DNA of 39,419 nucleotides from an uncultured Alphaproteobacteria bacterium. Lineage in GTDB: Bacteria; Pseudomonadota; Alphaproteobacteria; Sphingomonadales; SMXR01. Shown here in pieces: positions 1-39,419 of the stretch. Positions within the stretch are counted from its first letter, which is position 1, and each line of letters opens with the position of its first letter. The DNA lies in contig CAKZLM010000056.1 of NCBI GenBank assembly GCA_937126915.1, positions 1 through 39,419 of the forward strand. The letters are read 5' to 3'. The notes beneath the pieces were generated by a model that had not been told where the DNA came from, made no database searches, and saw nothing but the letters and a program-made list of their open reading frames with translations. The translations under genes were made by a program, and so were the position numbers.

Positions 1-54
1 CTCTCAAACGAAGATGTCCGCCGGGTTTATTTGGGCGACAGTTTTCAGGTTTAA
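1..54 (+). CDS. lptB: LptB C-terminal end (partial)
   Basis: The first 17 codons end in a TAA and translate to LSNEDVRRVYLGDSFQV. This matches the usual C-terminus of LptB, the cytoplasmic ATPase of the LptB2FGC complex that extracts lipopolysaccharide from the inner membrane; the recognisable part is the VRRVYLG motif followed by a short hydrophobic tail. The rest of the gene lies upstream of the window. It precedes rpoN by 26 bp on the same strand, the arrangement usual in proteobacteria (lptB-rpoN-hpf). Only the tail is visible, so the call rests on this motif plus position. Confidence 0.8.
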   Translation, partial: LSNEDVRRVYLGDSFQV

Positions 55-80
55 TGAAACGCTAAGGGGCAACAGACTAT

Positions 81-1661
81 ATGGCATTAACACCCAGACT
101 TGATCTAAGGCAATCGCAACAGTTGGTGATGACCCCCCAACTGCAGCAGGCGATCAAGTTATTGCAATATACCAATGTTGAACTAACCGACTTTGTCTCT
201 GGCGAAGTTGAGAAGAACCCACTGTTAGACTTTGCTGAGGGGGACGCCCCTATTGCCAGTGATAGTGATGGCGGTTTTGATGCTGATCATGGTGCCGATG
301 TGAGGGGCGAGATGCCACAAGAAGGCGTTGTCAGAAGCGATGAGGTTTTATTGTCCAACCGTGATGTTGGCACCCGCGATGACAACCCCCTTGATGCTGA
401 TTATAGTGATAACGTTTTTAACAGTGATGCCGTGCCAGATCGTGCCTCTATGAGTGAAGGCGGCGGCATGAGTGGCGGAGGTGACCAATTAAGTTACAGT
501 GGTTCTGGTTCTATCTCTGGCGGCGGAGGGGGCTTTGAAGAAGGCGGTGCGCTAGAAGCTCGTTTAAGCGAGGAAGTGCTGCTGCGTGATCACTTAAATG
601 ATCAATTAAAAATCAGCCATCTTGAACCCCACGAAAAAATGATCGCCACCCACCTAATAGAATCCCTTGATGATGCTGGATATGTGCGTGAAGAATTAGA
701 CCAAATCTCTGATCAATTGGGCTGTTCTTTGGATGAGGTAGAAAGCGTTCTAACCATTCTTCAAGGCATGGAACCCGTTGGTGTTTTTGCCAGAGATTTA
801 ACCGAATGCCTTGCCATTCAGTTACGTGAAAAAGATCGCTTTGATCCCTGTATGCAGCGCCTTTTGGAAAATTTAGACAAGGTTGCCATGCGTGACTTCC
901 CAGCTCTGAAAAAAGCCTGCGGTGTTGATGAAGAAGACCTTGCTGACATGCTGCAAGAATTGCGCGACCTTAATCCCAAACCAGGACTTGCCTTTGCCGG
1001 TAGCGAATTAATGCAGCCAGTGGTGCCCGATGTCTTTGTACGCAAAAATCCTGCTGGTATTTGGACGGTGGAATTAAACACCGATACCCTGCCAAAAGTT
1101 CTTTTGAATAATACTTATTATTCGGAATTAACCAGTTTAGCAGGCAAAAAGGACGACAAAGCCTATTTGTCTGAATGCTTTTCCAACGCCAACTGGTTGG
1201 TTAAAGCCCTAGACCAACGCGCCCGCACTATCATGAAAGTTGCGACCGAACTGGTAAAACAACAGCAAATGTTTTTTGACCGCGGTGTGCGCCACCTGCG
1301 CCCACTTAATCTTAAGGCCATTGCTGAAGCCATTGAAATGCATGAAAGCACGGTTAGTCGGGTGACCGCCAATAAATATCTTTCATGCCCGCGCGGTTTA
1401 TTTGAAATGAAATATTTCTTTACCTCAGCCATTCAAAGTGCTGATGGTATGGAATCCCACTCTGCCGAGTCGGTGCGCGATCAGATCAAAGAATTGATCG
1501 ACAAAGAGGATCCAAAGAAGATTTTATCCGATGATAAGATTGTTGAACTTCTAAAAACCGATGGCGTTGACATTGCCCGTCGTACCGTGGCTAAATATCG
1601 TGAAGCCCTTAATATCCCTTCAAGTGTGCAACGTCGCCGCCTTAAGAAAATGGGCCTTTAA
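81..1661 (+). CDS. rpoN: RNA polymerase sigma-54 factor RpoN
   Basis: The 526-aa product is sigma-54, which directs core RNA polymerase to -24/-12 promoters and needs AAA+ activators. Region I is the glutamine-rich N-terminus (RQSQQLVMTPQLQQAIKLLQ, about residues 10-30). Region II is an acidic and glycine-rich linker (about 50-155) with several GGG runs. The core-binding domain follows, then the DNA-binding part with a helix-turn-helix near residues 410-440 (AIAEAIEMHESTVSRVT). The RpoN box ARRTVAKYRE is at about 501-510. Length is normal for the family. The ATG lies 26 bp after lptB, so co-transcription with the lpt genes is likely. The Gly-rich linker is longer and more repetitive than I expect, but region II is variable in this family. 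Confidence 0.97.
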   Translation: MALTPRLDLRQSQQLVMTPQLQQAIKLLQYTNVELTDFVSGEVEKNPLLDFAEGDAPIASDSDGGFDADHGADVRGEMPQEGVVRSDEVLLSNRDVGTRDDNPLDADYSDNVFNSDAVPDRASMSEGGGMSGGGDQLSYSGSGSISGGGGGFEEGGALEARLSEEVLLRDHLNDQLKISHLEPHEKMIATHLIESLDDAGYVREELDQISDQLGCSLDEVESVLTILQGMEPVGVFARDLTECLAIQLREKDRFDPCMQRLLENLDKVAMRDFPALKKACGVDEEDLADMLQELRDLNPKPGLAFAGSELMQPVVPDVFVRKNPAGIWTVELNTDTLPKVLLNNTYYSELTSLAGKKDDKAYLSECFSNANWLVKALDQRARTIMKVATELVKQQQMFFDRGVRHLRPLNLKAIAEAIEMHESTVSRVTANKYLSCPRGLFEMKYFFTSAIQSADGMESHSAESVRDQIKELIDKEDPKKILSDDKIVELLKTDGVDIARRTVAKYREALNIPSSVQRRRLKKMGL

Positions 1662-1732
1662 AACTGGCGCGAAATTTTATTTCTCAAAATAAATAAAAAT
1701 TTTGCACATTTAATCATTTTTCTGTTGGAAAT

Positions 1733-1760
1733 TTGTCAAAAAAATCCCAATTTATATATA
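1733..1760 (+). promoter_or_regulatory. Predicted sigma-70-type promoter for hpf
   Basis: TTGTCA at 1733-1738 and TATATA at 1755-1760 are separated by 16 bp, which would put the start of transcription near 1767. That leaves a leader of about 130 nt before the hpf start codon. I see no clear -24/-12 (GG-N10-GC) element here. This is a pattern match in an AT-rich stretch. Confidence 0.4.
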
Positions 1761-1897
1761 TGAAGCAAATATGCATTTTCTCACATTGTTATTAAGGAGA
1801 CGCCAACGAACCATTTCAATAAAGGGGTTTGGGGACACATATACTATTGAATAACACCCCAAGTCATAAAGTAATAAAGTGAATAGAAAGGGCAATC

Positions 1898-2476
1898 ATG
1901 GACATACAGATTACCGGAAGAAAAATTACCGTAGGTGAAAGTTTATCAGACCATATTCGTTACAGACTGGAGGAAGGTGCCAGCAAATATTTTGCCCGAT
2001 CGATTAATGCTCAAGTAACGATTTCTAAAGTAGGACATAATTTCCGCGTTGACTGCTCGCTTCATGCCAACAAAGGCATGACCATGCAAAGCCATGCTGA
2101 GGCCAGCGATGTGTATGTAGCATTTGACGATGCGGCCGATAAAATTGAAAAGCAATTACGTCGCTATAAACGTCGTATTAAGAACCATCATAATGAACAT
2201 GAAGACCCATTCGAGGTAGCACAAGCACAGGCTTATGTTTTAAAACCTGAAGAAGAAAGCGAAGAAGATAGCGCTTTAGGTGCCGACGAAGACAACCCGA
2301 TCATCATTGCAGAAGCCAACACTGACATCCCTAAGGTTTCGGTTGGTGATGCCGTGATGTTAATGGACCTTAGGCATGTGAGCGCCTTGATGTTTAAAAA
2401 CATCAAAACAGGCGGCCTCAATGTGGTCTACAAACGCGCTGATGGCAACATTGGCTGGATTGATCCTGGGAACTAG
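1898..2476 (+). CDS. hpf: Long-form ribosome hibernation promoting factor
   Basis: The 192-aa protein has the two-domain layout of long HPF. An N-terminal S30AE/RaiA domain (about residues 1-105, starting MDIQITGRKITVGESLSDHI) binds in the decoding centre of 30S. An acidic linker follows (about 118-135), then a C-terminal dimerisation domain (about 140-192) ending in the conserved GGLNVVYKRADGNIGWIDP. Long HPF dimerises 70S ribosomes into inactive 100S particles in stationary phase. AAAGGG upstream of the ATG serves as ribosome binding site. The gene follows rpoN with a 236-bp gap that carries its own candidate promoter, and it ends with TAG before a strong terminator. The ptsN gene that often follows hpf is absent here. 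Confidence 0.95.
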   Translation: MDIQITGRKITVGESLSDHIRYRLEEGASKYFARSINAQVTISKVGHNFRVDCSLHANKGMTMQSHAEASDVYVAFDDAADKIEKQLRRYKRRIKNHHNEHEDPFEVAQAQAYVLKPEEESEEDSALGADEDNPIIIAEANTDIPKVSVGDAVMLMDLRHVSALMFKNIKTGGLNVVYKRADGNIGWIDPGN

Positions 2477-2512
2477 AACACGCACTTTCAACATTTATAG
2501 TACGTGTCACTA

Positions 2513-2542
2513 AAAAAGGCCGGGTTCATGCCCGGCCTTCTT
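2513..2542. terminator. Bidirectional rho-independent terminator
   Basis: A perfect 9-bp GC-rich stem (2516-2524 AAGGCCGGG with 2531-2539 CCCGGCCTT) closes a 6-nt loop. It has a T-rich tail on the plus strand and a run of six T's when read on the minus strand. It ends hpf and also lies just past the stop of the minus-strand DUF1150-like gene, so it probably serves both. Confidence 0.85.
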
Positions 2543-2564
2543 TAATATGCTTTGGTTGTTCCTG

Positions 2565-2786
2565 TCATTGAATTCTATAAGCTTTCAACTCATCATCACC
2601 AATGATGTTTAACAACTCTTGTACTGATCGACTTTCGCCAATACATTCGCCATCAGCTGTAAACAAACGATATGTAATTTCACCACTGTCATATTCCATG
2701 GTGTCATAATAAACTATGTCGGTTAACCCTAATTTTGCAAACGCCTTATTTGAAAGTCCCTTTAACATCTCATGGTTAAAAAGCAT
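2565..2786 (-). CDS. DUF1150-like small protein
   Basis: This 73-aa protein contains the pattern AKLGLTDIVYYDTMEY followed by a beta-strand segment (ITYRLFTADGECIGE) and a short helix. I recognise this as the layout of DUF1150, a small alphaproteobacterial family of unknown function often found near heat-shock or ribosome-associated genes. No signal peptide or membrane segment is seen. It faces hpf across a shared terminator, and the next gene upstream is more than 140 bp away, so it is probably transcribed alone. The family call comes from remembered pattern and length; the function is unknown. Confidence 0.6.
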   Translation of the reverse strand: MLFNHEMLKGLSNKAFAKLGLTDIVYYDTMEYDSGEITYRLFTADGECIGESRSVQELLNIIGDDELKAYRIQ

Positions 2787-2865
2787 CTACCCTCCAACTT
2801 TTCAACGCTTTTTTATTGTTATGCACTTTAAATATTTCTATTTACACACTACTAACTAGGGCGCC

Positions 2866-2907
2866 AAAAAGAAAAGTCACACAGAAAGGCTAATTTTTCT
2901 GTGTGAC
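2866..2907 (-). terminator. Rho-independent terminator of the TPR/SPOR lipoprotein gene
   Basis: A perfect 12-bp inverted repeat (2876-2887 GTCACACAGAAA with 2896-2907) with an 8-nt loop is followed on the minus strand by a T-rich tail. It lies 22 bp beyond the stop codon of the minus-strand lipoprotein gene. Confidence 0.8.
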
Positions 2908-2929
2908 GATTATTCTCATTAAAAAATGA

Positions 2930-4312
2930 TTATTGCGGTAATTTGCCCTCAGCGCTCTCGGGCGGTCTAATCCAACACTCACCCCCTGCAGCTTCTAATT
3001 GCTGGCAAATCTCAAGGGCAGCACTGAACGATTCCAATGGACCAGCGTTTAATCTAAAGAAGAAACCTTTCGGGCCTTTTTCCCTATGTGCGCCGAAATC
3101 TTTTTCCGAGCGACGTGGTTCAAGGTGACCAATAATGCTGTCATATTTCTTTTTCAGCATACGCCATCCCGGCATCACTTCTTTCGCATAACGATAAGCC
3201 GCGATTTGTACCGCCCACCCCTCAGGCTCAATCATCGGCGGAATTTCAATTTCTGGCTCAGGCTCTGGAATTGGTTCTGGTTCCGGCTCAGGCTTTTCAA
3301 TCAAGCGGTCCACAGCATCCATTTTGGTTTCGTCGGTGCCTTCCACCACAAAATTAGCAGGATGTTCACGGTCATAACGGTCATTACTAAACCCAAACAA
3401 CAAAGTGCTCATACGTTGCTCAGGTGACATCTGATACAAGGTTTCAAATCCCAAAACTGTGTCTTCGGCGGCCAACGGTTCTAAATCAATGGCCGCAATT
3501 TGAATAGCTGTACGTTTATTACCGCGAAACATTTGTGCCATGGCAAGATTTTGTCGCACCTGCACGGTGGAATGCTCACTGTTTGCCAAGGCTTGCAACA
3601 TATCAAACCCTTCTTCCACCTGATCGAATAACACCAACGACAAAGCTTGGTTCGATAACAAATGCGGGTCATTGCCGTGCTCAGCCATGGCATCACGATA
3701 TAGGCTCATAGCCATGTCATGCCGCCCGGTAAGGTCATAAATAATTGCTAGACCAATATAAGAATCAACTGGTGCTGACCTTGAACGCAGGGCCGTTTGA
3801 AAAAACTCCTCAGACACCACCAACTCATCAAAGGCCATATAAATGGTTCCCATACCAGTTAACGCTTTAGGATGATTTGGCGACTTTGACAAAACATAAT
3901 CATAAACGCTTTTAGCTTCGCTATATTCACCCACCGCCATCAAGGCCTTACCCAAACCAATATGCGACGCAACATCGCCCGAATCTCCAGCAATGGCTTC
4001 TTTATAATAAGGGATAGCAAGCTGATATTGCCCTTGCTCAGAAAATTGCTCAGCCAATCGTCGATTGAGCGATTGATAGGAAGAGGCTTTATTGGCGGCC
4101 TGGCTTTTACTGGCTTTATTATCAATATGGTGGGCAACAGACACGCCCTTGCCAGAATTAGCCACGCAAGCGGTTAACACAAAAGATGCCGCCAATAATT
4201 TTAGCAAACTTTTAAAATTACTGTGTTTAAGGGTGTCAAAAAAAGCGCAAAGCACAGCTGTGCTCGCGACGATATGCCTTCTATGACCCGATTCAGAGAG
4301 GCCTGAGATCAT
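2930..4312 (-). CDS. TPR-repeat, SPOR-domain lipoprotein
   Basis: The 460-aa ORF has a hydrophobic segment ending in the lipobox LTAC (about residues 46-49), so it is probably an outer-membrane lipoprotein. Several tetratricopeptide repeats follow (about 75-260; for example GDVASHIGLGKALMAVGEYSEA). A proline/glutamate linker of PEPEP repeats spans about 340-360. A C-terminal SPOR domain (about 365-450, beginning WAVQIAAYRYAKE) would bind septal peptidoglycan with denuded glycans. The usual job of this layout is at the division site or in envelope maintenance. The start is uncertain: the ATG at 4312 leaves about 45 residues before the lipobox, and a GTG about 57 bp downstream would give a more typical lipoprotein signal. 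It is divergent from another SPOR protein. Confidence 0.8.
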   Translation of the reverse strand: MISGLSESGHRRHIVASTAVLCAFFDTLKHSNFKSLLKLLAASFVLTACVANSGKGVSVAHHIDNKASKSQAANKASSYQSLNRRLAEQFSEQGQYQLAIPYYKEAIAGDSGDVASHIGLGKALMAVGEYSEAKSVYDYVLSKSPNHPKALTGMGTIYMAFDELVVSEEFFQTALRSRSAPVDSYIGLAIIYDLTGRHDMAMSLYRDAMAEHGNDPHLLSNQALSLVLFDQVEEGFDMLQALANSEHSTVQVRQNLAMAQMFRGNKRTAIQIAAIDLEPLAAEDTVLGFETLYQMSPEQRMSTLLFGFSNDRYDREHPANFVVEGTDETKMDAVDRLIEKPEPEPEPIPEPEPEIEIPPMIEPEGWAVQIAAYRYAKEVMPGWRMLKKKYDSIIGHLEPRRSEKDFGAHREKGPKGFFFRLNAGPLESFSAALEICQQLEAAGGECWIRPPESAEGKLPQ

Positions 4313-4650
4313 GGTTCAATCCACTTATTCTAATGTTGGTCCAAGTTTTATGCGACCCGATTTTTATCGGTGTCATTATTACCCAAAGAATAACACCAAT
4401 AGATTAATTGATTATTAATTATTACTCGCAATATTAGATAAATTTGATTAAAATTTTACCTATTGCCCAAAATCCAACATCCCAAAACACAACACATTTA
4501 CCACACCTTACCTGTGACATTTTTGCACTTTTTTGGCTGAATCACTAGGAGTCGCGCCCTATCCTGAGGTTAGTACGACTCGACACCTTGTGTTTTGACA
4601 TCATCCCACACACAAGATATGTCAAATTTAAACTTAAAGCTTTTTTCTGT

Positions 4651-4678
4651 TTGTCATAAAATTGAAAAATGTTATATT
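4651..4678 (+). promoter_or_regulatory. Candidate distal promoter for the Sel1/SPOR gene
   Basis: TTGTCA at 4651-4656 and TATATT at 4673-4678 are spaced by 16 bp. The predicted start near 4685 would give a leader of about 130 nt. This is a pattern match only. Confidence 0.35.
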
Positions 4679-4767
4679 TATAAGGTGTTATGCGTTAATT
4701 GCCGCAATTTGATTCGTTTTGTTAGTTTTTCTTAATGTTTGTAACGAAAAAATAGTGTGCCTTAATC

Positions 4768-4795
4768 TTGTCATGATCGTTTGGCAGATTATATG
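4768..4795 (+). promoter_or_regulatory. Candidate proximal promoter for the Sel1/SPOR gene
   Basis: TTGTCA at 4768-4773, a 16-bp spacer and TATATG at 4790-4795 predict a start near 4802. A leader of only about 10 nt would then precede the TTG codon at 4813, with GAGGG inside it. Either this or the 4651 promoter may be the real one. If this one is real, translation may begin at one of the downstream ATG codons. Confidence 0.35.
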
Positions 4796-4812
4796 CGTAA
4801 GAAGAGGGATTT

Positions 4813-5919
4813 TTGACGAATAATCGTCTTAAATTAAGTGTGAAACCAACGATGGGCTTACCAATGTTGAAGATGTTGAACAAAAGAACCAAATCGATGC
4901 TTGCTGGCGTTGCCCTAGGCTGCCTAGCAACGGTTTCTATTGTATCTCCTTCACAAGCGCGCCCTGACTTTGGTGAGGGATTAGCCCGTTTTGAACGAGG
5001 TGATTATGCTGGCGCCTTGCAAGCATGGGCACCGCTAGCCCTTGAAGGCAACGCTGATTCGCTCTTCAATCTTGGTCAGATGTATCGCTTTGGGTATGGC
5101 GTTGAGGCTGACAAGTTAAAAGCAAAAGTTTTTTATAATGAGGCTGCTGATCGCGGACATCCTGCCGCTGAACGCACCTTAGCTGCTGACCTTTTCTATG
5201 CTGACCCAGCGGAACGTGACCTCGATCGTTCTGTTCAATTATTCTGGTCTGCGGCCATTAAGGGCGATGCCCCATCACAATATATGCTTGCCACGCTTTA
5301 TTATTCTGGCGAGGCAGTGAGCCGTAACCTTGTTCAAGCATGGGCTTGGATGAAGTTGGCCAATGATAATAATTATGAAGATGCCCGTGGCGGCCTTGAA
5401 AATATTGAGATTGAATTATCTCAAAATCAATTAGCCCAAGCACAGGCCCTATCTAAAACCCTTATTTTGCCTGAGCGCACTTGGGAAACCCCACCAATGG
5501 CTAATACCCGTGTGGAAAGCTTTCTACGTCAATTTATTTTGGCCGGTGGCGCTGCTGGTGGCGCAGATACCAATCGTGATCGTGTAACGGCAATCAACCC
5601 CCGTACCGATCGCATGTCTGAAATTGACCCCAACAGCAATTCCAGCTTTGTTCCGAAATTGGCCGGCAACTGGCAAATCCAACTAGGTTCTTTCCGTGAT
5701 CAAAACCGTGCCCTTGCGGCTGGTCAGCGCCTTGAAGCGCGCCTTCCTGACCTAACCATGGAATATAACTGGGTTGCTGAAAAAGCCAATTCTGGCAGCA
5801 ACAAAGGCAGCTTCTACCGCCTTAAAATGCAGGGTTTCGTTAGCTATTCATCTGCTGATCGCATTTGTAATACGCTTATCATGAATGGCTTCGCCTGCAT
5901 GATTGTTGAGTCTGAGTAA
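4813..5919 (+). CDS. Sel1-repeat, SPOR-domain periplasmic protein
   Basis: The 368-aa product has a signal peptide (MLNKRTKSMLAGVALGCLA..., cleavage likely after SQA near residue 49). Sel1-like repeats follow (about 50-190, for example GNADSLFNLGQMYRFGYGV and GDAPSQYMLATLYYSGEAV). A C-terminal SPOR domain (about 280-366, starting AGNWQIQLGSFRDQNRALA) should bind septal peptidoglycan. Sel1 repeats mediate protein contacts, so a scaffold at the division site or in the cell wall is a reasonable inference. The longest frame starts with TTG behind GAGGG; in-frame ATG codons at 4852, 4864 and 4873 are alternatives that keep the signal peptide. It is divergent from the TPR/SPOR lipoprotein, giving a pair of SPOR proteins that may act together. 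Confidence 0.85.
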   Translation: MTNNRLKLSVKPTMGLPMLKMLNKRTKSMLAGVALGCLATVSIVSPSQARPDFGEGLARFERGDYAGALQAWAPLALEGNADSLFNLGQMYRFGYGVEADKLKAKVFYNEAADRGHPAAERTLAADLFYADPAERDLDRSVQLFWSAAIKGDAPSQYMLATLYYSGEAVSRNLVQAWAWMKLANDNNYEDARGGLENIEIELSQNQLAQAQALSKTLILPERTWETPPMANTRVESFLRQFILAGGAAGGADTNRDRVTAINPRTDRMSEIDPNSNSSFVPKLAGNWQIQLGSFRDQNRALAAGQRLEARLPDLTMEYNWVAEKANSGSNKGSFYRLKMQGFVSYSSADRICNTLIMNGFACMIVESE

Positions 5920-6408
5920 GACCCTCTCCCATTTATTCTTAATCTGCCCAAGTTAGCCTGAGTGAAACATTATTCTCCCATGCCTAAAAACTCGTCCACC
6001 GTCGACCACCTTTGTCCAATCAGCTTCTTTATCATCAGTTAAAGCTCGCCCCCTTCCGCTACCAACAAATATAGGCGCAATCATCTATCCCAAAAGCGAA
6101 TATCCCATAAGATTAGCCTCTGTCTGTGTCATCTGACTATTTGGCGCCATCAACAACAGCCGTTAGGCTCATCCACTATAAGAGTGAGCCCTATTGGCAA
6201 TGCCCGAAAACAGATTTAGGCACCCTCAAATCTAACACTAAATAAATTCTCCTTTAACACCTTGACACTTTCGTCGCTGCCTAAAGGCTTAATTAGGCGC
6301 ATTCCCGCCTCAAGTTCCGGAACTCACTCATTGCACGAACATGGGATAGTGCCATATTTTTTCATCATCTCTCTTGGGTTTTATCTTGTTCTGCCTTATA
6401 TAAGAAGC
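5920..6408. other. 489-bp intergenic region before the flavin hydroxylase
   Basis: No gene with a ribosome binding site is recognised. The only structure noted is a short inverted repeat, GGCTCA at 6168-6173 with TGAGCC at 6187-6192, which lacks a T tract. The distal end carries a promoter-like pair immediately before the ATG at 6409. The frame of the downstream gene stays open back to 6262, but the added residues (MTLSSLPKGL...) do not look like the family. Confidence 0.5.
6374..6402 (+). promoter_or_regulatory. Candidate promoter placing transcription start at the ATG
   Basis: TTGGGT at 6374-6379, a 17-bp spacer and TATATA at 6397-6402 predict transcription starting about 7 nt downstream, that is at or next to the ATG at 6409. 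No properly spaced Shine-Dalgarno sequence precedes that ATG, so the mRNA could be leaderless. Confidence 0.4.
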
Positions 6409-7632
6409 ATGGCAGATCAACAGTTTGATATCATCATATCCGGAGGCGGATTAACTGGTTTAACCCTTGGCATTGGCCTTGCGGCAGCGGGTTTTGATGT
6501 CGGCGTGGTTGATATGGCTGACCCAGCCACCGTGCAGGGCGCTGAATTTGATGGCCGCGCTTCTGCCATTTCTTATGCCTCACACCAATTGTTAACCAGC
6601 CTTGGCATTTGGCAACACACAGGCGACCATGCAAGTGTCATTGAAGATATTCGCATCTCAGACGGTGACAGCTTGTTACACCTACATTTTGATCACCGCG
6701 ATTTAGGGCAAGGCCCGCTGGGCCACATGTTGGAAAACAGGCATAACCGCCAAGCCTTGTTTAAACGTCTTGAAAGCTTGCCAAACCTAACATTGTTTGC
6801 CCCTAATAAAATTACCAATCACAAAAGCGATGATACTGCTGTCACCGTTACCCTTGATGATGGCACAACCTTAGGCTCTGCCTTATTAGTGGGAGCTGAG
6901 GGGCGCTTTAGCCCAACCCGCCAACGAGCAGGCATCAAAACCACCGACTGGCGTTACCCCCAAGTTGGTTTGGTCACTACCTTGCAACACGAACACCCCC
7001 ATTGCAACATTGCCCATGAGCGTTTTTTGCCTGACGGCCCGTTTGCCCTTTTACCATTACCAAATAACCGTTCGTCGGTAGTTTGGACGGTGCGCAGCGA
7101 ACAACGTGATATCATCATGAACCTGCCAGAGCGTGCCTTTGTGGCTGAATTACAGAAGCGCGTTGGCGGCTTTTTAGGTGAGTTGGAAACCATTGGACCA
7201 CGCTTTGATTATCCGTTGGGCCTGATGCTGGCTGAACGCTATTCAGATCAGCGCATGGTATTGGTGGGTGATGCTGCCCATGGTATGCACCCCATTGCAG
7301 GACAAGGGGTTAACCTTGGCTATCGCGATGTGGCTGTGCTGATTGAGGTTTTAATAAAGGCCCGACAAAACAGCCAAGGCCTTGGTGGTGCTGATGTATT
7401 AGAAAAGTATGAGCAATGGCGACGGGTTGACAATGTCACCCTACTAACAGTGACAGATTTACTAAACCGCCTGTTTTCCAATGATATTACCATGGTGAAA
7501 ACGGCCCGTGATTTGGGCCTTGCTATGGTCGAAAAAATGCCGCCTGTGAAGAAGTTTTTCATGAGCCATGCACGCGGAACCGTTGGAACGCTGCCCAAAT
7601 TATTGACAGGCACCACATTGGCTGATCTTTAG
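6409..7632 (+). CDS. UbiH/UbiF/COQ6-family FAD-dependent hydroxylase
   Basis: From the ATG at 6409 the protein is 407 aa, the usual length for ubiquinone-ring hydroxylases. The N-terminal dinucleotide fold has ISGGGLTGLTLGIGLAAAG directly after MADQQFDI. The family signature GDAAHGMHPIAGQGVNLGYRD, which binds FAD and contains the GD motif, is near residues 285-305. These enzymes add hydroxyls to the ubiquinone precursor ring in the membrane-associated Ubi complex. Which position (UbiH, UbiF, UbiI or UbiL type) cannot be told from sequence reading. A longer frame starts at 6262, but its first 49 residues lie upstream of the Rossmann fold and look unrelated. The stop is TAG, and the gene converges with a Trm112-like gene only 2 bp away. 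Confidence 0.88.
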   Translation: MADQQFDIIISGGGLTGLTLGIGLAAAGFDVGVVDMADPATVQGAEFDGRASAISYASHQLLTSLGIWQHTGDHASVIEDIRISDGDSLLHLHFDHRDLGQGPLGHMLENRHNRQALFKRLESLPNLTLFAPNKITNHKSDDTAVTVTLDDGTTLGSALLVGAEGRFSPTRQRAGIKTTDWRYPQVGLVTTLQHEHPHCNIAHERFLPDGPFALLPLPNNRSSVVWTVRSEQRDIIMNLPERAFVAELQKRVGGFLGELETIGPRFDYPLGLMLAERYSDQRMVLVGDAAHGMHPIAGQGVNLGYRDVAVLIEVLIKARQNSQGLGGADVLEKYEQWRRVDNVTLLTVTDLLNRLFSNDITMVKTARDLGLAMVEKMPPVKKFFMSHARGTVGTLPKLLTGTTLADL

Positions 7633-7634
7633 GC

Positions 7635-7829
7635 TTAGCCTTCGTTATCATCCAAACTGCGGGCTTCATCTACCAGCATGATCGGAATGCCATCACGCAC
7701 AGGAAAGGCCAAACGAGCCTTAGCACTGACCAATTCTTGGCGGTCTTTATCATAGGTTAAAGGACCACGAGACACAGGACAGATCAATACCTCTAATAAT
7801 TTTGGGTCAATGGGTTGTGCGTCATTCAT
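7635..7829 (-). CDS. Trm112/YcaR-like small protein
   Basis: The 64-aa protein contains [17 protein letters not shown] and then [25 protein letters not shown]. This is the Trm112 pattern: a small beta fold with the conserved CP..GPL and [12 protein letters not shown] segments. Trm112 proteins activate methyltransferases in other organisms; the bacterial single-domain members are poorly characterised. AAGGA lies 7 nt before the ATG. It is the last gene of a minus-strand group after the LON-domain and CnoX-like genes, 28 bp from its upstream neighbour, so it is probably in that operon. Confidence 0.85.
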
Positions 7830-7857
7830 GCGTCATTCCTTAAATTTAGCAACAGCC

Positions 7858-8499
7858 TTATTGCCTGATGCCAGTATCATTTTGCAAAGCCCCGAATTCG
7901 AACAATTGCAACAATAAGCTAAACCGTGTCAGGCTATTATCCGATTCCAACAAGGCTTGTTTTTCAGCCATATTAAATTTGCACAAATTAGGCAATGTTG
8001 TCATTAACATATCACTATCAAATTGCTCAAAACTTTGTGCATCAACACCTAATCCTTGGTGTTTAATATAGCCTTCAAATCCTTGCAACAACCTATGATT
8101 GGCACCACCCACCATCGGCTGCACAGGTTTTAGATCATCCAAAAACCCGCCATAATCAACCTGCGCTTGGCGATAGCCTGTGTTTGAGACCACCTCTTGT
8201 TTAATACGAAACCGCAGCAAACCCTTGACCTCAATATGCAAGGGCCCTTTAGGTTGTTGCTTAATTTTTTCGATGAAACATAAGCTGCCCACCTCAAACA
8301 GTTCACCATTTTGGCCTTCCTCAAGGCTTTTAGGCTGAATAACACCGATCAAACGATTGGTTTTTTGAGCATTATCAATCAATTGTAAAAACGGCTTGGT
8401 CAATATTTTCAGCGGCAACTTCCCCCGTGGCAGCACCAAGGCCCCCGCCACAGGCAGCAGCGGGACTATCTCAGGCAAGGTGATTGAGGTGCTACTCAC
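7858..8499 (-). CDS. LON N-terminal (substrate-binding) domain protein
   Basis: The 213-aa protein is a stand-alone LON substrate-binding domain, without the AAA+ and protease parts of Lon. The start has the typical IVPLLPVAGALVLPRGKLPLKI, where LFPL and PG are the usual signposts, followed by IGVIQPK and a helical C-terminal half. Such proteins are widespread in alphaproteobacteria and often sit next to a CnoX/thioredoxin gene, as here. The likely role is binding unfolded or peptide substrates, but this is an inference. The start codon is GTG, with AGAGG six bases upstream, in the 21-bp gap after the CnoX-like gene. Confidence 0.85.
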   Translation of the reverse strand: MSSTSITLPEIVPLLPVAGALVLPRGKLPLKILTKPFLQLIDNAQKTNRLIGVIQPKSLEEGQNGELFEVGSLCFIEKIKQQPKGPLHIEVKGLLRFRIKQEVVSNTGYRQAQVDYGGFLDDLKPVQPMVGGANHRLLQGFEGYIKHQGLGVDAQSFEQFDSDMLMTTLPNLCKFNMAEKQALLESDNSLTRFSLLLQLFEFGALQNDTGIRQ

Positions 8500-8520
8500 G
8501 TCAGACCTCTATTGTTGGGT

Positions 8521-9447
8521 TTAAGAAAATAACAAACTTGATAATTTTCTACGGGTTTGCACCGTAAAAGGATCGGTCGGCCCCGCCGCATCAAACATGG
8601 TTAAAAGCTGTTGGCGCGCTGCACCCTCATTCCATTCGCGGTCTTTGGCAATGATATAAAGCAAATGCTCTGCCGCCTCGGTCATTTTGTGTTTCGCTTG
8701 AAGGGCCTTAGCCAATTCCATGCGGGCCTCAAAATCATCTGGGTTGGCGTTAATTTTAGCAACCAATTCATCCAAATCACCTGTATCTTCGGCTTGTTCT
8801 GCCAAGGACAATTGCGCTATTGCCGCTGCAATGGGCGCATGACCATGGTGCGCTTCGGGAACTTGTTCCAACAATTGTTTCGCTTCATCCAAATGACCCA
8901 CCGCCACATAACATCTTATCAAACCACCCATTGCATCTAAATCGGTGGGATCTGCTTGTGCTACTTGGGCAAAAGCCTGCATCGCTGCCTGGGCATCACC
9001 CGCAATAAGGTCTTGCTCACCCATTTCCAGCAACTGTTCAATTTGCGAGGGGCCACTTCCTTGCGTCAATTTTTCGATAAAGCTTTTAATTTGCGATTCA
9101 GGGATAACACCAGCAAAACCATCAACAGGCTGGCCATTTTTAAAAGCCATAACAGTGGGTAAACTTTGCACCCGTAATTGACCACAGATAGCTTGGTTCT
9201 CATCAGCGTTCACTTTCACCAACTTCACCTTACCACCAGCACGGCGCACTTGGTTCTCCAACATTGGCATCAGTTGTTTACAAGGCCCGCACCAATCCGC
9301 CCAAAAATCAACAATCACTGGCAGCTGCTGTGACGCCTCTACCACTTCTTTCATGAAGGTTTCTTGGCTGGCTTCGACAATCAAGCCATCTGTATTTGCT
9401 AGTCCATCACCAATGATCGGTTCCATAGGGCTTCCCTTAATTTCCAT
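8521..9447 (-). CDS. cnoX: Thioredoxin-TPR co-chaperone (CnoX/YbbN family)
   Basis: The 308-aa protein has an N-terminal thioredoxin domain (about residues 25-130) with the intact active site WADWCGPCKQ. A C-terminal TPR-like helical region (about 135-305) follows. This is the layout of CnoX (YbbN), a chaperedoxin that protects proteins from oxidation and hands clients to GroEL or DnaK. E. coli CnoX has lost the first active-site cysteine; here both are present, so reductase or disulfide exchange activity is possible. Two ATGs (9447 and 9426) each have a purine-rich site upstream. I keep the first. It heads the operon with the LON-domain and Trm112-like genes, whose products fit protein quality control. 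Confidence 0.9.
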   Translation of the reverse strand: MEIKGSPMEPIIGDGLANTDGLIVEASQETFMKEVVEASQQLPVIVDFWADWCGPCKQLMPMLENQVRRAGGKVKLVKVNADENQAICGQLRVQSLPTVMAFKNGQPVDGFAGVIPESQIKSFIEKLTQGSGPSQIEQLLEMGEQDLIAGDAQAAMQAFAQVAQADPTDLDAMGGLIRCYVAVGHLDEAKQLLEQVPEAHHGHAPIAAAIAQLSLAEQAEDTGDLDELVAKINANPDDFEARMELAKALQAKHKMTEAAEHLLYIIAKDREWNEGAARQQLLTMFDAAGPTDPFTVQTRRKLSSLLFS

Positions 9448-9664
9448 AAATACCCCCTACACATAAGGTTTATGCACCATCGGGTCTAGTAAATTCTGGG
9501 GAAAAGCGAAGGCTTATTATTGTCGCCATCTCATCAAACAATGGTTGATTCATCAAAGCTGAGTTAAAAACAATCTACACAAAAGAAATGTGATCCAGCA
9601 ATAAAGCAATAACCCATTGTTTTTAAATGATTTTAAAAAAATTAAATTTTTTGATATTTTTCCC

Positions 9665-9692
9665 TTGCAAACAATTTGCTGTTGAGTATTAT
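9665..9692 (+). promoter_or_regulatory. Candidate promoter for tRNA-Gly
   Basis: TTGCAA at 9665-9670, a 16-bp spacer and TATTAT at 9687-9692 predict a start near 9699, about 40 nt before the mature tRNA. Confidence 0.45.
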
Positions 9693-9740
9693 CCCGCCAC
9701 CAAAGCAAGGAACATTCCTTGCGACGCATGAAATGGACAT

Positions 9741-9815
9741 GCGGGTGTAGCTCAGGGGTAGAGCGCAACCTTGCCAAGGTTGATGTCGTGAGTTCGAATC
9801 TCATCACCCGCTCCA
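9741..9815 (+). tRNA. tRNA-Gly (anticodon GCC)
   Basis: The 75-nt sequence folds as a cloverleaf. The acceptor stem is GCGGGTG with CACCCGC. A D arm begins AGCTCAGGGGTAGAGC. The anticodon stem-loop is AACCTTGCCAAGGTT with anticodon GCC, and the T arm contains GTTCGAATC. The discriminator base is U and CCA is encoded. GCC reads GGC and GGU glycine codons. It stands alone between the CnoX operon promoter region and an NlpC/P60 gene, and is followed by a terminator. Confidence 0.97.
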
Positions 9816-9820
9816 TTTAA

Positions 9821-9849
9821 CCAGCCGATTTATTCGCGCTGGTTTTTTT
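9821..9849 (+). terminator. Rho-independent terminator after tRNA-Gly
   Basis: CCAGC (9821-9825) pairs with GCTGG (9838-9842), and an inner CGA/TCG pairing extends the stem with one bulged C. A run of T's follows from 9843. It ends the tRNA transcript. Confidence 0.8.
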
Positions 9850-9969
9850 ATGCCTAATCTCCTAAAGCACTGCAAGATACCGCGACCCCACAAGCAGGTA
9901 AAACCCAACAATTGACAGTGCTTCTTGTCAGTGCCACACTCCCAATAAATATTATTCAGAGGATGGATT

Positions 9970-10950
9970 ATGCCCGTGAGAGATCGTTATATTGCTGATA
10001 GAGCAACCTTTCTAAAATCACTGGAAACGCCATTTGATCCGCGCTTAACGCCGGCGCGTGAAGATATTGCGCCATTACATTATCGCACCCAAATCCCCGC
10101 TGAAAAATACGTTGTCGGCACCAATATGGTCTGCACAGCCCCTGTGACCGCCATTAAGGGCCAACCTGATGATAACGCCATGACCATTAGCCAGTTGCTT
10201 TATGGCGAACGCCTCACCGTTTATGAAAACCATCAAGGTTGGTCTTTTATCCAAGCCAGCCATGATGATTATGTGGGTTATGTCAAAACCGATGCTTTAA
10301 GCGACCAAATTTGTGACCATAATGTTATGGTTAGCACACCGCTTACCCATGCCAATGTAGAGCCTGATATTAAATCATCCAAACTAACGCCCTTAGTTTT
10401 GAACAGTCTTCTTAAAAAGACCAAAAACGAGCATAAGGGCTATGTCGAAACCAACGCTGGCTGGATCAAAAAGCTTCATTTAAGGGACATTGACCAGCGC
10501 TGCTCGCTGACGCCGGTGGATATGGCTGAAAGCTTTATCAACACACCTTATCTTTGGGGTGGGCGCACTTGGATGGGTATCGACTGCAGCGGCCTTGCCC
10601 AAACCAGCTTAATGGCCTGCGGCTTTGCTTGCCCCCGCGATTCTGACTTGCAACAACAGGTCTTAGGCACCACCATCGCCGATGCCACTTCAGATGCGCT
10701 GACCATGCCTGAAACCATGAATACTGACACCATTAACGCCATGATCGCCAGCCTAGACCTAAAACGCGGTGATCTTGTTTTCTTTCCCGGGCACGTTGGC
10801 TTTATGACCGATGAGCGCCACCTTCTACACGCCAATGCTACCCATATGAAAACCGTGATAGAACCACTGGCTGATGTGATGGCACGACCATCAGCTGGGC
10901 CAAGTTATAACCATGACCACACGCCCGTAACCGCGATCAAACGTCTTTAA
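9970..10950 (+). CDS. NlpC/P60 (C40) cell-wall peptidase with SH3-like domains
   Basis: The 326-aa protein has bacterial SH3-like segments in the N-terminal half (about residues 75-180, with YGERLTVYENHQGWSFIQA). The C-terminal half (about 190-310) is an NlpC/P60 domain. The catalytic cysteine is in GIDCSGLAQTSL, the histidine is in GHVGFM and the third polar residue is in LLHANA. Such enzymes cut the D-Glu/diamino-acid bond of peptidoglycan stem peptides, commonly in muropeptide recycling. No signal peptide is visible, which fits the cytoplasmic gamma-D-Glu-diaminopimelate peptidases of alphaproteobacteria. AGAGGA precedes the ATG. A terminator shared with the convergent cytochrome gene follows. 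Confidence 0.88.
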   Translation: MPVRDRYIADRATFLKSLETPFDPRLTPAREDIAPLHYRTQIPAEKYVVGTNMVCTAPVTAIKGQPDDNAMTISQLLYGERLTVYENHQGWSFIQASHDDYVGYVKTDALSDQICDHNVMVSTPLTHANVEPDIKSSKLTPLVLNSLLKKTKNEHKGYVETNAGWIKKLHLRDIDQRCSLTPVDMAESFINTPYLWGGRTWMGIDCSGLAQTSLMACGFACPRDSDLQQQVLGTTIADATSDALTMPETMNTDTINAMIASLDLKRGDLVFFPGHVGFMTDERHLLHANATHMKTVIEPLADVMARPSAGPSYNHDHTPVTAIKRL

Positions 10951-11016
10951 GTGGCATCTGGCACCAACGCGTGAAATCATAGACATTAACTATGATGCTA
11001 TTTGACTGTTCTCCAT

Positions 11017-11052
11017 AAAAAAAACGGCGCCAACAGGGGCACCGTTTTTAAA
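11017..11052. terminator. Bidirectional rho-independent terminator
   Basis: An 11-bp stem with a single C.A mismatch (11021-11031 with 11038-11048) closes a 6-nt loop. It is flanked by A's on the left and T's on the right, so it works for the NlpC/P60 gene on the plus strand and the cytochrome gene on the minus strand. Confidence 0.8.
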
Positions 11053-11076
11053 GAATCATTCAAAAGGGATAAGCAA

Positions 11077-11544
11077 TTATTGCTGATCCATTTCCTCAGC
11101 TGGTTCATCAGTTGGCGTCACTTCTTCCACAGCTGGCAAGGCTGGTGGGTTCTCAGTGAAAGTACGCAAATACGCGATCACATCAGCACGCTCAGTGTCA
11201 CGGCGCAAACCAGCAAAGGACATTTTGTTACCTGGAATAGCGCGTGATGGACGCTCTAAATAGGCATCAAGAAGTTCATAAGTCCAAGGCGAACCATAAT
11301 TAGTTAGCGCATCAGAATAGTTGAAACCATCCTTAGAAGCCATTTCTCCACCAACAATATTATACAGGTTAGGACCGGTTTTATTATCACCGCCCGCTTC
11401 TACAGTATGGCAAGTTTGGCATTTCTTAAAGGTACGCTCACCTTTGGTGACATCACCCGCTGCCAAAAGAACCGCAAGGCTTGGACCCGCAGGAGCAGCT
11501 TCACCAGACGCTGCAGAAGCATCAGTCTCAGGCAATTCTACCAC
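11077..11544 (-). CDS. Cytochrome c heme domain (CycM-like), broken off from its anchor
   Basis: This open frame (155 aa from a GTG) contains a class I cytochrome c domain. The heme-binding CXXCH is [10 protein letters not shown] at about residues 39-48. A conserved [10 protein letters not shown] follows, and the axial methionine lies in [10 protein letters not shown]. The C-terminal tail is acidic and proline-rich. It matches the membrane-anchored CycM/c552 type that carries electrons from the bc1 complex to terminal oxidases. From the GTG alone there is no signal or anchor, so it could not reach the periplasm to receive heme. The same frame continues upstream through a TAG (11575-11577) into a typical anchor; see the next entry. 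The true gene is probably 11077-11667. It lies downstream of nudC. Confidence 0.8.
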
Positions 11545-11574
11545 ATAAGCTTTTCTCTCAGGCTCTTCAGCGTG

Positions 11575-11667
11575 CTAAAGCCTTTCAGAAGAAATGTTTA
11601 CAAACATAAACAGCAGAATACCGATTAGAACTGCTGCAGAAATTTTATTAAATTCAAAAGAATCCAA
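11575..11667 (-). pseudogene. N-terminal anchor of the cytochrome gene, ended by an in-frame TAG
   Basis: Read from a TTG at 11667 behind a strong AAGGAGG site, the frame gives (M)DSFEFNKISAAVLIGI..., one transmembrane helix, then SSERL and TAG at codon 31. Without a shift in frame the translation resumes as [16 protein letters not shown] and continues into the heme domain. CycM-type proteins start with just such an SFEFNKI anchor joined to a YVVE-like linker, so the two pieces are one gene. The TAG could be a true nonsense mutation, a sequencing error or a readthrough site. TAG serves as a normal stop elsewhere in this window (hpf, recR, the UbiH-like gene). Confidence 0.75.
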
Positions 11668-11730
11668 GGCTATGCCCTCCTTACCAGATGGTATGCTTGC
11701 CGACCCTCTCTACAGTCGGAATTCGGCCGG

Positions 11731-11759
11731 AGAATACTTTTCTTGAGCGCAGGTTGCAA
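11731..11759 (-). promoter_or_regulatory. Candidate promoter of the cytochrome gene
   Basis: On the minus strand TTGCAA (11759-11754) and TATTCT (11736-11731) are separated by 17 bp. Transcription would start near 11724, giving a leader of about 57 nt that contains the AAGGAGG site. Confidence 0.5.
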
Positions 11760-11837
11760 GCCTAAAGACAGATAAACATGCACTTTTTTCAAAGAAAATT
11801 TGCGAATATTGCCTTGTTGTCCTTAAATCACCCGCTA

Positions 11838-12818
11838 CTAGTCGCCATTTTCGACCCACGCTCGCAACAAATTATGGGCAATGGCAATAGCTGGGGCCAC
11901 TAAAAGAGACGACTCATCTGGGCTGTTGAGGGCTGCTTTTATCTCATCACGATGAAACCATTTGGCATCTTCCATTTCTATGGGGTCTAAGGTGATATCG
12001 CGGCTTTGGGCCTCAGCAAAGCAGCCAATCATTAAATTTGTCGGAAAAGCCCACGGCTGGCTGCATAGGTAGTGCACCCGCCCCACCTTAACAGCTGTTT
12101 CCTCAAAAACCTCACGACGAACAGCCTGTTCGATTGATTCGCCCGGCTCCATAAAACCCGCAAGCGCTGAATAACGACCCACAGGCCAATTATGACCACG
12201 ACCCAATAAGCACTGATCACCATCCAGCACCAACATTATCACCACAGGATCAGTTCGCGGAAAATGGCTGGCGCCACACGCGTCAGAAACACAAACACGC
12301 TTATATCCAGCCGATGCCATGCTGGTTTCAGCCCCACATTTTGAGCAAAAGGGGTGTGTTTCGTGCCAATTAAACAAAGCCTTGGCTTGTGACAGCACCC
12401 CAAGCAAACCTTCTTGATTTGTCACGCCCACCATACCCAAAGCTATTGATCTTAAGTCTATTGCTTTGATAGAGGGGTGTTTATCGAACAATTGTTCTGA
12501 TTCATTTAGCGTTATTTTTAGGGTAAAATAAGGAACCCCATCCCACAAACCCAAATAAATCGCTTCTTGCAATATGTTTTCAGACAGAGCTTTAATCTCA
12601 TCATACTGAAATGTGGCTTTTGACAAAGACGGCGTTACCGACATAGCTATTTTGTCATCAACAATGATCAAATAACGGGCATTGGATGAATGCATCGTGA
12701 CCTTTAACCAATTGGCATCGTCACGGCGGTGATCATCGCGGTTAATGGGGTTATCAGCAAACATCGGAACTGGCGGGATATCTGGCAAAAAATCAAAAAT
12801 TGCTTTGGTCATTATCAT
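11838..12818 (-). CDS. nudC: NAD+ diphosphatase / RNA de-NADding Nudix hydrolase NudC
   Basis: The 326-aa protein has the full NudC layout. A variable N-terminal domain comes first, then a zinc ribbon (CSKCGAETSMASAGYKRVC followed by a second CysXXXXCys-type pair, about residues 157-180). A Nudix box follows (GFMEPGESIEQAVRREVFEE, about 217-240), and the NudC-specific SQPWAFP comes just after it. NudC hydrolyses NAD(H) to NMN and AMP and removes NAD caps from RNA 5' ends. GGGGAG precedes the ATG. It is upstream of, and co-directional with, the cytochrome gene, but a candidate promoter separates them. Confidence 0.95.
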   Translation of the reverse strand: MIMTKAIFDFLPDIPPVPMFADNPINRDDHRRDDANWLKVTMHSSNARYLIIVDDKIAMSVTPSLSKATFQYDEIKALSENILQEAIYLGLWDGVPYFTLKITLNESEQLFDKHPSIKAIDLRSIALGMVGVTNQEGLLGVLSQAKALFNWHETHPFCSKCGAETSMASAGYKRVCVSDACGASHFPRTDPVVIMLVLDGDQCLLGRGHNWPVGRYSALAGFMEPGESIEQAVRREVFEETAVKVGRVHYLCSQPWAFPTNLMIGCFAEAQSRDITLDPIEMEDAKWFHRDEIKAALNSPDESSLLVAPAIAIAHNLLRAWVENGD

Positions 12819-12922
12819 CTATGCTCCCCTAATTGCCTGTGTCTTATAGCCCGAAGTTCACACGAATTCCATGCTTTGCATACGTAAAACAGGGGAAATG
12901 GTTGAATATTTTAAAACAAAGC

Positions 12923-12951
12923 TTGCAAAAAAGGCTCGAATCACTCATAAG
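12923..12951 (+). promoter_or_regulatory. Candidate promoter of the SRP RNA gene
   Basis: TTGCAA at 12923-12928, a 17-bp spacer and CATAAG at 12946-12951 predict a start near 12958. That is where the basal stem of the SRP RNA begins, so the fit supports both calls. Confidence 0.5.
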
Positions 12952-12957
12952 CGCCCT

Positions 12958-13049
12958 TGGAAAGTGGGCGGACGATACCTTCGCCAATCCGGTCAGGTCC
13001 GGAAGGAAGCAGCCGTAACGAATTCGTATCGGGTCGATCCACTTTCCAC
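12958..13049 (+). ncRNA. ffs: Signal recognition particle RNA (4.5S type)
   Basis: The universally conserved SRP domain IV is present: GGTCAGGTCCGGAAGGAAGC, followed by AGCC, at about 12991-13014. It forms the asymmetric loop and GGAA tetraloop bound by Ffh. The outer stem pairs GGAAAGTGG (12959-12967) with CCACTTTCC (13039-13047), so the molecule is the short bacterial type without an Alu domain. It sits 140 bp upstream of dnaX, a common proteobacterial arrangement. Exact ends are estimates from the stem and the upstream promoter. Confidence 0.93.
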
Positions 13050-13191
13050 CTATCATTCCCAACAATTTATTCTCCCTTAATTACAGGCCAAATAAGTCGC
13101 TTTTGGCAGGACACTTGCCAACTTTAAAAAAATTATCATGGACGCGCACTTTGCGGTTGTTTTCTCGTGCGTATCAGGGCATCGTTAGGCC

Positions 13192-15036
13192 ATGACTGAA
13201 GGGGAAAAAATAGAAGAATATCGCGTTCTGGCGCGAAAATACCGTCCAAGTACGTTTGATCAACTTATTGGTCAGCAGTCGATGGTGCGCACCCTTGGCA
13301 ACGCCATTGATGCCGGTCGCTTGGCCCATGCCTTTGTAATGACAGGGGTTCGTGGTGTTGGCAAAACCACCACAGCACGCCTTATTGCCCGCGCCCTTAA
13401 CTGCGTTGGTGAAGATGGTAATGGCCCTGTTACGGTTAGTCCGTGCGGGGTGTGTGATAATTGCGTTGCCATCGCCGAATCACGCCATGTTGATGTTTTG
13501 GAAATGGATGCTGCCAGCCGCACTGGCGTTGATGACATTCGCGAAATTATCGACAGTGTGCGCTATGCGCCTGTTTCAGCGCGTTATAAAGTTTACATCA
13601 TTGACGAAGTACACATGCTCTCTAAAAATGCCTTCAATGCCTTATTGAAAACTCTGGAAGAGCCGCCGCCCCACGTTAAATTTATTTTCGCCACCACTGA
13701 AATTCGCAAATTACCTGTGACCGTCTTAAGCCGTTGTCAGCGTTTTGACTTGCGCCGTGTCGAATCAGAAGACTTGATCAACCATCTGCGTGAAATTGTC
13801 GAAAAAGAAGCTGCATCCATCGACGATGACAGCCTAGCCATGATTGCCCGCGCCGCCGAAGGCTCTGTCCGTGATAGCCTTTCCCTACTTGACCAAGCCA
13901 TTGCCCATTCGGGCGGCAAAGTTTCCGCTGATCAAGTGCGTGACATGCTTGGCCTTGCTGATAGCAGCCGCATTTTAGAATTATTTGAAGCCATCATGGC
14001 AGGCAATGTTGCCGAAGCCCTTAACCTGGTGAAAGGGCAATATGATCTGGGGTCTGACCCGGTCATTATTTTAAAAGATTTGGCTGACGTCACCCATTGG
14101 TTAACGCGTCTTAAAATTGTTCCTGATGCTGGCTCTGACGCCATCGTAAGCGAGGCCCAACGCGAAGCAGGCCACAAAATGGCCAAGGCCTTGTCAATGC
14201 CAGCCCTAACCCGGGCGTGGCAAATGCTCTTAAAAGGCATTCAAGAAACTCAGTCAGCGCCGCAACCCATTGCCGCCGCTGAAATGGTCATCATCCGCTT
14301 AGCCTATGCCGCAAACCTACCAACACCTGCTGATTTGGTGAAAGAGATTCAATCGGGCGGCAACAACCAAACCCAGCCAACAGGCGGTTCAAGCAATGCA
14401 CCAGCAGGGGCGGCGCCACAAGCCAGCCAAACTGGCCAAGCACAAACTAGCCAGACAACAGCAAGCGCCACATCGCAACCAACAACCATGGTTTCAGGCA
14501 ATAATGTCTTAGCGATGCGCCCTGATGACAATGGTTCTAGCACCCTTGAGCCAATGCCTGTCACCTTTGAGGCGATGGCGGCCTTATTTGAAAAATATCG
14601 CCGCGGAGTGATCAGCACCTATTTATGCGACCACTGCCGACCCGTGACGTATCGCCCTGGGTTCATAGAAATTCAGCCCATTCAAAATATTCCAACAACC
14701 ATGCCCTATGAAATGAGGCAATGCTTGAAAGAATGGACTGGCGAAAACTGGCAGGTTTCCATCGTAAAACCTGACCGCGATGATGTCGAAGCAGGCAAAA
14801 CCGTTACAGAAATGTTAGACGAAAAGGCCGAAGCTGCGCGCGCAGAAGCCCGTGATGACGAAGTTGTTGCCATTGCCCTTAAAGCCTTTGAAGGCGCGGA
14901 AGTTATTGATGTAGTGTCGCGCTTTGAACAGCCTGATATGGCCTCGCTGCCCAGCCCTGATGGCGAAGTAGAAGACATTGCAACCTCCTTCGAGGATGAC
15001 CTGACCGTGGGTGCCGAAATGGCATTAGATGATTGA
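13192..15036 (+). CDS. dnaX: DNA polymerase III subunits gamma and tau
   Basis: The 614-aa product is the clamp-loader ATPase. It has Walker A GVRGVGKTTTARLIARALNC (about residues 52-71), a four-cysteine zinc module beginning at the C of ALNC and ending CGVCDNC, Walker B and DEVH box IIDEVHMLS (about 140-148), sensor 1 ATTE and the SRC motif with the arginine finger (LSRCQRF). An Ala/Gln/Thr-rich linker (about 390-435) leads to a C-terminal tau-like region that should bind DnaB and the polymerase alpha subunit. I see no A-rich slippery heptamer like the one E. coli uses to make gamma. It heads the dnaX-ybaB-recR operon. Confidence 0.97.
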   Translation: MTEGEKIEEYRVLARKYRPSTFDQLIGQQSMVRTLGNAIDAGRLAHAFVMTGVRGVGKTTTARLIARALNCVGEDGNGPVTVSPCGVCDNCVAIAESRHVDVLEMDAASRTGVDDIREIIDSVRYAPVSARYKVYIIDEVHMLSKNAFNALLKTLEEPPPHVKFIFATTEIRKLPVTVLSRCQRFDLRRVESEDLINHLREIVEKEAASIDDDSLAMIARAAEGSVRDSLSLLDQAIAHSGGKVSADQVRDMLGLADSSRILELFEAIMAGNVAEALNLVKGQYDLGSDPVIILKDLADVTHWLTRLKIVPDAGSDAIVSEAQREAGHKMAKALSMPALTRAWQMLLKGIQETQSAPQPIAAAEMVIIRLAYAANLPTPADLVKEIQSGGNNQTQPTGGSSNAPAGAAPQASQTGQAQTSQTTASATSQPTTMVSGNNVLAMRPDDNGSSTLEPMPVTFEAMAALFEKYRRGVISTYLCDHCRPVTYRPGFIEIQPIQNIPTTMPYEMRQCLKEWTGENWQVSIVKPDRDDVEAGKTVTEMLDEKAEAARAEARDDEVVAIALKAFEGAEVIDVVSRFEQPDMASLPSPDGEVEDIATSFEDDLTVGAEMALDD

Positions 15037-15103
15037 TCAAAAAGATCAATCGCGATACACCAACTCCAAATACTAAGATAATGAACAATCAAATAGGTGA
15101 ACC

Positions 15104-15427
15104 ATGACCAGCTTAAGCGAAATGATGAAAAAAGCCCAAGAAATGCAAGCCAAAATGGGCGAGATGCAAGAAAATCTTGACAAAATGACCGTCGAAGGCG
15201 TTTCAGGGGCAGGCATGATTAAGTTAACTCTGGATGGCAAAGGCACGTTAAAGTCGGTTAAAATTGACCCTGAAATTTTCAACGCTGAAGACGCTGAAAT
15301 GGTCGAAGATTTAATTGTTGCTGCCCATAATGAAGCCAAGCGAAATTTAGATGAAAAAATGCAAGAAGAAATGTCTAGCATGACCGGCGGCCTTAATCTG
15401 CCTGATGGTTTTAAAATGCCATTCTAA
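15104..15427 (+). CDS. ybaB: YbaB/EbfC nucleoid-associated protein
   Basis: The 107-aa protein has the YbaB layout: an N-terminal amphipathic helix (MMKKAQEMQAKMGEMQENL), a central beta region (VEGVSGAGMIKLTLDGKGTLKSVKI) and a C-terminal helix ending MTGGLNLPDGFKMPF. YbaB/EbfC dimers bind DNA and are nucleoid-associated. It lies 67 bp after dnaX and 28 bp before recR, the conserved operon order, and an AGGTGA site precedes the ATG. Confidence 0.96.
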   Translation: MTSLSEMMKKAQEMQAKMGEMQENLDKMTVEGVSGAGMIKLTLDGKGTLKSVKIDPEIFNAEDAEMVEDLIVAAHNEAKRNLDEKMQEEMSSMTGGLNLPDGFKMPF

Positions 15428-15455
15428 TGCACCAACACGCGACAGGGTATAGCTA

Positions 15456-16058
15456 ATGGCCTCCCACGACCATGCCATTGATGGCTTAATAAAATTACTC
15501 TCCCGATTGCCGGGTTTGGGCCCACGATCGGCAAGACGGGCGGTCTTACACTTAATCAAAAAGAAAACCGCCCTCATGCAACCTTTGGCAACATCAATGG
15601 CAGATGTGGCTGAAAAAATTGAGGTTTGCACCACTTGTCATAATATTGATACCCGCGACCCCTGCGCCATTTGCGCTGACCTCAAACGTGATAACAGCAC
15701 CATTTGCGTGGTTGAAGAAGTGGCCGATTTATGGGCCCTTGATCGACTGGACAGCTATAAAGGTCAATATCATGTTTTGGGCGGCACACTTAGTGCGCTT
15801 GATGGCGTTACACCTGATGATCTCAATGTCTCTAGCCTAATTGCGCGCGCCTCAAACAGCGAGGTCAAGGAAGTGATTCTCGCCCTAAATGCCACCGTTG
15901 ATGGTCAAACCACGGCGCATTATATTTCAGATCGCCTTTCCGCTGCAGGGGTTAAGGTTTCGGCCATTGCCCATGGTGTGCCCGTAGGCGGCGAGTTGGA
16001 TTATTTAGATGATGGCACCTTAACACAAGCCCTAAGAGCCAGAAAAGACGTGGGTTAG
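15456..16058 (+). CDS. recR: Recombination mediator RecR
   Basis: The 200-aa protein has the RecR plan. A helix-hairpin-helix comes first ([20 protein letters not shown], about residues 12-31). A four-cysteine zinc finger follows ([16 protein letters not shown], about 57-72), then a Toprim domain (about 80-175) starting [14 protein letters not shown], and the Walker-like C-terminal segment. RecR with RecO (and RecF) loads RecA on SSB-coated gaps. Length is standard. The stop is TAG and the next gene begins 2 bp later. Confidence 0.97.
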
Positions 16059-16060
16059 CC

Positions 16061-16393
16061 ATGCAACGTGCCGGATATATCTACAGCGTATTAGTTGAAA
16101 TTGATCCCCAAAAAGGGCGTGACTATGAAACATGGCTGCACGACAAACACGTCCATGAGGTCACCAGTTTTGACGGCATTTTGTGGGCCCAAAAAGTCGC
16201 CTTAGATGAACCCGCCGAAGATGGCTGGAAACGCTTTTTGGTGTTATATGGCATGGTCAGTAAAGAAACATTAAGCGCCTATCAAGCCTCAGACCTTTTT
16301 AAATCATTCGCAGCTGATTGGGAAAAATTCCGCGGATTGTTTCGCCTGCAACGCTTTCATGGACCAGTTGATTTACAGATTAATATAAAGTAA
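16061..16393 (+). CDS. Small dimeric alpha-beta-barrel-like protein (DUF4286-like)
   Basis: The 110-aa protein starts with a beta strand (AGYIYSVLVEIDPQKGRDYETWL), followed by DKHVHEVTSFDGILWAQKVAL and a second similar half (KRFLVLYGMVSKETLSAY). This is the ferredoxin-like pattern of DUF4286/EthD-type dimeric alpha-beta barrels. No catalytic residue is evident. It begins 2 bp after recR and is probably translated with it, so it may belong to the dnaX-ybaB-recR operon. Function is not known; the family call is tentative. Confidence 0.55.
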   Translation: MQRAGYIYSVLVEIDPQKGRDYETWLHDKHVHEVTSFDGILWAQKVALDEPAEDGWKRFLVLYGMVSKETLSAYQASDLFKSFAADWEKFRGLFRLQRFHGPVDLQINIK

Positions 16394-16474
16394 CCTTCTA
16401 TAAAGATTAGTTTTTGTGATTAGTGCCGTCAAATTATAACAACAAATATCTTCTGTTCTAAGCGGGTACACCTT

Positions 16475-17449
16475 TTGAAACGTTTTGCTGCACCAAGTAT
16501 CATCATCATACTTATTGTTTTAGGAAGCATGGCGCTTTTAAAACAAGAAAACCAGTCGAGTGCCGAACAAGACCAATGGCGCACTGTTAAACTGGTGGGT
16601 AGTAAAACCGCGTATGAAAACTTTTTAAAGGAATACCCTGAAAGCTTTTACCGCGATCAAGCCATCTCTGCGATCAACAATATGCCTTTTAATTCATCAC
16701 CAAATCCAGGGCAGGCATTTGCCGATTGTTTGGTCTGCCCTGACATGATGGTTGTGCCTGCGGGGCAATATCAGCGTGGGTCCAATCAAGATGATGAACA
16801 GCCCATCAATACCGTAATCATTGCAAAACCGTTTGCTGTAAGCCGTTTTGAAATCACTTTTGAACAATGGATGGTCTGCGCCACATTGGCCAACGCATGC
16901 CAAAATAAAACCCCCAGTTACCCAATAAACACTGAGATTTTATCTGATTTTCCTGTCGTTGATGTTACTTGGAACCATGCGCAAGAATATGTCCAATGGC
17001 TTAGTTCTGTTACAGGGTTTAATTATCGCTTATTAACCGAAGCCGAATGGGAATATGCCGCCCGCGCTGGCACCACAACAAATTATTCATGGGGCGATGA
17101 CCTACCGGCATGCGATGTTTTAGCGGAAAACGGCGCCCTTTATGACGATGGCAGCATATGTCCTGCCAAAGCCCCCTATAAGGTTGGCTCCTTCAAGCCG
17201 AATGATTTTGGCCTTTTTGATATGCACGGCAATGTCTGGGAATGGGTTCAAGATTGCTATAAAGACAGCTATGAAGGCGTTCCTGTTGATGGCTCATCCA
17301 TGGAAAACTGCGCCGAAGATAACAGAGGCTTGCGCGGCGGCGCTTATTCCAGCAACCCACACTATCTAAGATCAGCTAACCGCAATTGGACAAAACCAGA
17401 CGATAAAAGCTTTATCATTGGCTTTCGCGTGGCCCGTGATATTGAATAA
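16475..17449 (+). CDS. Formylglycine-generating-enzyme (SUMF1)-fold protein, exported
   Basis: The 324-aa protein has an N-terminal signal anchor (MKRFAAPSIIIILIVLGSMALL). A SUMF1/FGE-sulfatase domain (about residues 85-322) includes FEITFEQWMVC, VDVTWNHAQEYVQWL, RLLTEAEWEYAARAG, the signature GNVWEWVQDCY and RGLRGGAYSS...IIGFRVARD. True FGE uses two cysteines in the strand after RGG; here that segment is AYSSNPHYLRSA, with no cysteine, so sulfatase activation is unlikely. Related non-FGE members act as ligand-binding or ergothioneine-type enzymes. Several cysteines elsewhere could form disulfides in the periplasm. The frame begins with TTG and has no strong ribosome binding site. It converges with rmuC, 5 bp apart. 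Confidence 0.8.
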   Translation: MKRFAAPSIIIILIVLGSMALLKQENQSSAEQDQWRTVKLVGSKTAYENFLKEYPESFYRDQAISAINNMPFNSSPNPGQAFADCLVCPDMMVVPAGQYQRGSNQDDEQPINTVIIAKPFAVSRFEITFEQWMVCATLANACQNKTPSYPINTEILSDFPVVDVTWNHAQEYVQWLSSVTGFNYRLLTEAEWEYAARAGTTTNYSWGDDLPACDVLAENGALYDDGSICPAKAPYKVGSFKPNDFGLFDMHGNVWEWVQDCYKDSYEGVPVDGSSMENCAEDNRGLRGGAYSSNPHYLRSANRNWTKPDDKSFIIGFRVARDIE

Positions 17450-17454
17450 GCACC

Positions 17455-18570
17455 TTAGAGCAATTTTTTAGGGTCAATGGTGTCATCAATAACCTCATCC
17501 AAGCCTTCTTCTTTTTCCAACTGAACACTGGTTATTTTCTCAGACTTTGAGACGATTTTACGGGTCGAGGTTTGGATCAGATCAATGTCTTTACTGACCT
17601 GTCCAAAATGCTTGCCCAAATTATCAACACGGGTATCAAGGCGCTTGGCATCCTCAGCCAATTTGCCCACTTCACGCTGAATAATGCCCGCCTGTTCACG
17701 CATTTTAACATCCCGCAACACCGCACGAATGGTGTTTAAAGTGGCCCACAGCGTGGTCGGGCTTACCAAATAAACACGACTGCGATGGCTGTGATCAATC
17801 AGGTCTTGGAAATTAGCATGAAGTTCGGCATAAACCGCTTCTGACGGTAAAAACATTAAGGCACTATCAGCGGTTTCACCGGGGATGAGATATTTATCAG
17901 CAATGGCATCAATATGCTTTTTAACGTCGGTCTTTAAACCAGAAACCGCAGCTTTAAGCTCGCTTTCGTCCTTGGCATTCATATAAGCATGGTAACGCGC
18001 AAGAGGGAACTTAGCATCAATGGCAATAGGACCGGGTGGGTTAGGTAATTGCAACAAACAATCTGGCCGCACGCCTGTGCTTAAACTGGCCTGAAAGCTA
18101 TAAGCATCAGGTTCTAACGCTTGGCTGATAAGATTGTTTAACTGCACCTCACCAAAGGCACCACGGGCCTGATTGTTAGAGAGAATATCCTGCAAACCAA
18201 CAATATCATTGGACAGTTCACGGATGTTTTCTTGTGCCTTATCAATAACCGTTAATCGGGTTTGAATTTCACCAATTGATTTGGCGGTTTTTTCAGCGCT
18301 TTCTTTCAAACTGGCTCCCATGTTGCGGGTCACATTATCAAGGCGGTCGTTTAGGGCTTTTGCCAGTTCCGACTGGGCTTTTCTGCTTTCATCAGAAAGG
18401 TGAGCTATGCGACCCGCCATTTCTTGATTTTGCGCCTGATTTTGCTGGTGCAGCGACTGAATAATATCGGCCAATTGATCATCGCTGCCCGAATTCTTGC
18501 GTGACAGCCACATCACCAACCCCAAAAACACAAACCCAGCCACCACCACAGCCAGCATTGTCATGTCCAT
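17455..18570 (-). CDS. rmuC: DNA recombination protein RmuC homologue
   Basis: From the ATG at 18570 the protein is 371 aa. It has an N-terminal membrane anchor (MLAVVVAGFVFLGLVMWL), a long coiled coil (about residues 25-130, rich in Q, A, E and K) and the conserved RmuC nuclease-like core: RGAFGEVQL, RPDCLLQLP, IAIDAKFPLARY, ALMFLPSEAVYAEL and LVSPTTLWATLNTIR. RmuC limits recombination between inverted repeats in E. coli. An ATG six codons upstream (18588) is in frame, but GGGGGAAG, the likely ribosome binding site, lies after it and just before 18570, so the shorter start is preferred. It is divergent from def. Confidence 0.93.
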   Translation of the reverse strand: MDMTMLAVVVAGFVFLGLVMWLSRKNSGSDDQLADIIQSLHQQNQAQNQEMAGRIAHLSDESRKAQSELAKALNDRLDNVTRNMGASLKESAEKTAKSIGEIQTRLTVIDKAQENIRELSNDIVGLQDILSNNQARGAFGEVQLNNLISQALEPDAYSFQASLSTGVRPDCLLQLPNPPGPIAIDAKFPLARYHAYMNAKDESELKAAVSGLKTDVKKHIDAIADKYLIPGETADSALMFLPSEAVYAELHANFQDLIDHSHRSRVYLVSPTTLWATLNTIRAVLRDVKMREQAGIIQREVGKLAEDAKRLDTRVDNLGKHFGQVSKDIDLIQTSTRKIVSKSEKITSVQLEKEEGLDEVIDDTIDPKKLL

Positions 18571-18699
18571 AAAACTTCCCCCAAACATGGTAAAAACCGT
18601 AACTTTTTGCTTATTTTGGCCAGCATAACCTGTTGTGAAGCTTGACGCTAGCCCTGATACTGATTACTTAAGGGGAAGTGAAATTCCAAGGAGCTAGCC

Positions 18700-19227
18700 A
18701 TGGCTGTACTACCCATTGTCACCATTCCAGACCCGCTTTTAAAACAGGTGTCCAAACCCGTTGATAAGGTTGACGACACATTACGCGACCTGATGGATGA
18801 CATGTTAGATACCATGTATGATGCCCCCGGCATTGGATTGGCGGCTATTCAAGTGGGTAAGCCGATCCGTGTTCTGGTGATTGACCTTGGCGATAAAGAT
18901 GGTGATACCCGCGGTGAAAGCCCGAATCCACGCTTTTTTGTTAATCCTGAGATTGTTTGGACCTCAGAAGAGCTGGCTGAATATAATGAGGGCTGCCTTA
19001 GCGTGCCGGAACAATATGCCATTGTTGATCGCCCTGCCCAATGCCATGTGAAATATCTTGACTATGATGGTAACGAACAAATGCTTGAGGCGGATGGCCT
19101 ACTGGCCACCTGCATTCAACATGAAATGGACCATTTAGAGGGCATTCTATTCATTGATCACCTATCGCCTTTAAAGCGTAAAATGATTCTAAAAAAATTG
19201 AAGAAAAATCACAAATTAGCGAGCTAA
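18700..19227 (+). CDS. def: Peptide deformylase
   Basis: The 175-aa protein carries all three deformylase motifs: [10 protein letters not shown] (about residues 44-53), EGCLSVPE with the metal-binding Cys, and QHEMDHLEG with the two metal-binding His and catalytic Glu. It removes the formyl group from nascent chains, using Fe2+ or Zn2+. AAGGAG lies 6 nt before the ATG. It heads the def-fmt-truA operon, and fmt starts 5 bp after its stop. Confidence 0.97.
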
Positions 19228-19232
19228 CGACG

Positions 19233-20186
19233 ATGGGACTGCGCCTTGCCTATATGGGCACACCAGATTTTGCGGTGCCTGCCCTTAAAGCCCTTTTGGA
19301 TGCAGGGCATGAAGTTGTAGCGGTTTATTCACAGCCTCCCTCAAAAGCTGGGCGTGGCAAAAAACTGCGCCCCTCGCCAGTCCATGCCTTTGCAGAGGAA
19401 CGCGGCATTGAGATACGAACACCAAAATCACTGCGCACAGAAGACGCCCAAAAAGAATTTGCTGACCTCAAACTAGACGCGGCCATCGTTGCCGCTTACG
19501 GCCTTATTTTACCAAAAGAAATTTTAGAGGCACCACGTTTGGGGTGCTTAAATATTCATGCCAGCCTTTTACCACGTTGGCGAGGGGCCGCCCCTATCCA
19601 TCGCGCTATTATGGCAGGGGATAACGAAACCGGAATTTGCATCATGCAAATGGATGAAGGCCTTGATACAGGTGATGTTTTGGCCCGTGAACGTGTTGCC
19701 ATCAGCGATGATATGACCACCGCCAGCCTGCATGATATATTGTCTAACATGGGCGCAAATTTATTGGTGCCCACCTTAACCGCCCTAAATGACGGCACCA
19801 TCACCCCAGAACCACAGCCTGAGGTAGGCGTCACCTATGCCAAAAAAATTGATAAATCTGAAGCCCGCCTTAACTGGTCCCAATCTGCCACCGATATTAG
19901 TCGTGTGGTGCGCGGCTTAAACCCTTTTCCGGGTGCATGGTTTGAAGTGGATGGTCAGCGCCTAAAAGTGTTGGCAGGCACCATCAAACAACAAGCGGGT
20001 GGTGAGGACAATCAGGCCGATGCAGGCACAACTTTGTCCGATCATTTGCTAATCCAGTGTGGGCAGGATGCCTATCAAATCACCCGTGCCCAGCGCGCAG
20101 GCAAAGGCGCCATGGACATTAATGACCTAATGCGCGGCCTCTCTGTTCCCGCAGGCACTTTTGTTGGTGAAAGCCCATCCTCATGA
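19233..20186 (+). CDS. fmt: Methionyl-tRNA formyltransferase
   Basis: The 317-aa protein begins [18 protein letters not shown]. The formyltransferase core (about residues 1-190) has [20 protein letters not shown] and MDEGLDTGD, which include the catalytic Asn-His-Asp set and the 10-formyl-THF site. A C-terminal OB-like tRNA-binding domain (about 205-310) contains [13 protein letters not shown]. It formylates initiator Met-tRNA, the reaction that Def later reverses on the peptide. The stop overlaps the truA start by 4 bp (ATGA), so translation is probably coupled. Confidence 0.97.
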
Positions 20187-20935
20187 CCACGCGATTTAAA
20201 TTAATCATTGAATATGATGGCACTCACTATCATGGCTGGCAGGCTCAACGTGAGGGCCTTAAAACCGTTCAGGGTGAAATTGAAAGAGCCATCTTTAAAG
20301 TAACCGGTGAAGAACGTCGCATCACCGCCGCAGGGCGCACCGACACGGGCGTGCATGGCCTTGGTCAAGTTGCCCATGTTGATTTAGATTATGATATTGG
20401 CGAAGAAAAATTACCACTGGCGCTAAACGCCCATTTACGCGGTGAGGCTATTTCAATCATCTCTGCCAACATTGTCGACGATGAATTTTCTGCCCGCTTT
20501 GATGCCAAGTTGCGCCATTATGTTTACAAAATTAAAAACCGCCGCAGCAAGCTGGCATTGGATCGCAATCGTACATGGTTAGTGGTAAAACCATTGGACA
20601 CAGATGCCATGCAAAATGCCGCCTCGGTGTTGTTGGGCAAGCATGACTTTACCACCTTCCGCCATATTGCCTGCCAAGCTAAAAGCCCGATTCGCACCCT
20701 TGATCGTTTGGATGTAGAACGTCATGGCGAAGATATTTATATCTATGTTAGCGCCTTAAGCTTTTTGCACCACCAAGTTAGATCGATGGTGGGTTGCCTT
20801 AAAATGGTGGGTGAAGGACAATGGACCAAACAAGACCTGAAAGACGCCCTTGAAGCCAAAGACCGTAACCGCCTTGGCCTAAACGCCCCTGCGCATGGTC
20901 TGTATTTCAGTCATGTTGATTATGATGACGCGTAA
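20183..20935 (+). CDS. truA: tRNA pseudouridine(38-40) synthase TruA
   Basis: The 250-aa protein has the TruA pattern: [14 protein letters not shown] at the N-terminus, the catalytic-aspartate motif [17 protein letters not shown] (about residues 50-66), LRHYVYKI, and [13 protein letters not shown] near residues 195-207. It modifies positions 38-40 in the anticodon stem of many tRNAs. It overlaps fmt by 4 bp and ends the def-fmt-truA operon, converging with engB 10 bp away. Confidence 0.97.
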
Positions 20936-20945
20936 CAGGCTTCTT

Positions 20946-21611
20946 TTAAAGCTGAGTTAGGGCAAAGACGCGGCTGCGCACTTCTTCAAGACCAATTTTC
21001 TTTTCCGAACTGGTTTGAATAATATCAGGGTGACAGGCAATCAATTTCTTGGCTTGCTCTCTCACCTTATCAACCACTTTGGGGCGATCAGCTTTTTTAA
21101 GCTTATCAGCCTTGGTCAGTACAATTTGATACGACACCGCCGCCACATCCAGCATTTTCATGATCTCAAGATCATTGTCTTTAATGCCATGGCGACTGTC
21201 CACCAACACAAATACACGGCGCAAATTGGGGCGGCCTTGCAAATAAGATTTTAACAATTGCGTCCAGGCGGCGACCTCGGTTTTTGATACCTTGGCATAG
21301 CCATAGCCCGGCAGGTCAACCATATAAAGGGGCGCTTTATCCTCACCCATTTGGAAATAGTTTAATTGCTGGGTGCGGCCCGGCGTGTTTGAGGTACGGG
21401 CGATATTATTGCGGCCTGTTAAGGCATTAATTAAGCTGGACTTGCCAACATTTGACCGTCCCGCAAAGGCGATTTCAGTGCGGTCAGCATTGGGCAACTG
21501 CTCCAGACCAGCCGCCCCCAAAACAAAATCACACGGTCCTGCAAACAGAAGACGACCGCCTTCCATCATCTCAGGGGTTAATTCAGGATTTTGATCAAGA
21601 TTGGTCATCAT
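20946..21611 (-). CDS. engB: Ribosome biogenesis GTPase EngB (YihA/YsxC)
   Basis: The 221-aa small GTPase has G1 GRSNVGKSSLINAL (about residues 51-64), G2 with the SNTPGRTQQLNYF stretch, G3 DLPGYGYAKVS, G4 LTKADKL and G5 TSSEKKIG. EngB is essential for late 50S assembly in several bacteria. It is the last gene of rpmH-rnpA-yidD-yidC-engB, the classic alphaproteobacterial order. Its start overlaps the 3' end of yidC by 17 bp, or 14 bp if the second ATG is used, which suggests coupled translation. Confidence 0.96.
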   Translation of the reverse strand: MMTNLDQNPELTPEMMEGGRLLFAGPCDFVLGAAGLEQLPNADRTEIAFAGRSNVGKSSLINALTGRNNIARTSNTPGRTQQLNYFQMGEDKAPLYMVDLPGYGYAKVSKTEVAAWTQLLKSYLQGRPNLRRVFVLVDSRHGIKDNDLEIMKMLDVAAVSYQIVLTKADKLKKADRPKVVDKVREQAKKLIACHPDIIQTSSEKKIGLEEVRSRVFALTQL

Positions 21612-23328
21612 TAATGCCTACACCCAATTTACGCATAATCACCCATTGTTGGGCCATAGACAAAATGTTGTTCCATGTCCAATAGATCACCAAACCAACG
21701 GCAAACGGTGCCAAAATGAAGGTGAATAAAATTGGCAAGAAGGCCATCACTTTTGCTTGAATCGGGTCTTGCGGGGCAGGATTAAGCTTTTGCTGCATCC
21801 ACATGGTAATCCCCATCACAATGGGCCAAATACCAATTTGTAGGAAACCCGGAACATCCCAAGGGAAGGCGCCAAACAAGGTCGTAATCCAAATTGGATC
21901 AGGCGCGCTCAGATCTTGGATCCAACCAAAGAACGGCTGATGACGCATTTCAAGTGACACATAAAGCGTTTTATAAAGCGCAAAGAAAACAGGCAGCTGA
22001 ATCAAAATAGGTAAGCAGCCCGCCATCGGGTTCACTTTTTCCTTTTGATACATTTTCATCATTTCTTGCTGCAACTGCATACGGTCATCTTTATAGCGCT
22101 CTTGCAGTTTTTTAATCTTAGGCGCCATTTGCTTCATTTTGGTCATAGAAACATATTGCTTGTTGGCCAATGGGAACAAAATTGCTTTGACAATAACTGT
22201 CATCAACAGAATTGAAATCCCCACATTACCCACCAAACCGTTTAGGAATGACAGCAAATAAAACAACGGCTTAGTCAAAAAGATCAACCACCCCCAGTCA
22301 ATGGTGCGGTCAAACAAGCGAATGTTCAATTGTTCAGCATAGGCCTCAACCACATCCACTTCTTTTGCACCAGCAAAGAAATGGCTTTCAACCATATTGC
22401 TTTGACCCGCAGGCACGGTGGTATAGCTGTTTTCAATATAATCCACCTGAAAGCGATCAACGCGGTTTGGACGGTTATATTGCATGCGTGACTTAATCGG
22501 AGCAGATTGATCAGGAATAAGTGATGTTAACCAATATTTATCGGTAATACCCATCCAGCCACCTTGTGATGTAAAGGTCTCAGAACCATCTTCAATCAAA
22601 TCAGAATAAGATACCTCTTCCAAGGCCTCACCAAAGACACCCAAGGGACCTTCGTGCAAAATTGCCATGGCGGTTGATTCAGGCAGGGTTTGGCGAATGA
22701 TACGACCAAACGGCGCGGCTTTTACATCCACATCACTATTGTTGATAATGGTTTGGCTAATCTTAAACATATAATTTTGATCAACGCTGATGGTGCGCTG
22801 AAAGGTCAGACCTGTATCATTTGACCAGCTAAGGGTCACTGGGCTATCAGGTGTTAACACCTCGCTGCTGGCGGTCCAAATGGTATCTTTATCAGGGCCT
22901 TTGTGGGCACCATCTAGTGTCCAACTGTGATCAATGTAATAAGCGTTGTCTTCATAATGCGGGATCAGCAACTGAATTTTGTCAGACGTTTGATCAACAT
23001 CTTGGCGATAATCAATCAGGGTCAAATCATCAACAAACGCACCTTTAAGCGAGATTGACCCTGTTAAGCGCGGTGTATCAATAGCAACGCGGGGAATGCT
23101 GGCCGGATCAATCACAGACTGTTGCATGGTCGCGGTTGCAGGTGTGGCTGCATTGTTACCCGCTGATGGTTGCGGCGTGTTGGCGTCTGGGGTTGGGTTT
23201 AAACGGGCAGCTTCACGCTGTGCCGCTTCATACTGTTCTTGCTGTGGTTCAACAAAGAACTTTTGATACCCGATCAAAACCACCAAAGATAAAATTATCG
23301 CCAAAAACAAATTCTTTTGTTCGCCCAT
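21595..23328 (-). CDS. yidC: Membrane protein insertase YidC
   Basis: The 577-aa protein is the long proteobacterial YidC. An N-terminal transmembrane helix (FLAIILSLVVLIGYQKFFV) is followed by a periplasmic P1 domain (about residues 30-345) with a proline/alanine/threonine-rich start. The conserved insertase core of five helices follows (about 350-565), with LAVVGNVG-like LNGLVGNVGISILLMTVIVK, NPMAGCLPILIQLPVFFALY and the WMQQKLNP loop. It inserts small and multispanning membrane proteins alone or with SecYEG; SRP RNA is encoded elsewhere in this window. It has a 95-bp gap after yidD and a 17-bp overlap into engB. Confidence 0.97.
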   Translation of the reverse strand: MGEQKNLFLAIILSLVVLIGYQKFFVEPQQEQYEAAQREAARLNPTPDANTPQPSAGNNAATPATATMQQSVIDPASIPRVAIDTPRLTGSISLKGAFVDDLTLIDYRQDVDQTSDKIQLLIPHYEDNAYYIDHSWTLDGAHKGPDKDTIWTASSEVLTPDSPVTLSWSNDTGLTFQRTISVDQNYMFKISQTIINNSDVDVKAAPFGRIIRQTLPESTAMAILHEGPLGVFGEALEEVSYSDLIEDGSETFTSQGGWMGITDKYWLTSLIPDQSAPIKSRMQYNRPNRVDRFQVDYIENSYTTVPAGQSNMVESHFFAGAKEVDVVEAYAEQLNIRLFDRTIDWGWLIFLTKPLFYLLSFLNGLVGNVGISILLMTVIVKAILFPLANKQYVSMTKMKQMAPKIKKLQERYKDDRMQLQQEMMKMYQKEKVNPMAGCLPILIQLPVFFALYKTLYVSLEMRHQPFFGWIQDLSAPDPIWITTLFGAFPWDVPGFLQIGIWPIVMGITMWMQQKLNPAPQDPIQAKVMAFLPILFTFILAPFAVGLVIYWTWNNILSMAQQWVIMRKLGVGINDDQS

Positions 23329-23423
23329 GAAGCATTCCTATCAGTCATCAATCTTTTCATTTGTGCGAGCTGCTTTTATGATTGTTTTAACAGCACACAG
23401 AATCACTGGGGTTTTAGAGGGTT

Positions 23424-23855
23424 TTACCCCTGTTTGTCCACTTGTTTATGGCGGTTTTCGTGATTGTGATCACAATTCACCTGCCCCGGCACGGGGTCAT
23501 AGCCACTGCCACCCCACGGATGGCACCGAGCAATACGTTGTAAGGCAAGCCAACCGCCCTTGAGAGCACCATATTTTTGCAAGGCAATTAGGGCATATTC
23601 ACTGCATGTTGGCTGATAACGACAGCGAGGCGGGATAAGGGGCGAAATGAGATAACGATAAAAATAAACTGGAAGTGAGGCAATCCGCGCCATCAATGAC
23701 CAAGATTTTGAGATTTGGGCACCATCAGATTGACATGATGATTCGACATTGGAATCTGCAGTGACGTTGTTCGCAACTCCTATGGCGGGATCACGATCGT
23801 CGGTGCCCGTTTTTGCTTTATCGGGCTGGTTCGTGTTTTTTTGCTGCTGACTCAT
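23424..23855 (-). CDS. yidD: Membrane insertion efficiency factor YidD, with N-terminal extension
   Basis: The C-terminal 85 residues carry the YidD pattern: [20 protein letters not shown], then [20 protein letters not shown] and [17 protein letters not shown], with its conserved cysteines. YidD helps insertion together with YidC. The ATG at 23855 overlaps the rnpA stop as ATGA, so it is the likely start. It gives about 55 extra residues ([17 protein letters not shown]...) that are polar and low in complexity and not part of the usual 70-90 aa family. An internal ATG at 23693 ([15 protein letters not shown]) would give a normal-length protein. Both starts are possible. Confidence 0.88.
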
Positions 23856-24202
23856 GTGCTTTTTAACTTTCGGCACACATAGGCCATATCTTTCACCAAG
23901 GCCTCATAGGGGCGATCAAGGGCAGAACGGCGACCAATGACCACATAATCAAAGCCGGGTTCTGCCATTTCAGGTAAATAATCGCGAATCAGGGTGCGTA
24001 AACGGCGCTTAACACGATTACGTTCAACCGCATTGCCAACCTTTTTGGTCACGGTTAAGCCGACTCGCAAATGGACGCCTGAATCCAAGGCGCCATCCAA
24101 AGCAGGGCCCTTTTGAATGACCAAGCCTTTAGCCACAGCACGCTTACCCGTTTTGGCAACGGCTAGATAGTTGGATCGCTTTTTTAAGGTTTCTAAACTC
24201 AT
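23852..24202 (-). CDS. rnpA: Ribonuclease P protein component
   Basis: From the ATG at 24202 the protein is 116 aa and starts [20 protein letters not shown], close to the family start. The RnpA signature is present as [15 protein letters not shown] (conserved RNR basic helix), preceded by [14 protein letters not shown] and followed by DYVVIGR. It supports the RNase P RNA in 5' tRNA maturation. The frame remains open to 24238, but that start lies against a terminator stem, so 24202 is preferred. The gene follows rpmH, and yidD overlaps its stop. Confidence 0.95.
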
Positions 24203-24241
24203 AGCAAAACTATACGTCAGCCCGCAAGGAAAGCCCAAAAC

Positions 24242-24275
24242 AAAAAAAACCGGCTTTCATCCAAGCCGGCTTTTT
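24242..24275 (-). terminator. Terminator or attenuator between rpmH and rnpA
   Basis: A 7-bp GC-rich stem (24250-24256 CCGGCTT with 24263-24269) has a 6-nt loop and, on the minus strand, a run of eight T's after the stem. It lies after the rpmH stop and before the rnpA start codon. It should end part of the transcription and so set rpmH above rnpA-yidD-yidC-engB. Confidence 0.75.
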
Positions 24276-24307
24276 ACTATGATATCAATCTGATAGGCAG
24301 GATTGTC

Positions 24308-24442
24308 TTAAGCAGACAAACGCTTACGACCTTTGGCACGACGGGCATTCAATACACGACGACCACCGACGGTAGCCATACGAGCACGGAAGCCGTGACG
24401 GCGTGCGCGAACCAGTTTACTAGGTTGGAAAGTACGTTTCAC
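24308..24442 (-). CDS. rpmH: 50S ribosomal protein L34
   Basis: The 44-codon frame translates to the near-invariant L34 sequence [18 protein letters not shown], then [18 protein letters not shown] and KGRKRLSA, using a GTG start at 24442. L34 is a very basic 50S protein. GGAG lies upstream of the GTG. It heads the rpmH-rnpA-yidD-yidC-engB operon and has its own strong promoter. Confidence 0.98.
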
Positions 24443-24519
24443 TTTATTTCTCCGTCAGCAGCCAAATTGGCATATTCAAAAACCCCGGCCCCCGAAAGGG
24501 CAAGTGCTAGTTGGCGCGG

Positions 24520-24548
24520 TGTATAACCTTCCCTCACTGTTAAGTCAA
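24520..24548 (-). promoter_or_regulatory. Strong sigma-70-type promoter of rpmH
   Basis: On the minus strand TTGACT (24548-24543) and TATACA (24525-24520) are spaced by 17 bp. The expected start near 24513 gives a leader of about 70 nt before the GTG of L34. This is the best promoter match in the window. Confidence 0.65.
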
Positions 24549-24737
24549 GTGCTTGTTAGGGAATATCGTCGTTTTCTAACAAAGCCTATCACAACGGAGC
24601 CAAATGCAAAACCATTGGTCATTCAAACAGTTTATCGCTAACATTATCGTTTAAGAGCGCGCTCAAAGCCTCTTAGTTGCTACAAAACTAATAAAACAGT
24701 AGATCAAGATAAACGGAGACAACTGCTGAAAACCCGC

Positions 24738-26114
24738 TTGAGCACACAAATGTTTCTTCTTGCCGCGATTTTCTCGGCCGTTGTAGGCGTGTTCATAATG
24801 GCCCCTGCTTTGGTCGAGTTTCGAGCTAACTTTCTTAATGAAAAAATCACCGCCGGCCACACCGCAGCCCTTGCCACCGAAGAGGCCGCCAATAACATCG
24901 TGTCGGGCGCGTTAGAGCGTGAATTGCTCGAATCAGCTGGCATTCAAGCGGTGGTGGTTAGCCAAGGCGGCTCGCGCCAGATGGTTTTGAAGTCACAATT
25001 GCCCATGGAATTGATAGATCGTATAGACCTAAGGCAAGAACAAGGCTGGCAACGCTATTTAGCCCTATACAAAACCTTTAACCGCCAAGGGGCAGGCATC
25101 ATTGAGGTAACAAACGACAGCCCAAGTCAACGTTATGCTAGTGTTACTGTACTCATCTGGGAACGTCTACTTTATGATGCCCTGATTAATTATGTGCTTA
25201 ATAGTTTATGGACCATTTTAACCTTTATCACGGCATTGGCGGTGTTTTTATATTTCAGCCTAGATTGGCTGGTGACACGGCCACTGACAAAAATAAGGGA
25301 TAGCCTTGTTCAGTTTCGCGATAACCCTGAAATGACCCTAGATTATCACGCCAGCGTTCAAACCCCCTCAAACGAAATTGGCGAGGTGCAAAAAGAATTG
25401 TTCCGCATGCAGCGTGATTTACAGTTGGCCTTTAAAGAAAAGAAAAACCTTGCCTCTATTGGTGAAGCCGTCGCCAAGATTAATCATGATTTGCGCAATC
25501 TTTTGGCTACTGCGCAAATATCATCTGACACCCTTCAAAGCGTGGATGACCCTGTTGTTAAACGACTGCTGCCGAGATTAGAACGATCCCTAGACAGAGC
25601 CATCACCATTTGCAACAATACCCTAAGGTTCAGCAAGCTTGAAACCGAGACAGCTAACCCTGAAACTATAGAGTTAGCAATGGTTTTAGAAGATATTATC
25701 GAATTAGAATCATTATCCACATTTAAAAATTACACAATCAAAAGTGATATTCCCAGCGATTTAGTCCTATGGGCCGACCTAGAACATGTGATTCGCATTT
25801 TTAGCAACCTTCTTAAAAACGCCAGCGAGGCCATGCCCGAAGGCGGCACCATCACCCTTACAGTCCAGAACCCTGACGGGGCTAATAATTTTATCGATAT
25901 CATCCTAAAGGACCAAGGACACGGCATCCCAAAAGCCATTCAGACCACCCTTTTCCAGCCCTTTATTGCCTCTGATAAAAAGGATGGGTCTGGCCTTGGC
26001 CTTGCGATCAGTAAAGAATTGGTCGAAGCCAACCATGGCTCTATTAAGGTTTTAGAAACCGGTCCTAATGGAACCAGTTTTCTGGTCCAGTTACCGACCA
26101 AACCCGACACATAA
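24738..26114 (+). CDS. Orphan membrane sensor histidine kinase (HAMP, HDLRN type)
   Basis: The 458-aa protein has TM1 (about residues 5-24), a periplasmic sensor of about 130 residues, TM2 (about 156-175) and a HAMP-like linker (about 176-235). The H box is KINHDLRNLLATAQ with the phospho-accepting His at about 250. The ATPase part has N box NLLKNASEAMPEGG, G1 DQGHGIP and G2 GSGLGLAIS. No response regulator is encoded nearby, so the partner is elsewhere. The start is doubtful: the open frame begins with TTG at 24738, but GGAG (24715-24718) lies 7 nt before an in-frame CTG at 24726, which would add LKTR, basic residues that suit the first helix. Confidence 0.88.
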   Translation: MSTQMFLLAAIFSAVVGVFIMAPALVEFRANFLNEKITAGHTAALATEEAANNIVSGALERELLESAGIQAVVVSQGGSRQMVLKSQLPMELIDRIDLRQEQGWQRYLALYKTFNRQGAGIIEVTNDSPSQRYASVTVLIWERLLYDALINYVLNSLWTILTFITALAVFLYFSLDWLVTRPLTKIRDSLVQFRDNPEMTLDYHASVQTPSNEIGEVQKELFRMQRDLQLAFKEKKNLASIGEAVAKINHDLRNLLATAQISSDTLQSVDDPVVKRLLPRLERSLDRAITICNNTLRFSKLETETANPETIELAMVLEDIIELESLSTFKNYTIKSDIPSDLVLWADLEHVIRIFSNLLKNASEAMPEGGTITLTVQNPDGANNFIDIILKDQGHGIPKAIQTTLFQPFIASDKKDGSGLGLAISKELVEANHGSIKVLETGPNGTSFLVQLPTKPDT

Positions 26115-26145
26115 ACATAAGACGGCGCTTTAAGGCTAAAAACTG

Positions 26146-26709
26146 TTACTCTTGAATATCCTCAGGCGCTAACGCATCTAAGTCAGCGGCTTTTTGCATG
26201 ATATAGGTTTGCAACTTGGTGCGGTCCTGTTCAGCGCGCATGCTAACCCGGGCCTTGGGGTCAACGCCCCTGGTTTTTAATGAGCTTATAAAATTGGTCA
26301 ATTGATCGCGCACCTGATCAAGACGTGACAGTTCTAACTGTGCATTCATCCATTTTGTGCGGGCCTTATTCGGCTCTGCAGCTACAAGCATCAAATCTTC
26401 CAAGCTATTCTCAAATATCATCTTCTGAGCGCCCAAAGTGGATTGAATTTTCTGCAACTCAAGACGCAATTGGCTCAACGCCGCATCATCAATCGGCTTT
26501 ATCGGCACATCGGTTTCTGGCATAGGAATGGGGTTGCCTTGCTGTGGTGCCTCACCTTCTTTCACACCCATCGACGGTGTTACCCCAGCAGAGAGATGCG
26601 AGTCTGGTTGCTGAAAACCATCAAACAGACTCGGCCATTCAGTGGTGAAAAACTGGTTACATCCGACAAGTAAGAGAGCAAGTGGTGTGATCATGATGAT
26701 TTTTTTCAT
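26146..26709 (-). CDS. Putative lipoprotein of unknown function
   Basis: The 187-aa protein has a lipoprotein signal, MKKIIMITPLALLLVGC, with a clear lipobox (LVGC, Cys17). A Pro/Gly-rich linker follows, then a helical, charged C-terminal half (about residues 75-187) with coiled-coil-like stretches, for example QLRLELQKIQSTLGAQKMIF. I do not recognise the family. It converges with the orphan histidine kinase gene, 31 bp apart, and no promoter partner is close. It is probably an envelope protein with a helical rod-like domain. Confidence 0.65.
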   Translation of the reverse strand: MKKIIMITPLALLLVGCNQFFTTEWPSLFDGFQQPDSHLSAGVTPSMGVKEGEAPQQGNPIPMPETDVPIKPIDDAALSQLRLELQKIQSTLGAQKMIFENSLEDLMLVAAEPNKARTKWMNAQLELSRLDQVRDQLTNFISSLKTRGVDPKARVSMRAEQDRTKLQTYIMQKAADLDALAPEDIQE

Positions 26710-26902
26710 AAAAATGCTGCTTTATTTGAAATTAGCTTCCCCCTTAACATTGTACATAATCCTATAATTTTCAAGGGTTTCCACCGATACGATAAATTAT
26801 TTTCAGGTTTTTTGCAGGAAACACTTGCATAAGTCTAATTTGTTGGTTAGTTTCCGCGCCGTTCAGCAATGATTTGTTGATTCACACTTGAAAAGTGATT
26901 GC

Positions 26903-26979
26903 GCGCTCGTAGCTCAGCTGGATAGAGCACTTGACTACGAATCAAGGGGTCGGGAGTTCGAATCTTCCCGAGCGCGCCA
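26903..26979 (+). tRNA. tRNA-Arg (anticodon ACG)
   Basis: The 77-nt cloverleaf has acceptor stem GCGCTCG with CGAGCGC. The D arm starts AGCTCAGCTGGATAGAGC. The anticodon stem-loop is CTTGACTACGAATCAAG with anticodon ACG, and the T arm contains GTTCGAATC. Discriminator G and CCA are encoded. A34 is normally deaminated to inosine by TadA, letting it read CGU, CGC and CGA. Confidence 0.97.
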
Positions 26980-27016
26980 TTTTTCTCTCCCAGCATTTTG
27001 ACTTATTGTGTGGTCT

Positions 27017-27475
27017 TCACGAAAATTGTGATAGCCATTTCTGCCCTTCTGACAGGCTTAAGACATCGGTCATTATCAGTGCTTTATTCTCTAAAAGCTG
27101 ATCTTTCCAAAGGCTGGAATTAACCTCTTCATAATGCTCTTCACTAACCACCGTAGCGATATATCTTAAGGGTGTTTCAGAAAGCAACCGTGGGAACTGT
27201 ACGGTCTTAATATAGTCTAGAACATCTGGTGAGAAAGCCCCTTTTACATGGTTCACTTGCACCATGACCTTGGCACATTGATAGTCCTTCATGGTTTTAA
27301 AGATAATATCCAACGCTTCAAATACGTGCTCGTCACCCTCTTCCGGGTTATATTCGAACCACTCATGAAGGATTATATGTTCTTTCGCCAAGTAAGAAAT
27401 GGTGACAACACCTTTCATCTCCAACAAAATAGAAGCAGAGTTTAAGATGTCTTCGTCTGTTTGTTGCAAGGTCAT
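27017..27475 (-). CDS. Unrecognised cytoplasmic protein, possibly STAS/SpoIIAA-like
   Basis: From the ATG at 27475 (GAGG lies 8 nt upstream) the protein is 152 aa. It begins MTLQQTDEDILNSASILLEM. It alternates beta strands and helices, with VVTISYLAKEHIILHEWF, VFEALDIIFKTMKDYQCAKVMVQVNH and PLRYIATVVSEEHYEEVNSS. This is the rhythm of STAS/SpoIIAA-like folds, but I do not recognise a family motif, so treat the fold as a guess. No signal peptide or membrane segment is seen. It is divergent from a small secreted-peptide gene and close to the hybrid kinase. A longer frame to 27559 is less likely. Confidence 0.5.
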   Translation of the reverse strand: MTLQQTDEDILNSASILLEMKGVVTISYLAKEHIILHEWFEYNPEEGDEHVFEALDIIFKTMKDYQCAKVMVQVNHVKGAFSPDVLDYIKTVQFPRLLSETPLRYIATVVSEEHYEEVNSSLWKDQLLENKALIMTDVLSLSEGQKWLSQFS

Positions 27476-27824
27476 GATTAGAACCTCAGCCTCACCTGAC
27501 AAGCCTTTGGAATTGCGCCATGTCTGGTTTAATAAATAGATACAATTCCAATATTTCAAACCTTATTAGAACAATATCTCCATAAAATTCCTCCCCCGCC
27601 CCATCTACGCTTTGCATGGTTTAGCACTTTATCGCCTAAAAACAGCCATTAATCGTAAATTTTGGGCTTAATCGCAGATTCTCCTTATTTTGTCTCAAAA
27701 CAATCGCACCACTGTCTTTTCCATGACATAGTCACATCATAAACAAAACACACCTGCCCAATGAGGCGGAGATAAACCAAACGACGACAGCGATAAATGA
27801 TCTAAGGATCAACGGAGACGACCC
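27476..27824. other. Divergent intergenic region before the small peptide gene
   Basis: No further gene is seen in these 349 bp. They must hold promoters for the minus-strand unknown protein and the plus-strand peptide, but I found no strong -35/-10 pair for either. A GGAG at 27814-27817 is the ribosome binding site of the peptide gene. Confidence 0.5.
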
Positions 27825-27968
27825 ATGGTATTCAGCACATTAAAGCAAGCGACCTTAAAAGCGTTTTTAACGATGGCAGTCGCCACCGCCTTCATTGGAG
27901 GCGTACAAGCCAATCAAACGGTTTGTATTGGTGACGCCTTTGTTAAAATTGTCAACCAAGACAAATAA
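27825..27968 (+). CDS. 47-aa probable secreted peptide
   Basis: An ATG at 27825 with GGAG 7 nt upstream opens a 47-codon frame ending in TAA. The N-terminus (MVFSTLKQATLKAFLTMAVA) and the next residues form a Sec-type signal: two lysines, a hydrophobic core, and VQA before a likely cleavage site. The mature part would be only 18 residues, NQTVCIGDAFVKIVNQDK, with one cysteine. A terminator follows about 120 bp later, so it has its own transcript. I know no homologue. The signal, ribosome binding site and terminator argue that it is real, but its small size leaves doubt. Confidence 0.55.
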   Translation: MVFSTLKQATLKAFLTMAVATAFIGGVQANQTVCIGDAFVKIVNQDK

Positions 27969-28086
27969 CAATATTGAGATCATAACCATTTAGCAGGTTA
28001 CCCCCTCTCATGTCCTAAAAAGGTTTTCAAAACGCCCTAGCCTGCTAGATATAAAGCTTTCTTACCAAAGAAAGTCTGCCCTCAAG

Positions 28087-28127
28087 CCAAACCTCAGGCC
28101 CCTCTCTGCCTGGGGTTTTGGTTTTTT
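28087..28127 (+). terminator. Rho-independent terminator after the peptide gene
   Basis: CAGGC (28095-28099) pairs with GCCTG (28108-28112), and the stem extends outward through CCAAACCT with one G.T pair and a bulge. The loop is 8 nt and six T's follow (28122-28127). It ends plus-strand transcription ahead of the convergent hybrid kinase. A second, smaller hairpin (28057-28063 with 28068-28074) lies upstream. Confidence 0.75.
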
Positions 28128-28148
28128 GGGAGGGGTGGGAGCTAAAAA

Positions 28149-30023
28149 TTATTCAGCTACCCAATTTTGAATGGTCGAATAAAACTGATCCACTTGGATG
28201 GGTTTGGTTAAAAAGGCATTCATGCCTGCATCAAAACATGCGTGACGCTCACTTTGAATTGCATGGGCCGTTAAAGCAACAATCGGGGTCTCTCTATGAG
28301 CCTCACCGGCCTCACCAGAACGAATTTTTTTAGTCGCCTCAATGCCATCCATTATTGGCATTTGTATATCCATCAAAATCAACTGATAGGCCTTACCAGA
28401 GCTATCGTTTTTAAGCTTGTCTAGGGCCTCTTGACCATTATTGGCCACCTCACAGCGCATCCCTCTTTTTTCAAGCATCAGGGCGGTCACTTGCTGGTTC
28501 ACAATCATATCTTCAACCAACAACACACTAATACCATCTTGACTAACAGAACGGCGCACATCATCAATCAGCGTTTTTCCATGATCGCCTTCATCAACCA
28601 TAGTTTGGCTGTTTTCAGCCACCGTCATGGGGATAGAAAGACTAATGCTGGTGCCTTCCATTTTGACACTGCGCATGGTGAAATCGGCCTTTAAAAGGGT
28701 TACCAAATTTTGACACGCCATTAATCCAAGACCCATCCCCTCGACATAAATTTCTCGAACGCCAGACTGGAAGGCATGGTTGATAAAGGCAACCTGCTCT
28801 TCAGACATGCCATAACCGGTATCGGTAAGAGTGATATTTAATGAGGCCGCGTGCCCATCCTTTTCAATATATGTGCTTGCTGTCAGTTCAATGCCGCCTT
28901 TGGGGGTATATTTCAGCGCATTATAAAGCAAATGATAAAGGATTTTTTGAACGGCATGCTTATCAAACTGAAAGGCGGAACCACTGGTCAGATCAAATTT
29001 TCGCGATAGATTAAGGCGCTTTTGTGCGGTACGAACCTCAAAATAATCAAAAACGTGATTAAGGAAAGGCTCTAATTCCACAACAGAAAGTTCTTTTTCA
29101 AAATCACCGGCGGTTAAGAGCGAGAAATCAACAATTTCAGTATAAATAAACAATAAATCCTCGGTGCAAAGAACCGCTGTATCAATGTCTTTTTGCTGCG
29201 ATTCTGTTAAATTGCCTTTGTCCATTAAATGAAGCGAACTTTTGATACCATTAATGGGCGTTCTCAATTCATGGTTCATCTTGGTCATGAACACATCTTT
29301 GGCAGAATTAGCCTGCTGAACTTTTTGTAGCAATTGTGTGGCATTTTTCTTTTGCAATTCAATTTGCTTAAAGTTCTGCAAAACCATCTTTTCCATCGGC
29401 CTAAAGATGTATAATAATTCAATGCACAAGGTTACAATGGTCAAGGCCCACAAAAACAACTCAAAGTTCCTAAGGCGAATCACTTGCTCAACACTGTTTT
29501 GTTCAAACATTTTTGTGGCTTGATCAAGCAATTTCAGCATGGTTTCTGTATTCGCTGACTGGAATGCAACGATTTGTCGGTCCGTCTTCGAAATATCAAG
29601 CCACTTTGACGCTGCTTCTATATAATTATCCGTTCTTTCATCTAGGGATGGTGTCCCTGTGAAATACAAGGAGGCTAGATTTTCAGCTAAATCAACCTCT
29701 CCCGGCTGTCGATCACGCTGCAATAAAAAATTGTGATTTTCTTCTAATCGCTCAATTGCGGCTCTTAGAATGACAATGTTGCGATCAATTAGGTTTTGAT
29801 TTTCAGCATTTTGTTCTGCTTTATACAAATCATTCAACTGAAATACATAGAGCGCAATTTTTTGTGACAACATCCGCTGTTGTCCAGCACGGTTCACATA
29901 CACGGCATCATCTTGGCTTTTTTCCAACTGAAAAAACACCAATAAGGTATAGCTCGTAATGATGGCAGCAATGGCAAAAAGGGCCAATAGATAACGCCGC
30001 CTAATGCGAAACAGTAAGTTCAC
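28149..30023 (-). CDS. Hybrid histidine kinase with PilJ-like sensor and receiver domain
   Basis: The 624-aa protein has TM1 (about residues 11-31). A periplasmic four-helix-type sensor (about 32-185) opens with NRAGQQRMLSQKIALYV, typical of type IV pili methyl-accepting (PilJ/NIT-like) sensors. TM2 is about 186-208. The H box is NHELRTPINGIKSSL with His about 251. The ATPase has N box YNALKYTPKGG and DTGYGMS/GLGL. The receiver (about 498-620) has the phospho-acceptor in LILMDIQMPIMDG (Asp about 552), and Lys in TKPIQ. No DNA-binding output or Hpt domain is present, so phosphotransfer must go to another protein. It stands next to the peptide gene, convergently. Confidence 0.9.
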   Translation of the reverse strand: MNLLFRIRRRYLLALFAIAAIITSYTLLVFFQLEKSQDDAVYVNRAGQQRMLSQKIALYVFQLNDLYKAEQNAENQNLIDRNIVILRAAIERLEENHNFLLQRDRQPGEVDLAENLASLYFTGTPSLDERTDNYIEAASKWLDISKTDRQIVAFQSANTETMLKLLDQATKMFEQNSVEQVIRLRNFELFLWALTIVTLCIELLYIFRPMEKMVLQNFKQIELQKKNATQLLQKVQQANSAKDVFMTKMNHELRTPINGIKSSLHLMDKGNLTESQQKDIDTAVLCTEDLLFIYTEIVDFSLLTAGDFEKELSVVELEPFLNHVFDYFEVRTAQKRLNLSRKFDLTSGSAFQFDKHAVQKILYHLLYNALKYTPKGGIELTASTYIEKDGHAASLNITLTDTGYGMSEEQVAFINHAFQSGVREIYVEGMGLGLMACQNLVTLLKADFTMRSVKMEGTSISLSIPMTVAENSQTMVDEGDHGKTLIDDVRRSVSQDGISVLLVEDMIVNQQVTALMLEKRGMRCEVANNGQEALDKLKNDSSGKAYQLILMDIQMPIMDGIEATKKIRSGEAGEAHRETPIVALTAHAIQSERHACFDAGMNAFLTKPIQVDQFYSTIQNWVAE

Positions 30024-30214
30024 CTAAACACCCTAAACATTCAAAGTTATTATGAATACACAGTACTCAATAAGTATTCACTTAAACTACACAACAATCA
30101 AAATAATATGACACAGATATGAAAAAAATATTACGATAACACCCTTTTAACAGGGGCCACAACCCCACAAAAATAATACTTAGCTTATTTTAAAAGCAAA
30201 ACAACTATGAAAGA

Positions 30215-31813
30215 TTAATTTTTTACAGTCTCAGGTTGTGGCATTGGTTTTCTTGGCAACAACCCATCCATTTCAGATGTGTGATATAAAAAGCTGGCCA
30301 TAATAACCGCGGCTTGCTTCAAATCCTTCTCATAAACATGATCAAACATATCCAACTGGGTATGATGCAGCCTGGATGAATAATCCAACGGGTCTTGAAT
30401 AAACTGGAAACCCGGCAAACCGACAGCGTCAAAAGCCAAGTGATCCGTACCCCCTGTGTTGTTTAGGGTCACTGTTTCAGCGCCTAAATCATGGAACGGT
30501 TCCAGCCATTTAGCAAAAATTGGCGCGGCAGCACTGTTGCCTTGGGCATAAATACCGCGGATTTTACCCGACCCATTATCCAAATTATAATAAGCACTAA
30601 ATTTGGCATACTGGTCAGTTGTCATAATTGGCCATTGGTTGAACTTACGCCAACTTATAGGTGCATCGGCCAAATCAGGGTCGTCGGATACAGGTCGGTC
30701 TGCATAATGCTGTGCGACATGTTGACGCGCCCCTATCAAGCCTTGTTCTTCACCCGACCAAAGGCCGATACGAATCGTTCTTTGGGGGGTATAATCAAGC
30801 GCTGATAAAATGCGCATAGCCTCCATCGCAACAGAAGACCCAGCGGCATTATCTACTGCGCCATCACCCAAATGCCAACTGTCCAAATGTGCGCCAATCA
30901 GCACGATCTCATCACTGGTACCGGGCAAATCAGCAAGTGTGTTATAGATAGTCGTGTCATCATCTGTGAAGGTCACCGACACATCCATACGCAGGCTAAC
31001 CTTTTCACCAGCCTTCATCAATCGATCAAGGCGGTTATAATGCTCGCGCGCTAATGAAACTGCTGGTAAGGGCGGGGTTTTACCCACTTGATAGCTATAA
31101 CCGCTGGCATCCGACATCATCGCGCCGCGGCGGCTGGAGCGAACCATCGCCAATGCCCCTTCATCGACATAAAATTGATCAAGTTTTTCTTGGAACTGCA
31201 TGCGTTTTAAGCGCGCCTTAATCCCACGACTGCGGCTGACCCCTGCTGGCACGCGATAGTTGCTGCGGGCTTTCAAACCTTCCTCATCAAGGCGTCTAAA
31301 GAAATTATTATTGGGATCATCATCATTAATAGTACGCGCAGGGCTTACCATCAAAATTTTACCTTTAAGCTTGCCCTTATATTTTTCCATATCTTGGGCA
31401 TTATTAATGGTTACCCTGATCACGTCACCCTCAACCACGCCGTTGGTACCGGGGTGCCAGCTAACCGGATAAGCCTGTAATTGCACTTCACGCGGAGAAA
31501 CCATATGAACCATGGTATAATTAGAATGCCAACCACGACCAAAATCATGGGCTTCTAGGCGCGCATTTTGAAGGCCCCATTGGGTTAATTTATCCCGTGT
31601 CCATTCATTGGCCTGTTTCATTTGTGGACTGCCAGATAAGCGGGGACCAATAACATCGGTTAAATGCTGGATGGTTTTCATCACTTGGGAACGGTTAAAG
31701 CCTTCATCCCTAATTTTAGCAACCATGTCCCAATTTACATCGGTGCCATCTGCCATCGCAGGCGTGGCAATCAATGCCGCAGCTGCAATCGCCAACAACC
31801 TTACTTTAACCAT
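30215..31813 (-). CDS. Secreted M28-family zinc metallopeptidase
   Basis: From the ATG at 31813 (GGGAG 8 nt upstream) the protein is 532 aa. A Sec signal peptide MVKVRLLAIAAAALIATPAMA is cut before DGTDV. A protease-associated-type insert is followed by the M28 core: GAHLDSWHLGDGAVDNAAGS (His and Asp zinc ligands), LWSGEEQGLIGARQHV (catalytic and metal Glu), YNLDNGSGK and GGTDHLAFDAVGLPGFQFIQ (His ligand). M28 enzymes are aminopeptidases or carboxypeptidases such as PGCP. A longer frame adds ten residues. Activity is most likely periplasmic or secreted. Substrate is unknown. Confidence 0.88.
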   Translation of the reverse strand: MVKVRLLAIAAAALIATPAMADGTDVNWDMVAKIRDEGFNRSQVMKTIQHLTDVIGPRLSGSPQMKQANEWTRDKLTQWGLQNARLEAHDFGRGWHSNYTMVHMVSPREVQLQAYPVSWHPGTNGVVEGDVIRVTINNAQDMEKYKGKLKGKILMVSPARTINDDDPNNNFFRRLDEEGLKARSNYRVPAGVSRSRGIKARLKRMQFQEKLDQFYVDEGALAMVRSSRRGAMMSDASGYSYQVGKTPPLPAVSLAREHYNRLDRLMKAGEKVSLRMDVSVTFTDDDTTIYNTLADLPGTSDEIVLIGAHLDSWHLGDGAVDNAAGSSVAMEAMRILSALDYTPQRTIRIGLWSGEEQGLIGARQHVAQHYADRPVSDDPDLADAPISWRKFNQWPIMTTDQYAKFSAYYNLDNGSGKIRGIYAQGNSAAAPIFAKWLEPFHDLGAETVTLNNTGGTDHLAFDAVGLPGFQFIQDPLDYSSRLHHTQLDMFDHVYEKDLKQAAVIMASFLYHTSEMDGLLPRKPMPQPETVKN

Positions 31814-31937
31814 ATGTTTAGCTCCCTTTTTACTGTAGTTCATTACATCTTAACCAAAAAAAATCATTTGTGAAATGATTTGACCATCCTGCCACTTGCC
31901 TCCTAAAGTAAGGGCAAGAATTTAGGGAGCATTTGAC

Positions 31938-32699
31938 GTGACAAACACACAAAAACATGCCGTCATCACGGGCGGTGGCAGCGGCATTGGCCTTGCCATT
32001 GCCAAAGCGTTTGATCAGGAAGGCATCAAAACCAGCATCATTGGCCGCCATATGGAGCGCTTGCAAGAAGCCGCTGCGACCATGAAGCATTCTAACCCCT
32101 ATCAATTAGATGTGACCGAACCAGGCAATGTGATGTCGGTTGTTGCCCTTATTGAACAACAACAAGGCCCGATTGACATTTTGGTTAATAATGCTGGTGC
32201 CGCCAGCACCGCACCCTTTCAAAAGATGTCTTATGATCGCTGGCAAAAGATGATCAATGTTAATTTAAATGGCACCTTTTTGATGACCCAAAATGTGCTG
32301 ATGACCATGGCCCAGCGCGGTGTTGGACGCATCATTAATATTGCCAGCACGGCGGGGCTAAAGGGTTATGGCTACAGCAGTGCCTATTGCGCTGCCAAAC
32401 ACGGCGTTATTGGTTTAACAAAAGCGTTGGCATTGGAATTGGCGCGCACCAAAATAACCGTTAATGCGATTTGTCCCGGCTTTACCGATACCGACATTGT
32501 CGAAGACGCCATTGACAACATTGTTAAAAAAACCGACCGCAGCCGGGAAGAGGCCTTGGGTGAGTTGGTCAAATACAACCCACAAAAACGACTTATCCAA
32601 CCGAAAGAGGTGGCTGAAACCGTGTTGTGGTTATGCAGCCCCCAATCCAGATCTATTACCGGGCAATCGATTGCGGTTGCTGGTGGCGAAATTATGTAA
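31938..32699 (+). CDS. SDR-family NAD(P)-dependent oxidoreductase
   Basis: The 253-aa classical short-chain dehydrogenase has TGGGSGIG (about residues 11-18) for cofactor binding, NNAG (about 86-89), catalytic Ser in NIASTAG, and YXXXK as AYCAAKHG. The C-terminal VAGGEIM closes the fold. The GTG start has AGGGAG upstream. It is the first gene of a plus-strand operon with a crotonase, an acyl-CoA dehydrogenase and a Rid-family gene, so a 3-hydroxyacyl-CoA dehydrogenase role is likely. The same set occurs in 2-aminobenzoyl-CoA type clusters as I remember them; the substrate here is not proven. Confidence 0.9.
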   Translation: MTNTQKHAVITGGGSGIGLAIAKAFDQEGIKTSIIGRHMERLQEAAATMKHSNPYQLDVTEPGNVMSVVALIEQQQGPIDILVNNAGAASTAPFQKMSYDRWQKMINVNLNGTFLMTQNVLMTMAQRGVGRIINIASTAGLKGYGYSSAYCAAKHGVIGLTKALALELARTKITVNAICPGFTDTDIVEDAIDNIVKKTDRSREEALGELVKYNPQKRLIQPKEVAETVLWLCSPQSRSITGQSIAVAGGEIM

Positions 32700-32720
32700 A
32701 TTTAGGGAGTATTCCAACCA

Positions 32721-33533
32721 ATGTTTGATCCATTAACCTTTCAGCCTGAGCATTTTTTATGGGACTTTGCCGATGGCATTGCCAAAATTCGCCTCAATCG
32801 ACCTGATCGCAAAAACCCCCTCACCTTAGAAAGCTATGCCGAATTGCGTGATACGTTTCGCGCCCTTTGTTATGCCAAAGAGGTGAAGGTGGTGGTGTGG
32901 CTGCCCAATGAAAATAACTTTTGTTCGGGCGGTGATGTCCATGACATTATCGGTCCGCTGGTCAAGATGGACATGCCAGAATTGCTTGATTTCACCCGCA
33001 TGACAGGTGACTTGGTCAAAGCCATGCGCGGCTGCCCTCAACCGATCATTGCTGCGGTGGATGGCATTTCAGCGGGCGCAGGGGCCATTGTGCCCATGGC
33101 ATCAGACCTTCGCCTTGCCACCCCTGACGCCAAAACATATTTTTTGTTTAACCGTGTTGGTCTTGCAGGATGTGACATGGGAGCCTGTGCCATTTTACCC
33201 CGAATCATTGGGCAGGGACGCGCCTCAGAATTGCTATACCTTGGCCGTGGCATGACCGCAGAAGAAGGTTTCAACTGGGGCTATTTCAATGCCCTGCACG
33301 ACCCTGATACCCTTGAAGACGCGGCCCTTAACATGGCTAGTCGCATTGCCACTGGGCCAACCTTTGCCAATGGCATGACCAAAAACCAGTTAAACATGGA
33401 ATGGGATATGAGCCTAGACACCGCCATTGAGGCCGAGGCCCAAGCGCAAGCCATTTGCATGCAAACCAAAGACTTTGAGCGTGCCTACCATGCCTTTGTT
33501 AATAAAGAAAAACCCATTTTTAAAGGCGACTAA
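32721..33533 (+). CDS. Crotonase-fold protein without the usual catalytic glutamates
   Basis: The 270-aa protein is in the enoyl-CoA hydratase/isomerase family: [17 protein letters not shown], the oxyanion-hole segment [11 protein letters not shown], and [20 protein letters not shown]. Hydratases have glutamates in GGGCE and PEIxLG; here the positions read GAGAIV and NRVGLAG, so neither Glu is present. An Asp in GCDMGAC lies close by and may take over. It therefore may be a hydrolase, decarboxylase or ring-opening enzyme rather than a simple hydratase. It follows the SDR gene by 21 bp and precedes the acyl-CoA dehydrogenase by 34 bp. Confidence 0.85.
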
Positions 33534-33567
33534 ACCCTCTTACGATTAAGGCAAGGACAGTTCACTT

Positions 33568-34749
33568 ATGGCAGATACAACATTTCGACATTGGCCGTTT
33601 TTTGAGGACCATCACCGCACGCTGGCAGAAAACCTGCATCAATGGTGCCGTGATACCTTGGTGCCCTACCTCGACAAAAAAGACCCGCACGGTGATGTCG
33701 ACCAAGCCTGTCGTGACATTTTAAAAATGCTGGGCGATGGCGGCTGGACCCAATACGCCGTTCCCGCAGGTTACGGCGGTGCTTTGCCAGACTTAGATGT
33801 CAGGTCGCTTTGTCTTATTCGTGAAACCTTGGCTTATTATTCAGGTTTGGCTGACTTTGTCTTTGCCATGCAAGGGCTTGGCTCTGGCACCATCAGCCTG
33901 TTTGGCAATGAAGAAATAAAGCAGTTTTATCTGCCAAAAGTAGCCAGTGGTGAACGCTGCGCTGCCTTTGCCCTTACTGAGCCAGAAAGCGGTTCTGACG
34001 TGGCCACCACCCGCATGACGGCAACCCGTGAGGGCGACCATTTTGTGTTGAAAGGGCAAAAAACCTTCATCAGCAATGGCGGCATTGCTGACCAATATGT
34101 GGTATTTGCCAGAACCGGCGAGGCACCAGGCGCTAAGGGACTAAGCGCCTTTGTGGTGGATGCCACTTGTGAAGGCCTAAGCGTGACCGAACGTATTGAG
34201 GTGATGGCTCCGCATCCGCTAGCCACGCTTGATTTTGAGAATTGCCGCATTCCTGCCAATCAGCAATTAGGTGACGGTGGCAGTGGTTTTAAAGCGGCAA
34301 TGGCAACCTTGGATATTTTCCGCTCCACTGTGGGGGCCGCTGCCTTGGGGTTAGCAAGACGCGCCCTTGACGAGGCCACCACGCGTACCAACCAACGTCA
34401 TTTGTTTGGCAATCAATTGCACCAATTACAAATGGTGCAAGGCATGTTAGGTGAAATGGCCTTAGACGTGGATGCATCCGCCCTGCTTATTTACCGTGCG
34501 GCATGGACAAAGGATGTGCAAAAAGGCCGCGTCACCCGTGAAGCTGCCATGGCCAAATTATTTGCCACCGACCAAGCCCAACAGGTGATTGATAAGGCCG
34601 TGCAATTGTTTGGCGGGATGGGTGTCGTTTGCGGCGTTAAAGTCGAAGAATTATATCGTGAAATTCGCGCTCTTCGCATTTATGAGGGGGCCAGCGAGGT
34701 GCAAAAAGTTGTTATCGCACGCAGCCACCTTGCCAATCATCAGGAGTAA
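33568..34749 (+). CDS. Acyl-CoA dehydrogenase
   Basis: The 393-aa protein has the acyl-CoA dehydrogenase fold. The N-terminal helical domain precedes the FAD-contacting [14 protein letters not shown], then KTFISNGG, and the C-terminal helices with GGMGVV and [16 protein letters not shown], where the Glu in YEGAS is the usual catalytic base. It oxidises acyl-CoA to enoyl-CoA with electrons passed to ETF. AAGGAC lies before the ATG. It is the third gene of the operon, and the Rid gene starts 5 bp after its stop. Confidence 0.95.
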
Positions 34750-34754
34750 AGATC

Positions 34755-35150
34755 ATGACACGTCAAATTTTATTACCAGAAGGTTGGCCGCGCCCAAAAG
34801 GCTATTCCAACGGCATCGCAACATCAGGTGGCACCACCATCTATGTGGCAGGCCTAATTGGTTGGAATGAAGAAGAAGTGATTGTTAGTGACAAAATGAC
34901 CGATCAATTTCGCCAAACCTTACTGAATATTAAAGCGGTATTAGCAGAAGCCAAAGCAGGCCCTGAACACATGGTGAGGATGACGTGGTATATCACCAGC
35001 CGACAAGAATATTTGGATAATTTGCGCGAAATGGGCGCCATTTACCGCGAGGTTATGGGCAAAAACTATCCCACCATGGCCTGCGTTGAAGTATCGGCAT
35101 TGATGGAAAGCAAGGCCAAAATTGAAATAGAAACCACAGCCGTGGTTTAA
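34755..35150 (+). CDS. Rid-family (YjgF/L-PSP) protein lacking the catalytic Arg
   Basis: The 131-aa protein has the Rid fold: IYVAGLIGW, FRQTLLNIKAVLAEAKAGPEHMVRMTWYITS, and a C-terminal VEVSALMESKAKIEIETTAVV. RidA deaminates reactive enamines and needs the Arg in the PxRxxVEV motif. Here that motif reads YPTMACVEV, with Met at the Arg place, so it belongs to the non-RidA Rid subgroups and may have another activity, possibly in imine or 2-amino-acyl-CoA hydrolysis. It is the last gene of the operon, and its stop abuts the stop of the convergent binding-protein gene. Confidence 0.9.
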   Translation: MTRQILLPEGWPRPKGYSNGIATSGGTTIYVAGLIGWNEEEVIVSDKMTDQFRQTLLNIKAVLAEAKAGPEHMVRMTWYITSRQEYLDNLREMGAIYREVMGKNYPTMACVEVSALMESKAKIEIETTAVV

Positions 35151-35960
35151 CTAAGGTTTTCCACCGTTACTTAAGGCGTGAGGGACAACGTAATTAGGAT
35201 AGTCTTGATTAAACATATCTTCGGTTTCTTTGATAAAAGCTTTTGCCTCAGGCTTATCCAAACACGCATCAAAGCGTTGCTGTAGCCCTTGGTCTTTAAA
35301 AACCATATGTCCGGGATTAGTTTCATAAAACGGGAGAAACCTTAATGTGCTCATTCTTTGATTATGTCGCTCAACATCACTGCTTAACTTCATAGCATTC
35401 ATTAAAGTGATATATTTTTCTGCAATCACCACATCAATTCTATCGGCAAATAATAACTGCACATGTGAATACTGATTGGCGACCTCAGAATATTGATCAA
35501 ATTTTTTAATATTATCCTTCAAACCCGGCAAATAGGCTTCAGCACCAACAAAAGCAATTACCCGCTTGTCGCGAAGGTCATCATAATGACGCGGATTAAA
35601 GCCTTCTTTTTCCAGATAAATAAATCCATTTTGATAACCGATATAAGGCTTAGTCCAAAAGCCCTTTACCTGCGCAGGTAGTAAAACGCTACTGACAGCA
35701 TCAAGGCGATCATCGGAAAGAAAGATTTCCACATGCCGACCAAAAGGCGCCAATGAATAATCAAATTTCATTTGGCAAAGGGCCCCAATACCATTTAAAA
35801 TCGAGGCCTCTTTAGTGTCTTCGTTGCGTTGAAACAAGGTCGACAGAAAAGGCGCTGAAACTCTTATAATTTTAGCATTTTCCTGTGCTTTCGCTGCATC
35901 GTTAAAAAACAAAAAAAACATCGCCACAGATAGAATAATTCTTTTTGTGTAAAGCGTCAT
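35151..35960 (-). CDS. Periplasmic solute-binding family 3-like protein (second paralogue)
   Basis: From the ATG at 35960 the protein is 269 aa, with a signal peptide (MTLYTKRIILSVAMFFLFF...AKA). The two-lobe amino-acid-type binding fold shows FGRHVEIFLSDDRLDAVSS, WTKPYIGYQNGFIYL, YDDLRDKRVIAFVG and QLLFADRIDVVIAEKYI. It has two cysteines, at GALCQMKF and DACLDKP, that match those of the upstream paralogue and may form a disulfide. No permease or ATPase gene is in the window, so a sensory or chaperone-like role is possible. A GTG at 35969 is an alternative start. It ends a co-directional group after the paralogue and the thiolase. Confidence 0.8.
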   Translation of the reverse strand: MTLYTKRIILSVAMFFLFFNDAAKAQENAKIIRVSAPFLSTLFQRNEDTKEASILNGIGALCQMKFDYSLAPFGRHVEIFLSDDRLDAVSSVLLPAQVKGFWTKPYIGYQNGFIYLEKEGFNPRHYDDLRDKRVIAFVGAEAYLPGLKDNIKKFDQYSEVANQYSHVQLLFADRIDVVIAEKYITLMNAMKLSSDVERHNQRMSTLRFLPFYETNPGHMVFKDQGLQQRFDACLDKPEAKAFIKETEDMFNQDYPNYVVPHALSNGGKP

Positions 35961-35973
35961 ATCAAACACTAAC

Positions 35974-36744
35974 TTATTCTTCTTCTTGATAAAATTCAGG
36001 ATATTGAACCTGATAATTTCGATAAATCTGACCAGTAATGCCTTTTTCCGTTAGGGTCAAATAACATTGGCTAAAACGGTCACGCACACCTTTGTCCTTA
36101 AAATAAAGGTAACTATTACGCGGTTTCATGATCGTTTTATGACGCAGCTTCTTTGTTGACCCCTTAGGGATAACACCCTGTTGTTCCAAAGCGATAGAAT
36201 GATTAAGGGTGATAATATTATCGGCCACAATCACATCAACACGGTCAGCCATCAGTAATTGGATCATTGACTTTTGATTACTCACTTCAAGATAAGTGGC
36301 CAATTGATCAACAACTTCTACTAGGCCAGTAACAATTGACGTAGCATTGGTAAAACTTACCACTCTTAACCCTTTTAAATCGTTGATTGATTGTGGTGTT
36401 ATACCCTTATCTTGACGATAAATGACGCTATTATGAAGATAATAATGGGATTCAGCCCTAAAACCCATTGTACTAGCGCCTTCTAAAATATTGGTGACAC
36501 CATCAATCGAGCTTTGGGTTTCATAGGCTAAAACATGAGCGCCCAATGGCCGTGGTTCAAAACTAAACGTCATCTCACATTCAGCCGCTATCAAATCAAG
36601 AATAGCCCGTTCATGGGCAATACTATCCCGGCTGTTTAGGTTCGATATAATTGGAACCGACAATTTGAGGGTTTCAGCATTAACTTGATAACTTGCAAAT
36701 AAATGCGTCAACACCATCGTAAGATAAACGAAAGCTCTAGGCAT
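35974..36744 (-). CDS. Periplasmic solute-binding family 3-like protein (first paralogue)
   Basis: The 256-aa protein from ATG 36744 has a signal peptide (MPRAFVYLTMVLTHLFASYQ, cleavage after VNA). Its fold matches the next gene: PLGAHVLAYETQSSIDGVTN, INDLKGLRVVSFTNATSI, and IQLLMADRVDVIVADNIITL. The two conserved cysteines are at AAECEMTF and FSQCYLT. The frame remains open back to a TTG at 36792, 10 bp after the thiolase stop, but that adds a polar stretch in front of the signal. It is 4-14 bp from the second paralogue, depending on that gene's start, and reads in the same direction, so the pair probably arose by tandem duplication. Confidence 0.8.
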   Translation of the reverse strand: MPRAFVYLTMVLTHLFASYQVNAETLKLSVPIISNLNSRDSIAHERAILDLIAAECEMTFSFEPRPLGAHVLAYETQSSIDGVTNILEGASTMGFRAESHYYLHNSVIYRQDKGITPQSINDLKGLRVVSFTNATSIVTGLVEVVDQLATYLEVSNQKSMIQLLMADRVDVIVADNIITLNHSIALEQQGVIPKGSTKKLRHKTIMKPRNSYLYFKDKGVRDRFSQCYLTLTEKGITGQIYRNYQVQYPEFYQEEE

Positions 36745-36802
36745 TCTATATTTCGGCTTTCTAACAAAAGAACCAGACTTATCTTCTTTCAATTAGGTCA
36801 GT

Positions 36803-38008
36803 TTATACATTTTCCAAGATAACTGCAATGCCCTGCCCCATTCCAATGCACATGGTGGCAAGGGCATAGCGCGCATCACGCCGTTTCATTTCATGAATTG
36901 CCGCGTTAACAATGCGCGCCCCCGACATGCCAAGAGGATGCCCTAAAGCAATGGCACCACCGTTAGGATTAACCAAATCGCTGTCATCTGCTAGCCCTAA
37001 TTCGCGCATACAAGCCAAGGCCTGTCCAGCAAAGGCCTCATTAAGTTCTATAACGCCGATCTCACCTAGCGACAAGCCAGCCTTTGTTAGTGCCTTTTGC
37101 GTGGCTGTCACAGGGCCAATACCCATAATGCGCGGCATCACACCAGATGTTGCCGCCGACACAATGCGCGCACGTGGGGTCAAACCGTGGGCCTTAACAC
37201 CCGTATTGCTGGCCATAATCATTGCGGCGGCGCCATCATTGGTGCCCGATGCATTGCCAGCTGTTACCGTGCCACCCTCGCGAAAGGGTGTTGGTAATTT
37301 TGCCAAGGCTTCAAGCGTTGTAGTCGGGCGCATATGCTCATCATGCTCAAAAATAATCGGATCTTTTTTGCGTTGCGGCACACTTACCGCGACAATTTCT
37401 TCTGCCAAGTGGCCTTGGTCTTGCGCCCGTTTGGCCCGCTGCTGAGAACGGTAAGCATACTCATCTTGCGCCTCACGGCTGATACCCATATCAGCGATCA
37501 AATTTTCGGCCGTTTCTGGCATGCTGTCATTGCCATAGGCCGCAGCCATTTTTTTGTTTAAAAAGCGCGTTCCAATGGTGGTATCATAAATTTCAGCTTG
37601 TCTGGCAAAGGGGCTAGGCGCTTTAGGCATCACAAACGGGGCCCGTGACATGCTTTCAACGCCACCCGCCATCAATAAATCAGCATCACCCAATGCAATG
37701 GTGCGGCCCGCTTGGATAACAGCATCCATGCCCGACCCACATAATCGGTTAATAGTATTAGCAGGCACGGTGTGCGGCAAACCAGAAAGCAAAACCGCCA
37801 TACGGCCCACATTACGACAATCTTCGCCAGATTGATTGGCACAGCCAAAATAGACATCTTCTATTTGTGCCGCATCCATATCAGGATTACGGTCAACCAA
37901 GGTTTTAATCACATGCGCTGCCAAATCATCTGGACGCACCGACGATAGTGTCCCTGCATAACGCCCAATGGGGGTTCTAATCGCATCACAAATAAAAGCA
38001 TTTTCCAT
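36803..38008 (-). CDS. Thiolase, 3-oxoadipyl-CoA thiolase type
   Basis: The 401-aa protein is a degradative-type thiolase. It starts MENAFICDAIRTPIGRYAGT and has the acyl-accepting Cys in NRLCGSGMDAV (about residue 90), the GHPLGMSGAR histidine motif and the CIGMGQGIAVI second cysteine. The RTPIGRYAGTLSSVRPDDL start and the 401-aa length resemble PcaF/PaaJ, which cut 3-oxoadipyl-CoA to succinyl-CoA and acetyl-CoA. It would suit the last step of the neighbouring acyl-CoA catabolic operon, though it is on the opposite strand. AGGGAG lies 7 nt before the ATG. Confidence 0.93.
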   Translation of the reverse strand: MENAFICDAIRTPIGRYAGTLSSVRPDDLAAHVIKTLVDRNPDMDAAQIEDVYFGCANQSGEDCRNVGRMAVLLSGLPHTVPANTINRLCGSGMDAVIQAGRTIALGDADLLMAGGVESMSRAPFVMPKAPSPFARQAEIYDTTIGTRFLNKKMAAAYGNDSMPETAENLIADMGISREAQDEYAYRSQQRAKRAQDQGHLAEEIVAVSVPQRKKDPIIFEHDEHMRPTTTLEALAKLPTPFREGGTVTAGNASGTNDGAAAMIMASNTGVKAHGLTPRARIVSAATSGVMPRIMGIGPVTATQKALTKAGLSLGEIGVIELNEAFAGQALACMRELGLADDSDLVNPNGGAIALGHPLGMSGARIVNAAIHEMKRRDARYALATMCIGMGQGIAVILENV

Positions 38009-38133
38009 GGTTTTCTCCCTAAACTTTTTTCTTGTAGGACAGCATAATGATTTTCACCGCCATGACTATTTTTTTCTTTTTTATGCCGCCCAAAAATGGT
38101 TTGATACCTGATACGGAAAAATAAGCGGGGGAG

Positions 38134-39267
38134 ATGATGAGTTTAATTGGCACCGATCAACATTTCATTTTAGCGGCCATCATGATGGCAGTTGTGGCAC
38201 TTTCATTCTGGGTTGAGCGTTTTCGCTGGGGTCATCTTATATCAGGCACGCTGATCACTATTTTATCGGGCTTATTGCTCTCTAACCTTAAGATCATCCC
38301 CTTTTCAGCACCCGCATACGGCTTTGTTCAAACCTATCCTTTAATGCTGGCAATACCCCTATTATTGTTTCGTGCTGATTTGCGCCGACTTTGGAAAGAG
38401 GGTGGGCGTGTTTTAGCCGTGTTTTGCCTTGGTGCCGTTGGTACACTAACCGGTGTTTTAGTGGCCGCTGCGGTGATTAACCTTGAAGCGGTAGAAGCCA
38501 AGGTGGCAGGCATGTTTGCAGGCAGCTTTATCGGCGGCTCGATGAATTTTGTGGCTGTTAGTAAAGTGGTAAACTTGGAAGATCCCGCCACCTTCACCCT
38601 TGCCATTGCCGCTGATAATTTATCGTCTGCGGTGGTGATGATGGTGCTTATTGCCCTACCAGCTTATTCCTTATCAAAAAAGTTCTTTAACTATAAAGAA
38701 GAAGAGCATGTCAGCAGCGAGGGTGCCGATGCCAGTCATCACAATAGTGAGATTAATATTCAAGGGCTGGCTATCAGCCTTGGCACGGCCGCGGTTCTTG
38801 TTGTTCTTAGCCAAGCTATTGCAAGCCTTATGAACCAAGAAAGCTATGCCATCTTGGTTCTAACCTTGTTATCCCTTTTGATTGCTAATTTTGCCCCTAA
38901 ACTGGTTGATGCCATGCGCGGCGATTATGACGTGGGGGTTTATTTCATGAGCCTTTTCTTCGTTACCATTGGCGCTGGAGCCGACGTTGGTATTTTGATT
39001 GAACAAGGCGGGGCAGTTTTTGCTTTCATGCTGATCGCTGTTTCGCTGCATTTAATCATTGTCTTGTTGTTTGGAAAACTGTTTGGCTTTACATTGCCCG
39101 AAATAATGACCGGATCAAACGCTTGTGTTTTGGGCCCAACAACGGCTATGGCTGTGGCGGCGTCGCGGGGCTGGAACCATCTGGTCATCCCAGCGGTCCT
39201 AAGTGGTGTTTTCGGTTATGCTATTGGCACCTTCCTAGGGGTTGGGGTGTTTGAGTTTTTATCGTAA
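38134..39267 (+). CDS. DUF819-family integral membrane protein
   Basis: The 377-aa protein has about ten hydrophobic helices. Helix-flanking motifs such as MFAGSFIGGSMNFVAVSKVV and IAADNLSSAVVMMVL are typical of DUF819 (YjcL-like). An internal loop (about residues 185-205, EEEHVSSEGADASHHNSE) is polar and acidic. The second half repeats the pattern, with FFVTIGAGADVG and TGSNACVLGPTTAMAVAASRGW. The family is of unknown function and may be a transporter. GGGGGAG precedes two adjacent ATGs. It is divergent from the thiolase gene, with a 125-bp gap. Confidence 0.85.
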   Translation: MMSLIGTDQHFILAAIMMAVVALSFWVERFRWGHLISGTLITILSGLLLSNLKIIPFSAPAYGFVQTYPLMLAIPLLLFRADLRRLWKEGGRVLAVFCLGAVGTLTGVLVAAAVINLEAVEAKVAGMFAGSFIGGSMNFVAVSKVVNLEDPATFTLAIAADNLSSAVVMMVLIALPAYSLSKKFFNYKEEEHVSSEGADASHHNSEINIQGLAISLGTAAVLVVLSQAIASLMNQESYAILVLTLLSLLIANFAPKLVDAMRGDYDVGVYFMSLFFVTIGAGADVGILIEQGGAVFAFMLIAVSLHLIIVLLFGKLFGFTLPEIMTGSNACVLGPTTAMAVAASRGWNHLVIPAVLSGVFGYAIGTFLGVGVFEFLS

Positions 39268-39282
39268 AGCAAAGGATCATTT

Positions 39283-39419
39283 ATGACCTTACAAGCTGAT
39301 CTACAGCGCGCCTTTCAATTGTTTCAGCAGGGCCAAGCAGCAGCGGCAGAACAAACCTGTCAAGCTTTATTACGGCAATATCCCAACCAGCCAGATTGCC
39401 TGCATCTGCGCGCCCTTTG
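39283..39419 (+). CDS. TPR-repeat protein, N-terminal part (truncated by window end)
   Basis: An ATG at 39283 with AAAGGA upstream opens a frame that is still open at the window end (45 codons). It reads MTLQADLQRAFQLFQQGQAA, then AAEQTCQALLRQYPNQPDCL, a TPR-type helix pair. TPR proteins of this kind often continue into a sulfotransferase or glycosyltransferase domain, but nothing further can be seen. It lies 15 bp after the DUF819 gene, so it is probably co-transcribed. Confidence 0.7.
   Translation, partial: MTLQADLQRAFQLFQQGQAAAAEQTCQALLRQYPNQPDCLHLRAL

Follow-up and report, generated by a model that had tools for sequence, protein, structure and literature searches.

CycM (cytochrome c552) of Alphaproteobacteria, for example the product of cycM in Paracoccus denitrificans, combines a DSFEFNKI-type N-terminal anchor, a variable acidic/Ala linker and a class I cytochrome c domain with a CXXCH motif and a Met ligand. 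The P. denitrificans protein has been reported to be more effective than the soluble carrier at delivering electrons to complex IV (PMC8575270). In the window (the whole stretch of 39,419 nucleotides analyzed here, which is contig C56 of a 2.79-Mb genome assembled in 176 contigs), we found a gene with the same architecture and with end-to-end similarity to members of the CycM family. Unlike them, it carries an in-frame TAG at codon 31, which is absent from all 109 relatives that were aligned (drawn from two sets, with a few genomes present in both). When the minus strand was read and translated, the frame extended from a TTG start at 11667 to 11077 (Table 1). The first-pass annotation had described a TTG behind AAGGAGG, a membrane anchor, the TAG at 11575-11577 and a CXXCH-Met cytochrome domain, and this description proved exact. 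Alignment with the relatives showed the N-terminal anchor with an [M/L/V]DSFEFNKI-like start. The cytochrome c domain past the TAG was recognized by Pfam (PF00034, E=2.4e-10) as class I, with both the CXXCH motif and the downstream Met present in the translation. The anchor and the heme domain are separated by the TAG and do not lie in one uninterrupted frame. As assembled, the window gene is a disrupted cycM and not a working member of the family.

Table 1. Parts of the interrupted cycM gene and their positions in the window
Feature	Position	Strand	Remarks
Ribosome binding site AAGGAGG	11676..11682	-	8 nt 5' of the start codon; from sequence
TTG start and 30-codon cycM membrane anchor LDSFEFNKISAAVLIGILLFMFVNISSERL, SFEFNKI-type	11578..11667	-	Homologous to the anchor in 109 relatives
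In-frame TAG, codon 31	11575..11577	-	Phe, Tyr, Ile, Val or Leu at this column in all relatives
Linker and cytochrome c domain completing the cycM frame; TAA terminator at 11079-11077	11077..11574	-	
CQTCH heme-binding motif	11407..11421	-	From the translation
Probable Met heme ligand	11221..11223	-	From the translation; position inferred from the family motif

We then compared the gene with its relatives. The anchor and the heme domain formed one continuous gene in 109/109 of them, and among these are positional orthologues from two genera within the family of the window genome. The read-through protein matched all 60 of the related genomes searched, as well as 80 loci retained from a genome collection. 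It could be aligned along its full length with uninterrupted proteins (the best relative was 56% identical across residues 1-190, and E-values reached 5e-64), and the anchor half and the heme half were collinear in every matched relative. Given this collinearity and end-to-end alignment, the TAG interruption is more than a matter of chance. At column 31, 60 of the aligned relatives have Phe and 37 have Tyr, together 97 of the 109; the others have Ile (6), Val (5) or Leu (1), and none has a stop. The earlier reading had allowed that close relatives might instead carry a non-homologous anchor gene upstream. The comparison found a homologous, fused anchor and no such gene. In the window, the gene order is NlpC/P60-cycM-nudC-dnaX-recR; in relative G001 it is nudC-cycM, followed by a peptidase gene and an NlpC/P60 gene, and in G002 it is aminopeptidase-NlpC/P60-cycM-dnaX-recR. 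From this agreement, we conclude that the window gene is the cycM orthologue. A TAG that seemed to be shared with G001 (locus L013, identical to L035) was rejected, as it is the normal terminator of that gene, at codon 179. The TTG start codon also occurs in G001, G013 and G019 (L013, L007 and L005, respectively). Non-ATG starts recur more generally in cycM, with TTG in 12/92 and GTG in 8/92 of loci L004-L113, and TTG is found in several of the closer relatives. A search of viral contigs revealed no relatives.

The region behind the stop has accumulated no decay. The alignment has 33 columns with conservation above 85% among the relatives, and the window gene agrees with 32 of them; its root-to-tip distance in a tree of heme domains was the second shortest of 30. 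Because the heme domain is without decay, the lesion is either recent or not real. The earlier suggestion that it is young or tolerated holds.

An intact frame and a conserved heme domain past the stop are also what would be seen if the TAG were usefully read through, by a suppressor tRNA or by a near-cognate Tyr or Gln tRNA, so that full CycM is made. To evaluate this explanation, we surveyed approximately 671 kb of stretches from the 2.79-Mb genome. Of 471 long open reading frames in these stretches, 305 end in TAA, 89 (19%) in TAG and 77 in TGA, and within the window nudC, ubiH and recR all terminate in TAG. The first-pass annotation had cited recR and the UbiH-like gene as cases in which TAG acts as a normal stop and had considered general recoding unlikely; from the terminator counts, we likewise rejected it. 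The genetic code is standard, with no sign of a special code. No tRNA with a CUA anticodon was present among the 31 tRNA genes found, a set that is incomplete (tRNAs for Gln and Ile, for example, are also missing) and to that extent leaves some room for a suppressor; on the set as found, we rejected the suppressor tRNA. Programmed readthrough was rejected as well, since the stop is conserved in 0/109 relatives and no unusual RNA structure that might stimulate it follows the stop (folding of the 78 nt that begin at the stop was indistinguishable from that of shuffled sequence; z=0.16). Thus, two of the four options listed initially remain, a nonsense mutation and a sequencing or consensus error; neither a suppressor tRNA nor a readthrough signal was supported. 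Useful readthrough of the TAG seems to us unlikely.

One further observation could be taken in favor of readthrough. A search of the genome for release factors detected the gene for RF2 alone and nothing above the cut-off for RF1. However, hisS and prmC were also undetected: the hisS query found nothing in the genome, no prmC match passed the cut-off, and the next gene gave no match. In relatives, the order of these genes is ispG-hisS-prfA-prmC (L203 and L205). HisS is essential. Because an essential gene and prmC are missing alongside RF1, we read the absent hisS-prfA-prmC block as a probable assembly gap. A loss of RF1, striking at first, is therefore less likely than the gap. The undetected RF1 gene could mislead towards a claim of recoding, and the absence of its neighbors argues otherwise. 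It could also be imagined that RF1 is weak or lost in this lineage, that UAG is tolerated by near-cognate insertion and that full-length CycM is produced across the TAG, as in an early stop-codon reassignment. If so, the cycM TAG would mark an early stage of that process, but we consider this scenario extremely improbable. The genome is rated 99% complete, though hisS, prfA and prmC all went undetected. The RF2 gene, prfB, carries the classic programmed frameshift site AGGGGGTATCTTTGAC (L147, upstream of 2421, minus strand, contig C116).

We also investigated whether in-frame stops occur elsewhere in the assembly. A codon-score scan of the 671 kb indicated 22 places, nearly all of which were plain gene boundaries when inspected by eye; the scan is insensitive, as the cycM stop itself went unflagged. 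Two of the places fall within conserved genes, and neither stop is a TAG. One is a PRK07199 ribose-phosphate diphosphokinase-like gene with a single TAA at about 2963 in a frame that is otherwise intact (L152:2549-3496, minus strand, contig C5); its match to PRK07199 spans the TAA at 333.6 bits. The other is an acyl-CoA ligase gene with a TAA near 6139 and a frame change (L166:5696-7327, minus strand, contig C19), which resembles either a pseudogene or a badly assembled stretch. The two TAA lesions indicate that lesions here are not specific to TAG. In a homology survey with the proteins of G001 and G002, which was limited to the overlap between two partial samples, the stop in cycM was the sole in-frame stop over 33,491 aligned residues, and the reverse survey found none. 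In-frame stops are therefore uncommon in this assembly, but cycM is not the only case.

These surveys bear on whether the TAG exists in the cells. It might be a wrong consensus base, or a base of a minority strain picked by the assembler, and the cells' cycM would then be intact. This explanation is consistent with an intact cycM in all of the relatives and with a heme domain that shows no relaxation. The assembly is fragmented, at least one more of its conserved genes is interrupted by a clean single stop, and the essential block around hisS is apparently missing, all of which argue in the same direction. Against it, the lack of any other in-frame stop over the aligned residues of the homology survey shows that errors are not rampant. 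We regard a consensus error as a serious possibility that falls somewhat short of probable.

We consider it somewhat probable that the TAG is a recent nonsense mutation and that cycM is null. In this respect, the gene resembles an ordinary bacterial pseudogene or allele with a single nonsense codon: there is one stop, the ribosome binding site and the downstream frame are intact, and decay is absent. It differs from an ordinary nonsense allele in that the stop is known from an assembled consensus. The TAG, its intact flanks and the absence of the stop from relatives were observed directly. The consequences may be as follows. The cycM product is predicted to be a membrane-anchored cytochrome c that donates electrons to a heme-copper oxidase. 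The TAG, at the codon just past the transmembrane segment, would have arisen by one recent base substitution, translation would stop at 30 residues, and the anchor alone would be released. An internal restart, for example at GTG 11544, would yield a heme domain without anchor or signal, which would stay in the cytoplasm, heme-free. Cytochromes of the c type receive their heme on the outer side of the cytoplasmic membrane, and a restarted domain without an export signal would thus leave the allele null. The same GTG could begin a 155-aa heme domain in a functional split, in which the anchor peptide and the separately started domain are both used. However, the 155-aa product has no export signal to bring it to the site of heme attachment, and none of the 109 relatives is split in this way; we think such an arrangement very unlikely. 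Returning to the nonsense mutation, it would be somewhat surprising for a null allele to be fixed in the species, because every relative searched keeps cycM whole. The best reading is that the lesion is an ordinary one, due either to nonsense mutation or to a wrong base in the genome assembly. Taken alone it carries little weight, since environmental assemblies routinely contain single nonsense lesions. If it is real, a cytochrome retained by every relative examined has here been lost through a naturally occurring allele, which would argue in a small way that membrane-bound and soluble cytochromes c are redundant.

The loss of cycM would probably be tolerated for now. We found no second CycM-type copy in the genome. 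Contigs C67 and C40 encode two further, smaller cytochromes c, with lengths of 135 and 149 aa, that are uninterrupted and have signal-peptide-like N-termini, so that they are predicted to be exported, and these two intact proteins may cover the loss. The genome also contains two genes for heme-copper oxidase subunit I.
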